From contig CACNQW010000010.1 of assembly GCA_902622745.1 (NCBI GenBank), forward strand, positions 1 to 38,543: a stretch of DNA of 38,543 nt. The letters run 5' to 3'. Of the stretch, positions 1 to 38,543 are shown one piece after another. This DNA is from an uncultured SAR116 cluster alpha proteobacterium (GTDB lineage Bacteria; Pseudomonadota; Alphaproteobacteria; Puniceispirillales; Marisalimonadaceae). Every line of letters starts with the position of its first letter. Position 1 is the first letter of the stretch. The position numbers and the translations under genes are program-made. The notes below the pieces were generated by a model, which ran no database searches, was not told where the DNA came from, and was given only the letters and a program-made list of their open reading frames with translations.

Positions 1-2
1 AC

Positions 3-806
3 CCTGCGTACAAAATAAATCCAAAAAATCAAATAACTATTTATTTGCCTGAAATCGTTGAATACAATGTACAAGCTGAAGACATTCCAATTAACATTAT
101 TTTTGAAGATGAACATCTCCTAGTTGTAAATAAAGAACCTAATTTTGTTGTACATCCTTCTCCTGGTCACAATTCAGGAACACTTGTCAATGCAATTTTA
201 CACCATTGTAAAGATAAATTATCTGGAATTGGTGGCATAATAAGACCTGGAATTGTACATAGGCTAGATAAAGATACATCAGGCTTGATGATAATTGCTA
301 AAACTGAAATAGCTCACATAAAATTGTCAGATATGTTTAAAAATCATGCAATTGAAAGAAATTATCAATTACTTGTTTGGAATGTTCCTGATACAAAAGG
401 TTTTATTGACAAACCTATTGGAAGATCTAAGTTCAATAGAAAAAAAATGGCCATTAATTTAAACGGGAAAAGAGCAGTTACTCATTGGGTACTCTTGAAA
501 GTCTTTTCAAATATTGTAAGTTTGATTAATTGTAAATTAGAAACTGGAAGAACTCATCAAATTAGAGTTCATATGAGTTCAATTGGGCATTCTTTAATAG
601 GAGATAAAACTTATGGAGGCACTCCTAAAACTAGTAAAAAACAAACTTCTGCAGAAAAAAATATTATATCTGAATGTAAAACTTTCTCGAGGCAGGCATT
701 GCATTCTAAAACCCTTTCATTTGTTCATCCAATTTCTGAAAAAAAGTTACATTTTGATGTCGATTTACCTAATGATATGAAAATTTTAATAAATACCATT
801 AAGTAA
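3..806 (+). CDS. rluD: RluD-type 23S rRNA pseudouridine synthase, 5'-truncated by window edge
   Basis: RluA/RluD-family enzyme that isomerises specific uridines in 23S rRNA to pseudouridine. The catalytic signature RLDKDTSG is present (HRLDKDTSGLMI, nt about 258-293) with the invariant Asp, followed by the conserved GRTHQIRVH segment near nt 546-572. The reading frame stays open upstream of the TTG at 45 to the left edge and encodes residues that look like the end of an S4 RNA-binding domain (P-A-Y-K-I then I-T-I-Y-L-P-E). The real start therefore lies outside the window and roughly 50-60 residues are missing. RluD is favoured over RluC/RluA because an S4 domain appears to be present and the gene sits directly before rpoH, an arrangement I recall from other alphaproteobacteria; exact uridine targets cannot be read from sequence. 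The stop lies 42 nt before rpoH. Confidence 0.88.
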   Translation, partial: PAYKINPKNQITIYLPEIVEYNVQAEDIPINIIFEDEHLLVVNKEPNFVVHPSPGHNSGTLVNAILHHCKDKLSGIGGIIRPGIVHRLDKDTSGLMIIAKTEIAHIKLSDMFKNHAIERNYQLLVWNVPDTKGFIDKPIGRSKFNRKKMAINLNGKRAVTHWVLLKVFSNIVSLINCKLETGRTHQIRVHMSSIGHSLIGDKTYGGTPKTSKKQTSAEKNIISECKTFSRQALHSKTLSFVHPISEKKLHFDVDLPNDMKILINTIK

Positions 807-815
807 GATTTCTAT

Positions 816-843
816 TGAAAAATATTTAAAATTCATTATATCA
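816..843 (+). promoter_or_regulatory. Possible rpoH promoter
   Basis: TTGAAA at 816-821 and TATATC at 838-843 are separated by 16 nt in the 42-nt gap between rluD and rpoH. A start site at the usual distance would fall at or next to the rpoH ATG (849), and no Shine-Dalgarno sequence is visible there, so a leaderless rpoH mRNA is possible. The background is very AT-rich, so the match is weak evidence, and transcription may also read through from rluD. Confidence 0.3.
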
Positions 844-848
844 ATCAT

Positions 849-1736
849 ATGACTTTTAATGTAAATTTACCTGCGCTTAGTTCTGATACAAATATCGGAA
901 GATACCTTGATCAAATAAGAAAATTTCCGATGTTAGAAAAAGATCAGGAGTATATGTTAGCAAAAGCATGGCATCTAAAAGGTGATAGTAAAGCTGCACA
1001 CAAATTAGTAACGTCACATTTAAGATTAGTTGCAAAAATTGCTATGGGTTACAGAGGATATGGTCTGCCTATTTCTGATTTAATCGCAGAGGGAAACATA
1101 GGTATGATGCACGCTGTAAAAAAATTTGATCCAGAGAAAGGTTTTAGACTCGCAACTTATGCGATGTGGTGGATAAAAGCAGCAATTCAAGAATTTGTTT
1201 TAAGAAGCTGGTCACAAGTAAAATTAGGAACTACAGCTAGTCAAAAAAAACTTTTTTTTAATCTACGGAAAATTAAAAATAAAATTAATGCAATTGAAGA
1301 CGGTGATATGAATTTAGAACAGGTTGAGCATATCGCTAAAAAATTAAATGTATCTAATGAAGAAGTCGTAGATATGAATAGGAGGATGACAAACCATGAC
1401 CAATCATTAAATGCTCCTATAGGTAAAAATGATGGTGAGTCGGGTGAATGGCAAGATTTGTTAGCAGATGAAAGACAAGATCAAGAACAACGAATTTCAT
1501 ATATACAGGAATTAAACAAGAAAAAAAAATTGATGGAAGATTCTTTGAATTTTTTAAAAGATAGGGAAAGAGACATTATTATTAAGAGAAGATTATCTGA
1601 AAATCCTAGAACTCTTGAAGATTTATCAAAAGAATATAATGTTAGTCGAGAAAGAATTAGACAAATAGAAACAAGAGCATTTGAAAAGCTTCAAGAAATT
1701 GTAAAAAACAAAGCTATTGAGTTAAAAATTGTCTAG
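849..1736 (+). CDS. rpoH: RNA polymerase sigma-32 factor RpoH
   Basis: Alternative sigma factor that directs RNA polymerase to heat-shock promoters (chaperones, proteases such as FtsH and Lon). The 295-residue length is typical. Region 2 covers about residues 50-120 and includes the core-binding/-10-melting segment with YAMWWIKAAIQEF. The RpoH-specific box QKKLFFNLRK is at residues 132-141, which separates it from RpoD. A region 4 helix-turn-helix (RTLEDLSKEYNVSRERIRQIE) is near residues 255-275. In E. coli RpoH is turned over by FtsH, whose gene is also in this window at 11026-12969. No Shine-Dalgarno sequence is evident before the ATG. The last four bases, CTAG, are shared with the stop of the convergent purA gene. 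Confidence 0.95.
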   Translation: MTFNVNLPALSSDTNIGRYLDQIRKFPMLEKDQEYMLAKAWHLKGDSKAAHKLVTSHLRLVAKIAMGYRGYGLPISDLIAEGNIGMMHAVKKFDPEKGFRLATYAMWWIKAAIQEFVLRSWSQVKLGTTASQKKLFFNLRKIKNKINAIEDGDMNLEQVEHIAKKLNVSNEEVVDMNRRMTNHDQSLNAPIGKNDGESGEWQDLLADERQDQEQRISYIQELNKKKKLMEDSLNFLKDRERDIIIKRRLSENPRTLEDLSKEYNVSRERIRQIETRAFEKLQEIVKNKAIELKIV

Positions 1737-3022
1737 TTAAACATCCCATTTATAATAATACATTCATCTCTTTCCGGACCAGTCGATATAATGTCTACTT
1801 TACATTCAACTAATATCTCTATTTTCCTTATAAAATTTTGAGCGTTTAATGGCAAATCAACGAACTTTGTAACACCTTTAGTTGTCTCTTCCCAACCACT
1901 TAAAGTTTCATAAATTGGTGTGATATTTTTCAAATTTGACATATCATTAGGAAAATCTTCAACAATTTGATTGTTAATATTATAGCTTGTACATATTTTA
2001 ATATCTTTAAATGTATCAAGAACGTCTAATTTTGTTAAAACTAAACCATTGATTCCCGATACAGTGATCGCTTTTTTTAACATCAAAATATCTAGCCATC
2101 CACATCTTCTTTTTCTTCCAGTAACTGTTCCAAATTCTTTACCAATTTTACCTAACTTTTCTCCGACATCATTGTTCTCCTCTGTTGGAAATGGTCCATT
2201 ACCAACCCTAGTAGTATATGCTTTAGTAATTCCTAATATTTTTTTTAAATACTTGGGATTGGCTCCAGATCCAATAGATGCATTGGCTGCAACTGTATTA
2301 CTGCTAGTCACATAAGGATATGTACCATGATCTAAATCTAAATAAAAACCTTGTGCTCCTTCAAATAAGATTTTCCTTTTATTATCATTTAATTTTTTTA
2401 ATAATAACCAAGTGTTATCAATGTATCTTGATAAATTTTGATAACATTTTGAGATAGATTTTAAATCATTATGATAAGATATTTTTTTACCTTCAAACTT
2501 CTCAATCCAAACGTTATGATGATTATAGATTGAAATAAATTTTTCTTCTAATTCTTTAGGGTTTTTAAAATCACAAAATCTTAAACCCCTTCTTGAAACT
2601 TTATCTTCATATGCAGGACCGATCCCTCTTCCAGTTGTTCCAATTTTTTTGCTTCCTTTTTTTTGGTTCTCTCTAAGAGAATCTATATATTTATGTATTG
2701 GTAGAATTAAAAAACAATCTGAAGAAATTACAAAATTAGAAGAATTCACATCAATTCCTTGATTAGTTATTTCTCTAATTTCATTTTCCAAATGAATTGG
2801 ATCTACAACAACACCATTACCTATAATAGAAAGTTTTTGTCTAACTATTCCACTTGGCAATAATGATAATTTAAATGTTTTTGAATCTATTACTAATGTG
2901 TGCCCAGCATTATGCCCACCTTGGAACCTTACAACAGCATCTGCAGAAGATGCAAGAAGATCTACAATTTTTCCTTTGCCTTCGTCACCCCATTGTGTAC
3001 CAACTATAGTTAAATTTGACAT
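1733..3022 (-). CDS. purA: Adenylosuccinate synthetase
   Basis: Catalyses GTP-dependent joining of IMP and aspartate to adenylosuccinate, the first committed step from IMP to AMP. The 429-residue length is standard. The N-terminal phosphate-binding loop GDEGKGK (residues 12-18, with the catalytic Asp13) and the GGHNAGHT motif with the catalytic His near residue 41 are intact. The conserved TTGRGIGPAYEDK segment and the KLDVLD guanine-recognition region are also present. It is the last gene of the serC-serA-hisZ-purA run, 8 nt after hisZ, so probably co-transcribed with it. Its 3' end overlaps rpoH by four bases on the opposite strand. Confidence 0.97.
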   Translation of the reverse strand: MSNLTIVGTQWGDEGKGKIVDLLASSADAVVRFQGGHNAGHTLVIDSKTFKLSLLPSGIVRQKLSIIGNGVVVDPIHLENEIREITNQGIDVNSSNFVISSDCFLILPIHKYIDSLRENQKKGSKKIGTTGRGIGPAYEDKVSRRGLRFCDFKNPKELEEKFISIYNHHNVWIEKFEGKKISYHNDLKSISKCYQNLSRYIDNTWLLLKKLNDNKRKILFEGAQGFYLDLDHGTYPYVTSSNTVAANASIGSGANPKYLKKILGITKAYTTRVGNGPFPTEENNDVGEKLGKIGKEFGTVTGRKRRCGWLDILMLKKAITVSGINGLVLTKLDVLDTFKDIKICTSYNINNQIVEDFPNDMSNLKNITPIYETLSGWEETTKGVTKFVDLPLNAQNFIRKIEILVECKVDIISTGPERDECIIINGMFN

Positions 3023-3030
3023 ATCTGCCT

Positions 3031-4155
3031 CTAAACTTGTATTAATTTTTTATTTTTAAATAAATATTTACAATTCATAGATTTAGCATAATTAAGGATG
3101 TCATTGTCTAAATTTTTAAAAAAAATTACTTGGTAACCCTGCTCTATTAAATTTTCAGCATTCTTAAAGTCGTTTTGTTCTACTAAAACCTTATCTTTTT
3201 CTAAAAAGATTTTTTTCATTTCTCCTAATAAATCGACATATAACGAAATACCTGTCGCATCTTCTTGATTAATTGTTTTATAAGTACCACCTTTAGCAAT
3301 ACTATTATTCAAAGATTGTGAAAAAATTGTAAATGTAAGACCATAATGATAATCAAATGTACTTTTTTCTAAAGGATCTATAACTATACTTATGCCTTGA
3401 AAAATTTGTTGCATTGAGCTTGATACTTTCAGTAAATGGTGAAGATATTTATTATTTTTATTTTCTTTATTTAATTTTTCTAGAAATTCATTTTTATCTG
3501 TAAATTGTCCTGAAGCTTCAATTATGTTTAAAATATTGTTTTTATTTGGAAAATTATTACTTTTTAAATAATTAACATCTTTTTTTTCTATTGCATTAAT
3601 TAAAAATTCTTTATCAGGCATTTCATACAAATCTTTCAAAAAACTTAATCTTAAGTCTTGATAATTCAAATCTAAAGTTAGGTCACCTACATCTATATTT
3701 TTTAATACTTTTAAACCAATACTAATGATTTCTATCTCCAAATCACAAGTTATATCACCTATAATTTCAGCTCCAACTTGTGCAATCTGTCTTTCAAGTT
3801 TTAACCCTGATGGATTAACTCTTAAAACCTCACCAGAATAAGATAGCCTTAGTGGTCTTGGATAATGAGCCAATCGTTTGCTTGAAATTCTTGATATCTG
3901 AGTAGTCATATCAGACCTTACTGCCATCATTTTTTTTGAAATAGGATCCATCAATCTAAATGAATTATTTTTTAAAGCTAATCCAGGTCCTTGATTTAAC
4001 AAAGTTTCTTCAAATTCAATTAAAGGAGGAGATATTCTTAAATAACCATAATTTAGAAAAAAATTAATAATTTTTTCAATAACTAATGAATTTTTTTGTG
4101 ACTTAGGAAAGATTTTATCAGAAAAACCAGCTGGTAATAATGTATCTCTATCCAT
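3031..4155 (-). CDS. hisZ: ATP phosphoribosyltransferase regulatory subunit HisZ
   Basis: A catalytically inactive relative of histidyl-tRNA synthetase that binds short-form HisG and confers activity and histidine feedback on the first step of histidine synthesis. It has a class II synthetase-like fold: LLPAGFSDKIFPKS at the start, a motif-2-like stretch with MAVRSDMTTQISRI near residues 75-90, and RLSYSGEVLRV near 103-113. At 374 residues it lacks the C-terminal anticodon-binding domain of a true HisS, which is the main reason for calling HisZ. This implies a short-form hisG elsewhere in the genome. It lies 52 nt after serA, the largest gap in this operon, so it may have its own promoter there; 8 nt separate it from purA. 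Confidence 0.85.
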   Translation of the reverse strand: MDRDTLLPAGFSDKIFPKSQKNSLVIEKIINFFLNYGYLRISPPLIEFEETLLNQGPGLALKNNSFRLMDPISKKMMAVRSDMTTQISRISSKRLAHYPRPLRLSYSGEVLRVNPSGLKLERQIAQVGAEIIGDITCDLEIEIISIGLKVLKNIDVGDLTLDLNYQDLRLSFLKDLYEMPDKEFLINAIEKKDVNYLKSNNFPNKNNILNIIEASGQFTDKNEFLEKLNKENKNNKYLHHLLKVSSSMQQIFQGISIVIDPLEKSTFDYHYGLTFTIFSQSLNNSIAKGGTYKTINQEDATGISLYVDLLGEMKKIFLEKDKVLVEQNDFKNAENLIEQGYQVIFFKNLDNDILNYAKSMNCKYLFKNKKLIQV

Positions 4156-4207
4156 AATGATTGTTAATATAAATAAATTTTAAAATAATGAAATATTTTT
4201 ATATATA

Positions 4208-5788
4208 TTACTTAAAATTAATTATATTAGCTCTTACAACTTGAGATAAATTTTTTATTTTATCTAGTACATTTTCCTCAATGATTTGATCTATTTCAAC
4301 TAAAGCTATTGCTTCACCACTTTTTTCTCTTCTACCTAAGTGAAAAGAAGCAATATTTATATTATTTTGACCTAACAATTGTCCTAAATCGCCAATAAAA
4401 CCTGGTTTATCGTAATTTCTCAAATATAGAGCTGTATTAGGGAAACTTGACTCTATAGGAATGCCTTGAATACTTACTATCCTTGGCATGTAACCACCTA
4501 TTAATGTACCTGATATTGTTCTAATTCCTTTTTCATGTTTGATAGATGCTGTAAGTAAAGTTTCATAATCACATCTTCTATCGTGTTTAATAGTCGAAAA
4601 ATCTAGTCCTTTTGAATTTGCAATTTCTCTAGAATTCACATTATTAATGGAGTTAAAGTTTGGTTCTAAAATTCCAGTTAAAAGATTAGCCATAATTGGT
4701 TCGTCTTTTAATGTAGCAGCTTTACCCTCCATCTCTAATCTAATATTTTTGATACTTTCTGATGTTACCTGTCCTAAAAAAGTACCTAGCAAATACGAAA
4801 GCTTTATATATGGTTTTAAAAGTGGCGCTTCTTCAGCTGTAAGGGTAGGAAAATTCAAAGCATTAGAGACTGCACCATCATTTAAAAAATTTGAAATTTG
4901 TTCTGCAATTTGAAGAGCAACGTTTTCTTGTGCTTCTTTTGTTGAGGCTCCAAGATGAGGAGTGGCAATGAAATTTGGAGCATTGAATAAAACATTACTA
5001 TGAGCTGGTTCTTCAACAAAAACATCAAAAGCAGCTCCAGCTAAATGATTGTTTTCTAAAGCAGCACGACATGCGTTCTCGTCTACTAATCCCCCTCTTG
5101 CACAATTAATTAACCTTGATCCTTTTTTCATTTTATTAATTGCATCTGCTGAAATTATATTTTTTGTCTCTTCAGTTAAAGGTGTATGTAATGAAATAAC
5201 ATCCGACAATCTCAATAATTCATCTAAATCAACTTTTTTTACGCCTAGTTCTTTAGCTTTTTCTTCTTTTAAAAATGGATCAAAAGCAAAAACCTTCATT
5301 TTTAATCCAATGGCTCTACTTGCTACAATAGATCCAATATTTCCACATCCAATTAGACCAAAAACTTTATTAGTAACCTCAACACCATTAAACGATGATT
5401 TTTCCCATTTTCCTAACTGTGTGGATTCATTCGCAGATGGTATCATCCTTACTAATGACATCATCAAGGCAATAGCGTGTTCTGCGGTAGTAACAGCATT
5501 GCCAAATGGTGTGTTCATAACAATAATACCCTTTTTTGTAGCAGCTTTTTTATCAATATTGTCAGTTCCAATTCCTGCTCTTCCAATGACTTTAAGCTTT
5601 TCAGCTTTTTCAATTATACTTTCAGTTACTTTAGTAGCAGACCTAATTGCCAATCCATCATAATCATGAATGATAGAATTTAATTCATCTGCTGAAATCC
5701 CAGGTTTGTAATCAATTTCAATTTTATTATTTTTAAAAATTTGAATAGCAGATTCACTTATTTTATCGCTTATTAAAACTTTGGCCAT
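4208..5788 (-). CDS. serA: D-3-phosphoglycerate dehydrogenase
   Basis: Oxidises 3-phosphoglycerate to 3-phosphohydroxypyruvate with NAD, the first step of serine synthesis. The 526-residue long form has an N-terminal substrate domain and a Rossmann NAD domain with GLIGCGNIGS near residues 144-153. Catalytic-region motifs INCARGGLVDE and HLGASTKEAQ are present. They are followed by an intervening allosteric (ASB-type) domain and a C-terminal ACT domain from about residue 450 (PGFIGDLGQLLGQNNINIASF). The ACT domain suggests serine feedback, known for some but not all family members. The start ATG is 1 nt past the serC stop, so the two genes are translationally close and supply successive enzymes of the pathway. 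Confidence 0.96.
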   Translation of the reverse strand: MAKVLISDKISESAIQIFKNNKIEIDYKPGISADELNSIIHDYDGLAIRSATKVTESIIEKAEKLKVIGRAGIGTDNIDKKAATKKGIIVMNTPFGNAVTTAEHAIALMMSLVRMIPSANESTQLGKWEKSSFNGVEVTNKVFGLIGCGNIGSIVASRAIGLKMKVFAFDPFLKEEKAKELGVKKVDLDELLRLSDVISLHTPLTEETKNIISADAINKMKKGSRLINCARGGLVDENACRAALENNHLAGAAFDVFVEEPAHSNVLFNAPNFIATPHLGASTKEAQENVALQIAEQISNFLNDGAVSNALNFPTLTAEEAPLLKPYIKLSYLLGTFLGQVTSESIKNIRLEMEGKAATLKDEPIMANLLTGILEPNFNSINNVNSREIANSKGLDFSTIKHDRRCDYETLLTASIKHEKGIRTISGTLIGGYMPRIVSIQGIPIESSFPNTALYLRNYDKPGFIGDLGQLLGQNNINIASFHLGRREKSGEAIALVEIDQIIEENVLDKIKNLSQVVRANIINFK

Positions 5789-5789
5789 T

Positions 5790-6956
5790 TTAGTTCCCTT
5801 TTTTCACTGATTTGTAAGCATTTTCAAAAGCCCATTGTAACCATGGAAGTAGAAGTTTGATGTCTTTTGGATTAATAGTTGGACCGCCCCATATCCTTAA
5901 ACCTGGAGGAGCTGATCTATAGCTACCTATATCATATGCTACATTTTCATTTTCAAGAATTTTAACAATATTTTTTTCAAGTAACATTTGATTTTGAACA
6001 TCTAGCTCATTTAAAGTTTTATCAGAAAATCTCAAGCAAATTGAAGTGTTTGAAATTGTTATTTCATCCTTAGCTAAAAAATCAACCCAATCAGTTTTTT
6101 TAACCCAAGCTTTAATTAATTTTAAGTTATTGTTAGATATTTCAATCAACCCCTGTAAACTACCTATTTTTTTTGCCCATTCTAATGCATCTATAAAATC
6201 TTCAATGCAAAGAAGTGATGGTGTATTTATAGTTGATCCTTCAAATATAGAAATGTTGATTTTATTATTTTTCTTTAAATTAAACAATTTTGGAACTGGC
6301 CAAGATGGGTTATAAACGTTGATTCTTTCCACAGCATTTGGAGAAAGTATTAAAATACCATGTCCTCCTTCACCGCCTAAACATTTTTGCCAAGAAAAAG
6401 TTGCGACATCTAACTTACGCCAATCAATTTCCATCGCAAAAGCTGCTGAAGTTGCATCACATATCGTTAATCCATTTCTATTTAATGGTATCCAATCTAA
6501 ATTAGGAACTCTAACTCCACCAGTTGTTCCATTAAAATTAAAAATTATATCATCATTAAAATTAACATTACCAAAATTAGGAATAGAGCCATAATCAGCT
6601 TTCAGTATATTTAAACCATTTACTTTAAGTTGTTCTTTTAAGTCTTTAGCCCAATCATTTCCAAAACTATCCCAAACTAACATTTGAACTGGTTGAATTC
6701 CAATCAAATTCCACAACGCTATTTCTACTGCACCAGTATCTGAGCCAGGAACTATGCCAACAAAATAGTCATTCGGAATCGAAAGAATTTCTATAACATT
6801 TTTAATTAAATAATTTATTCTGGATTTTGCTTCGCTCGATCTATGAGATCTACCAAGTATTGCTTTATTGAGGACACTGAAATTCCAACCTGGTCTTTTA
6901 GAACATGGCCCAGACGAAAAATTATTATTCTCAGGCTTGACATCAGGTTTAATCAT
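5790..6956 (-). CDS. serC: Phosphoserine aminotransferase, alphaproteobacterial type
   Basis: PLP-dependent enzyme converting 3-phosphohydroxypyruvate and glutamate to O-phosphoserine and 2-oxoglutarate, the second serine-pathway step. The 388-residue protein belongs to the alphaproteobacterial SerC branch. Evidence is the FSSGPCSKRPGW start, the GRSHRS segment near residues 35-40, and the PLP Schiff-base lysine in SWQKCLGGEGGHG (K191). The pyrimidine-ring Asp is probably the one in TICDATSAAF (about D167). It is first in the serC-serA-hisZ-purA run. GAGG about 5 nt before the ATG is a plausible ribosome binding site. The leader just upstream can form a small pseudoknot that could control access to that site (see the entry at 6976-7002). 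Confidence 0.95.
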   Translation of the reverse strand: MIKPDVKPENNNFSSGPCSKRPGWNFSVLNKAILGRSHRSSEAKSRINYLIKNVIEILSIPNDYFVGIVPGSDTGAVEIALWNLIGIQPVQMLVWDSFGNDWAKDLKEQLKVNGLNILKADYGSIPNFGNVNFNDDIIFNFNGTTGGVRVPNLDWIPLNRNGLTICDATSAAFAMEIDWRKLDVATFSWQKCLGGEGGHGILILSPNAVERINVYNPSWPVPKLFNLKKNNKINISIFEGSTINTPSLLCIEDFIDALEWAKKIGSLQGLIEISNNNLKLIKAWVKKTDWVDFLAKDEITISNTSICLRFSDKTLNELDVQNQMLLEKNIVKILENENVAYDIGSYRSAPPGLRIWGGPTINPKDIKLLLPWLQWAFENAYKSVKKGN

Positions 6957-6975
6957 AATAACCTCTTCTTTATGT

Positions 6976-7002
6976 TACTGCTTGTTGGGAAACAGCACCC
7001 AA
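6976..7002 (-). promoter_or_regulatory. serC leader hairpin/pseudoknot, candidate riboswitch-like element
   Basis: On the minus strand the leader of serC holds a hairpin UUGGG-(UGCUGUUU)-CCCAA: stem arms at 6998-7002 and 6985-6989, loop at 6990-6997. The loop UGCUGUUU can pair over its whole length (two G-U wobbles) with AAGCAGUA at 6976-6983, one nt beyond the stem, giving an H-type pseudoknot. The GAGG ribosome binding site follows about 13 nt later. A possible promoter lies upstream: TTGACT at 7034-7029 with a weak TATTTA at 7012-7007. A conserved serC leader motif has been described in alphaproteobacteria (Rfam 'serC'); I cannot confirm from memory that this is the same structure. The pairing is seen; the regulation is inferred. 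Confidence 0.5.
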
Positions 7003-7045
7003 TACTTAAATAACGATTAAACAAATAAAGTCAATAAATATAAAA

Positions 7046-7711
7046 ATGAAAAATAAAATAATTTTATACGATCTTTGTGGGAAAAATAATATTAGGTTTA
7101 GCCCACCATGTTGGAATGTTAAATTATGTTTAATTTATAATAATGTTGATTTTGATACTATTCCAATTAGATTTACCGAAAAAGATAAAATAAGTTTTTC
7201 TAATCAAACATTAGTACCAATCATTAAATATAACGAGGAAATTGTTTCTGATTCTTGGAATATTTTTGTTTGGTTAAATGATAAATTTAAAGAAAGTAAA
7301 TTAATACCAAATGAACAAACTAAAGTTTTTTCACATTTTTTATATTTCTGGACATCAAAATCTTTATTACCAATTATTTTTAAATTAATTGCAAATGATA
7401 TTCCAAAAATCTTAAATGCAGACGATAAAGACTATTTTATTAAATCTCGTGAAGATAGAATAAAAAAACCCCTTAAAAGCTTGTTAAATAATAAAGAGAA
7501 ATCAAAAATTCAACTATATCAATCTTTAATAACCTTCGAAAAAATTTTAGAAAATAACAAATTTCTTAATGGAAAAAATCTTGGTCTTCCAGACTTTATA
7601 TTTTTTGGAAACTTCATGTGGACTGAAAAATGTAGTTCTGAAGATTTATTTAAAAACTTACCTAATATTCAAAAATGGTATTTAAATATAAAGAAATTAA
7701 ATAGACTATAG
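7046..7711 (+). CDS. Glutathione S-transferase-like protein
   Basis: A 221-residue protein with an N-terminal thioredoxin/GST fold. KIILYDLCGKNNIRFSPPCW resembles the start of GSTs and bacterial beta-etherase (LigE)-like proteins, and TLVPIIKYNEEIVSDSWNI matches the glutathione-binding region with cis-Pro and the E/D-S segment. The C-terminal all-helical half is divergent and Lys-rich. Its substrate cannot be inferred. It is a single plus-strand gene between two minus-strand operons, divergent from serC with an 89-nt shared upstream region. Its TAG stop abuts the thiD stop with no gap. The family call is reasonable; a function such as detoxification or etherase activity would be a guess. Confidence 0.7.
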   Translation: MKNKIILYDLCGKNNIRFSPPCWNVKLCLIYNNVDFDTIPIRFTEKDKISFSNQTLVPIIKYNEEIVSDSWNIFVWLNDKFKESKLIPNEQTKVFSHFLYFWTSKSLLPIIFKLIANDIPKILNADDKDYFIKSREDRIKKPLKSLLNNKEKSKIQLYQSLITFEKILENNKFLNGKNLGLPDFIFFGNFMWTEKCSSEDLFKNLPNIQKWYLNIKKLNRL

Positions 7712-8527
7712 CTAGTCTGGAATTACATGAAAATGATTTAAAGGACCATGACCGCTTCCCAAATTAGGAGCTTTAAGTATAGATTTGTAAACATACTTAT
7801 GTGCAATTGAAACCGATTCATATAGAGAAAAACCTTTTGATAAATTAGCTGTAATTGCTGATGAGATTGTACAACCTGTGCCATGAGTATTTTTTGTATC
7901 AATTTTTTTTGAATAAAATTCAAAAAATTGGTTTTTATCATATAAAATATCACATAGATCAATTTCATTTAAATGCCCACCTTTCAACAAAATACTAGAT
8001 GTCCCATTAATTTCTAAAATTTTTGCTGCTTTTATCATGTCGTTTTTATTTGAAATTTTCATTCCTGATAGAGTTTCAGCTTCAGGTATATTTGGAGTAA
8101 GAATGCAATCTACTTTATTAACAAATTCTTTTAATGCTGAGATTGCTTGATTTTCTAGGAGTGGAAATCCTCCTTTTGCAAACATCACTGGATCTAGAAT
8201 TATTGGAATACCTTTTTTAATAATTCTATATTTTTTTATAGCTTCAAAAATTAAATCAAATATTTCGCACTTATTTACCATACCAATTTTAATCGCGTCA
8301 ACACCAATATCAGATATACAGTCGTCAATTTGTTTTTTTATAAGATCAAGCGAGACAGACTCAACACTACTAACTCCATTTGTATTTTGAGCTGTAATGG
8401 CCGTTATCGCTGTCATTGAAAATACTTTAAAAACTGTGAGTGTTTTTATATCAGCCTGAATACCTGCCCCACCTGATGAATCAGAACCAGCTATAATTAA
8501 AACTCTTGGTGTCTTGTGTTTGTTCAT
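7712..8527 (-). CDS. thiD: Hydroxymethylpyrimidine / phosphomethylpyrimidine kinase
   Basis: Phosphorylates 4-amino-5-hydroxymethyl-2-methylpyrimidine (HMP) and then HMP-phosphate to give HMP-PP for thiamin synthesis. It is a ribokinase-fold protein of 271 residues, the usual length. The N-terminal IAGSDSSGGAGIQAD is the family hallmark. ITAQNTNGV, LDPVMFAKGG and the C-terminal anion-hole/catalytic segment NTHGTGCTISSAI (catalytic Cys/Gly region near residues 212-224) are intact. The start overlaps the glmM stop by 4 nt (ATGA type), so it is translationally coupled as the last gene of the long minus-strand run. HMP uptake or salvage in marine alphaproteobacteria often relies on this kinase even when de novo HMP synthesis is absent; that cannot be tested in this window. 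Confidence 0.95.
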   Translation of the reverse strand: MNKHKTPRVLIIAGSDSSGGAGIQADIKTLTVFKVFSMTAITAITAQNTNGVSSVESVSLDLIKKQIDDCISDIGVDAIKIGMVNKCEIFDLIFEAIKKYRIIKKGIPIILDPVMFAKGGFPLLENQAISALKEFVNKVDCILTPNIPEAETLSGMKISNKNDMIKAAKILEINGTSSILLKGGHLNEIDLCDILYDKNQFFEFYSKKIDTKNTHGTGCTISSAITANLSKGFSLYESVSIAHKYVYKSILKAPNLGSGHGPLNHFHVIPD

Positions 8528-9891
8528 TCAAAAGAGTTTTCTTTTACAAGTAAATCTTGAACTTTTGAAATGTATTGATCTATTTTATCATTATTTTCAC
8601 ATTCTACAAGAATTCTGACTATGGGTTCTGTCCCGGATGGCCTAACTAATAATCTTCCGTTATGTTTGTTTTTAAGATCTGATTGTATTTTTTTTAATGA
8701 ATTTTTAACACTTTCAGTTTCAAGAATATAATTTTTAATTTTTTTAAGATTTTTTATTTTATAAGGAGTTATACTAAATGGTCTAAGGAATTCTGAAGCT
8801 TTTTTACCAGACTTTTTTAATAAAGATATTATTTTAATTGCTGTAAGTAATCCATCTCCAGATTTAGTATGATCAGACATAATAACGTGTCCAGAAGGCT
8901 CACCACCTAAATTATAATTATTATTGAGCATTTCATCTAGGATATATCTATCACCAACATTAACTCTTTTTAATTTGATATTGTTATGATTTAAAAAACT
9001 TTCAAATCCAATATTTGTCATAATTGTACCAACAACGGTATTATTTTTTAATTCTTTTTGGTTATACAAATTTAATGCTAAGACACCTAATATTTGATCG
9101 CAATCTATGAGGTTTCCATTTTCATCAGAAAATACAACTCTATCAGCATCTCCATCAAGAGCTATTCCTAAATCCGCTTTTTCTTCTTTAGTTTTTAAAG
9201 CCATTTCATTAGGAAACATAGCTCCACAATTTTCATTGATATTAGTTCCATCTGGATCTTTATGTATTGAAACAACTTCACAACCAAGTTCAAATAATGC
9301 TTCAGTTCCAACTTTATAACCAGCACCATTTGCACAATCTAAAACGATTTTCATACCTTTAAGATTTTCATCCTTTTTAAGAATTAATTTAATTAGTTCA
9401 ATATATCTTCCTATTGCATCTTCCATTCTTCTTGCTCTTCCTAAATTTTTAGAATTAGTTAGAGTAGGACCTTTATTCAGCAATTTTTCAATTTCATATT
9501 CTACGTCATCACTTAATTTGTAACCTTGTGAATTAAACAATTTTATACCATTATCTTGGTATGGATTATGAGAAGCAGAAATCATAACGCCTAAATCACA
9601 TCTTAAAACATTAGTTAAAAGGGCTACGCCTGGGGTTGGTAGAGGTCCCGTTGTTATAGCTTCTATTCCAAGAGAAGTGAAACCTGCAACTAAAGCAGGT
9701 TCAAGCATATATCCTGACAATCTTGTATCTTTTCCAATTAAAACTCTTGGCCTTTTTGTACCTGCTTTACCATAAAAATATTCGCCTGCTGCCATAGCTA
9801 TGTTAACAGCCATTAAAGCGTTAACTTTGTCACCATTAACTGTTCCTCTGATACCGTCAGTTCCGAATAATTTTTTATAATTTGATTTCAT
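8524..9891 (-). CDS. glmM: Phosphoglucosamine mutase
   Basis: Interconverts glucosamine-6-phosphate and glucosamine-1-phosphate on the way to UDP-GlcNAc for peptidoglycan and lipid A. The 455-residue protein starts with KLFGTDGIRG, which is characteristic of GlmM rather than PGM/PMM. The phosphoserine loop ISASHNP carries the catalytic Ser at about residue 107. The metal loop is DGDADR (ALDGDADRVVF), the sugar-binding loop is GGEPSGH, and the phosphate-binding loop is RPSGTEP near the C-terminus. It sits 13 nt after folP and overlaps thiD by 4 nt. The ftsH-folP-glmM order is common in proteobacteria, which supports both this call and that of folP. Confidence 0.97.
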   Translation of the reverse strand: MKSNYKKLFGTDGIRGTVNGDKVNALMAVNIAMAAGEYFYGKAGTKRPRVLIGKDTRLSGYMLEPALVAGFTSLGIEAITTGPLPTPGVALLTNVLRCDLGVMISASHNPYQDNGIKLFNSQGYKLSDDVEYEIEKLLNKGPTLTNSKNLGRARRMEDAIGRYIELIKLILKKDENLKGMKIVLDCANGAGYKVGTEALFELGCEVVSIHKDPDGTNINENCGAMFPNEMALKTKEEKADLGIALDGDADRVVFSDENGNLIDCDQILGVLALNLYNQKELKNNTVVGTIMTNIGFESFLNHNNIKLKRVNVGDRYILDEMLNNNYNLGGEPSGHVIMSDHTKSGDGLLTAIKIISLLKKSGKKASEFLRPFSITPYKIKNLKKIKNYILETESVKNSLKKIQSDLKNKHNGRLLVRPSGTEPIVRILVECENNDKIDQYISKVQDLLVKENSFE

Positions 9892-9904
9892 TATTTTATT
9901 ATAT

Positions 9905-11017
9905 TTATATATAAACTTCTTCTAGACAAGCAAAAGACTGTTGCACCTCAAAAATATCATGTGTTCTTATTATTTGAGCACCATTTAAAAACGCAATATT
10001 TTGTAAAGATAATGAACCAGAAAGTCTTTCATCAGGTGAAATTTCTGATTTATATTTATCTTTGTAAATATTATCAATTAGTGATTTTCTACTTAACCCA
10101 GCACATATTGGGAATCCAAGAGAGTGAAATAGAGGAAAATAGTTTAGCAAATTTAAATTGTGTTTTTTGTTTTTTCCAAATCCAAAACCTGGATCAATAA
10201 TTATTTGAGATTTTTTAACACCATTTTCTAATAAAAATTTAATTCTATCTTTAAAGAATTCATAGATGTCTATTACAGGAAATTCATATGATGGATTTTC
10301 TTGCATTTTTTCAGGGCTATTTTGCATATGCATTATTATTATAGATACATTTTTATTTAATAGTAAATTTAAAAACTTCTTGTCTTTAAATCCTGAAATA
10401 TCATTAATAATTAAAACACCATAATCTATAAAAGACGATGCGGTTTCAAAATTTCTACTATCTAATGATAACTTTATATTTAGTGAGCCAACATTAAAAT
10501 TATCAAAAAACAATTTTAAACGCCTTATTTCTTCATCAGATGTAATTTTTTTTGCTCCTGGTCTAGAGGATTCCGCTCCAATGTCAACTATATCAACTTC
10601 TTGCAACTTCAATTTTTCAATTTGTTTTCTTAAATTTTCTAGGTTTTCAAATCTGCTAGCATTAAAAAAACTGTCAGGAGTAAGATTTAAAACTGACATT
10701 AAATTGCATTTGGAAAAATCTAAATTAATATTTGATACTCTCTTACATATTAAATTATGGTAAATCTCCTCCAATTTTTTTTTTGAATTCTTACAACTTT
10801 TAGATAGCTTTATAAATTCATTAAAATTTAAAATCTTTTTATAAATATTATTTTTATTTTTTTGTAAAATTACAACGTCTTCAAAAAATCTCCAACCCTC
10901 AGCCAGCTTTAAAGGTGATTTTAATTTGTTTTTATTTCCAAGGATCGGAATTACATATGTTTTTAAATTTTCAGAAGATAATGGTAATAGAATATCATCT
11001 GTGGCAATAACATTCAT
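9905..11017 (-). CDS. folP: Dihydropteroate synthase with long N-terminal extension
   Basis: Joins 6-hydroxymethyl-dihydropterin pyrophosphate and p-aminobenzoate to make dihydropteroate for folate. The pterin-binding TIM-barrel begins near residue 104: SVLNLTPDSFFNAS, then DIGAESSRPGA, INDISGF, DPGFGFGK and GLSRKS. All are signature segments of the family. At 370 residues it is about 90-100 residues longer than the E. coli enzyme. The extra N-terminal part (residues 1-100) is hydrophilic, includes a KLAEGWRFFEDV stretch, and is not recognised by me. Some alphaproteobacterial FolPs are known to be longer than E. coli's. The gene lies 8 nt after ftsH and 13 nt before glmM. Confidence 0.93.
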   Translation of the reverse strand: MNVIATDDILLPLSSENLKTYVIPILGNKNKLKSPLKLAEGWRFFEDVVILQKNKNNIYKKILNFNEFIKLSKSCKNSKKKLEEIYHNLICKRVSNINLDFSKCNLMSVLNLTPDSFFNASRFENLENLRKQIEKLKLQEVDIVDIGAESSRPGAKKITSDEEIRRLKLFFDNFNVGSLNIKLSLDSRNFETASSFIDYGVLIINDISGFKDKKFLNLLLNKNVSIIIMHMQNSPEKMQENPSYEFPVIDIYEFFKDRIKFLLENGVKKSQIIIDPGFGFGKNKKHNLNLLNYFPLFHSLGFPICAGLSRKSLIDNIYKDKYKSEISPDERLSGSLSLQNIAFLNGAQIIRTHDIFEVQQSFACLEEVYI

Positions 11018-11025
11018 TCCAATAT

Positions 11026-12969
11026 TTAGTCATCACTTTTATCACTAGTAACGACTGAACTATTTGGGGCACTTATCGGTATACCAGCACGTTTCTTATT
11101 AGGACTTTTTGCTTTAGGGGTGGATTTGCTATCTGTTGCCTTTTTAAGTTTTTTAGAAACGTTAATTTTTTTTCCTTGGCAAAGTAATTTGATTTCCTTT
11201 CCAGTTAATGTCTCATACTCTAGTAAAGCTTCAGCTACGACTTTAAGTTGTTTATTATGTTTTTTAAGAATTTTTTTTGCGTCATTATAAACACCATCAG
11301 CTATTGTTCTTATTTCATCATCAACAACGGATGCTGTTTTATCTGAAACATTTTTTTGTTGTGAAACAGACCTTCCTAAGAAAACTTCTTGTTCGTTTGG
11401 ATCGTATGCTAAAAACCCAAGTTTCTCTGACATTCCCCACTCTGTAACCATTCTTCTAGCAATATCAGACACCATTCTAATATCTGAACTAGCACCAGTC
11501 GTGATTTTATCTTCACCAAAAATCATTTCTTCAGCTATTCTACCACCACAAGCAACCCTTAAATCAGCATAGAGTTTATTCATTGGCATGGAAACTCTAT
11601 CACCCTCAGGTAATCTCATGACCATACCTAGTGCTCTTCCTCTTGGAATTATAGTAGCTTTATGTATAGGGTCACTCGCAGGAGAATTTATTGCTACTAC
11701 AGCATGACCAGCTTCATGATATGCTGTTAACTTTCTTTCATCCTCAGTCATGACCATAGATCTTCTTTCTGAACCCATCATAACTTTGTCTTTAGATTGT
11801 TCGAATTCTTCCATGGATACTTCTAATTTTCCTTTTCTAGCAGAAAGCAAAGCGGCTTCATTGACCAAATTTGCTAAATCAGCACCTGAAAAACCTGGTG
11901 TCCCTCTAGCAATTACTCTAGGCTCAACATCCTTAGCTAGAGGAACTTTCTTCATGTGAACCTTCAATATTTTTTCTCTCCCAATCATGTCAGGGTTAGG
12001 AACAACTACTTGTCTATCGAAACGCCCAGGTCTCAATAATGCTGGATCTAGAACATCTGGTCTATTGGTTGCCGCAATTAAAATTACGCCTTCATTTGTT
12101 CCAAAACCATCCATCTCTACAAGAAGTTGATTTAACGTTTGTTCTCTTTCATCATTACCACCGCCAAGACCAGCTCCTCTATGTCTACCCATGGCGTCTA
12201 TCTCATCAATAAAAATTATACATGGTGCACTTTTCTTTCCTTGGTCAAACATATCTCTTACTCTTGATGCACCAACACCTACAAACATTTCAACAAAGTC
12301 AGAACCTGATATTGTAAAAAATGGAACTCCAGCCTCTCCAGCAATAGCTTTAGCAAGTAGAGTTTTTCCAGTACCAGGAGGTCCTACTAATAAAACACCT
12401 TTTGGGATTTTTCCTCCTAATCTTTCGTATTTGTATGGATCTTTTAAAAACTCAACAATTTCTTCTAATTCAGATTTAGCTTCGTCAATACCAGCAACAT
12501 CTTTAAATGTTATTTTATCTTTATGCTCAGTTAAAAGTTTAGCTTTAGATTTTCCAAACCCCATAGCACCTTTAGCTCCACCTTGCATCTGTCTCATAAA
12601 AAATATCCAAACACCAATAAACAATAACATTGGAAACCAAGATATGAGCACACTTAAAAAGCCTGGCATTGATGATTCTGGTGGTTCAGAAATTACTTTT
12701 ATACCTTTAGAAGATAATTCATTAGCAAGCTCCGTATTTTTTGGTACATAAGAATAAAATGGAATCCCATCGCTTGTACTCCCACTAATTTTATCATCAT
12801 CTATTTTAACTTCCTTGATCTCACCACTATTTATTCTTTTAACAAAGTCAGAATAGGCAATTACATTACCTGTTTTACTGCTTGATGTATTGTCAAATAC
12901 ATTGAAAAGAGCAACCAAAATTAAAGAGATTATTATCCATATAAATATATTTTTACTAAAATTTTTCAT
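11026..12969 (-). CDS. ftsH: ATP-dependent zinc metalloprotease FtsH
   Basis: Membrane-anchored hexameric AAA+ protease that degrades misassembled membrane proteins and short-lived regulators; in E. coli these include RpoH and LpxC. The 647-residue protein has TM1 at about 7-25, a periplasmic domain, and TM2 at about 103-125. Walker A GPPGTGKT is at 196-203, Walker B IIFIDE at 251-256, and the second region of homology includes [20 protein letters not shown]. The zinc site HEAGH is at 418-422. The C-terminal tail (about 605-647) is Lys/Ser/Pro-rich and probably disordered. It lies 4 nt after tilS, a widespread pairing, and 8 nt before folP. Confidence 0.98.
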
Positions 12970-12973
12970 AGTG

Positions 12974-14263
12974 TCAGATCTTACCTTTGATAAAGATCAA
13001 ATCATAATTAGATTTTATCTTTAAATTATTATTAATATTTTTATTGTCTATAGTATATAAATAGGGTTTTATTATCTTACCTTCAAGTGTTTTTAAATTT
13101 GGGATAGTAGAACTAATATATTTATAAGATTTAGACATTGATTCATTATCACCAAAATCATTTAAAATATTTAAATGATTGTTATCAGAAACTAGTTTGC
13201 CATTAAATTTACTTAGAACTAAGAATCTATTATCAAAAAAAAGCAATTTATTTTTAAGTACCTCTAACTCAAATTTAATATTTCTATTTTCCCTAATTAA
13301 ATTAATACATTTTAATTTTTTAAAGATTACAACATTATTGATAGTAAATTTATTAATTTTACCATTAAAAAAATCTCTTAATTTTTGAATTAAATTTATT
13401 TTTCTTGGCAAAAAATCATTGCCACCTACGTTTTTAATTAACTTTCCAAGTTGATAAGAGCTAAACAATATATTCTTTTTAAAAAGGAGGAAAAAGTTTT
13501 CTAAATCAATTGAGATAGATCCATGCGGATAATAAATGACATTATCATTTTTCCAAATATTTTCAATTTTATTTAAGGATCCAGAAAAACGCTTTGAAAT
13601 AGTTGATAATTTATACAATTTTTTTTCAATATTACAAAATTTATTTTCTTTAAACAATTTAAGCACTTTTCTTGATTTCACTCTTTCAAATTTATAATCA
13701 AAATTTGATTTATCAGTAACGTATGAGATTTCTTTACTTGCAAGAAAATTTAATATTTCTATTTTTTTTATTTTTAATAAAGGTCTTAAAATTTTAATCT
13801 CTTTCCATTTTGTAACCTCTTTTATACCGATTAAACCATCAAACCCAGAAGATTTCATTAATCTCATGTAAATTGTTTCAATTTGATCATCGTAATGATG
13901 TCCTAAAACAATATCTGCTGAATGTTTTTGTGCAACATTGTATAAGATATTTCTTCTTCTTATTCTTGCCCAATTTTGAAGATTTCCAGAAGCATATCTA
14001 TCTTTAATTTTAATAATTTTTGGATCAAAACCTAGTTTAGTAGCTAATTTTTTTGTTTTTAAAGCCTCATCATTAGATTCAATTCTTAGTCTATGATCGA
14101 CTATAATTGGAAATACTGATCCCAAAAATCCAAAATGTTCTTTCAAATACTTAATATAATAGAGTAGAAATATAGAATCTGAACCACCTGATAGTCCAAC
14201 TACCACGTCATTATTGATTATAATAGAATTTTGATTAAATAAACTTTTAAAATCATTTATCAT
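12974..14263 (-). CDS. tilS: tRNA(Ile)-lysidine synthase
   Basis: Converts C34 of the CAU-anticodon tRNA-Ile to lysidine using ATP and lysine, which is needed to read AUA codons correctly. The PP-loop SGGSDS is at residues 25-30 in [14 protein letters not shown], followed by VDHRLR and the [15 protein letters not shown] segment that is typical of TilS. The 429-residue length suits the family, but the region after about residue 220 is poorly conserved, Lys/Asn-rich and AT-driven. The start overlaps the ybgF stop by 4 nt, and ftsH follows after 4 nt. AUA is frequent in AT-rich genomes such as this one, so the enzyme should be essential. Confidence 0.94.
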
Positions 14264-15171
14264 TCATTAGAGCAAGAATTTAATTCTTTGAGTTGCTTTA
14301 TTCTTTTCACGAATTTTGCGGATGGATTATCGATCGAGTCAAATGTTTGTATCAATATTTTACAAATGAAGTCCTTTGGTGCGTATTCAACGGTGGCTTC
14401 TGCAATTAACAAAGAGATTTGTTCATATCTTTTATCATCAGGGTATTTTGCGTTGAATTCTGCAAATGCTAACGCTGCTTGAGAATATTTTTTCTGCATA
14501 AATAAAATTCTACCCAACCAGTATTCTGCATCTACGACTTTATCGTTATCTTTATGAGTTGAAATAAAATTTTTAAATGCCAATTCTGCTTTATTCAGAT
14601 CGTTTAACAAATAACCTTCAGCTAACTTAAAATGATCATTGGGGTTACTTGGATATTGATCCACTTTTTTTTGTTCAACTTTTTTTTCAGTTTCATTTTC
14701 ATTTGTTTCATCTGACTTTTCTTCATCAGTTTTAATAAAACCTAGAACTCCAGGTGTTTTTGAATCTAATCCCTGAGTTTTAATTTTTGCCTTTGGTTTA
14801 ACATCACTTTTAAGTGACATATCTTCATTAATATCGTTAGATCTTGATTTTAAAGCTGGAGTTAATTTTAGATTGGTTTCAATTCTATTAATTCTAAACT
14901 CAAGTTCATATGCATATTTAGACAAATTTTGATATTGATTTGTAATTTTTGATAGATCATTTTCAATTTTATTCAGCTGATCTGAAATTGATTTATTAAC
15001 ATCTTTATTTTCAAGAGCACCAATCAGAGATTTAAGATTATTTTCAATTAGTTGAATTTTATCTTGTTGTTTTTTTATAATACCTTTAAGCCCAGCTTCT
15101 TGAGTAAAACTTATATTAGAATAAAAAAGGGACAGGACTATGCATAAAAAATATAATAAAAAATTTTTCAT
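14260..15171 (-). CDS. cpoB: Tol-Pal system protein YbgF / CpoB
   Basis: Periplasmic partner of the Tol-Pal complex; in E. coli CpoB coordinates outer-membrane constriction with PBP1B during division. The 303-residue protein has an N-terminal signal peptide (about residues 1-23, ending near SFTQEA). A coiled-coil segment follows (about 30-105), then a low-complexity acidic/Lys-rich linker (about 110-175). The C-terminal TPR domain (about 180-295) contains the hallmark DHFKLAEGYLLNDLNKAELAFKNF and ADAEYWLGR-like repeats (here VVDAEYWLGRILF, KYSQAALAF). The gene follows pal and overlaps tilS by 4 nt, the normal alphaproteobacterial order. Confidence 0.9.
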   Translation of the reverse strand: MKNFLLYFLCIVLSLFYSNISFTQEAGLKGIIKKQQDKIQLIENNLKSLIGALENKDVNKSISDQLNKIENDLSKITNQYQNLSKYAYELEFRINRIETNLKLTPALKSRSNDINEDMSLKSDVKPKAKIKTQGLDSKTPGVLGFIKTDEEKSDETNENETEKKVEQKKVDQYPSNPNDHFKLAEGYLLNDLNKAELAFKNFISTHKDNDKVVDAEYWLGRILFMQKKYSQAALAFAEFNAKYPDDKRYEQISLLIAEATVEYAPKDFICKILIQTFDSIDNPSAKFVKRIKQLKELNSCSNE

Positions 15172-15188
15172 TTTATATTCATTATATC

Positions 15189-15223
15189 AAAAAATAGCAA
15201 AATTAAGGCGAAATCTATTTTTT
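15189..15223 (-). terminator. Hairpin just after pal, terminator-like, with loop complementary to pal leader
   Basis: Two nt after the pal stop, AAAAAATAG (15197-15189 complement side) and its exact complement CTATTTTTT form a 9-bp A/U stem around a 17-nt loop, and the 3' arm ends in a U-run when read on the minus strand. It resembles a weak intrinsic terminator or mRNA 3'-end/processing hairpin between pal and ybgF. The loop holds most of a 16-nt sequence whose reverse complement lies upstream of pal at 15754-15769, so loop and leader of the same mRNA could pair. Confidence 0.5.
15201..15216. repeat. 16-bp inverted repeat, arm downstream of pal
   Basis: AATTAAGGCGAAATCT on the plus strand is the exact reverse complement of 15754-15769. 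The match extends imperfectly outward (AGCAAA before both arms with a small insertion in one, and A/T-rich sequence after). The GGCG core is unusual in this AT-rich intergenic context, so a chance 16-mer match within 600 nt is unlikely. It lies in the loop of the hairpin at 15189-15223. Confidence 0.9.
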
Positions 15224-15225
15224 AT

Positions 15226-15732
15226 TTAGTCTATTGTAGTTACTGCTCTTCTATTTTTAGACCAAGCCATATCATTTGAACCAACAACTGCTGGCTTTTC
15301 CTTACCATAAGAAATAACTCTAATTCTGTCTGGGCTTATCCCTTCAATAACTAAGTAATCTCTAACTGCTGTAGCTCTTTTTTCACCTAATGCTAAGTTG
15401 TACTCTCTTGTACCTCTCTCATCACAGTGACCTTCAATAGTAAAAGTCAAATCAGAATTAACTCTTAAAAATCTTGATTGTTTGTCTAAAGTTAGCTTTG
15501 CTTCAGATGATAATTCAGATGAATCATAATCAAATAAAACTCTATCACCAACGGCGATCAGTTTATCAGCCGGTGTTTCTTTAGCTGATCCGAAAATAGA
15601 TGCCTTACCTGCTTTTGCAGTAGCACTTGCTTTTCCAGCACCAGCAGTACCTTTGACTGCATCTTGTGTAGCTGTTTCACATGATGCTAAGAAAAATAAT
15701 GCACCAACAACTAAAATGAATTTATTAAACAT
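15226..15732 (-). CDS. pal: Peptidoglycan-associated lipoprotein Pal
   Basis: Outer-membrane lipoprotein that binds peptidoglycan and TolB and helps draw in the outer membrane at division. The 168-residue precursor has a lipoprotein signal with lipobox F-L-A-S-C, lipidated Cys at residue 18. An Ala/Gly/Lys-rich tether follows (about 19-60). The OmpA-like domain (about 62-168) has VLFDYDSSEL, IEGHCDERGTREYNLALGEKRA and the NRRAV end, all typical of Pal. It follows tolB by 93 nt, a long gap for this genome. It has a good ribosome binding site AAGGAG (15738-15743). A 16-nt inverted repeat flanks the gene, with one copy 10 nt upstream of that site. A weak promoter-like TTGAAT (15810-15805) lies in the gap. 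Confidence 0.97.
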   Translation of the reverse strand: MFNKFILVVGALFFLASCETATQDAVKGTAGAGKASATAKAGKASIFGSAKETPADKLIAVGDRVLFDYDSSELSSEAKLTLDKQSRFLRVNSDLTFTIEGHCDERGTREYNLALGEKRATAVRDYLVIEGISPDRIRVISYGKEKPAVVGSNDMAWSKNRRAVTTID

Positions 15733-15753
15733 AATTGCTCCTTATAATAAATA

Positions 15754-15769
15754 AGATTTCGCCTTAATT
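15754..15769. repeat. 16-bp inverted repeat, arm in pal leader
   Basis: AGATTTCGCCTTAATT on the plus strand, the exact reverse complement of 15201-15216 on the other side of pal. On the pal transcript it reads AAUUAAGGCGAAAUCU and ends 10 nt before the AAGGAG ribosome binding site, so pairing with the 3' copy could change access to that site or circularise the ends of the message. Confidence 0.9.
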
Positions 15770-15825
15770 AAAAATTTGCTCACATTAACCTAGTTAATAA
15801 TAAAATTCAAGGGTTTAATGTTTAA

Positions 15826-16584
15826 TCAGGGTATTAGTGGTGACCAAGCTGGATCAGAAGCATCTGCTGGTGTGATGATCTTCAATTCCTTAAAACCTGC
15901 AACATCAATTTTGTAAAGATTAACACTTCCTGTCTTTTTATTTTTAGGCCTATTTTGTTTAAAGTACATTAAAACTCGTCCATTTGGGGCCCATGTAGGT
16001 CCTTCAACTAAATAACCTTTTGCTAACAATCTTTCACCTGAGCCATCAGGTTTCATAACCCCAACATAAAATAAACCTTTGTACATTTTGGTGAATGAAA
16101 TCAAATCACCTTTTGGACTCCAAACTGGAGTAGCATATCTTCCCTTACCAAAAGAAATCCTTTTAACCCCTCTACCTTTTTCATCCATTACATATAGTTG
16201 CTGTGTACCTCCGCGGTCAGAATTAAATACAATTTGCTTACCATCTGGAGAAAAACTCGGTGAAGTATCGATTGAAGGGCTATTAGTAATTCTTTTAACA
16301 TTTTGATTTTTTATGTTCATAGTGTAAATGTCTGTAACCCCGTTATTAGAATAACTCATAATAATACTACTACCATCAGGTGAAAATCTTGGGGCAAATG
16401 TCATACCTGGGAATGAACCCAACATTTCTTGTTCACCAGTTAAGAGATTAAATATATACACTCTCGGTTCGTTGTTGTAATAAGCTAGATATGTAATTTC
16501 TTGTGTATTTGGAGAAAACCTAGGAGTAAGAACTAAAAAATTTCCATTTGTCAAAAATTGATGATTTTCTCCATCTTGATCCAT
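15826..16584 (-). CDS. tolB: TolB C-terminal beta-propeller part (second piece of a frameshifted tolB)
   Basis: The six-bladed beta-propeller half of TolB, which docks Pal in the periplasm. Repeated blade motifs are visible: [77 protein letters not shown] and SDPAWSP. The ATG at 16584 is an internal Met: the frame runs on upstream as [11 protein letters not shown], as in intact alphaproteobacterial TolBs. The N-terminal half with the signal peptide is in another frame (16590-17138). Adding one A to the A5 run at 16598-16602 (T5 on plus) would rejoin them into a protein of about 437 residues, the normal length. Without the signal peptide this piece alone would stay in the cytoplasm. pal follows after 93 nt. 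Confidence 0.85.
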
Positions 16585-16589
16585 AATTG

Positions 16590-17138
16590 CTAATCTCTTT
16601 TTCTTGCGTTAGATGGACCAGATTCAGAAATATAAACAACCCTAGTATCAAAATAACCTTTATCTCCTGTTAATCTTTCAAATGTAAAGTCAGAAATAAT
16701 ATGGGAAACCCTTCTCCAAGATGCTTTATCTACAGTTAGCCTTAAACCAATCATATCTGTTTCTGAAACCACATCCCATAGTCGAAATTCAACTTCAATT
16801 TTGTTATTATTTTCTTCTTTGATGGCACCTGTGACTAAAGCTTTAATTCCAAAAGGTTTCCAATCATTAAAATTAGGTCTTACTGAAGGGCTGGTTGGTG
16901 GAGCAATAAAAGCCGCAGTCTCTAAAGCTTTGAATTGACCTGATCCAACAAGATTATTTGTAATAACATTTGAGATAGAACGTCCAAGCGAACTTGTTTC
17001 ACCAGCTCTATCTGTAAAATCAGCTATAGCAATTGGCAAAGGTTCAACTTGACCAGAATTTATGTCAATTTGTAAATCTTTTGCATTAGATACGCTTATA
17101 AAAAGCAAAAGGTATATCGATATAACAAACTTAAACAT
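16590..17138 (-). CDS. tolB: TolB N-terminal part (first piece of a frameshifted tolB)
   Basis: Signal peptide (about residues 1-19, ending SVSNAKD) followed by the TolB N-terminal alpha/beta domain: [41 protein letters not shown], and [22 protein letters not shown], all typical TolB. In E. coli the N-terminal domain contacts TolA. The frame ends at a TAG (16590-16592) right after G-P-S-N-A-R-K-R-D, at the junction to the propeller, while homologues continue [10 protein letters not shown]. The break coincides with an A-run, which suggests a one-base deletion in the assembly or the genome. The neighbouring tol-pal genes are intact, so selection for a working TolB is expected. It starts 43 nt after tolA. 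Confidence 0.85.
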
Positions 17139-17181
17139 ATAACTTACTTAGAAGTTGTTTTGGGCATAAATAAGGCATCAT

Positions 17182-18012
17182 CTAACCGTTTATAAATGAT
17201 GTGTCAAAATTAAAAGTAAAAACCTTAAACAATTCATATTTATTTTTTGGGAGAGGTAATGGAGAACAATCTTTTACAGCTCTTCTAGCTGAATCAGCTG
17301 CTGCTCTGTAAACAGGATCATTTTTGTAGAATACTACATCAATAATTTGAACATTTACAACAGACCCGTCCGGATTAGTAAAAATTTTAAGATTAATAAT
17401 TTTGTTTAATTCATTTGCAGCATATGGAGCATTCCAACATTGTCTAACGTGATTTCTTAATATATCTATTTCTGTAGCTGTTGCTTTTTTTTCTTCAGTC
17501 ACATTTAAATTTTGATTTTGATTTTTTAGACTTTCTTTAATTTGATTAACAATATCTTTTTTTTGGTTAATCACATTAGCTTCCGCTAAATTTCTTAGGA
17601 TTGCTTTAGAAGAAGAACTTCTATTTTTTCTTTTTATTTTGTTTGAAGGTCTTTTAAATGGTTTTTTTTCTATTTTTTTTTCAACTGTTTTTTTTATTTT
17701 CTGCTTAGGTTTAATAATTGGTTTTAACGGTAATTTTTCAGTTTTTTTATCTATTTTTTCTTCTGTTAATTGCTTAGGTTTAGGTTTTGGTGAATTTTTT
17801 ATTGTATTAATAATTTGTTTATTTGTCTGAGGCTTAACTAATTTTTCATTAATTTTTAGATTTGTTTTATTTGAAACTTCTAATTCTTCTTCAAAAATTA
17901 GAGGAATTGTTGTCTCTTTTCTGTCTTTTATTTTTGAAAAAGGAAGCCCATAATAAAAAAACAGAAAAATGGTTAAATGTAATCCAATTGATAAGATAGA
18001 TGATAAAGCCAT
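17182..18012 (-). CDS. tolA: TolA-like envelope protein
   Basis: Links the inner-membrane TolQR motor to TolB/Pal. The 276-residue protein has one N-terminal transmembrane anchor (about residues 5-24). A long Lys/Pro-rich, probably extended periplasmic linker follows (about 50-170). The C-terminal domain (about 178-276) contains V-R-Q-C-W-N-A-P (Cys192) and A-V-K-D-C-S-P-L-P-L-P (Cys249), the pair that forms the conserved disulfide of TolA domain III. IFTNPDGSVVNVQIID is also typical. The central part is compositionally biased and low in sequence conservation, so the call rests on both ends plus position between tolR (3 nt away) and tolB (43 nt away). Confidence 0.92.
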   Translation of the reverse strand: MALSSILSIGLHLTIFLFFYYGLPFSKIKDRKETTIPLIFEEELEVSNKTNLKINEKLVKPQTNKQIINTIKNSPKPKPKQLTEEKIDKKTEKLPLKPIIKPKQKIKKTVEKKIEKKPFKRPSNKIKRKNRSSSSKAILRNLAEANVINQKKDIVNQIKESLKNQNQNLNVTEEKKATATEIDILRNHVRQCWNAPYAANELNKIINLKIFTNPDGSVVNVQIIDVVFYKNDPVYRAAADSARRAVKDCSPLPLPKNKYELFKVFTFNFDTSFING

Positions 18013-18015
18013 AAA

Positions 18016-18432
18016 TTAATTTTTTAGTTTTGCTACTAAAGTTGCCTTTGAATATCCAGCTGATTTAATCCTTGCAAGTACATTTAAAACAGATCCATAA
18101 TTAGCATTTTTATCTCCTTTAACAAAAATTCTTATATTTTTATTATTCTCAGAAATAGCTTTTACTTGTGGTATGATCTTTGAAATTTCAATTTTTCTAT
18201 CTTGGATATAAACAATTCCATTTTTCTTCACTGAAATGACCAATGGGTCTCCTTTTTGATTTAATTGTGAAGCTTTAGTTTTTGGAAGATCTACTTTAAC
18301 ACCGACAGTTAGTAATGGAGCTGTAATCATAAATACAATTAATAAAACAAGCATAACATCTACAAATGGGGTAACGTTAATTTGAGAAAATGACTTATTT
18401 CCCATTTTGTTTTTTTTAAAATCAAATTTCAT
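18016..18432 (-). CDS. tolR: TolR, ExbD-family proton-channel subunit
   Basis: Inner-membrane component of the TolQR proton-driven motor. The 138-residue protein has a short cytoplasmic N-terminus and the hallmark INVTPFVDVMLVLLIVF. In it Asp25 is the proton-carrying residue in the single transmembrane helix (about 20-42). A periplasmic ExbD/TolR domain completes it (about 55-138, including VFVKGDKNANYGSVLNVL-like sequence, here IRIFVKGDKNANYGSV). It lies 13 nt after tolQ and 3 nt before tolA, as expected for the tol operon. Confidence 0.96.
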   Translation of the reverse strand: MKFDFKKNKMGNKSFSQINVTPFVDVMLVLLIVFMITAPLLTVGVKVDLPKTKASQLNQKGDPLVISVKKNGIVYIQDRKIEISKIIPQVKAISENNKNIRIFVKGDKNANYGSVLNVLARIKSAGYSKATLVAKLKN

Positions 18433-18445
18433 ATGTCTTTATTAA

Positions 18446-19192
18446 TTATTTTTTATCTATTTCTTGAGTGAAATAAAGTCCAACATACTGACCAAAATGA
18501 TCACTCTTATCATTAAACATATCGATATCTTTTAAATACTTGTTGTAAGCAGCTACCGCAGGAATTGCAGCGAACAAACCTAATGCTGTTGCAAATAAAG
18601 CTTCCGCAATACCCGGAGCAACCACAGCTAAACTTGTATTGTTACTCATTGCTATAGATTGAAAAGAATTCATTATTCCCCAAACAGTTCCAAATAAACC
18701 AATAAATGGAGATATAGAGCCAATTGAAGCTAATACTGTCATGCTTCTCTCAAGTCTATGTCTTTCTTTAGTAATTGTGTAGGAGATTATACTTTCTAAT
18801 TTTTCTACAAATGAATTTAAATTAACTGGTCTACCAGTTGAAGTAACTTTAGAAAACTCTAATTTCGCATTAAAGTAAATTATTTCAAAAGAATTGAAAG
18901 TATTGGATTCTATTTTTTCTTTAATGAATTTTTCTAGAGCAGAATGGTCAATCTCAGATGTTGAAAAATATTGCTCAAAATTATCTCTTGTTTTTATTTC
19001 ATTTTTAAACTTAAAGTATTTGTTAAATATTATCGCCCAACACCAGATTGATAAAAAAATTAAAGATAGCATTACTAACATAACCACTGCATCTGCTTTA
19101 AAAAAGAGTTCTAAAAGTGAAAAATCATTTGATTGCAAATTGTCTATCTGCATTTCTGATGAAGAAGGTGTATTTAATTTTTGGTCACTCAT
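18446..19192 (-). CDS. tolQ: TolQ, MotA/TolQ/ExbB proton-channel subunit
   Basis: Pentamer-forming subunit of the TolQR motor that uses the proton gradient to drive TolA. The 248-residue protein has TM1 near residues 34-56, a large cytoplasmic loop, and TM2/TM3 in the C-terminal half. The family motif SISPFIGLFGTVWGIMNSF and the pore helix segment APGIAEALFATALGLFAAIPAVAAYN are intact. GAGG lies 7 nt before the ATG. It begins 8 nt after the ybgC stop. A second protein of this superfamily is encoded at 27189-28214; this one belongs to Tol by its neighbours tolR-tolA-tolB-pal. Confidence 0.97.
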   Translation of the reverse strand: MSDQKLNTPSSSEMQIDNLQSNDFSLLELFFKADAVVMLVMLSLIFLSIWCWAIIFNKYFKFKNEIKTRDNFEQYFSTSEIDHSALEKFIKEKIESNTFNSFEIIYFNAKLEFSKVTSTGRPVNLNSFVEKLESIISYTITKERHRLERSMTVLASIGSISPFIGLFGTVWGIMNSFQSIAMSNNTSLAVVAPGIAEALFATALGLFAAIPAVAAYNKYLKDIDMFNDKSDHFGQYVGLYFTQEIDKK

Positions 19193-19200
19193 TTATTACC

Positions 19201-19674
19201 TCATGTAAGTTTAAAAAAAGGATGATGTAAAATTTTACTAATATCTTTTACTTTGTTTTTATCATTAATCATTACAATTTGAATTTCACATGATACATTT
19301 GGATTTTCACTAATAGTATCTTGAATTGTTTCATAAGCATTATGTTTGAGGACTATACAAGACTTTTTGGCAGATTTAAGGCAAGTTTTTACAAGTAAAA
19401 TTTGATTGAGTTGAAATGATTTATTAATTTTTAAATTAATATCTCTTACGACAAATCCTAATTTTTTTTTTTCAAGTAATTTTTTTTGATCAATATTAAT
19501 TAAATTTAAAAGAGATGTCCTTGCTCTTTCAAAATATTTCAAATAATTAGCATGATAAACTATACCACCTGCATCAGTATCTTCATAAAATATTCTTGTG
19601 ATATAGTAATGAGTATCATTAATTATTTCTCCATTAATCAAATTATTAATTTCAGATTTAAGCAAATATTCCAT
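19201..19674 (-). CDS. ybgC: YbgC-type acyl-CoA thioesterase of the tol-pal cluster
   Basis: Hotdog-fold thioesterase; E. coli YbgC hydrolyses short-chain acyl-CoA and is linked to phospholipid metabolism, and it sits first in the tol-pal cluster in many proteobacteria. The signature YEDTDAGGIVYHANYLKYFERAR (given in part here) carries the catalytic Asp, and FVVRDINLKINKSF matches the second half of the fold. The ATG at 19674 is chosen over the TTG one codon earlier. About 22 residues precede the conserved domain, slightly more than usual. It lies 16 nt after ruvB and 8 nt before tolQ. Confidence 0.93.
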   Translation of the reverse strand: MEYLLKSEINNLINGEIINDTHYYITRIFYEDTDAGGIVYHANYLKYFERARTSLLNLINIDQKKLLEKKKLGFVVRDINLKINKSFQLNQILLVKTCLKSAKKSCIVLKHNAYETIQDTISENPNVSCEIQIVMINDKNKVKDISKILHHPFFKLT

Positions 19675-19690
19675 CAACTAATTATTATTT

Positions 19691-20722
19691 TTAAAGAAAA
19701 TTAATTTGATCATTGTTTTTTTTAGTCGGTTCTAACCCTAAATGTTGCCAGCCAATTTTGGTTACAATTCTTCCTCTTTTAGATCTTTCAATGAACCCTT
19801 TTTGTAAAAGAAATGGTTCTATAACCTCTTCTATTAAATCTTTTTGCTCTGATAACACTGCAGCAATAGTTTCTAAACCAACTGGCCCACCTTGGTATTT
19901 TTCTACAATGATTTGCATATATTTTCTATCAAGTGCATCTAACCCAAATTGATCAACATCTAACTGCTCAAGCGCTTCAATTGCAAAGTTTTTATCAATT
20001 TTTTCGTATTTTTTTACAAAACATATATCTCTGATACGTCTTAACAATCTTCCTGCAACTCTTGGAGTTCCTCTCGATCTTTCAGCAATTGATAGTGCCG
20101 CATCATCTGTTAATTTAAGGTTCAATTTTAAAGATGATTTTTTTAAAATATTTTTTAAATCATTATTATTATAAAACTCCATCCTTATTTGAATGCCAAA
20201 TCTATCTCGTAAAGGGGTCGTTAACAATCCAGCTCTTGTAGTTGCGCCAACTAAGGTAAAAGGAGGAACATCAATTCTAATTGATCTTGCTCCAGGCCCT
20301 TCACCAATAATTAAATCAATTTGAAAATCCTCCATAGCTGAATATAAGTATTCTTCAATTACATTTGATAGCCTGTGAATTTCATCTATAAATAGAACAT
20401 CTTTTGGCTGTAGGTTTGTAAGTATAGCCGCCAAATCTCCAGTTTTATTTAATATTGGTCCAGATGTTGTTCGTATATTAACATGCAATTCTGATGCAAC
20501 AATATGGGCTAAAGTTGTTTTCCCTAAACCAGGAGGACCATGCAGTAATATATGGTCCATTGGTTCATCTCTTTCTGATGCAGCTCTAATAAATGTAGAT
20601 AAATTCCCTTGAACTTTTTTCTGACCAATAAAATCATTTAGCTTTTTTGGTCTTAATGCCAAGTCAAACGTATTATTCGAACCAGCTTCTAGATCTTCAT
20701 TAGATATATTATCTTCATTCAT
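19691..20722 (-). CDS. ruvB: Holliday junction ATP-dependent DNA helicase RuvB
   Basis: Hexameric AAA+ motor that, with RuvA, drives branch migration of Holliday junctions. The 343-residue protein is full length. The start of the core, LRPKKLNDFIGQ, is typical; Walker A GPPGLGKT is at residues 62-69, Walker B LFIDEIHRL follows, then sensor 1 GATTRAG, and the C-terminal winged helix has GGPVGLETIAA and R-G-R-I-V-T. The gene is 4 nt after ruvA. Together with ruvC and ruvA it gives a complete RuvABC set in order C-A-B. Confidence 0.98.
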   Translation of the reverse strand: MNEDNISNEDLEAGSNNTFDLALRPKKLNDFIGQKKVQGNLSTFIRAASERDEPMDHILLHGPPGLGKTTLAHIVASELHVNIRTTSGPILNKTGDLAAILTNLQPKDVLFIDEIHRLSNVIEEYLYSAMEDFQIDLIIGEGPGARSIRIDVPPFTLVGATTRAGLLTTPLRDRFGIQIRMEFYNNNDLKNILKKSSLKLNLKLTDDAALSIAERSRGTPRVAGRLLRRIRDICFVKKYEKIDKNFAIEALEQLDVDQFGLDALDRKYMQIIVEKYQGGPVGLETIAAVLSEQKDLIEEVIEPFLLQKGFIERSKRGRIVTKIGWQHLGLEPTKKNNDQINFL

Positions 20723-20726
20723 TTTT

Positions 20727-21359
20727 TTATTTTGACAACTTTTTTAATGCTAATGGAATTATTTTTTCTATTGAAAGTTTTTTATCATTATCAATTTCAT
20801 TACATATTGAGTTTACTACTAAAAAAACATCACTTTTGGAATAGCCTAAATTTACTATTGCTGAAATAGCATCATCCCTAATATTTTTATTTAGTTCTGC
20901 TCCATGAGATTGTATATTTGAATCTTTAAAATTAATTTTGCTATTTGTTAAAGAAAATTGATCAATTTTTTCTTGTAGCTCAGACACGATTCTTGTTGCA
21001 ACTCTCTGACCAATACCGTCTGCTTTCTGAAAAGCGGACTTATCAGAGGATTTTATTGCAATTATTATTTGCTCAACAGTTAATGCAGATAAAACTGCTA
21101 GAGCTGCACGAGGTCCAATACCTTGAATAGATTGTAAAAGTTTAAACATGTTTAATTCACTTTGGAATTTGAATCCATATAGTAAAATACTATCATCTCG
21201 AACTTGAAGGTCGGTATTTAAAATCACTGTTTCATCAACTTCTCCAATATCATCCAACGTGTTTTTAGATACCTGCAAACAATATCCAACACCATTAACA
21301 TCAATAACAATTTGATTATTTAACTTTATTTTTAGTTTTCCAGTTAATGTTGATATCAT
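20727..21359 (-). CDS. ruvA: Holliday junction DNA-binding protein RuvA
   Basis: Tetramer that grips the four-way junction and loads RuvB. The 210-residue protein has an N-terminal OB fold (MISTLTGKLKIK, VNGVGYCLQVS, LYGFK) and a helix-hairpin-helix region (LLQSIQGIGPRAALAVLSAL near residues 70-90; KADGIGQRVATRIVSEL near 110-125). The C-terminal RuvB-contacting domain is domain III (AISAIVNLGYSKSDV). The start overlaps the ruvC stop by 4 nt (ATGA), and ruvB follows after 4 nt. Confidence 0.97.
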   Translation of the reverse strand: MISTLTGKLKIKLNNQIVIDVNGVGYCLQVSKNTLDDIGEVDETVILNTDLQVRDDSILLYGFKFQSELNMFKLLQSIQGIGPRAALAVLSALTVEQIIIAIKSSDKSAFQKADGIGQRVATRIVSELQEKIDQFSLTNSKINFKDSNIQSHGAELNKNIRDDAISAIVNLGYSKSDVFLVVNSICNEIDNDKKLSIEKIIPLALKKLSK

Positions 21360-21907
21360 TTCTGTATATTTACTTTTTCTTTTTCAAGAGCATTTGCAAT
21401 CGCTTGATCTAATTTACTAGAATACTCACCATTATCAAGTTTTCCAATAGATTTTGATTGTATTGACATTGCCACGGCTAGAGCATCAGAACTATCTTCA
21501 TTTTTAGGAACTATATTTAAAATATTTTTAACCATTAGGTTTACTTGGTCTTTTGTAGCAACCCCTGAACCAGTGATATTTTTTTTTACTAGCTTAGGTT
21601 GGATTTCAAGAATTTTTACGCCTGATTTTGCAGCCGATAAAATACATATACCTCTTGCCATTCCAAGTTTTAAACTAGAAACATTACCTGAACCTACAAA
21701 TGTTTGTTCTATTCCTATCAAGTCAGGTTTTGTTTCTTTAATTAACAAACTTAAGCGATCAAATATTCTTAGGAGCTTTTGACCTAATTCAAGTTCATCA
21801 TTTTGAAAAAAAAAGCCATCATTTATATAACTAAAAGAATTATTTTTCCAAACAACCAATCCCCAACCTGTTTTTCTTAAACCAGGATCTATACCTAAAA
21901 TCTTCAA
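21356..21907 (-). CDS. ruvC: Crossover junction endodeoxyribonuclease RuvC
   Basis: Resolves Holliday junctions by paired nicks. The 183-residue RNase H-fold protein keeps the four acidic catalytic residues expected from E. coli RuvC: Asp7 in ILGIDPGLRKTGWG, Glu67 in LIGIEQTFVG, and Asp138 and Asp141 in EDSSDALAVA. ATKDQV near residue 117 is also conserved. It overlaps both neighbours by 4 nt (yebC upstream, ruvA downstream), so the yebC-ruvC-ruvA-ruvB block looks translationally coupled. Confidence 0.97.
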   Translation of the reverse strand: MKILGIDPGLRKTGWGLVVWKNNSFSYINDGFFFQNDELELGQKLLRIFDRLSLLIKETKPDLIGIEQTFVGSGNVSSLKLGMARGICILSAAKSGVKILEIQPKLVKKNITGSGVATKDQVNLMVKNILNIVPKNEDSSDALAVAMSIQSKSIGKLDNGEYSSKLDQAIANALEKEKVNIQK

Positions 21908-22647
21908 TTAAACTTCTCTGAAGCTTTTGGGTCTAAATTAAAATTCCCAAAAACATTTTGTACATCTTCACAATTGTCTAATGCTTCTAAAAATTTTAAC
22001 ATTGATAAACTTTTTTCTTCATCAAGATTTATATAATTTTCAGGTATCCACGATAACTCAGATTGTTCTGGCAAACCATATTTACCCTCTAGTTTATCAC
22101 GAAGATCATTAAAGTCTGGTATAGATGATAAAATTTCGATTTTATTTTCTTCAAAATCAACGTCAATTGCTCCATTTTCGATAGCAAAATCTAAAACTTC
22201 TTCAACGTCAAACTTTTCATTTTTTTCATATATTATTAAACCAAGATTTTTAAATAAATAACTCACAGAACCACTTTCGCCTAAATTACCATTATATTTT
22301 GTAAATGATGATCTGACTTCAGAAGCAGTCCTATTTCGATTATCTGTCAATGCCTCTACAATAATTGCAGCCCCTCCTGGACCATAACCTTCATACCTGA
22401 TATCTTCTAAATTATCTTGTTCGCCAGAATTAGCTTTATTTAGGACTCTTTGAATATTATCTTTTGGCATATTTGCTGACTTACAAGCTGATAAAGCTGT
22501 CCTTAACCTTGGATTACTTTCAGGGTCCGTGCTTGACCTAGCAGCAACTTGAAGCTCTTTTATTAATCGAGCAAATTTTTTTGCTCGTCTTGCATCTTGA
22601 GCACCTTTTCGGTGCATTATATTTTTGAATTTAGAATGTCCTGCCAT
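21904..22647 (-). CDS. yebC: YebC/PmpR-family protein
   Basis: Conserved protein of the YebC/PmpR/TACO1 family; members have been described as transcription regulators and, more recently, as ribosome-associated factors helping translation of difficult stretches. The 247-residue protein has the invariant start AGHSKFKNIMHRKGAQDARRAK and the segments NMPKDNIQRV, YEGYGPGGAAIIVEALTDN, and F-x-K-Y-N-G-N-L-G-E-S-G-S-V-S-Y. It lies directly before ruvC with a 4-nt overlap, the common proteobacterial neighbourhood, and 9 nt after the phosphoesterase gene. Confidence 0.95.
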   Translation of the reverse strand: MAGHSKFKNIMHRKGAQDARRAKKFARLIKELQVAARSSTDPESNPRLRTALSACKSANMPKDNIQRVLNKANSGEQDNLEDIRYEGYGPGGAAIIVEALTDNRNRTASEVRSSFTKYNGNLGESGSVSYLFKNLGLIIYEKNEKFDVEEVLDFAIENGAIDVDFEENKIEILSSIPDFNDLRDKLEGKYGLPEQSELSWIPENYINLDEEKSLSMLKFLEALDNCEDVQNVFGNFNLDPKASEKFN

Positions 22648-22656
22648 TAGTCTTTT

Positions 22657-23463
22657 CTATATTCCTACGTTATCAATTACTCCACCTATTCTAATAGGTT
22701 TGATAGATTCAGCCAATCCATTTTTTTTTGTATTGATTATAACGCCACATAAAGTCGGAGGGCCATCTGCAACAGTCAATCTAGGGTGTTTGTTGTTTGG
22801 ATATTGAAACCTTGATACAGCTGCTTTTTTTTCCATTCCTATAACTGAATTATAATCTCCACTCATGCCGACATCTGTTATATATGCTGTTCCATTTACT
22901 AACACTCTATGATCACTTGTAGGAATGTGCGTATGAGTGCCTACTACTGCTGAAACATGACCATCCAAGAGATGAGCAATTGCCAACTTCTCTGAAGTCG
23001 CTTCTCCATGAACATCTACAAGAGAAAAACAAAGATTATCATTAGAGTTAAATTTAAGTTTTATTTGATTTAATAATTCAAAAACAGGACTTGATTTAGG
23101 CATGAATAGATTTGTCATTACGTTAGCAACACCTATTTTTCCAAATTGTGTATTTATTATTGTAATACCAAGTCCAGGAGTTCCTTCAGCCATATTCATT
23201 GGTCTAAGTAATTTATTAGTGTCATTAATGTATGGAATTATTTCCTTTTTATCCCAGATATGATTACCAGAAGTTAAAACGTCTGCTCCATTTATTAAAA
23301 AATTATCACATATTTCTGGAGTAACTCCAAATCCACCAGCTGAATTTTCAACATTAACAATAATTAAATCAAAACGTTTATCTCGTTTAAATTCTTTAAT
23401 TTTTTCAATAACAAATTGTCTTGCTTTTCTTCCAACAATATCACCAATAAATAATGTTTTCAT
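22657..23463 (-). CDS. YmdB-family metallophosphoesterase
   Basis: Calcineurin-like phosphoesterase of the TIGR00282/YmdB type; in Bacillus the homologue has cyclic-nucleotide phosphodiesterase activity and affects biofilm and RNA turnover. The 268-residue protein keeps the metal-binding motifs: FIGDIVGR at the start, NVENSAGG, SGNHIWDK near residues 67-74, DVHGEATSEK near 149-158 and GTHTHIPTSD near 175-184. The substrate in alphaproteobacteria is not known to me. It lies 13 nt after the cyclo-ligase gene and 9 nt before yebC, inside the long operon. Confidence 0.88.
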   Translation of the reverse strand: MKTLFIGDIVGRKARQFVIEKIKEFKRDKRFDLIIVNVENSAGGFGVTPEICDNFLINGADVLTSGNHIWDKKEIIPYINDTNKLLRPMNMAEGTPGLGITIINTQFGKIGVANVMTNLFMPKSSPVFELLNQIKLKFNSNDNLCFSLVDVHGEATSEKLAIAHLLDGHVSAVVGTHTHIPTSDHRVLVNGTAYITDVGMSGDYNSVIGMEKKAAVSRFQYPNNKHPRLTVADGPPTLCGVIINTKKNGLAESIKPIRIGGVIDNVGI

Positions 23464-23476
23464 TTTTACAAACTTC

Positions 23477-24040
23477 TTACCTATAAATTTTTTTATCTGT
23501 TAGAATGATATCCATTTTTTCGTCATGATTTTCTATTGGTATATTACGAACCATCTGATTATCATAAGCCAAGCCAATAACAAATATCTTTTTTAATTTT
23601 CTTAATTTTGATATTGTTCTGTCATAATATCCTTTTCCATAACCCAAACGATTTAAATTTTTATCAAATCCAACCATCGGAACAAAAATTACATCTGGAG
23701 TAATTTGATTAATTTTAGTTGGCTCATTGATACCATATTTATTTTTAGCTAAAATATTTTCTTTATCAAATTTAGAAAAAATTAATTCATTAACGTTTTT
23801 ATCAATGACAGGTATGGCGACTTTTACAGACAATTTTTTGCAAATTTTGATTAATTTTAGCGGTGAAATTTCTGATTTTATAGGATAATATATTCCTACT
23901 GATGTTAATCTTATTTTAGATTTAATGTCAGAAATTATTGAGTTAATATCTATTTCTTTTAAGCAATCATTACCTTTCTTTTTAAAAAATATTTTACGTT
24001 CTTCTAGACATTTTTCTCGCAGTTTTAATTTAGATTTCAT
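23477..24040 (-). CDS. 5-formyltetrahydrofolate cyclo-ligase
   Basis: Converts 5-formyl-THF to 5,10-methenyl-THF with ATP (MTHFS; ygfA in E. coli). The 187-residue protein has a basic N-terminus (KLREKCLEERK), the GIYYPIKSEISP segment, PDVIFVPMVGFDKNLNRLGYGKGYYDR (only part cited) near residues 113-140 with the nucleotide/substrate-binding GYGKGYYDR, and GLAYDNQMV near the end. It lies directly downstream of a 6S RNA gene on the same strand, the classic 6S RNA-ygfA arrangement in which the RNA is processed from a shared transcript in E. coli. Confidence 0.94.
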   Translation of the reverse strand: MKSKLKLREKCLEERKIFFKKKGNDCLKEIDINSIISDIKSKIRLTSVGIYYPIKSEISPLKLIKICKKLSVKVAIPVIDKNVNELIFSKFDKENILAKNKYGINEPTKINQITPDVIFVPMVGFDKNLNRLGYGKGYYDRTISKLRKLKKIFVIGLAYDNQMVRNIPIENHDEKMDIILTDKKIYR

Positions 24041-24051
24041 GATGTATTTAC

Positions 24052-24202
24052 GGTAGCCAAAAAAAACGTCGGCAAGTTATCCTCTGTTGCCTGTTATACA
24101 GGTGGGCACCACATAACTTGACCAAAATCAAATCAGAGGCAGTTCCCTTAAGAGAAATTATGGCCCCAGGGTTAAAGCACCTAACGATAGTTTTCAGCCA
24201 CC
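24052..24202 (-). ncRNA. ssrS: 6S RNA
   Basis: This 171-nt space between zapA and the cyclo-ligase gene holds a 6S RNA, which mimics an open promoter and sequesters sigma-70 RNA polymerase. The minus-strand ends pair: GGUGGCUGAAAAC (from 24202) with GUUUUUUUUGGCUACC (ending 24052), a closing stem of about 13 bp. The internal segments also pair, e.g. AACUGCCUCUG with CAACAGAGGAUAACUUG and UCAAGUUAU with AUAACUUG, flanking a central bubble as in known 6S RNAs. GUGCCCACCUGUAUAACAGG forms a further hairpin on the 3' side. The zapA-6S-ygfA location is the textbook position. The mature ends are approximate. Confidence 0.9.
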
Positions 24203-24211
24203 ACATATATG

Positions 24212-24538
24212 TTAACTGTTGTTAATTAATCTTTCAATATTCTTAAATTTTAAATTTAATTTTTCCAACCATGTAACCACATCATTTAAATCAAACACCT
24301 CATGCGAAACTGATTCGCTATTATCAATAGCATTACGAAGATTTTTATCGGCTAAAATAAGAGCTGCCATTAGCAAAATTTTACTTTCAGAAATTTTATT
24401 ATCTTGATCATCTAGTGTACTTATAATTTCAGATAAAAGTTTTCCAGAAGCTATCAATCTCTCTTCTTCTCCTATTTTACAGGAAATTGGATAAGTTTTA
24501 CCATTAACTTCAATTTTAACTACAGTTTGATCAACCAT
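24212..24538 (-). CDS. zapA: Cell division protein ZapA
   Basis: Bundles FtsZ filaments at the division site. The 108-residue protein has the ZapA N-terminal beta part (VVKIEVNGKTYPISCKIGEEERL), the helix region with LLMAALILADK (the conserved M-A-A-L-x-L-A-D motif), and a C-terminal coiled coil (about 80-108). It follows the small coiled-coil gene with no gap (its ATG directly follows that stop) and precedes 6S RNA by about 10 nt. The combination ZapA/6S/5-formyl-THF cyclo-ligase makes the assignment firm. Confidence 0.93.
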   Translation of the reverse strand: MVDQTVVKIEVNGKTYPISCKIGEEERLIASGKLLSEIISTLDDQDNKISESKILLMAALILADKNLRNAIDNSESVSHEVFDLNDVVTWLEKLNLKFKNIERLINNS

Positions 24539-24748
24539 TTATTTTAACATATTTTTAAGATTTATTAAATTATCGTCAACTTCGTTTATTATAGTTCCTA
24601 ATTTTTGAATATCCTCTTTTAGTTCATCATTTAATTTTTTACTTGAAATCATTTCGGCAACTTTTGCTTCAAAATTTTTAATGGACTGATCAATTTCTAG
24701 CTTAACTTTTTCAAATTTTTCAACGATGTCTTTTTGATTATTTTCCAT
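24539..24748 (-). CDS. Small coiled-coil protein upstream of zapA (DUF4164-like)
   Basis: A 69-residue, highly charged protein that is predicted helical throughout, with heptad-like spacing (VEKFEKVKLEIDQSI, LKEDIQKLGTIINEV). No signal peptide or membrane segment is visible. In other alphaproteobacteria the gene directly before zapA encodes a short coiled-coil protein (DUF4164), and this one fits by place, size and style. A ZapA partner analogous to ZapB is a tempting idea, but nothing in the sequence proves it. It is the first gene of the long minus-strand run, and the 127-nt gap to the aldolase gene must hold its promoter. Confidence 0.75.
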   Translation of the reverse strand: MENNQKDIVEKFEKVKLEIDQSIKNFEAKVAEMISSKKLNDELKEDIQKLGTIINEVDDNLINLKNMLK

Positions 24749-24815
24749 TTATTACTTTCATCAAATTTATAAATCATAATACTATAAAATTCTAAAGATA
24801 AAAACTTTTTATAAA

Positions 24816-24846
24816 TTGATTGATAATTCTTATTTTTTTTTATAAT
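24816..24846 (+). promoter_or_regulatory. Likely promoter of the aldolase operon
   Basis: A perfect TATAAT lies at 24841-24846 in the 127-nt divergent gap, 29 nt before the aldolase ATG. The best -35 candidates are TTGATT (24816-24821, spacing 19) or TTGATA (24820-24825, spacing 15), neither at ideal spacing. A ribosome binding site GGAG follows 6 nt before the ATG. The other half of the gap is AT-rich and must hold the divergent zapA-operon promoter, which I cannot place. Confidence 0.45.
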
Positions 24847-24875
24847 TCTGTTAACATCATCTTTATGGAGCAATT

Positions 24876-25802
24876 ATGAAAATAACCAGAAAAGTATTTA
24901 GTATTTTAAATAACTATAAATCAGACAATCCAGGTGTAAGAGCTAATTTAGCTAGGATTCTGATGCATGGAAAACTAGGTGGTACAGGTAAATTAATTAT
25001 TCTACCAGTTGATCAGGGTTTTGAGCATGGCCCAGCAAGATCTTTTGCTGTGAATCCTGACGCTTATGATCCAGAATATCATTTTAATTTGGCAATAGAT
25101 GCTGGTTTATCTGCATTCGCAGCTCCATTAGGTTTAATAGAAACATGTGCAAGCTCGTATGCTGGGCAAATACCTTTAATTTTAAAAATTAATAGTTCTA
25201 ATTCTCTTAGCAGAAATAGTGATGCGCCAACACAAGCTTTAACCGGCTCAATATCTGAAGCAATCCGACTTGGATGTTCAGCTATAGGTTTTACTATTTA
25301 TCCTGGATCAGACGATTCTCTTAATATGCTATCCGAAATTCAAGAATTAGCTGCTGAAGCAAAGAGCTATGGATTAGCTGTAGTTGTATGGAGTTATCCT
25401 AGAGGAGGAAACATTAGTAAAGAAGGTGAAACCGCTATAGACATTGTCTCTTATGCCGCTCATATGGCTGCATTAATTGGAGCACATATTATAAAAGTAA
25501 AACCGCCAACAGAATTTCTCGAAGATTCAAACGCAAAAAAAGCGTATGTTGATAATAACATACCTATATCATCTCTTAGAGATAGAATACAAAACGTAGT
25601 TGAATCATGTTTTCAGGGAAAAAGAATAGTAATTTTTTCAGGTGGTTCAGCTAAAGACACAAAAGGCTTATTGAATGAAATAAGAGAAATTCACCTTGGG
25701 GGTGGTTTTGGATCAATTATTGGCCGAAATTCTTTTCAAAGACCAAAAAAAGAAGCTTTAGACCTACTATCTCAGATCATAGATATTTACAAAGGCAAGT
25801 GA
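24876..25802 (+). CDS. fbaB: Class I fructose-bisphosphate aldolase (DhnA/FbaB type)
   Basis: Schiff-base aldolase that cleaves or forms fructose-1,6-bisphosphate. The 308-residue protein belongs to the DhnA/archaeal-type class I family rather than the zinc-dependent class II type. It has ILPVDQGFEHGPARSF near residues 42-57, GLIETCASSYAGQIPLILKIN, and GFTIYPGSD. The likely Schiff-base lysine is in HIIKVKPPTEF (K207 or K209). IFSGGSAKDTKG and GFGSIIGRNSFQRP form the C-terminal phosphate-binding part. In several alphaproteobacteria I recall tkt-gap-pgk lying between the zapA locus and this gene; here they are absent. The stop overlaps the efp ATG by one base. Confidence 0.92.
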   Translation: MKITRKVFSILNNYKSDNPGVRANLARILMHGKLGGTGKLIILPVDQGFEHGPARSFAVNPDAYDPEYHFNLAIDAGLSAFAAPLGLIETCASSYAGQIPLILKINSSNSLSRNSDAPTQALTGSISEAIRLGCSAIGFTIYPGSDDSLNMLSEIQELAAEAKSYGLAVVVWSYPRGGNISKEGETAIDIVSYAAHMAALIGAHIIKVKPPTEFLEDSNAKKAYVDNNIPISSLRDRIQNVVESCFQGKRIVIFSGGSAKDTKGLLNEIREIHLGGGFGSIIGRNSFQRPKKEALDLLSQIIDIYKGK

Positions 25803-26368
25803 TGAAAATCAATGCTAATTCATTAAAAATTGGTAATTTAATAACTCACAATAATGAGCTATGGACTGTTGTTAAATTAAATCATGTTAAACCTGGAAAA
25901 GGTGGGGCATTTGTTCAAACAGAATTAAAAAATGTTAAAGATAATAGAAAATTAAATGAGAGATTTAGATCTACTGAAAATGTAGATAGAATTATTTTAG
26001 ATGAAAAAAAATGTAGTTATTTATTTCAAGAAAATAATAACTTTGTTTTTATGGAATTAGAAACATACGAACAATTAGAAGTTAATTCAGATATTATTGG
26101 TGATCAAAAACATTATTTATCAGATGGAATGGAAGTTTTAGTTAACTCATTTGAATCTCAAATAATATCAATTGATTTACCTGAAACTTGTGAAGTTGAA
26201 GTTATAGAAGCAGATGCTGTTATTAAAGGTCAAACTGTATCTTCATCATACAAACCTGCGACTATTAATAATGGCATAAAAATTATGGTACCTGGTCACA
26301 TTGAAGTTGGTACTAAAATCATAATTAAACCGTCCGACGGTACTTATGTCGAAAAATCTAAATTATAA
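25802..26368 (+). CDS. efp: Elongation factor P
   Basis: Binds between the P and E sites and relieves ribosomes stalled at polyproline. The ATG at 25802 (overlapping the aldolase TGA as TGATG) gives 188 residues, the standard length, and is preferred to the in-frame GTG one codon earlier. The KOW-like domain I carries the loop VKPGKGGAF with Lys33, equivalent to the E. coli Lys34 that is beta-lysylated by EpmA, so an EpmA/EpmB pathway may exist elsewhere. The two OB domains contain YLFQENNNFVFMELETYEQ and VSSSYKPATINNG, and the end is VPGHIEVGTKIIIKPSDGTYVEKSK-like. Confidence 0.97.
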   Translation: MKINANSLKIGNLITHNNELWTVVKLNHVKPGKGGAFVQTELKNVKDNRKLNERFRSTENVDRIILDEKKCSYLFQENNNFVFMELETYEQLEVNSDIIGDQKHYLSDGMEVLVNSFESQIISIDLPETCEVEVIEADAVIKGQTVSSSYKPATINNGIKIMVPGHIEVGTKIIIKPSDGTYVEKSKL

Positions 26369-26383
26369 TATTCATTAAATGCT

Positions 26384-27139
26384 ATGTCTAACATATCTCC
26401 ATTAATAAATGTAATGAAGACTGCTTACAATAAAGTTAATAGAAGAATATACAGAGACTTTGGTGAAATAGAAAATCTTCAAGGATTAGATGGTAAAATT
26501 GATAGATTTTTCAACAAAACATATGAATTTATTGAATATAATCTTAAAGATTATTTAACTTATTGTAGACCAGAGTGGAAATTTTTAAATGATAAGTATT
26601 CTTCTAGCAAGAAAGATACTTATTATTGGTTATTAGAGCCCTTGAGTGGTAAAGAAAATTTTAAAAGATCTATTCCAATTTTTTCAAGCTCAATTTCTGT
26701 ATTTTTTAATGATAAAATTATTGCAACCTCTATTTACGACCCGCTTCGAAATGATTTCTATTTTACTGAAGAAGGGAAAGGAGCTTTTTTAAATGACCAT
26801 AGAATTAGAGTATCAAATAGAAAATATTTAGAAAATAGCTTAATCTCACTGCAAGTAAATAATTCTAGTTTAGAAATTGAAAAAATTTTTTTAAAACATG
26901 ATATACCAATAAAAAATTTTAGAATTTTTAATTCTTCAATAGTATCTATAAGTTGGTTATGTAATGGTAAATTAGACTGCTTTATTGGAATAAACATGGA
27001 TCAATTTTTAATCCAATCAAGTAAACTTTTGTTAAGAGAGGCTGGAGGTTTTTTTTTAGAAGTTAATTTAAATCAAAATAATTTTTTTATTTGTGCCAAT
27101 CCTACAATACATAAAAAAATAATTAAGATTTTAAATTGA
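26384..27139 (+). CDS. Inositol-monophosphatase-family homologue with degenerate active site
   Basis: A 251-residue member of the IMPase/SuhB fold. SIYDPLRNDFYFTEEGKGAFLNDHRIRVS (cited in part) and the C-terminal LLLREAGGFF match the family closely. The catalytic motifs do not: the usual D-P-[LI]-D-G-T-x-N-F reads E85-P-L-S88-G-K90-E-N-F93, so both metal-binding aspartates and the Thr are changed. The usual W-D-x-A-A-G aligns with F208-L209-I-Q-S-S, losing the third Asp. It is probably not a phosphatase but a retained non-catalytic protein. Bacterial SuhB also has RNA polymerase- and ribosome-related roles without needing phosphatase activity, which is one possible precedent. It lies 15 nt after efp and 49 nt before the MotA-like gene. 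Confidence 0.85.
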   Translation: MSNISPLINVMKTAYNKVNRRIYRDFGEIENLQGLDGKIDRFFNKTYEFIEYNLKDYLTYCRPEWKFLNDKYSSSKKDTYYWLLEPLSGKENFKRSIPIFSSSISVFFNDKIIATSIYDPLRNDFYFTEEGKGAFLNDHRIRVSNRKYLENSLISLQVNNSSLEIEKIFLKHDIPIKNFRIFNSSIVSISWLCNGKLDCFIGINMDQFLIQSSKLLLREAGGFFLEVNLNQNNFFICANPTIHKKIIKILN

Positions 27140-27188
27140 TACTATTTTTGATAAACTTGAATATTAATATAAATGGTTTTTTTTAAAG

Positions 27189-28214
27189 ATGAGTAGCCCC
27201 AATAAATACGCATTTAGAATGATTTTACTATTAATAATAGTAATGGTTATTTCATATCTTCTTTATGATCCCTTAAAAGATGCTTTTGAAGGTAACAGAG
27301 AAATTAATGGGCTTATCATATTTACCTTTTTTGCAGGCGTTTTGTTATCATTTAGACAAACATTTAGGTTAAGTAAAGAAGGCAATTGGTTGCAATATGT
27401 AAAAAAAAATGATGTTTTTTTACCTGATAATTATAAAACATCTAAAATTAAACCCGAACTCCTCGCACCTATCGCAGCTCTTCTTTTAGAAAAGAAAAAT
27501 GAAAATTCTTCATTATCGGCAAATTCTTTATCAACCATTCTTGGAGGTGTGTCTTCAAGGTTAGATGAAAATAGAGATATAATTAGATATATCATTGGAT
27601 TATTAGTTTTTTTAGGATTATTGGGAACATTTTGGGGATTGCTTCAAACGATATCATCTGTATCTTCTGTTATTCAGTCACTGGAGACAAGTGTAAATGA
27701 AAATAATGCTAATTTTTTTGACAAAATTATTAAAGGACTGAATGCGCCTATGGAAGGAATGTCAACCGCTTTTTCTTCTTCTTTATTTGGACTTGGCACA
27801 TCACTTATACTTGGATTTCTAGATTTACAAGTGAGTCAAGCAAACAATAGGTTTTTCAATGAATTAGAAGATTGGCTTTCTCAAAAAGCTATTTTTACAG
27901 CTCCAAGTGAAACAAAAAACATTGAATTGGGAGAAGTGGCTCTTGAAAATTTAGCTGTAATATCAAAAAATTATATTAACACAGAAAATGAAAAAGTTAA
28001 AACATCTGAAAGGTTAAATGAACTAAATTTACTCCTAAGTCGTTTGACAGAAAAATTGGATGACGAAAAAAATATTAAACATTCAATTGATGAATTAAAT
28101 ATGAACGTCAAAAATATAATTGAAAATGATAAAATTCATTCCAATGAATTAATTAATAATATTAACCTTGAATTAAGAGCTTTAAGTAAAGTAATTGAAA
28201 AATTAAACAAATAA
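27189..28214 (+). CDS. MotA/TolQ/ExbB-superfamily membrane protein
   Basis: A 341-residue inner-membrane protein with four predicted helices: about 9-26, 39-55, 132-157 and 190-213. The third holds the superfamily motif GLLGTFWGL (143-151), and the fourth (GMSTAFSSSLFGLGTSLILGFLDL, cited in part) is the pore-type helix. A cytoplasmic loop separates helices 2 and 3. A charged, coiled-coil-prone C-terminal tail of about 110 residues follows. Paired with the MotB/OmpA-like gene 4 nt downstream, it probably forms a proton-driven 5:2 stator-like unit. It is distinct from TolQ (18446-19192). No flagellar, ExbD/TonB or defence genes are nearby, so its load is unknown. Confidence 0.85.
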   Translation: MSSPNKYAFRMILLLIIVMVISYLLYDPLKDAFEGNREINGLIIFTFFAGVLLSFRQTFRLSKEGNWLQYVKKNDVFLPDNYKTSKIKPELLAPIAALLLEKKNENSSLSANSLSTILGGVSSRLDENRDIIRYIIGLLVFLGLLGTFWGLLQTISSVSSVIQSLETSVNENNANFFDKIIKGLNAPMEGMSTAFSSSLFGLGTSLILGFLDLQVSQANNRFFNELEDWLSQKAIFTAPSETKNIELGEVALENLAVISKNYINTENEKVKTSERLNELNLLLSRLTEKLDDEKNIKHSIDELNMNVKNIIENDKIHSNELINNINLELRALSKVIEKLNK

Positions 28215-28218
28215 TTAA

Positions 28219-29331
28219 ATGCATTATCTCAAGTTAAGAAATAAAAATGATAATTTTATTTGGCCAAGTTTCGTTGATGCTTTAGCTAGTCTACTTATAG
28301 TTATAATTTTTATACTGATGATATTTGTTATATCTCAATATTATATTAGCCAAAAATTAAGTGGTAAAGATCAAGCCTTAACCCAATTAGAGGCAAAAAT
28401 TTTAAAAATAACAAATCAATTAAGTATTGAAAAGGAAATGACAAAAAGATTATCTGCTAATATTTTCAGTATTCAAAGTGAATTAGATAAAAAAGATTTA
28501 GAATTACTTCAAAATAAAAGCTTAATAACAAATTTAAAAGCCAAAATAAATAAAAATGAATTTAAACTTTCTGAGCAATCGGAGATTTTAGAAAGTAAAG
28601 ATCAAAAACTAAGTAGTTTACAAAAAAAACTTTTAGATAAAAATAAAGCCGAAAGTAACTACAATAAAATTATTAATGATAAAAAAAAAGAAGTTAGTAA
28701 TTTAAATATACTTATCTCAAACTTAAAAGAAAAAATTAATAAGCTTAATTCTCTATTAGACGTGTATGAAAAAAAGGATAAAGCAGAAAAAATTAAAAAT
28801 TTACAATTGAAATCGACCTTAAATTCTGCTTTAGCTAGAAGAGTTGAAGAGTTACAAAAATTTAAGTCAATGTTTTTTGGAACTGTTAAAGAAAAAATAA
28901 AAAATATTCCTGAAATTAAAATTGTTGGGGATAGATTTGTTTTTCAATCTGAAGTTTTATTTGAAACCGGTTCAATTGAAATAGGAGAAAAAGGTAAAAT
29001 TGAATTGAAAAAATTTGCAGAGATTTTGTTAAATTTAGACAAAGATATACCCAAAGATTCAAATTGGATTTTACAAATTGAAGGGCACACAGATAATTTG
29101 CCTGTTAGAAAAGGACAAATTTATAAAGATAATTGGGAATTATCTACTAAAAGGGCTTTATCAGTATTAAGATATTTTATTAATCAAGGCTTAGATCCTA
29201 AAAAATTATTTGCTTCTGGCTATGGAAGCTTTCAACCTATTGACAACACAAACACAAAAATAGGAAGAATGAAAAATCGAAGAATTGAAATGAAAATTAC
29301 TCAGAAATTAATTATTAATAATGATAATTAA
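28219..29331 (+). CDS. MotB-like protein with OmpA/peptidoglycan-binding domain
   Basis: A 370-residue partner of the MotA/TolQ-like protein. A short cytoplasmic N-terminus is followed by one transmembrane helix (about 17-40, W-P-S-F-V-D-A-L-A-S-L-L) with Asp20 in the place of the proton-binding Asp of MotB/TolR. A very long periplasmic coiled coil follows (about 45-215). The C-terminal OmpA-like domain (about 236-362) contains VLFETGSIEI, IEGHTDNLPV (GHTD at 289-292) and MKNRRIEMKI, the usual peptidoglycan-binding residues. The anchor, spacer and wall-binding domain suggest an energised link between inner membrane and cell wall. The stop overlaps the next small gene by 11 nt. Confidence 0.87.
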   Translation: MHYLKLRNKNDNFIWPSFVDALASLLIVIIFILMIFVISQYYISQKLSGKDQALTQLEAKILKITNQLSIEKEMTKRLSANIFSIQSELDKKDLELLQNKSLITNLKAKINKNEFKLSEQSEILESKDQKLSSLQKKLLDKNKAESNYNKIINDKKKEVSNLNILISNLKEKINKLNSLLDVYEKKDKAEKIKNLQLKSTLNSALARRVEELQKFKSMFFGTVKEKIKNIPEIKIVGDRFVFQSEVLFETGSIEIGEKGKIELKKFAEILLNLDKDIPKDSNWILQIEGHTDNLPVRKGQIYKDNWELSTKRALSVLRYFINQGLDPKKLFASGYGSFQPIDNTNTKIGRMKNRRIEMKITQKLIINNDN

Positions 29332-29620
29332 ATTTATCAAATATTTTAAGGCTAAATCTTTAAATCATCTGATACTAATATTCATAATTTTTGGTATTAG
29401 CGGTTCTTTAACTATAGTTTTATCAGAACCTATTATTAATTTTATTAAAATAAATGAAATTATAGAAAATATGTTTATTCTATTATTTTTACGAATAATT
29501 ATTATTTTTCCATTATATCAATTAGTTCTAATTTCAATTGCCACCATATTTGGTGAATTTAATTATTTTCTTTCATTTGAAAGAAGTATGTTAAGAAAAC
29601 TTTTTAAAAAGCTTAAGTAA
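29321..29620 (+). CDS. Small two-helix membrane protein
   Basis: A 99-residue protein with two hydrophobic helices (about 15-35 and 50-77) and a basic C-terminal tail (R-K-L-F-K-K-L-K). The segment FGISGSLTIVLSEPIINFI is loosely reminiscent of DUF6787-type small membrane proteins, but I do not recognise it with confidence. Its ATG lies inside the MotB-like gene (11-nt overlap), so it is probably translated with it. It could be an accessory subunit of that membrane complex, or simply a hitch-hiker; no function is assigned. Confidence 0.7.
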   Translation: MIIKFIKYFKAKSLNHLILIFIIFGISGSLTIVLSEPIINFIKINEIIENMFILLFLRIIIIFPLYQLVLISIATIFGEFNYFLSFERSMLRKLFKKLK

Positions 29621-29637
29621 AAACTTGATTTTTTTTT
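29613..29637 (+). terminator. Weak intrinsic terminator after the MotAB-like operon
   Basis: TTAAGT (29613-29618), loop AAAA, ACTTGA (29623-29628) forms a 6-bp stem with one G-U pair, followed directly by nine T residues (29629-29637). It begins inside the last codons of the small membrane-protein gene and lies upstream of rpmE. The stem is short, so termination may be partial. Confidence 0.45.
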
Positions 29638-29672
29638 AAATTGCATTCATATACAAAGTATTCGAGGTAATT

Positions 29673-29894
29673 ATGAAAAAAAATATACATCCAGACTATC
29701 ATGAAATTAATATAGAAATGACAGATGGTACAAAATATATAACAAAGTCAACCTGGGGTAAAAAAGGTGATACTCTTAAATTAGACATTGACCCAGCATC
29801 TCACCCTGCATGGACAGGTCAACATAGAATAATGGATTCTGGCGGGCAAGTTGCTAGATTTAATAAAAGATTCTCTGGTCTAAGTAAAAAATAA
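29673..29894 (+). CDS. rpmE: 50S ribosomal protein L31
   Basis: A 73-residue L31 with the invariant start [11 protein letters not shown] and the segments [27 protein letters not shown] and FNKRFSGL. It lacks the CxxC zinc-binding cysteines, so it is the zinc-independent (C-minus) alphaproteobacterial type. GAGG 7 nt before the ATG is a good ribosome binding site. A TATACA element at 29650-29655 after the upstream terminator could be its own -10. Its TAA is directly back-to-back with the glyS stop. Confidence 0.97.
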
Positions 29895-31973
29895 TTAAAT
29901 TTTTAATATTTGAAATTTACAAATCATTTCAAAATTAAGCTTGATACTTTCTAAAAGTTTTATTCGGTTATTCTTAATGTGGTTATTTTTATCATTTACT
30001 AAAACATTATCAAAAAACTTTTCAATTAAAGAATTGAATTCATTAAAATGATCTGATTGAATTTTATTGTAATTTAATTCTGAACTAATTTTATTACTTT
30101 TTGATAACTTAGTTAAAAAATTATATAATTGCATTTCCTCTTTCAAAATCAACAATTCTTCTTTTACTATTAAAGAATTTGGCAGTGTTTCAGACTTTTT
30201 GGTTATATTGTAAATTCTTTTGAAGTTTGAAATAAAAATAATTCCACTTTTTGTATTTAAAATTTTATCCAATGCCTTTAATTCACTCTTAATTTCTAAA
30301 AAAGTCTTTTGAGCAATATTATCTTTTGAAATTATTGCAGATAACTTATCTGATCTAAACCCTTTTTCGATAAGAAAATTATATAACCTATCAATTAAAA
30401 AATTTTTTATTTCATTTACGAGTTTGACTTCCTTACTAAGTTTTTCATCAAGAGAATTAATTAGTTGATCTAGACTAAGTGTATTACTTTCATGCCACAA
30501 AATATTAATCAAACTATTTCCTGACCTTCTTAAAGCAAATGGATCTCTAGAACCTGTTGGTATTAAACCAATAGAAAAAAAACAGCTCAATGTATCAATA
30601 TTATTACTAACTGATAAAATAGAACCCAATTTATTTCTCGGCATATTTTTATTTAAACCAACTGGTTTGTACTGGTCTTCAAAAGCAATTTGCATATCCT
30701 TACTGAAACCATTTAATTTAGCTAAATATTTCAACATTGTTCCTTGAAGTTCAGGAAATTCACCAACTAAATTTGAGCTTAAATCTAATTTTGAATATAA
30801 ACCAAGTTTATTCAATTTTTTATTATCCTTAAAATTGAATGAAGGACCAATTTTTTCATTAATTTTCGATAATCTTAAACTTCTATCATGCAGATCACCA
30901 AGACCCTCATAGAAAATTATTGTTTTAAGTTTGTTGAGATAATACGAAAAATCATTTTTACAATCATACTCCCAGAAGAAAAGCGCATCTGATAGTCTAG
31001 CTCTTAGCACTCTTTCATTACCTCTAACTACATTTTTATCAGTTTGATTGTTAGGTTTTAAATTTGAGACAGCAAGAAAATAAGGTGCCATTTTCTTAGA
31101 ATTGTCTATAAGTGAAAAATATTTTTGATGAACCTTCATAACTATTGATAAAATTTCAAATGGTAATTTCATGTATTGTTTATCAATTTTACCAACTAAT
31201 ACATTTGGAAATTCAACTAAACCTGTGACTTCATTTAAAAGGCTATCATCTCTATAATAATTGAGATTTAATTTTTTTGAAATTTTAGATATTTGCATTT
31301 CAATTGCTTTTTTTCTTTGAAGCCTATTAACAAATACATATGAATTTTTCATGGTATTAATAAAATCTTCAACTGAATTTACTCTTACTGTTTTATTTAA
31401 AGATCTATGCCCGAAAGTGTAATTTTTAAATTTTATAAAATCATGATCATTTATTTTAATTTTGCCATTTACACATGATTTATCAATCAATACCATTATG
31501 TTTCTTAATGGCCTACCCCATTTTAAATCTGAATAACCCCATCTTTGACTTTTAGGCCAACTTATTGAAGCACATACTTCTTGTATAATATTATTAATCA
31601 ATTGGGAAAAAGTTTTACCTTTAATAAATTTTTTATGAAAATAAAATTCACCTTTATTTGTTTTATTTACAGTTAATTTTTTTAATGTAGTTTTGTTTGT
31701 TTTTAAAAAACCTTCGATTGCTAATTTTGGAGCATCAATCCTAGGACCTTTAATATCTAGTGTTTGATCCTTTTGTACACTATCAATGTTATGAATTAAT
31801 GCACAGTGATGTCTAGGTGAACTTAAAATCTCAATTTTTTCATAACTAAGTAATACTTTATTTAACACTTTTTCAAATAAAAGGTTTAATTCTTTTTCCA
31901 AAAACAGTTGCATAGAGGCAGGGATTTCTTCTGAAAAAAAATCAATTAAACAATTTACTTTTTTAATTTTCAT
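29895..31973 (-). CDS. glyS: Glycyl-tRNA synthetase beta subunit
   Basis: Beta chain of the bacterial alpha2beta2 glycyl-tRNA synthetase; it binds tRNA-Gly and is required for aminoacylation. The 692-residue length is normal. Hallmarks are the N-terminal F-x-E-E-I-P-A segment ([18 protein letters not shown]), [18 protein letters not shown]-like [55 protein letters not shown] (cited in part), [10 protein letters not shown] and [10 protein letters not shown]. The C-terminal anticodon-binding region is AT-driven and divergent. Its start lies 11 nt inside glyQ, so the subunits are likely translationally coupled. Confidence 0.97.
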
Positions 31974-32844
31974 TTCTTTTTATCCATTCAGAGCAACACG
32001 TTTTACTCATATTTCTAACTTTTAGGATATAAGCTTGTCTTTCAGAAACAGAAATAACACCTCTAGCGTCTAGTAGATTAAATATATGGCTTGCCTTGAT
32101 ACATTGATCATATGCAGGTTTTACTAATGGTTTTTCTAAACTTATCAAATCATTACATTCTTTGACACAATTATCAAACTCATTGAATAATTTATCAACA
32201 TTTGCGTTTTCAAAATTATATTCTGAGTATTCTTTTTCTGCATCTTTGAAAATATCCCCGTAACTCTTTCCACCGGATGATTTAGGAAGACCATTAAAAT
32301 CAATTGAGTATACGTCATCTAACTCCTGAATGAACATTGCCAATCTTTCAAGTCCATAGGTTATTTCAACCGCAACAGGCCTTACCTCGAAACCTCCAAC
32401 TTGCTGAAAATAAGTAAATTGAGTAACTTCCATTCCATCGCACCAAACTTCCCAGCCTAAACCAGCTGCTCCTAATGTAGGACTTTCCCAATCATCCTCA
32501 ACAAACCTAATATCATGAAGAAGATGATCTAAATTAATTTCTTTTAAGCTTTTAAGATATAAATCTTGTATATTATCTGGAGATGGCTGAATAATAACTT
32601 GAAATTGGTAATAATGCTGAAGCCTATTTGGATTTTCCCCATACCTGCCATCTGTTGGTCGTCTACAAGGTTGTACATAAGCAACTTTCCATAAAGGGTT
32701 TGGCCCTAAAACATTCAAAGCAGTAGCTGGATGAAAAGTTCCAGCTCCAACTTCCATGTCATAAGGTTGTAAAATTGTACAACCTTGTTTAGACCAAAAA
32801 TTTAAAAGTTTTAATATAATTTCTTGAAATGATAGCTTTTGCAT
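31963..32844 (-). CDS. glyQ: Glycyl-tRNA synthetase alpha subunit
   Basis: Catalytic alpha chain of the heterotetrameric GlyRS, which makes glycyl-adenylate. The 293-residue protein carries the class II catalytic motifs: [58 protein letters not shown] (cited in part), [28 protein letters not shown] and [12 protein letters not shown]. It overlaps glyS by 11 nt and follows the 65-residue gene by 10 nt. The alpha2beta2 enzyme type is usual for proteobacteria. Confidence 0.98.
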
Positions 32845-32854
32845 GATTTAGGTT

Positions 32855-33052
32855 TTAGTTATTAGATGGACAATTATTATTAGTACAAATTTTTTCTGAA
32901 GTCCATACACCACAAGAAGGACATTTAGAAACGTCTAAATTTTTAGGGTCTTTTACCTTGGAGGGCTTCCTTTTTTTTGAAAGAATTTTAAATATGAAAG
33001 TTATAGTTAATAATATAATAATTAACGTGAAGATTTTACCTATCGAAAACAT
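32855..33052 (-). CDS. Small membrane-anchored protein with four-Cys zinc-type motif
   Basis: A 65-residue protein with one N-terminal hydrophobic helix (about 5-24), a basic stretch (KKRKPSKVK) and a C-terminal C-P-S-C-G-(8)-C-(4)-C arrangement: Cys44, Cys47, Cys56 and Cys61. The spacing suggests a small zinc ribbon exposed next to the membrane, on the cytoplasmic side by the positive-inside rule. The family is unknown to me; it loosely recalls short proteobacterial membrane proteins such as PP0621 that also carry CxxC-G. Its start overlaps the stop of the S49 peptidase gene by one base and glyQ follows after 10 nt, so all three are probably in one transcript. Confidence 0.75.
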   Translation of the reverse strand: MFSIGKIFTLIIILLTITFIFKILSKKRKPSKVKDPKNLDVSKCPSCGVWTSEKICTNNNCPSNN

Positions 33053-33858
33053 TATAGTCCAAACTTTTTAAATATCAGTTTTTCTTCAATTTTATTTGAA
33101 ACAACCTCAAATGTAATACTAATTAAGTTTCCTAGATCAAAAAATCTTTTCTTATTTTGAAACTCTTTAATTTTTACATTATTTCCAAATCTATCTTTAA
33201 GAATAGAATTAACCTGTCCTATCCCATCTATTAGACCAAGTTCTAATGCCTCTTGCCCTGACCAAAACATTCCAGAAAATAAATCTTTATTCTTTAAATC
33301 AATTTTTTTTCCTCTTCTTAATTTGATAAATGAAATAAAATGATCATGTAATTTCGTTTGTAAGTTTTTTAACCTTTTTACATCATCCTTGTTTTCAGGC
33401 GAAAATGGATCTAATAAAGATTTATTTTTTCCAGCAGTATAAATTCTTCTGTCTACCCCAATCTTATTTAATGCTTTATCAAATCCAAAACCTGCAGATA
33501 TAACACCTATTGAACCTATTATTGATGCTTTACTTGCAAAGATTTCATCTGCTGCACAAGCCAACCAATAACCTCCAGACGCCGCAACATCTTCTACAAA
33601 GGTGATAACGGGAATATTTTTTTCCTTTGATAAATTAATTATCTTATCTGCTAAAAACTCCGATTGCACGGGTGAACCACCAGGTGAATTTATAACTAAA
33701 ACTACAGCCTTATTCCGTTTATTTTGAAATGCTTGTTCAATTAATTTATTATAATCTTGAATATTCAATCCTTTTTTTCTACCCATATTTGGTGCGATTA
33801 TGCCGGTAAAATTGATCAAAGAAACTACATTAGTTTTTTTAAATTTAAAAAATTTCAT
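33052..33858 (-). CDS. S49-family serine peptidase (SppA/SohB-like)
   Basis: Signal-peptide-peptidase-like enzyme with a Ser/Lys dyad. The ATG at 33858 (268 residues) is preferred to a TTG six codons earlier because GGAGAG lies just before it, within the longer reading. Motifs are LINFTGIIAP, VLVINSPGGSPVQSE, DVAASGGYWLACAADEI with the nucleophile Ser94, IGSIGVI, and AGKNKSLLDPFSPE, where Lys146 aligns with the general base of short bacterial SppAs. No signal peptide or membrane helix is evident, unlike E. coli SppA or SohB, so it may work in the cytoplasm or on the membrane surface. It overlaps the small Cys-motif membrane-protein gene by one base. Confidence 0.9.
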   Translation of the reverse strand: MKFFKFKKTNVVSLINFTGIIAPNMGRKKGLNIQDYNKLIEQAFQNKRNKAVVLVINSPGGSPVQSEFLADKIINLSKEKNIPVITFVEDVAASGGYWLACAADEIFASKASIIGSIGVISAGFGFDKALNKIGVDRRIYTAGKNKSLLDPFSPENKDDVKRLKNLQTKLHDHFISFIKLRRGKKIDLKNKDLFSGMFWSGQEALELGLIDGIGQVNSILKDRFGNNVKIKEFQNKKRFFDLGNLISITFEVVSNKIEEKLIFKKFGL

Positions 33859-34003
33859 ATATTTAAATCTCTCCAATAAAACACCTCTATGAATATATTA
33901 AATCAGTTATTAACACAATTAAAATCCAAATTTAATAGATACATTGCATACATATTAGATAGATATTTTTTTTAAACTAATTATTATATTTTTAGAGGTA
34001 TAA

Positions 34004-34969
34004 ATGAATTTGAATAATCTACTTAAAAAATCTCTAAATAAAGTTGATGAAGAGATTTTAATGCGATTAGATGCAACAGTACCTTTATTATCTAAAATTG
34101 GATCTCATTTGATTAAAGTTAAGGGTAAAAGAATTAGACCTTCATTAACTTTAGCAATGTCAGCTCAATTAGATGATTTCAGTAGAAACCCAATTTTACT
34201 TGCAACTGCAGTCGAGTTTATTCATACAGCGACATTATTACATGATGATGTAGTTGACCAGTCTAATTTAAGGCGTGGAATTAAGAGTGCAAATATAATA
34301 TGGGGAAATGAAGCATCTGTTTTAGCTGGTGATTTTCTATTTGCACAATCTTTTGACCTTATGGTTGAAACTAAATCCCTAAAAGCGTTATCAGTTCTGG
34401 CTCAAGCGTCTTGTAAAATTACCCAAGGAGAGTTTTTACAAATGCAAATTTCTAATAAACCAAATACAAAAATTTCTGATTATTTTAATGTTATTGGAGG
34501 AAAAACAGCTCAGTTGTTTGGTGCGTCTGCACAATCAGGAGCAATAGTAGCTAATGGCTCATTGCAACAAGTAAAAGCTGCTTTTGATTACGGCTACAAT
34601 ATGGGTTTAGCTTTTCAAATAATAGATGATATTATGGATTATTCTTCTTCAAACACTCAGATGGGAAAAAATCAAGGTGATGATTTCAAGCTTGGCAAAA
34701 CAACATTACCTATCATTCTTGCTTGGGAAAAAAGTAATAAACTTGAACGTGAATTTTTTCTAAAATCATTACAAGAATTAAAACAGGAAGAAGGTGATTT
34801 TGAAAAATGTTGTGAAATTTTAAAAAAATACTCAATATTGAACCGATGTAAAAAAATTGCAAATGATTTTGTCATTAAAGCAATTAATGCATTAAATGAA
34901 TTTTCAGAAAATGATTACAAAAAAGCTCTTATAGAACTAGCTAATAGTAGCTTGAGTAGAGATAACTAA
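34004..34969 (+). CDS. ispB: Octaprenyl-type polyprenyl diphosphate synthase
   Basis: Trans-polyprenyl synthase that adds isopentenyl units to make the ubiquinone side chain. The 321-residue protein has the first Asp-rich motif DDVVD (residues 81-85) followed by RRG, and the second DDIMD (208-212). The basic GKRIRPSL segment (41-48) and GGKTAQLF (166-172) are conserved. Chain length (octa-, nona- or decaprenyl) is not readable with certainty; alphaproteobacteria usually make Q10 and some Q8/Q9, so 'ispB' here means the family. AGAGG 7 nt before the ATG is the ribosome binding site. The next gene follows after 3 nt. Confidence 0.93.
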   Translation: MNLNNLLKKSLNKVDEEILMRLDATVPLLSKIGSHLIKVKGKRIRPSLTLAMSAQLDDFSRNPILLATAVEFIHTATLLHDDVVDQSNLRRGIKSANIIWGNEASVLAGDFLFAQSFDLMVETKSLKALSVLAQASCKITQGEFLQMQISNKPNTKISDYFNVIGGKTAQLFGASAQSGAIVANGSLQQVKAAFDYGYNMGLAFQIIDDIMDYSSSNTQMGKNQGDDFKLGKTTLPIILAWEKSNKLEREFFLKSLQELKQEEGDFEKCCEILKKYSILNRCKKIANDFVIKAINALNEFSENDYKKALIELANSSLSRDN

Positions 34970-34972
34970 AAC

Positions 34973-35626
34973 ATGAAAAATAATGAAAGACAAAAACATT
35001 TAAACTCTATTAGAGAAAAATTAAGTTTTTTTATCAAGCAAAACAAACAGTTGAACTTACGAGATTTGTCAAGGAAATTAGGAAAAAATGATGCTTATCT
35101 TCAGCAATATATTTCAAGAGGTAGTCCATCTTTTCTTCCAGAAGAGGAAAGGAAGATGTTATCTGACATTATTAATTTAGATATTAATTTACTCACTCCA
35201 GATTGGATTAACGTTACTTTTTATAATAATAAAGATTTATTATCTTTCAAAAATATATCAGATAACAAAGAAATAAAAATTTCATCCTCTTTGTTTGATA
35301 ATTATACAAATTTAAAAATTAATTTTATAGATTTCACTGAACTTAAAATTAAACAAAATAATAATTATTATTCAGTAAAAATTATATTTGATAAAAATGT
35401 GTCTAATTTTTTAGATAACAATTTTTACTTACTAGAAGATAAAGGTGAAATTTTCTTAGTACATTTAAGTGAAGATAAATCAGAAAATTTACAATCTTCT
35501 AAAATTATTGTTAGACCATATGACACCAATTATAGACCCTTTAGAATAAATAGTAAAAGTTTAATCATTCACTCTAAAGTTATTTTCTTAGGAAGCTTAG
35601 AAAGATTTAATAACCAAAATGCATAA
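34973..35626 (+). CDS. HTH protein with degenerate LexA/S24-type C-terminal region
   Basis: A 217-residue protein. The N-terminal helix-turn-helix (about 20-60, LNLRDLSRKLGKNDAYLQQYISRGSP, cited in part, followed by FLPEEERKML) closely matches the start of alphaproteobacterial S24-family regulators. The C-terminal half keeps the style of their last strands (a Y-L-L segment, then IIVRPYDTNYRPFRI and SKVIFLGSLERF), but the G-D-S-M serine motif and the catalytic Lys region are not visible. It is therefore unlikely to self-cleave and may be a simple DNA-binding regulator. It lies 3 nt after ispB and overlaps the methyltransferase by 8 nt, so it is co-transcribed with both. Targets are unknown. 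Confidence 0.7.
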   Translation: MKNNERQKHLNSIREKLSFFIKQNKQLNLRDLSRKLGKNDAYLQQYISRGSPSFLPEEERKMLSDIINLDINLLTPDWINVTFYNNKDLLSFKNISDNKEIKISSSLFDNYTNLKINFIDFTELKIKQNNNYYSVKIIFDKNVSNFLDNNFYLLEDKGEIFLVHLSEDKSENLQSSKIIVRPYDTNYRPFRINSKSLIIHSKVIFLGSLERFNNQNA

Positions 35627-36911
35627 ACGAAATGATACTACAATTAACTTATTTATTGATAAGTTAGACAAGTCTGGTGTAGGTGTTTCATCAATACAAA
35701 ATGGAAATGTTTGTCTAGTACCTTATACACTTCCTGGCGAGAGAGTTAAGGTCAACATTATAAATAAATTTAAATTAAAGATGTATTGTTCTAATTTAGA
35801 AATACTAGAAAACTCTTCTGAAAGATCTAATAATACTTGCGAACATTTTTCCAAATGTGGTGGTTGTTTATTACAACATTGGCAATATGAAAATTATAAG
35901 CAATGGAAATTCAACTTAATTAGACAACCACTTCTTAAATTAACTGCTGACATTAAAACTCTTGATATGATTAGTACTGAAAATTTTTCTCGAAGGAGAG
36001 CAAAATTTTTTTTAAGACAAAACAATAATAGCTGTAAATTAGGTTTTAAAAAATATAAATCAGAAACTATAATAAACATTAACAATTGTATTATAATAGA
36101 TCCAGAAATCATGGCATTTATGTCTGAGCTTAAAAACGCTTTTAATAAAATATTTTTGACTAACGAAATTTTAATTTTTCATGTCAATAAATTAGATTAC
36201 GGTCTAGACATCCTTATCCAAACCAATAAGTCCTTAAGAATAATTGATTTAATTAATATTTTTAAAAATTTTAAATCAAAAATAATAAGTATTTATCATC
36301 AGCAAAATAACCAAAATCCAGAATTAATTTTATTTTATAATAAAAATAAACTCAGTTTTGGTAAAGATAACGTATATGGCCTTATTCCCCCAGCTGGTTT
36401 TTTTCAAGCCACCAAACTTGCTGAAAATGAATTGATAACAAATATTTTAAATGAAATTCAAAATAAAAATGAATATATTTTAGATCTTTATTCTGGCTCA
36501 GGAACTTTCACACTACCACTTTTAAAAAATGGTTATAAAGTGTATGCAATTGACAATAATAAGAGTTCTATAGAATCTTTAATAAAAAGTTCAAAGGAAC
36601 AAAATTTATTTAATAATTTTAAGTATAATATTTCAAATTTAACAAAAGAAAAAATTGAAACTCATTTTTTTCAAAATTTTGATATGGTTTTACTTGATCC
36701 TCCAAGAGCAGGAGCAATGATACAAGTAACTTCACTTGGAAAATCAAAGGTAAAAAAAATAATTTACATTTCTTGCAATATTCAAACATTTTTAAGAGAT
36801 TCAAAGATCTTATTATCCTATGGTTATAAAATAAAATATATTTTACCAATTGATCAATTTCTTTATACAAGTCATTTAGAAATTTTTTCAGTTTTTGAGA
36901 TTTTGAATTAG
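35619..36911 (+). CDS. RlmD/RumA-type 23S rRNA (uracil-C5) methyltransferase
   Basis: Class I SAM-dependent enzyme of the TrmA/RumA family, methylating C5 of a uridine in rRNA or tRNA. The 430-residue protein has a TRAM-like N-terminus (LDKSGVGVSSIQNGNVCLVPYTLPGE, cited in part), then a 4Fe-4S type cluster of Cys74, Cys80, Cys83 and a distant Cys157. The SAM motif is ILDLYSGSGTFTLPLL (about 287-302). DPPRAGA is at 360-366, and the nucleophilic Cys386 is in IIYISCN. The iron-sulfur cysteines favour RlmD/RlmC over TrmA. Its TAG overlaps the uxaA-type gene on the other strand by 4 nt. Confidence 0.9.
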   Translation: MHKRNDTTINLFIDKLDKSGVGVSSIQNGNVCLVPYTLPGERVKVNIINKFKLKMYCSNLEILENSSERSNNTCEHFSKCGGCLLQHWQYENYKQWKFNLIRQPLLKLTADIKTLDMISTENFSRRRAKFFLRQNNNSCKLGFKKYKSETIININNCIIIDPEIMAFMSELKNAFNKIFLTNEILIFHVNKLDYGLDILIQTNKSLRIIDLINIFKNFKSKIISIYHQQNNQNPELILFYNKNKLSFGKDNVYGLIPPAGFFQATKLAENELITNILNEIQNKNEYILDLYSGSGTFTLPLLKNGYKVYAIDNNKSSIESLIKSSKEQNLFNNFKYNISNLTKEKIETHFFQNFDMVLLDPPRAGAMIQVTSLGKSKVKKIIYISCNIQTFLRDSKILLSYGYKIKYILPIDQFLYTSHLEIFSVFEILN

Positions 36912-38455
36912 CCTGTTATTCCAATTTGCCATGGTGCAAATTCGTGTCTGCCTAAGGATAGAATTTCACTTTTAGTTTTTTTGCCAGAAGCAACATCAAT
37001 AAAATAGTTAAAAATTTCTTCTGCCATTCCCTCTAACGACAAAATTCCGTCAACAATTTTCCCACAATTAATATCCATATCTTCTTCCATTTTATTGAAT
37101 AATGAAGTGTTTGTAGCTAATTTTATTGATGGTGATGGCTTTGCACCAAAACAAGAACCTCTACCTGTAGTAAAAGCAATCAAATTTGCTCCTCCAGCAA
37201 TCTGACCAGTTGCTGAAACCGGATCAAAACCTGGGGTGTCCATAAAAACAAATCCTCTTTCAGTTATTCTTTCAGCATATTTATAGACTTCCATTAAGCC
37301 AGTTGACCCACCTTTCATTGCAGATCCAAGAGATTTTTCTAAAATATTAGCAAGACCTCCCATTTGATTGCCTGGACTTACAACTCCATTTATTTGTACG
37401 TCTCTACCTTTTGAATATACATTTTTCCACCAATCTACTCTTTCCATAAGCTTTTCAGCTACACTTACATTAATAGCTCTAGCAGTAAGGGTATGTTCTA
37501 CTCCATAAATCTCAGGAGTTTCAGATAATACTGCAGTTCCTCCATTTTCAACTAATAAGTCAACCGCTTTTCCCAATGCAGGATTTGCTGTTAAAGAAGA
37601 AAATGCATCAGACCCCCCACATTGAAGACCTACCATTAAAGAAGACACAGGTGTAATAACTCTTTTATGATTATTAACTTTATCAAGCATTTTTTTTACA
37701 ATTTCAATTCCAGCTTTTATAGTTGAAGAGGTGCCTCCATTTTCTTGCATAATTAAAGTTTCAACAAAAGGATCATTTTGATCAAGCTTCTGATTTTGAA
37801 ATAAGCCTCCCACTTGACATCTTTCACATCCCAAACCAACAACTAAAGTTGCTGCAACATTTGGATGTTTGATATAGCCTCCCAATGTTCTGTATAAGAG
37901 GTTCATAGGTTCACCTGAAAGTTCCATTCCACAACCTGTTGAATGGCTAAATGCAGCTACGCCATCTATATTTTTATAATCTTTAAGTTTTTCAGAAGTA
38001 AAATAAGAAGCTATTTCATGAACAACTGTTGCAGAACAATTTACTGTTGAAACTATTGCGATATAATTTCTTGTTCCAACCCTTCCATCTTGACGTTTAT
38101 ATCCCATAAAACTTTTTTGCAAATTATTTTCAATATAATTTGTAGGTTTATATTTTGAACAATAATTATGTTCTCTATTAAATTCCTTAAAAAGAACATT
38201 CTTATTAGTTAAGACTTGTCCTTTCTTAATATTTGAATCTGCGAACCCAATAACAGTTCCATATTTAATTATTGGATCATCTTTTTCAATGTCAAATCTT
38301 GCTATTTTTTGACCAGACAATGCTGGAGCATCCATTGTAATTCCATATTCATTTAGCACTATTCCAGAATTCAAATTTTTTAACGTTATTAAAATATTAT
38401 CATTATCATGTAAGCATAATGCATTTAATAAATTATCACTTTGAAGTTTATTCAT
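36908..38455 (-). CDS. UxaA-family altronate/galactarate-type dehydratase
   Basis: Iron-dependent sugar-acid dehydratase of the UxaA/GarD family. The ATG at 38455 gives 515 residues and is chosen over an upstream TTG at 38497 because AAAGG precedes it and the extra codons overlap the tail of another gene. It has an N-terminal SAF-type domain (about 1-95, ILITLKNLNSGIVL to KKGQVLTNKN), then the catalytic part with GYKRQDGRVGTRNYIAI, VNCSATVV, HSTGCGMELSG, GLGCERCQV, LQCGGSDAFSS and TGRGSCFGAKPSPSIKLATN (cited in part). The conserved Cys residues are metal-site candidates. The real substrate may be altronate, galactarate or another hexarate-type acid; the window gives no catabolic neighbours to decide. 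Confidence 0.88.
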   Translation of the reverse strand: MNKLQSDNLLNALCLHDNDNILITLKNLNSGIVLNEYGITMDAPALSGQKIARFDIEKDDPIIKYGTVIGFADSNIKKGQVLTNKNVLFKEFNREHNYCSKYKPTNYIENNLQKSFMGYKRQDGRVGTRNYIAIVSTVNCSATVVHEIASYFTSEKLKDYKNIDGVAAFSHSTGCGMELSGEPMNLLYRTLGGYIKHPNVAATLVVGLGCERCQVGGLFQNQKLDQNDPFVETLIMQENGGTSSTIKAGIEIVKKMLDKVNNHKRVITPVSSLMVGLQCGGSDAFSSLTANPALGKAVDLLVENGGTAVLSETPEIYGVEHTLTARAINVSVAEKLMERVDWWKNVYSKGRDVQINGVVSPGNQMGGLANILEKSLGSAMKGGSTGLMEVYKYAERITERGFVFMDTPGFDPVSATGQIAGGANLIAFTTGRGSCFGAKPSPSIKLATNTSLFNKMEEDMDINCGKIVDGILSLEGMAEEIFNYFIDVASGKKTKSEILSLGRHEFAPWQIGITG

Positions 38456-38475
38456 TATAAAAAAAACCTTTCTTT

Positions 38476-38543
38476 TTAACCTTGCCTGGAAAGCCAAGCT
38501 TCAAAATTATTTTTTTCATCTTCATTTGTAAGTGGGTATAATC
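38476..38543 (-). CDS. 3' end of an unidentified upstream gene, cut by window edge
   Basis: On the minus strand an open frame enters from the right edge and ends at TAA (38476-38478). The 21 codons visible read L-Y-P-L-T-N-E-D-E-K-N-N-F-E-A-W-L-S-R-Q-G. The balanced, acidic composition with a Trp and short distance (20 nt) to the uxaA-type start look like a genuine C-terminus of a co-transcribed gene. The family cannot be told from this little. Confidence 0.5.
   Translation of the reverse strand, partial: LYPLTNEDEKNNFEAWLSRQG

Follow-up and report, generated by a model that had tools for sequence, protein, structure and literature searches.

Two adjoining membrane protein genes, here called A and B, lie on the forward strand of a 38,543-nt stretch of DNA from an uncultured SAR116 alphaproteobacterium (the whole stretch analysed, hereafter the window), where they are followed by a small third gene (Table 1). 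We verified the coordinates and the common strand of the three open reading frames, together with the 11-nt overlap between the last two that had been claimed from the sequence alone. The host assembly consists of 1.39 Mb in 74 contigs and is 68% complete, about one third of the genome being missing. The closest genomes belong to SAR116 (Puniceispirillales), with an identity of 89% for A at locus L036, the nearest relative, and of 57–67% in the others. Comparison with L036 gave a dN of 0.061 and a dS of 0.946 for A (dN/dS ~0.06), and a dN of 0.087 and a dS of 0.662 for B (dN/dS ~0.13). Judged against this relative, both are under strong purifying selection, which indicates that they are real genes. 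Elsewhere in the window, a 6S RNA (Rfam RF00013, 52.4 bits) was detected at positions 24050–24203 on the reverse strand, between the 5-formyltetrahydrofolate cyclo-ligase gene and zapA, which is a usual site for this RNA.

Table 1. Coordinates of the A-B genes, their predicted domains and surrounding genes in the window
Feature	Position	Strand	Basis
TolR/ExbD protein of tol-pal cluster	18016..18432	-	Pfam ExbD 2.6e-27
TolQ of separate tol-pal cluster	18446..19192	-	TIGR02796 4.8e-67, above cut-off
efp, elongation factor P, kept neighbour	25799..26368	+	Gene order in relatives; name read from sequence, no family search
Inositol monophosphatase family gene, kept neighbour	26384..27139	+	Pfam 2e-17; 62/80 loci
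A gene, MotA/TolQ/ExbB-family membrane protein, 341 aa	27189..28214	+	ORF, Pfam MotA_ExbB
A residues 247-340, predicted cytoplasmic helical tail with a heptad period	27927..28208	+	AlphaFold2, pLDDT ~62-79 there
B gene, PRK09039 family, 370 aa	28219..29331	+	ORF, NCBIfam NF006543, Pfam OmpA
B Asp20 codon, presumed ion-binding residue	28276..28278	+	D in 49/49 sequences
B coiled-coil stretch, residues 40-227, break near 190-198	28336..28899	+	AlphaFold2 helices, heptad period
B OmpA-like domain, residues 233-362	28915..29304	+	Pfam, AlphaFold2, D292 + R312 invariant
Gene for DUF6787 membrane protein of 99 aa, probably accessory or a passenger	29321..29620	+	ORF, Pfam PF20584
rpmE, ribosomal protein L31, downstream neighbour	29673..29894	+	Pfam 6.5e-26

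A matches Pfam MotA_ExbB with an E-value of 6.7e-7. Its single-chain AlphaFold2 model (mean pLDDT 78) contains helices at residues 4–24, 37–74, 111–170 and 174–236 ahead of the tail, which has a 3.5-residue heptad periodicity; four long membrane or near-membrane helices and a helical tail are thus modelled, as expected of the four-helix MotA/TolQ-family protein with a long tail that the sequence-only reading had proposed. The loop joining helices 2 and 3 is short in this model. T147 and S198 are invariant among 56 sequences. Viral contigs searched with the A protein yielded no relative, and a PDB sequence search with the A profile returned chance coiled-coil matches only. Two other MotA_ExbB-family genes were observed in the host: one on contig C9 (L003, 1204–2329), followed by a gene for a 205-residue membrane protein outside any Pfam family, with which it possibly forms another small motor pair, and a 118-residue reading frame on the reverse strand of contig C17 (L005, 1507–1863) with no obvious partner.

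By NCBI's own cut-off, B is a member of PRK09039 (NCBIfam NF006543, 314.1 bits against a cut-off of 305), a family that NCBI names "peptidoglycan -binding protein"; it has the same domain order, and this member is set apart only by its AT-rich SAR116 composition. Its C-terminal region matches Pfam OmpA (E = 6.2e-20), and the single-chain AlphaFold2 model (pLDDT 84) shows helices at residues 17–190 and 198–227 followed by an OmpA fold. D20, D292 and R312 are invariant in 49 sequences, the latter two being the diaminopimelate-binding pair of OmpA-family structures. The description of B as a partner with Asp20, a coiled coil and an OmpA domain is therefore borne out. The coil, which has a 3.5-residue heptad period, had also been thought long enough to span much of the periplasm. 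Residues 40–190 would indeed measure 22.5 nm as a straight helix; in 75 sequences, however, anywhere between 181 and 349 residues separate Asp20 from the OmpA domain (216 in the SAR116 protein), and the coil is consequently not a strict ruler. Compared across these sequences, it is long throughout and of no fixed length.

A lies directly 5′ of B in 30 of 30 loci and in 78 of 80, the remaining two being cut by contig ends, and the conserved order is efp, inositol monophosphatase, A, B and rpmE. Inositol monophosphatase is found upstream in 62 of the 80 loci, mostly preceded by efp, and rpmE lies downstream in many. In 31 of the 75 loci with enough upstream sequence (L047, L057, L061 and L086, for example), A is immediately preceded by the gene for a proline-rich protein that apparently carries a signal sequence and has an OmpA domain at its C terminus (Pfam 3e-10 to 6e-13). 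This protein is possibly a periplasmic partner of the motor in these relatives. SAR116 loci have no such gene upstream of A. Relocation of this gene within the host genome was considered and rejected, as a search of the incomplete assembly matched only Pal. In a Desulfobacteraceae genome (L115, 4971–8801), the gene for an A homologue precedes those for two long OmpA proteins with coiled coils.

The third gene encodes a member of DUF6787 (PF20584, E = 6.6e-17, 62.1 bits against a gathering score of 27.5) with two hydrophobic segments. The sequence-only reading had suggested modelling it together with A and B, and we considered it as a dedicated third subunit; the comparative data led us to reject this. 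DUF6787 was found in 6 of 240 alphaproteobacterial genomes, four times within the interval between B and rpmE, and in three of these four cases (L116, L117 and L118, from two other families) on the opposite strand. It adjoins a cyaY/frataxin-like gene, so named by eye, in L117 and L118, and in one further genome it sits beside a gene for an ABC transporter. At L036 (7132–7432), several stops and indels interrupt its frame, whereas the frames of A, B and rpmE are unbroken. Given its rarity in the class, its opposite orientation elsewhere and its decay in L036, we judge DUF6787 to be optional, probably an accessory or a passenger. We found no mention of it in the open-licence literature.

We next consider the kinship of the pair. 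Profile-profile comparison of A gave probabilities of 90.1 for ZorA, 89.3 for TolQ and 28.7 for MotA. Its fold is equally close to TolQ, ExbB and ZorA, which are tied at Z scores of 11.7–12.7, and lies further from MotA (9.9); the MotA structural alignment also takes in the extra N-terminal helix of A, whereas that with ZorA begins at residue 24–31. In the best tree of the TM3-TM4 core, 20 A homologues form a single clade (support 98/94) and all MotAs fall elsewhere; an AU test on 93 columns rejected neither a grouping of A with MotA (p = 0.32) nor one with TolQ (p = 0.36). No MotA_N (PF20560) match was found for A in a Pfam search, and its score against the MotA equivalog TIGR03818 was 13.7 bits for a cut-off of 303.8. 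B can be aligned to domains of both ZorB and MotB. As the sequence-only reading had it, the pair is of a motor type distinct from Tol-Pal.

The same reading had placed this pair in a cell without flagella, and this part has to be abandoned. Flagellar genes were sought in the host by family search and in a few stretches; the assembly encodes FlhA (E = 6.6e-240), near which lie genes for a ParA-type protein, a sigma factor, FlgT_N, FlgA and FlgD, and the end of another contig carries a gene for a MotA_ExbB protein with MotA-like topology followed by one for a MotB-plug protein. To judge from these sequences, a true MotA-MotB pair is encoded elsewhere in the host genome. FliG was sought in the host assembly and not found, which means little at 68% completeness. 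Scoring the motor as present for PRK09039 matches with E ≤ 1e-50, a threshold chosen in this analysis, we found it in 150 of 240 alphaproteobacterial genomes and FliG in 139. Both occur in 91 genomes, the motor only in 59, FliG only in 48 and neither in 42 (p = 0.28, the kinship of the genomes being ignored). In this profiling of genomes with and without flagella the pair does not track FliG; with FliG as the marker, the motor family is independent of flagella across Alphaproteobacteria. Among 398 sampled Pseudomonadota genomes, the A profile matched 94, namely 87 Alphaproteobacteria and seven others from four families.

These observations bear on whether A-B could be an auxiliary flagellar stator, that is, a second MotAB used for swimming. 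Two stator sets occur in some bacteria, the host has flagellar genes, A shares with MotA and PomA the extra N-terminal helix, B has the membrane Asp and OmpA domain of MotB and PomB, and the AU test leaves a MotA grouping standing. On the contrary, 59 of the 150 genomes bearing the pair are without FliG, A lacks MotA_N, scores far below the MotA equivalog cut-off and is separate from the MotAs in the best tree, only a short loop links its modelled helices 2 and 3, and the host has its true MotA-MotB pair at another site. We consider a role as a second stator highly improbable.

The nearest architectural match of A-B is instead the ZorAB core of the anti-phage system Zorya. ZorAB is an ion-driven 5:2 complex in which a rod is built from the bundled ZorA tails and ZorB binds peptidoglycan, and its function requires the ion-driven complex, the tail rod and peptidoglycan binding alike (PMC11890865). 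A resembles ZorA in its helical cytoplasmic tail, and B resembles ZorB in its single membrane helix, its Asp and its OmpA-type domain; the conserved membrane Asp and the peptidoglycan-binding domain that characterize the Zorya B subunit are both found in B, where D20, D292 and R312 are invariant. PADLOC also assigned A to ZorA1 (1.3e-15) and B to ZorB3 (2.6e-30), these models matching in part only. Such scores, added to the common architecture (PMC11890865), could mean that A-B is a Zorya core, or a relic of one, with unlinked effectors. Against this, PADLOC found no ZorC/D, ZorE or ZorF/G effector among the ten neighbouring proteins scanned, A reached 18.2 bits against NCBIfam ZorA_2 (NF033915) for a cut-off of 100, and throughout the class the pair occupies a single conserved site among housekeeping genes rather than being scattered patchily. 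A-B further differs from ZorAB by the extra N-terminal helix of A and the much longer coiled coil of B. We thus regard a defensive core as very unlikely. The sole PADLOC match among the neighbours, mad2, falls on a protein that is a tRNA methyltransferase by Pfam.

TolQ, TolR, TolB and Pal genes were identified inside the window on the strand opposite to A-B, in agreement with the earlier claim that TolQR is encoded separately there. The profile and fold of A resemble TolQ and ExbB; A-B differs from TolQR and ExbBD in that B is OmpA-type and not ExbD/TolR-type and that A has an added helix and tail. A-B could act as a backup or partner of Tol-Pal that feeds outer-membrane invagination at division, an idea that fits the TolQ-like profile of A, the predicted OmpA-type wall binding of B, the proline-rich OmpA-domain neighbour in relatives and the proximity of zapA. 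It fits less well with the separate location of the tol genes and with the absence of a TolA- or TolB-like gene at the A-B locus. Moreover, TolQ is present in 30 of 31 genomes while the A-B pair is often lost, so that A-B cannot be a required part of Tol. On balance, we find this alternative unlikely.

The sequence-only reading had also argued for an important role from the retention of the pair in a streamlined genome. Considering genomes at least 90% complete, we found it in 16 of 45 of those of at most 1.6 Mb compared to 117 of 155 larger ones. Most reduced genomes have thus lost the pair, which makes the argument a weak one.

Our best reading is that the pair is a vertically kept, wall-anchored motor. 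Directly legible at the locus and in its relatives are the pairing of A with B, the invariant residues, the intact peptidoglycan-binding residues, the coiled coil in B, the heptad repeat in the A tail and the synteny; by analogy, we infer rotation, proton use and output. Fold and conserved residues suggest that five A subunits would surround two B subunits (5:2), with the OmpA domain of B gripping the cell wall, protons crossing at Asp20 and A rotating round the wall-fixed B. Since A is apparently not of the flagellar MotA family, work would leave by way of a cytoplasmic bundle of A tails, by the B coil tugging on the wall, or both. In many relatives, the proline-rich OmpA-domain protein encoded upstream may act as a periplasmic partner, for which SAR116 has no gene at this site. 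One could also imagine a passive tether or leak-gated sensor between the inner membrane and the wall that signals strain without rotating, consistent with the long coil and wall-binding domain of B and with there being no known cytoplasmic partner. Asp20 and the ion-path Thr/Ser positions of the superfamily are strictly conserved, which speaks against a passive device; we give this alternative hardly any credence.

The most likely service of the motor would be to maintain or sense the wall and outer membrane, beside Tol-Pal. The housekeeping site, the wide spread in a single neighbourhood, the lack of association with flagella and the adjacent OmpA-domain gene favour the envelope over defence; conversely, the neighbouring genes serve translation and metabolism and many reduced genomes are without the pair. 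This envelope role, which we infer, is the least supported step of the explanation. Taken as a whole, we think it probable, with appreciable room for doubt, that A-B is a non-flagellar, ion-driven (probably proton-driven) 5:2 motor resembling the ZorAB core and likely engaged in envelope upkeep or sensing, with DUF6787 as an optional addition. More tentatively, A-B may represent an ancestral third general trans-envelope motor of Alphaproteobacteria, composed of a TolQ/ZorA-like A, a MotB/ZorB-like B and a proline-rich OmpA partner, which would drive or sense the wall and deliver its output through a cytoplasmic rod, and would be of more recent common descent with ZorAB than either is with MotAB; we hold this broader proposal to be possible and rather doubtful.

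To our knowledge, few ion-driven envelope motors are known, and each has opened a field. The A-B pair is catalogued, as "MotA/TolQ/ExbB protein" and "peptidoglycan -binding protein", yet apparently unstudied: we found no experimental study of it or of PRK09039 function in the open-licence literature. A 2025 survey described non-flagellar B subunits as being without OmpA homology (PMC12505986), to which A-B would be a counter-example if A is truly non-flagellar. The motor is widespread in Alphaproteobacteria, including cultivable and manipulable groups (Azospirillum, Devosia, Magnetospirillum relatives), and it offers a natural non-defence comparison for wall sensing by ZorAB. If the broader proposal is true, the anti-phage ZorAB would be kin to a motor with a housekeeping role in the envelope.
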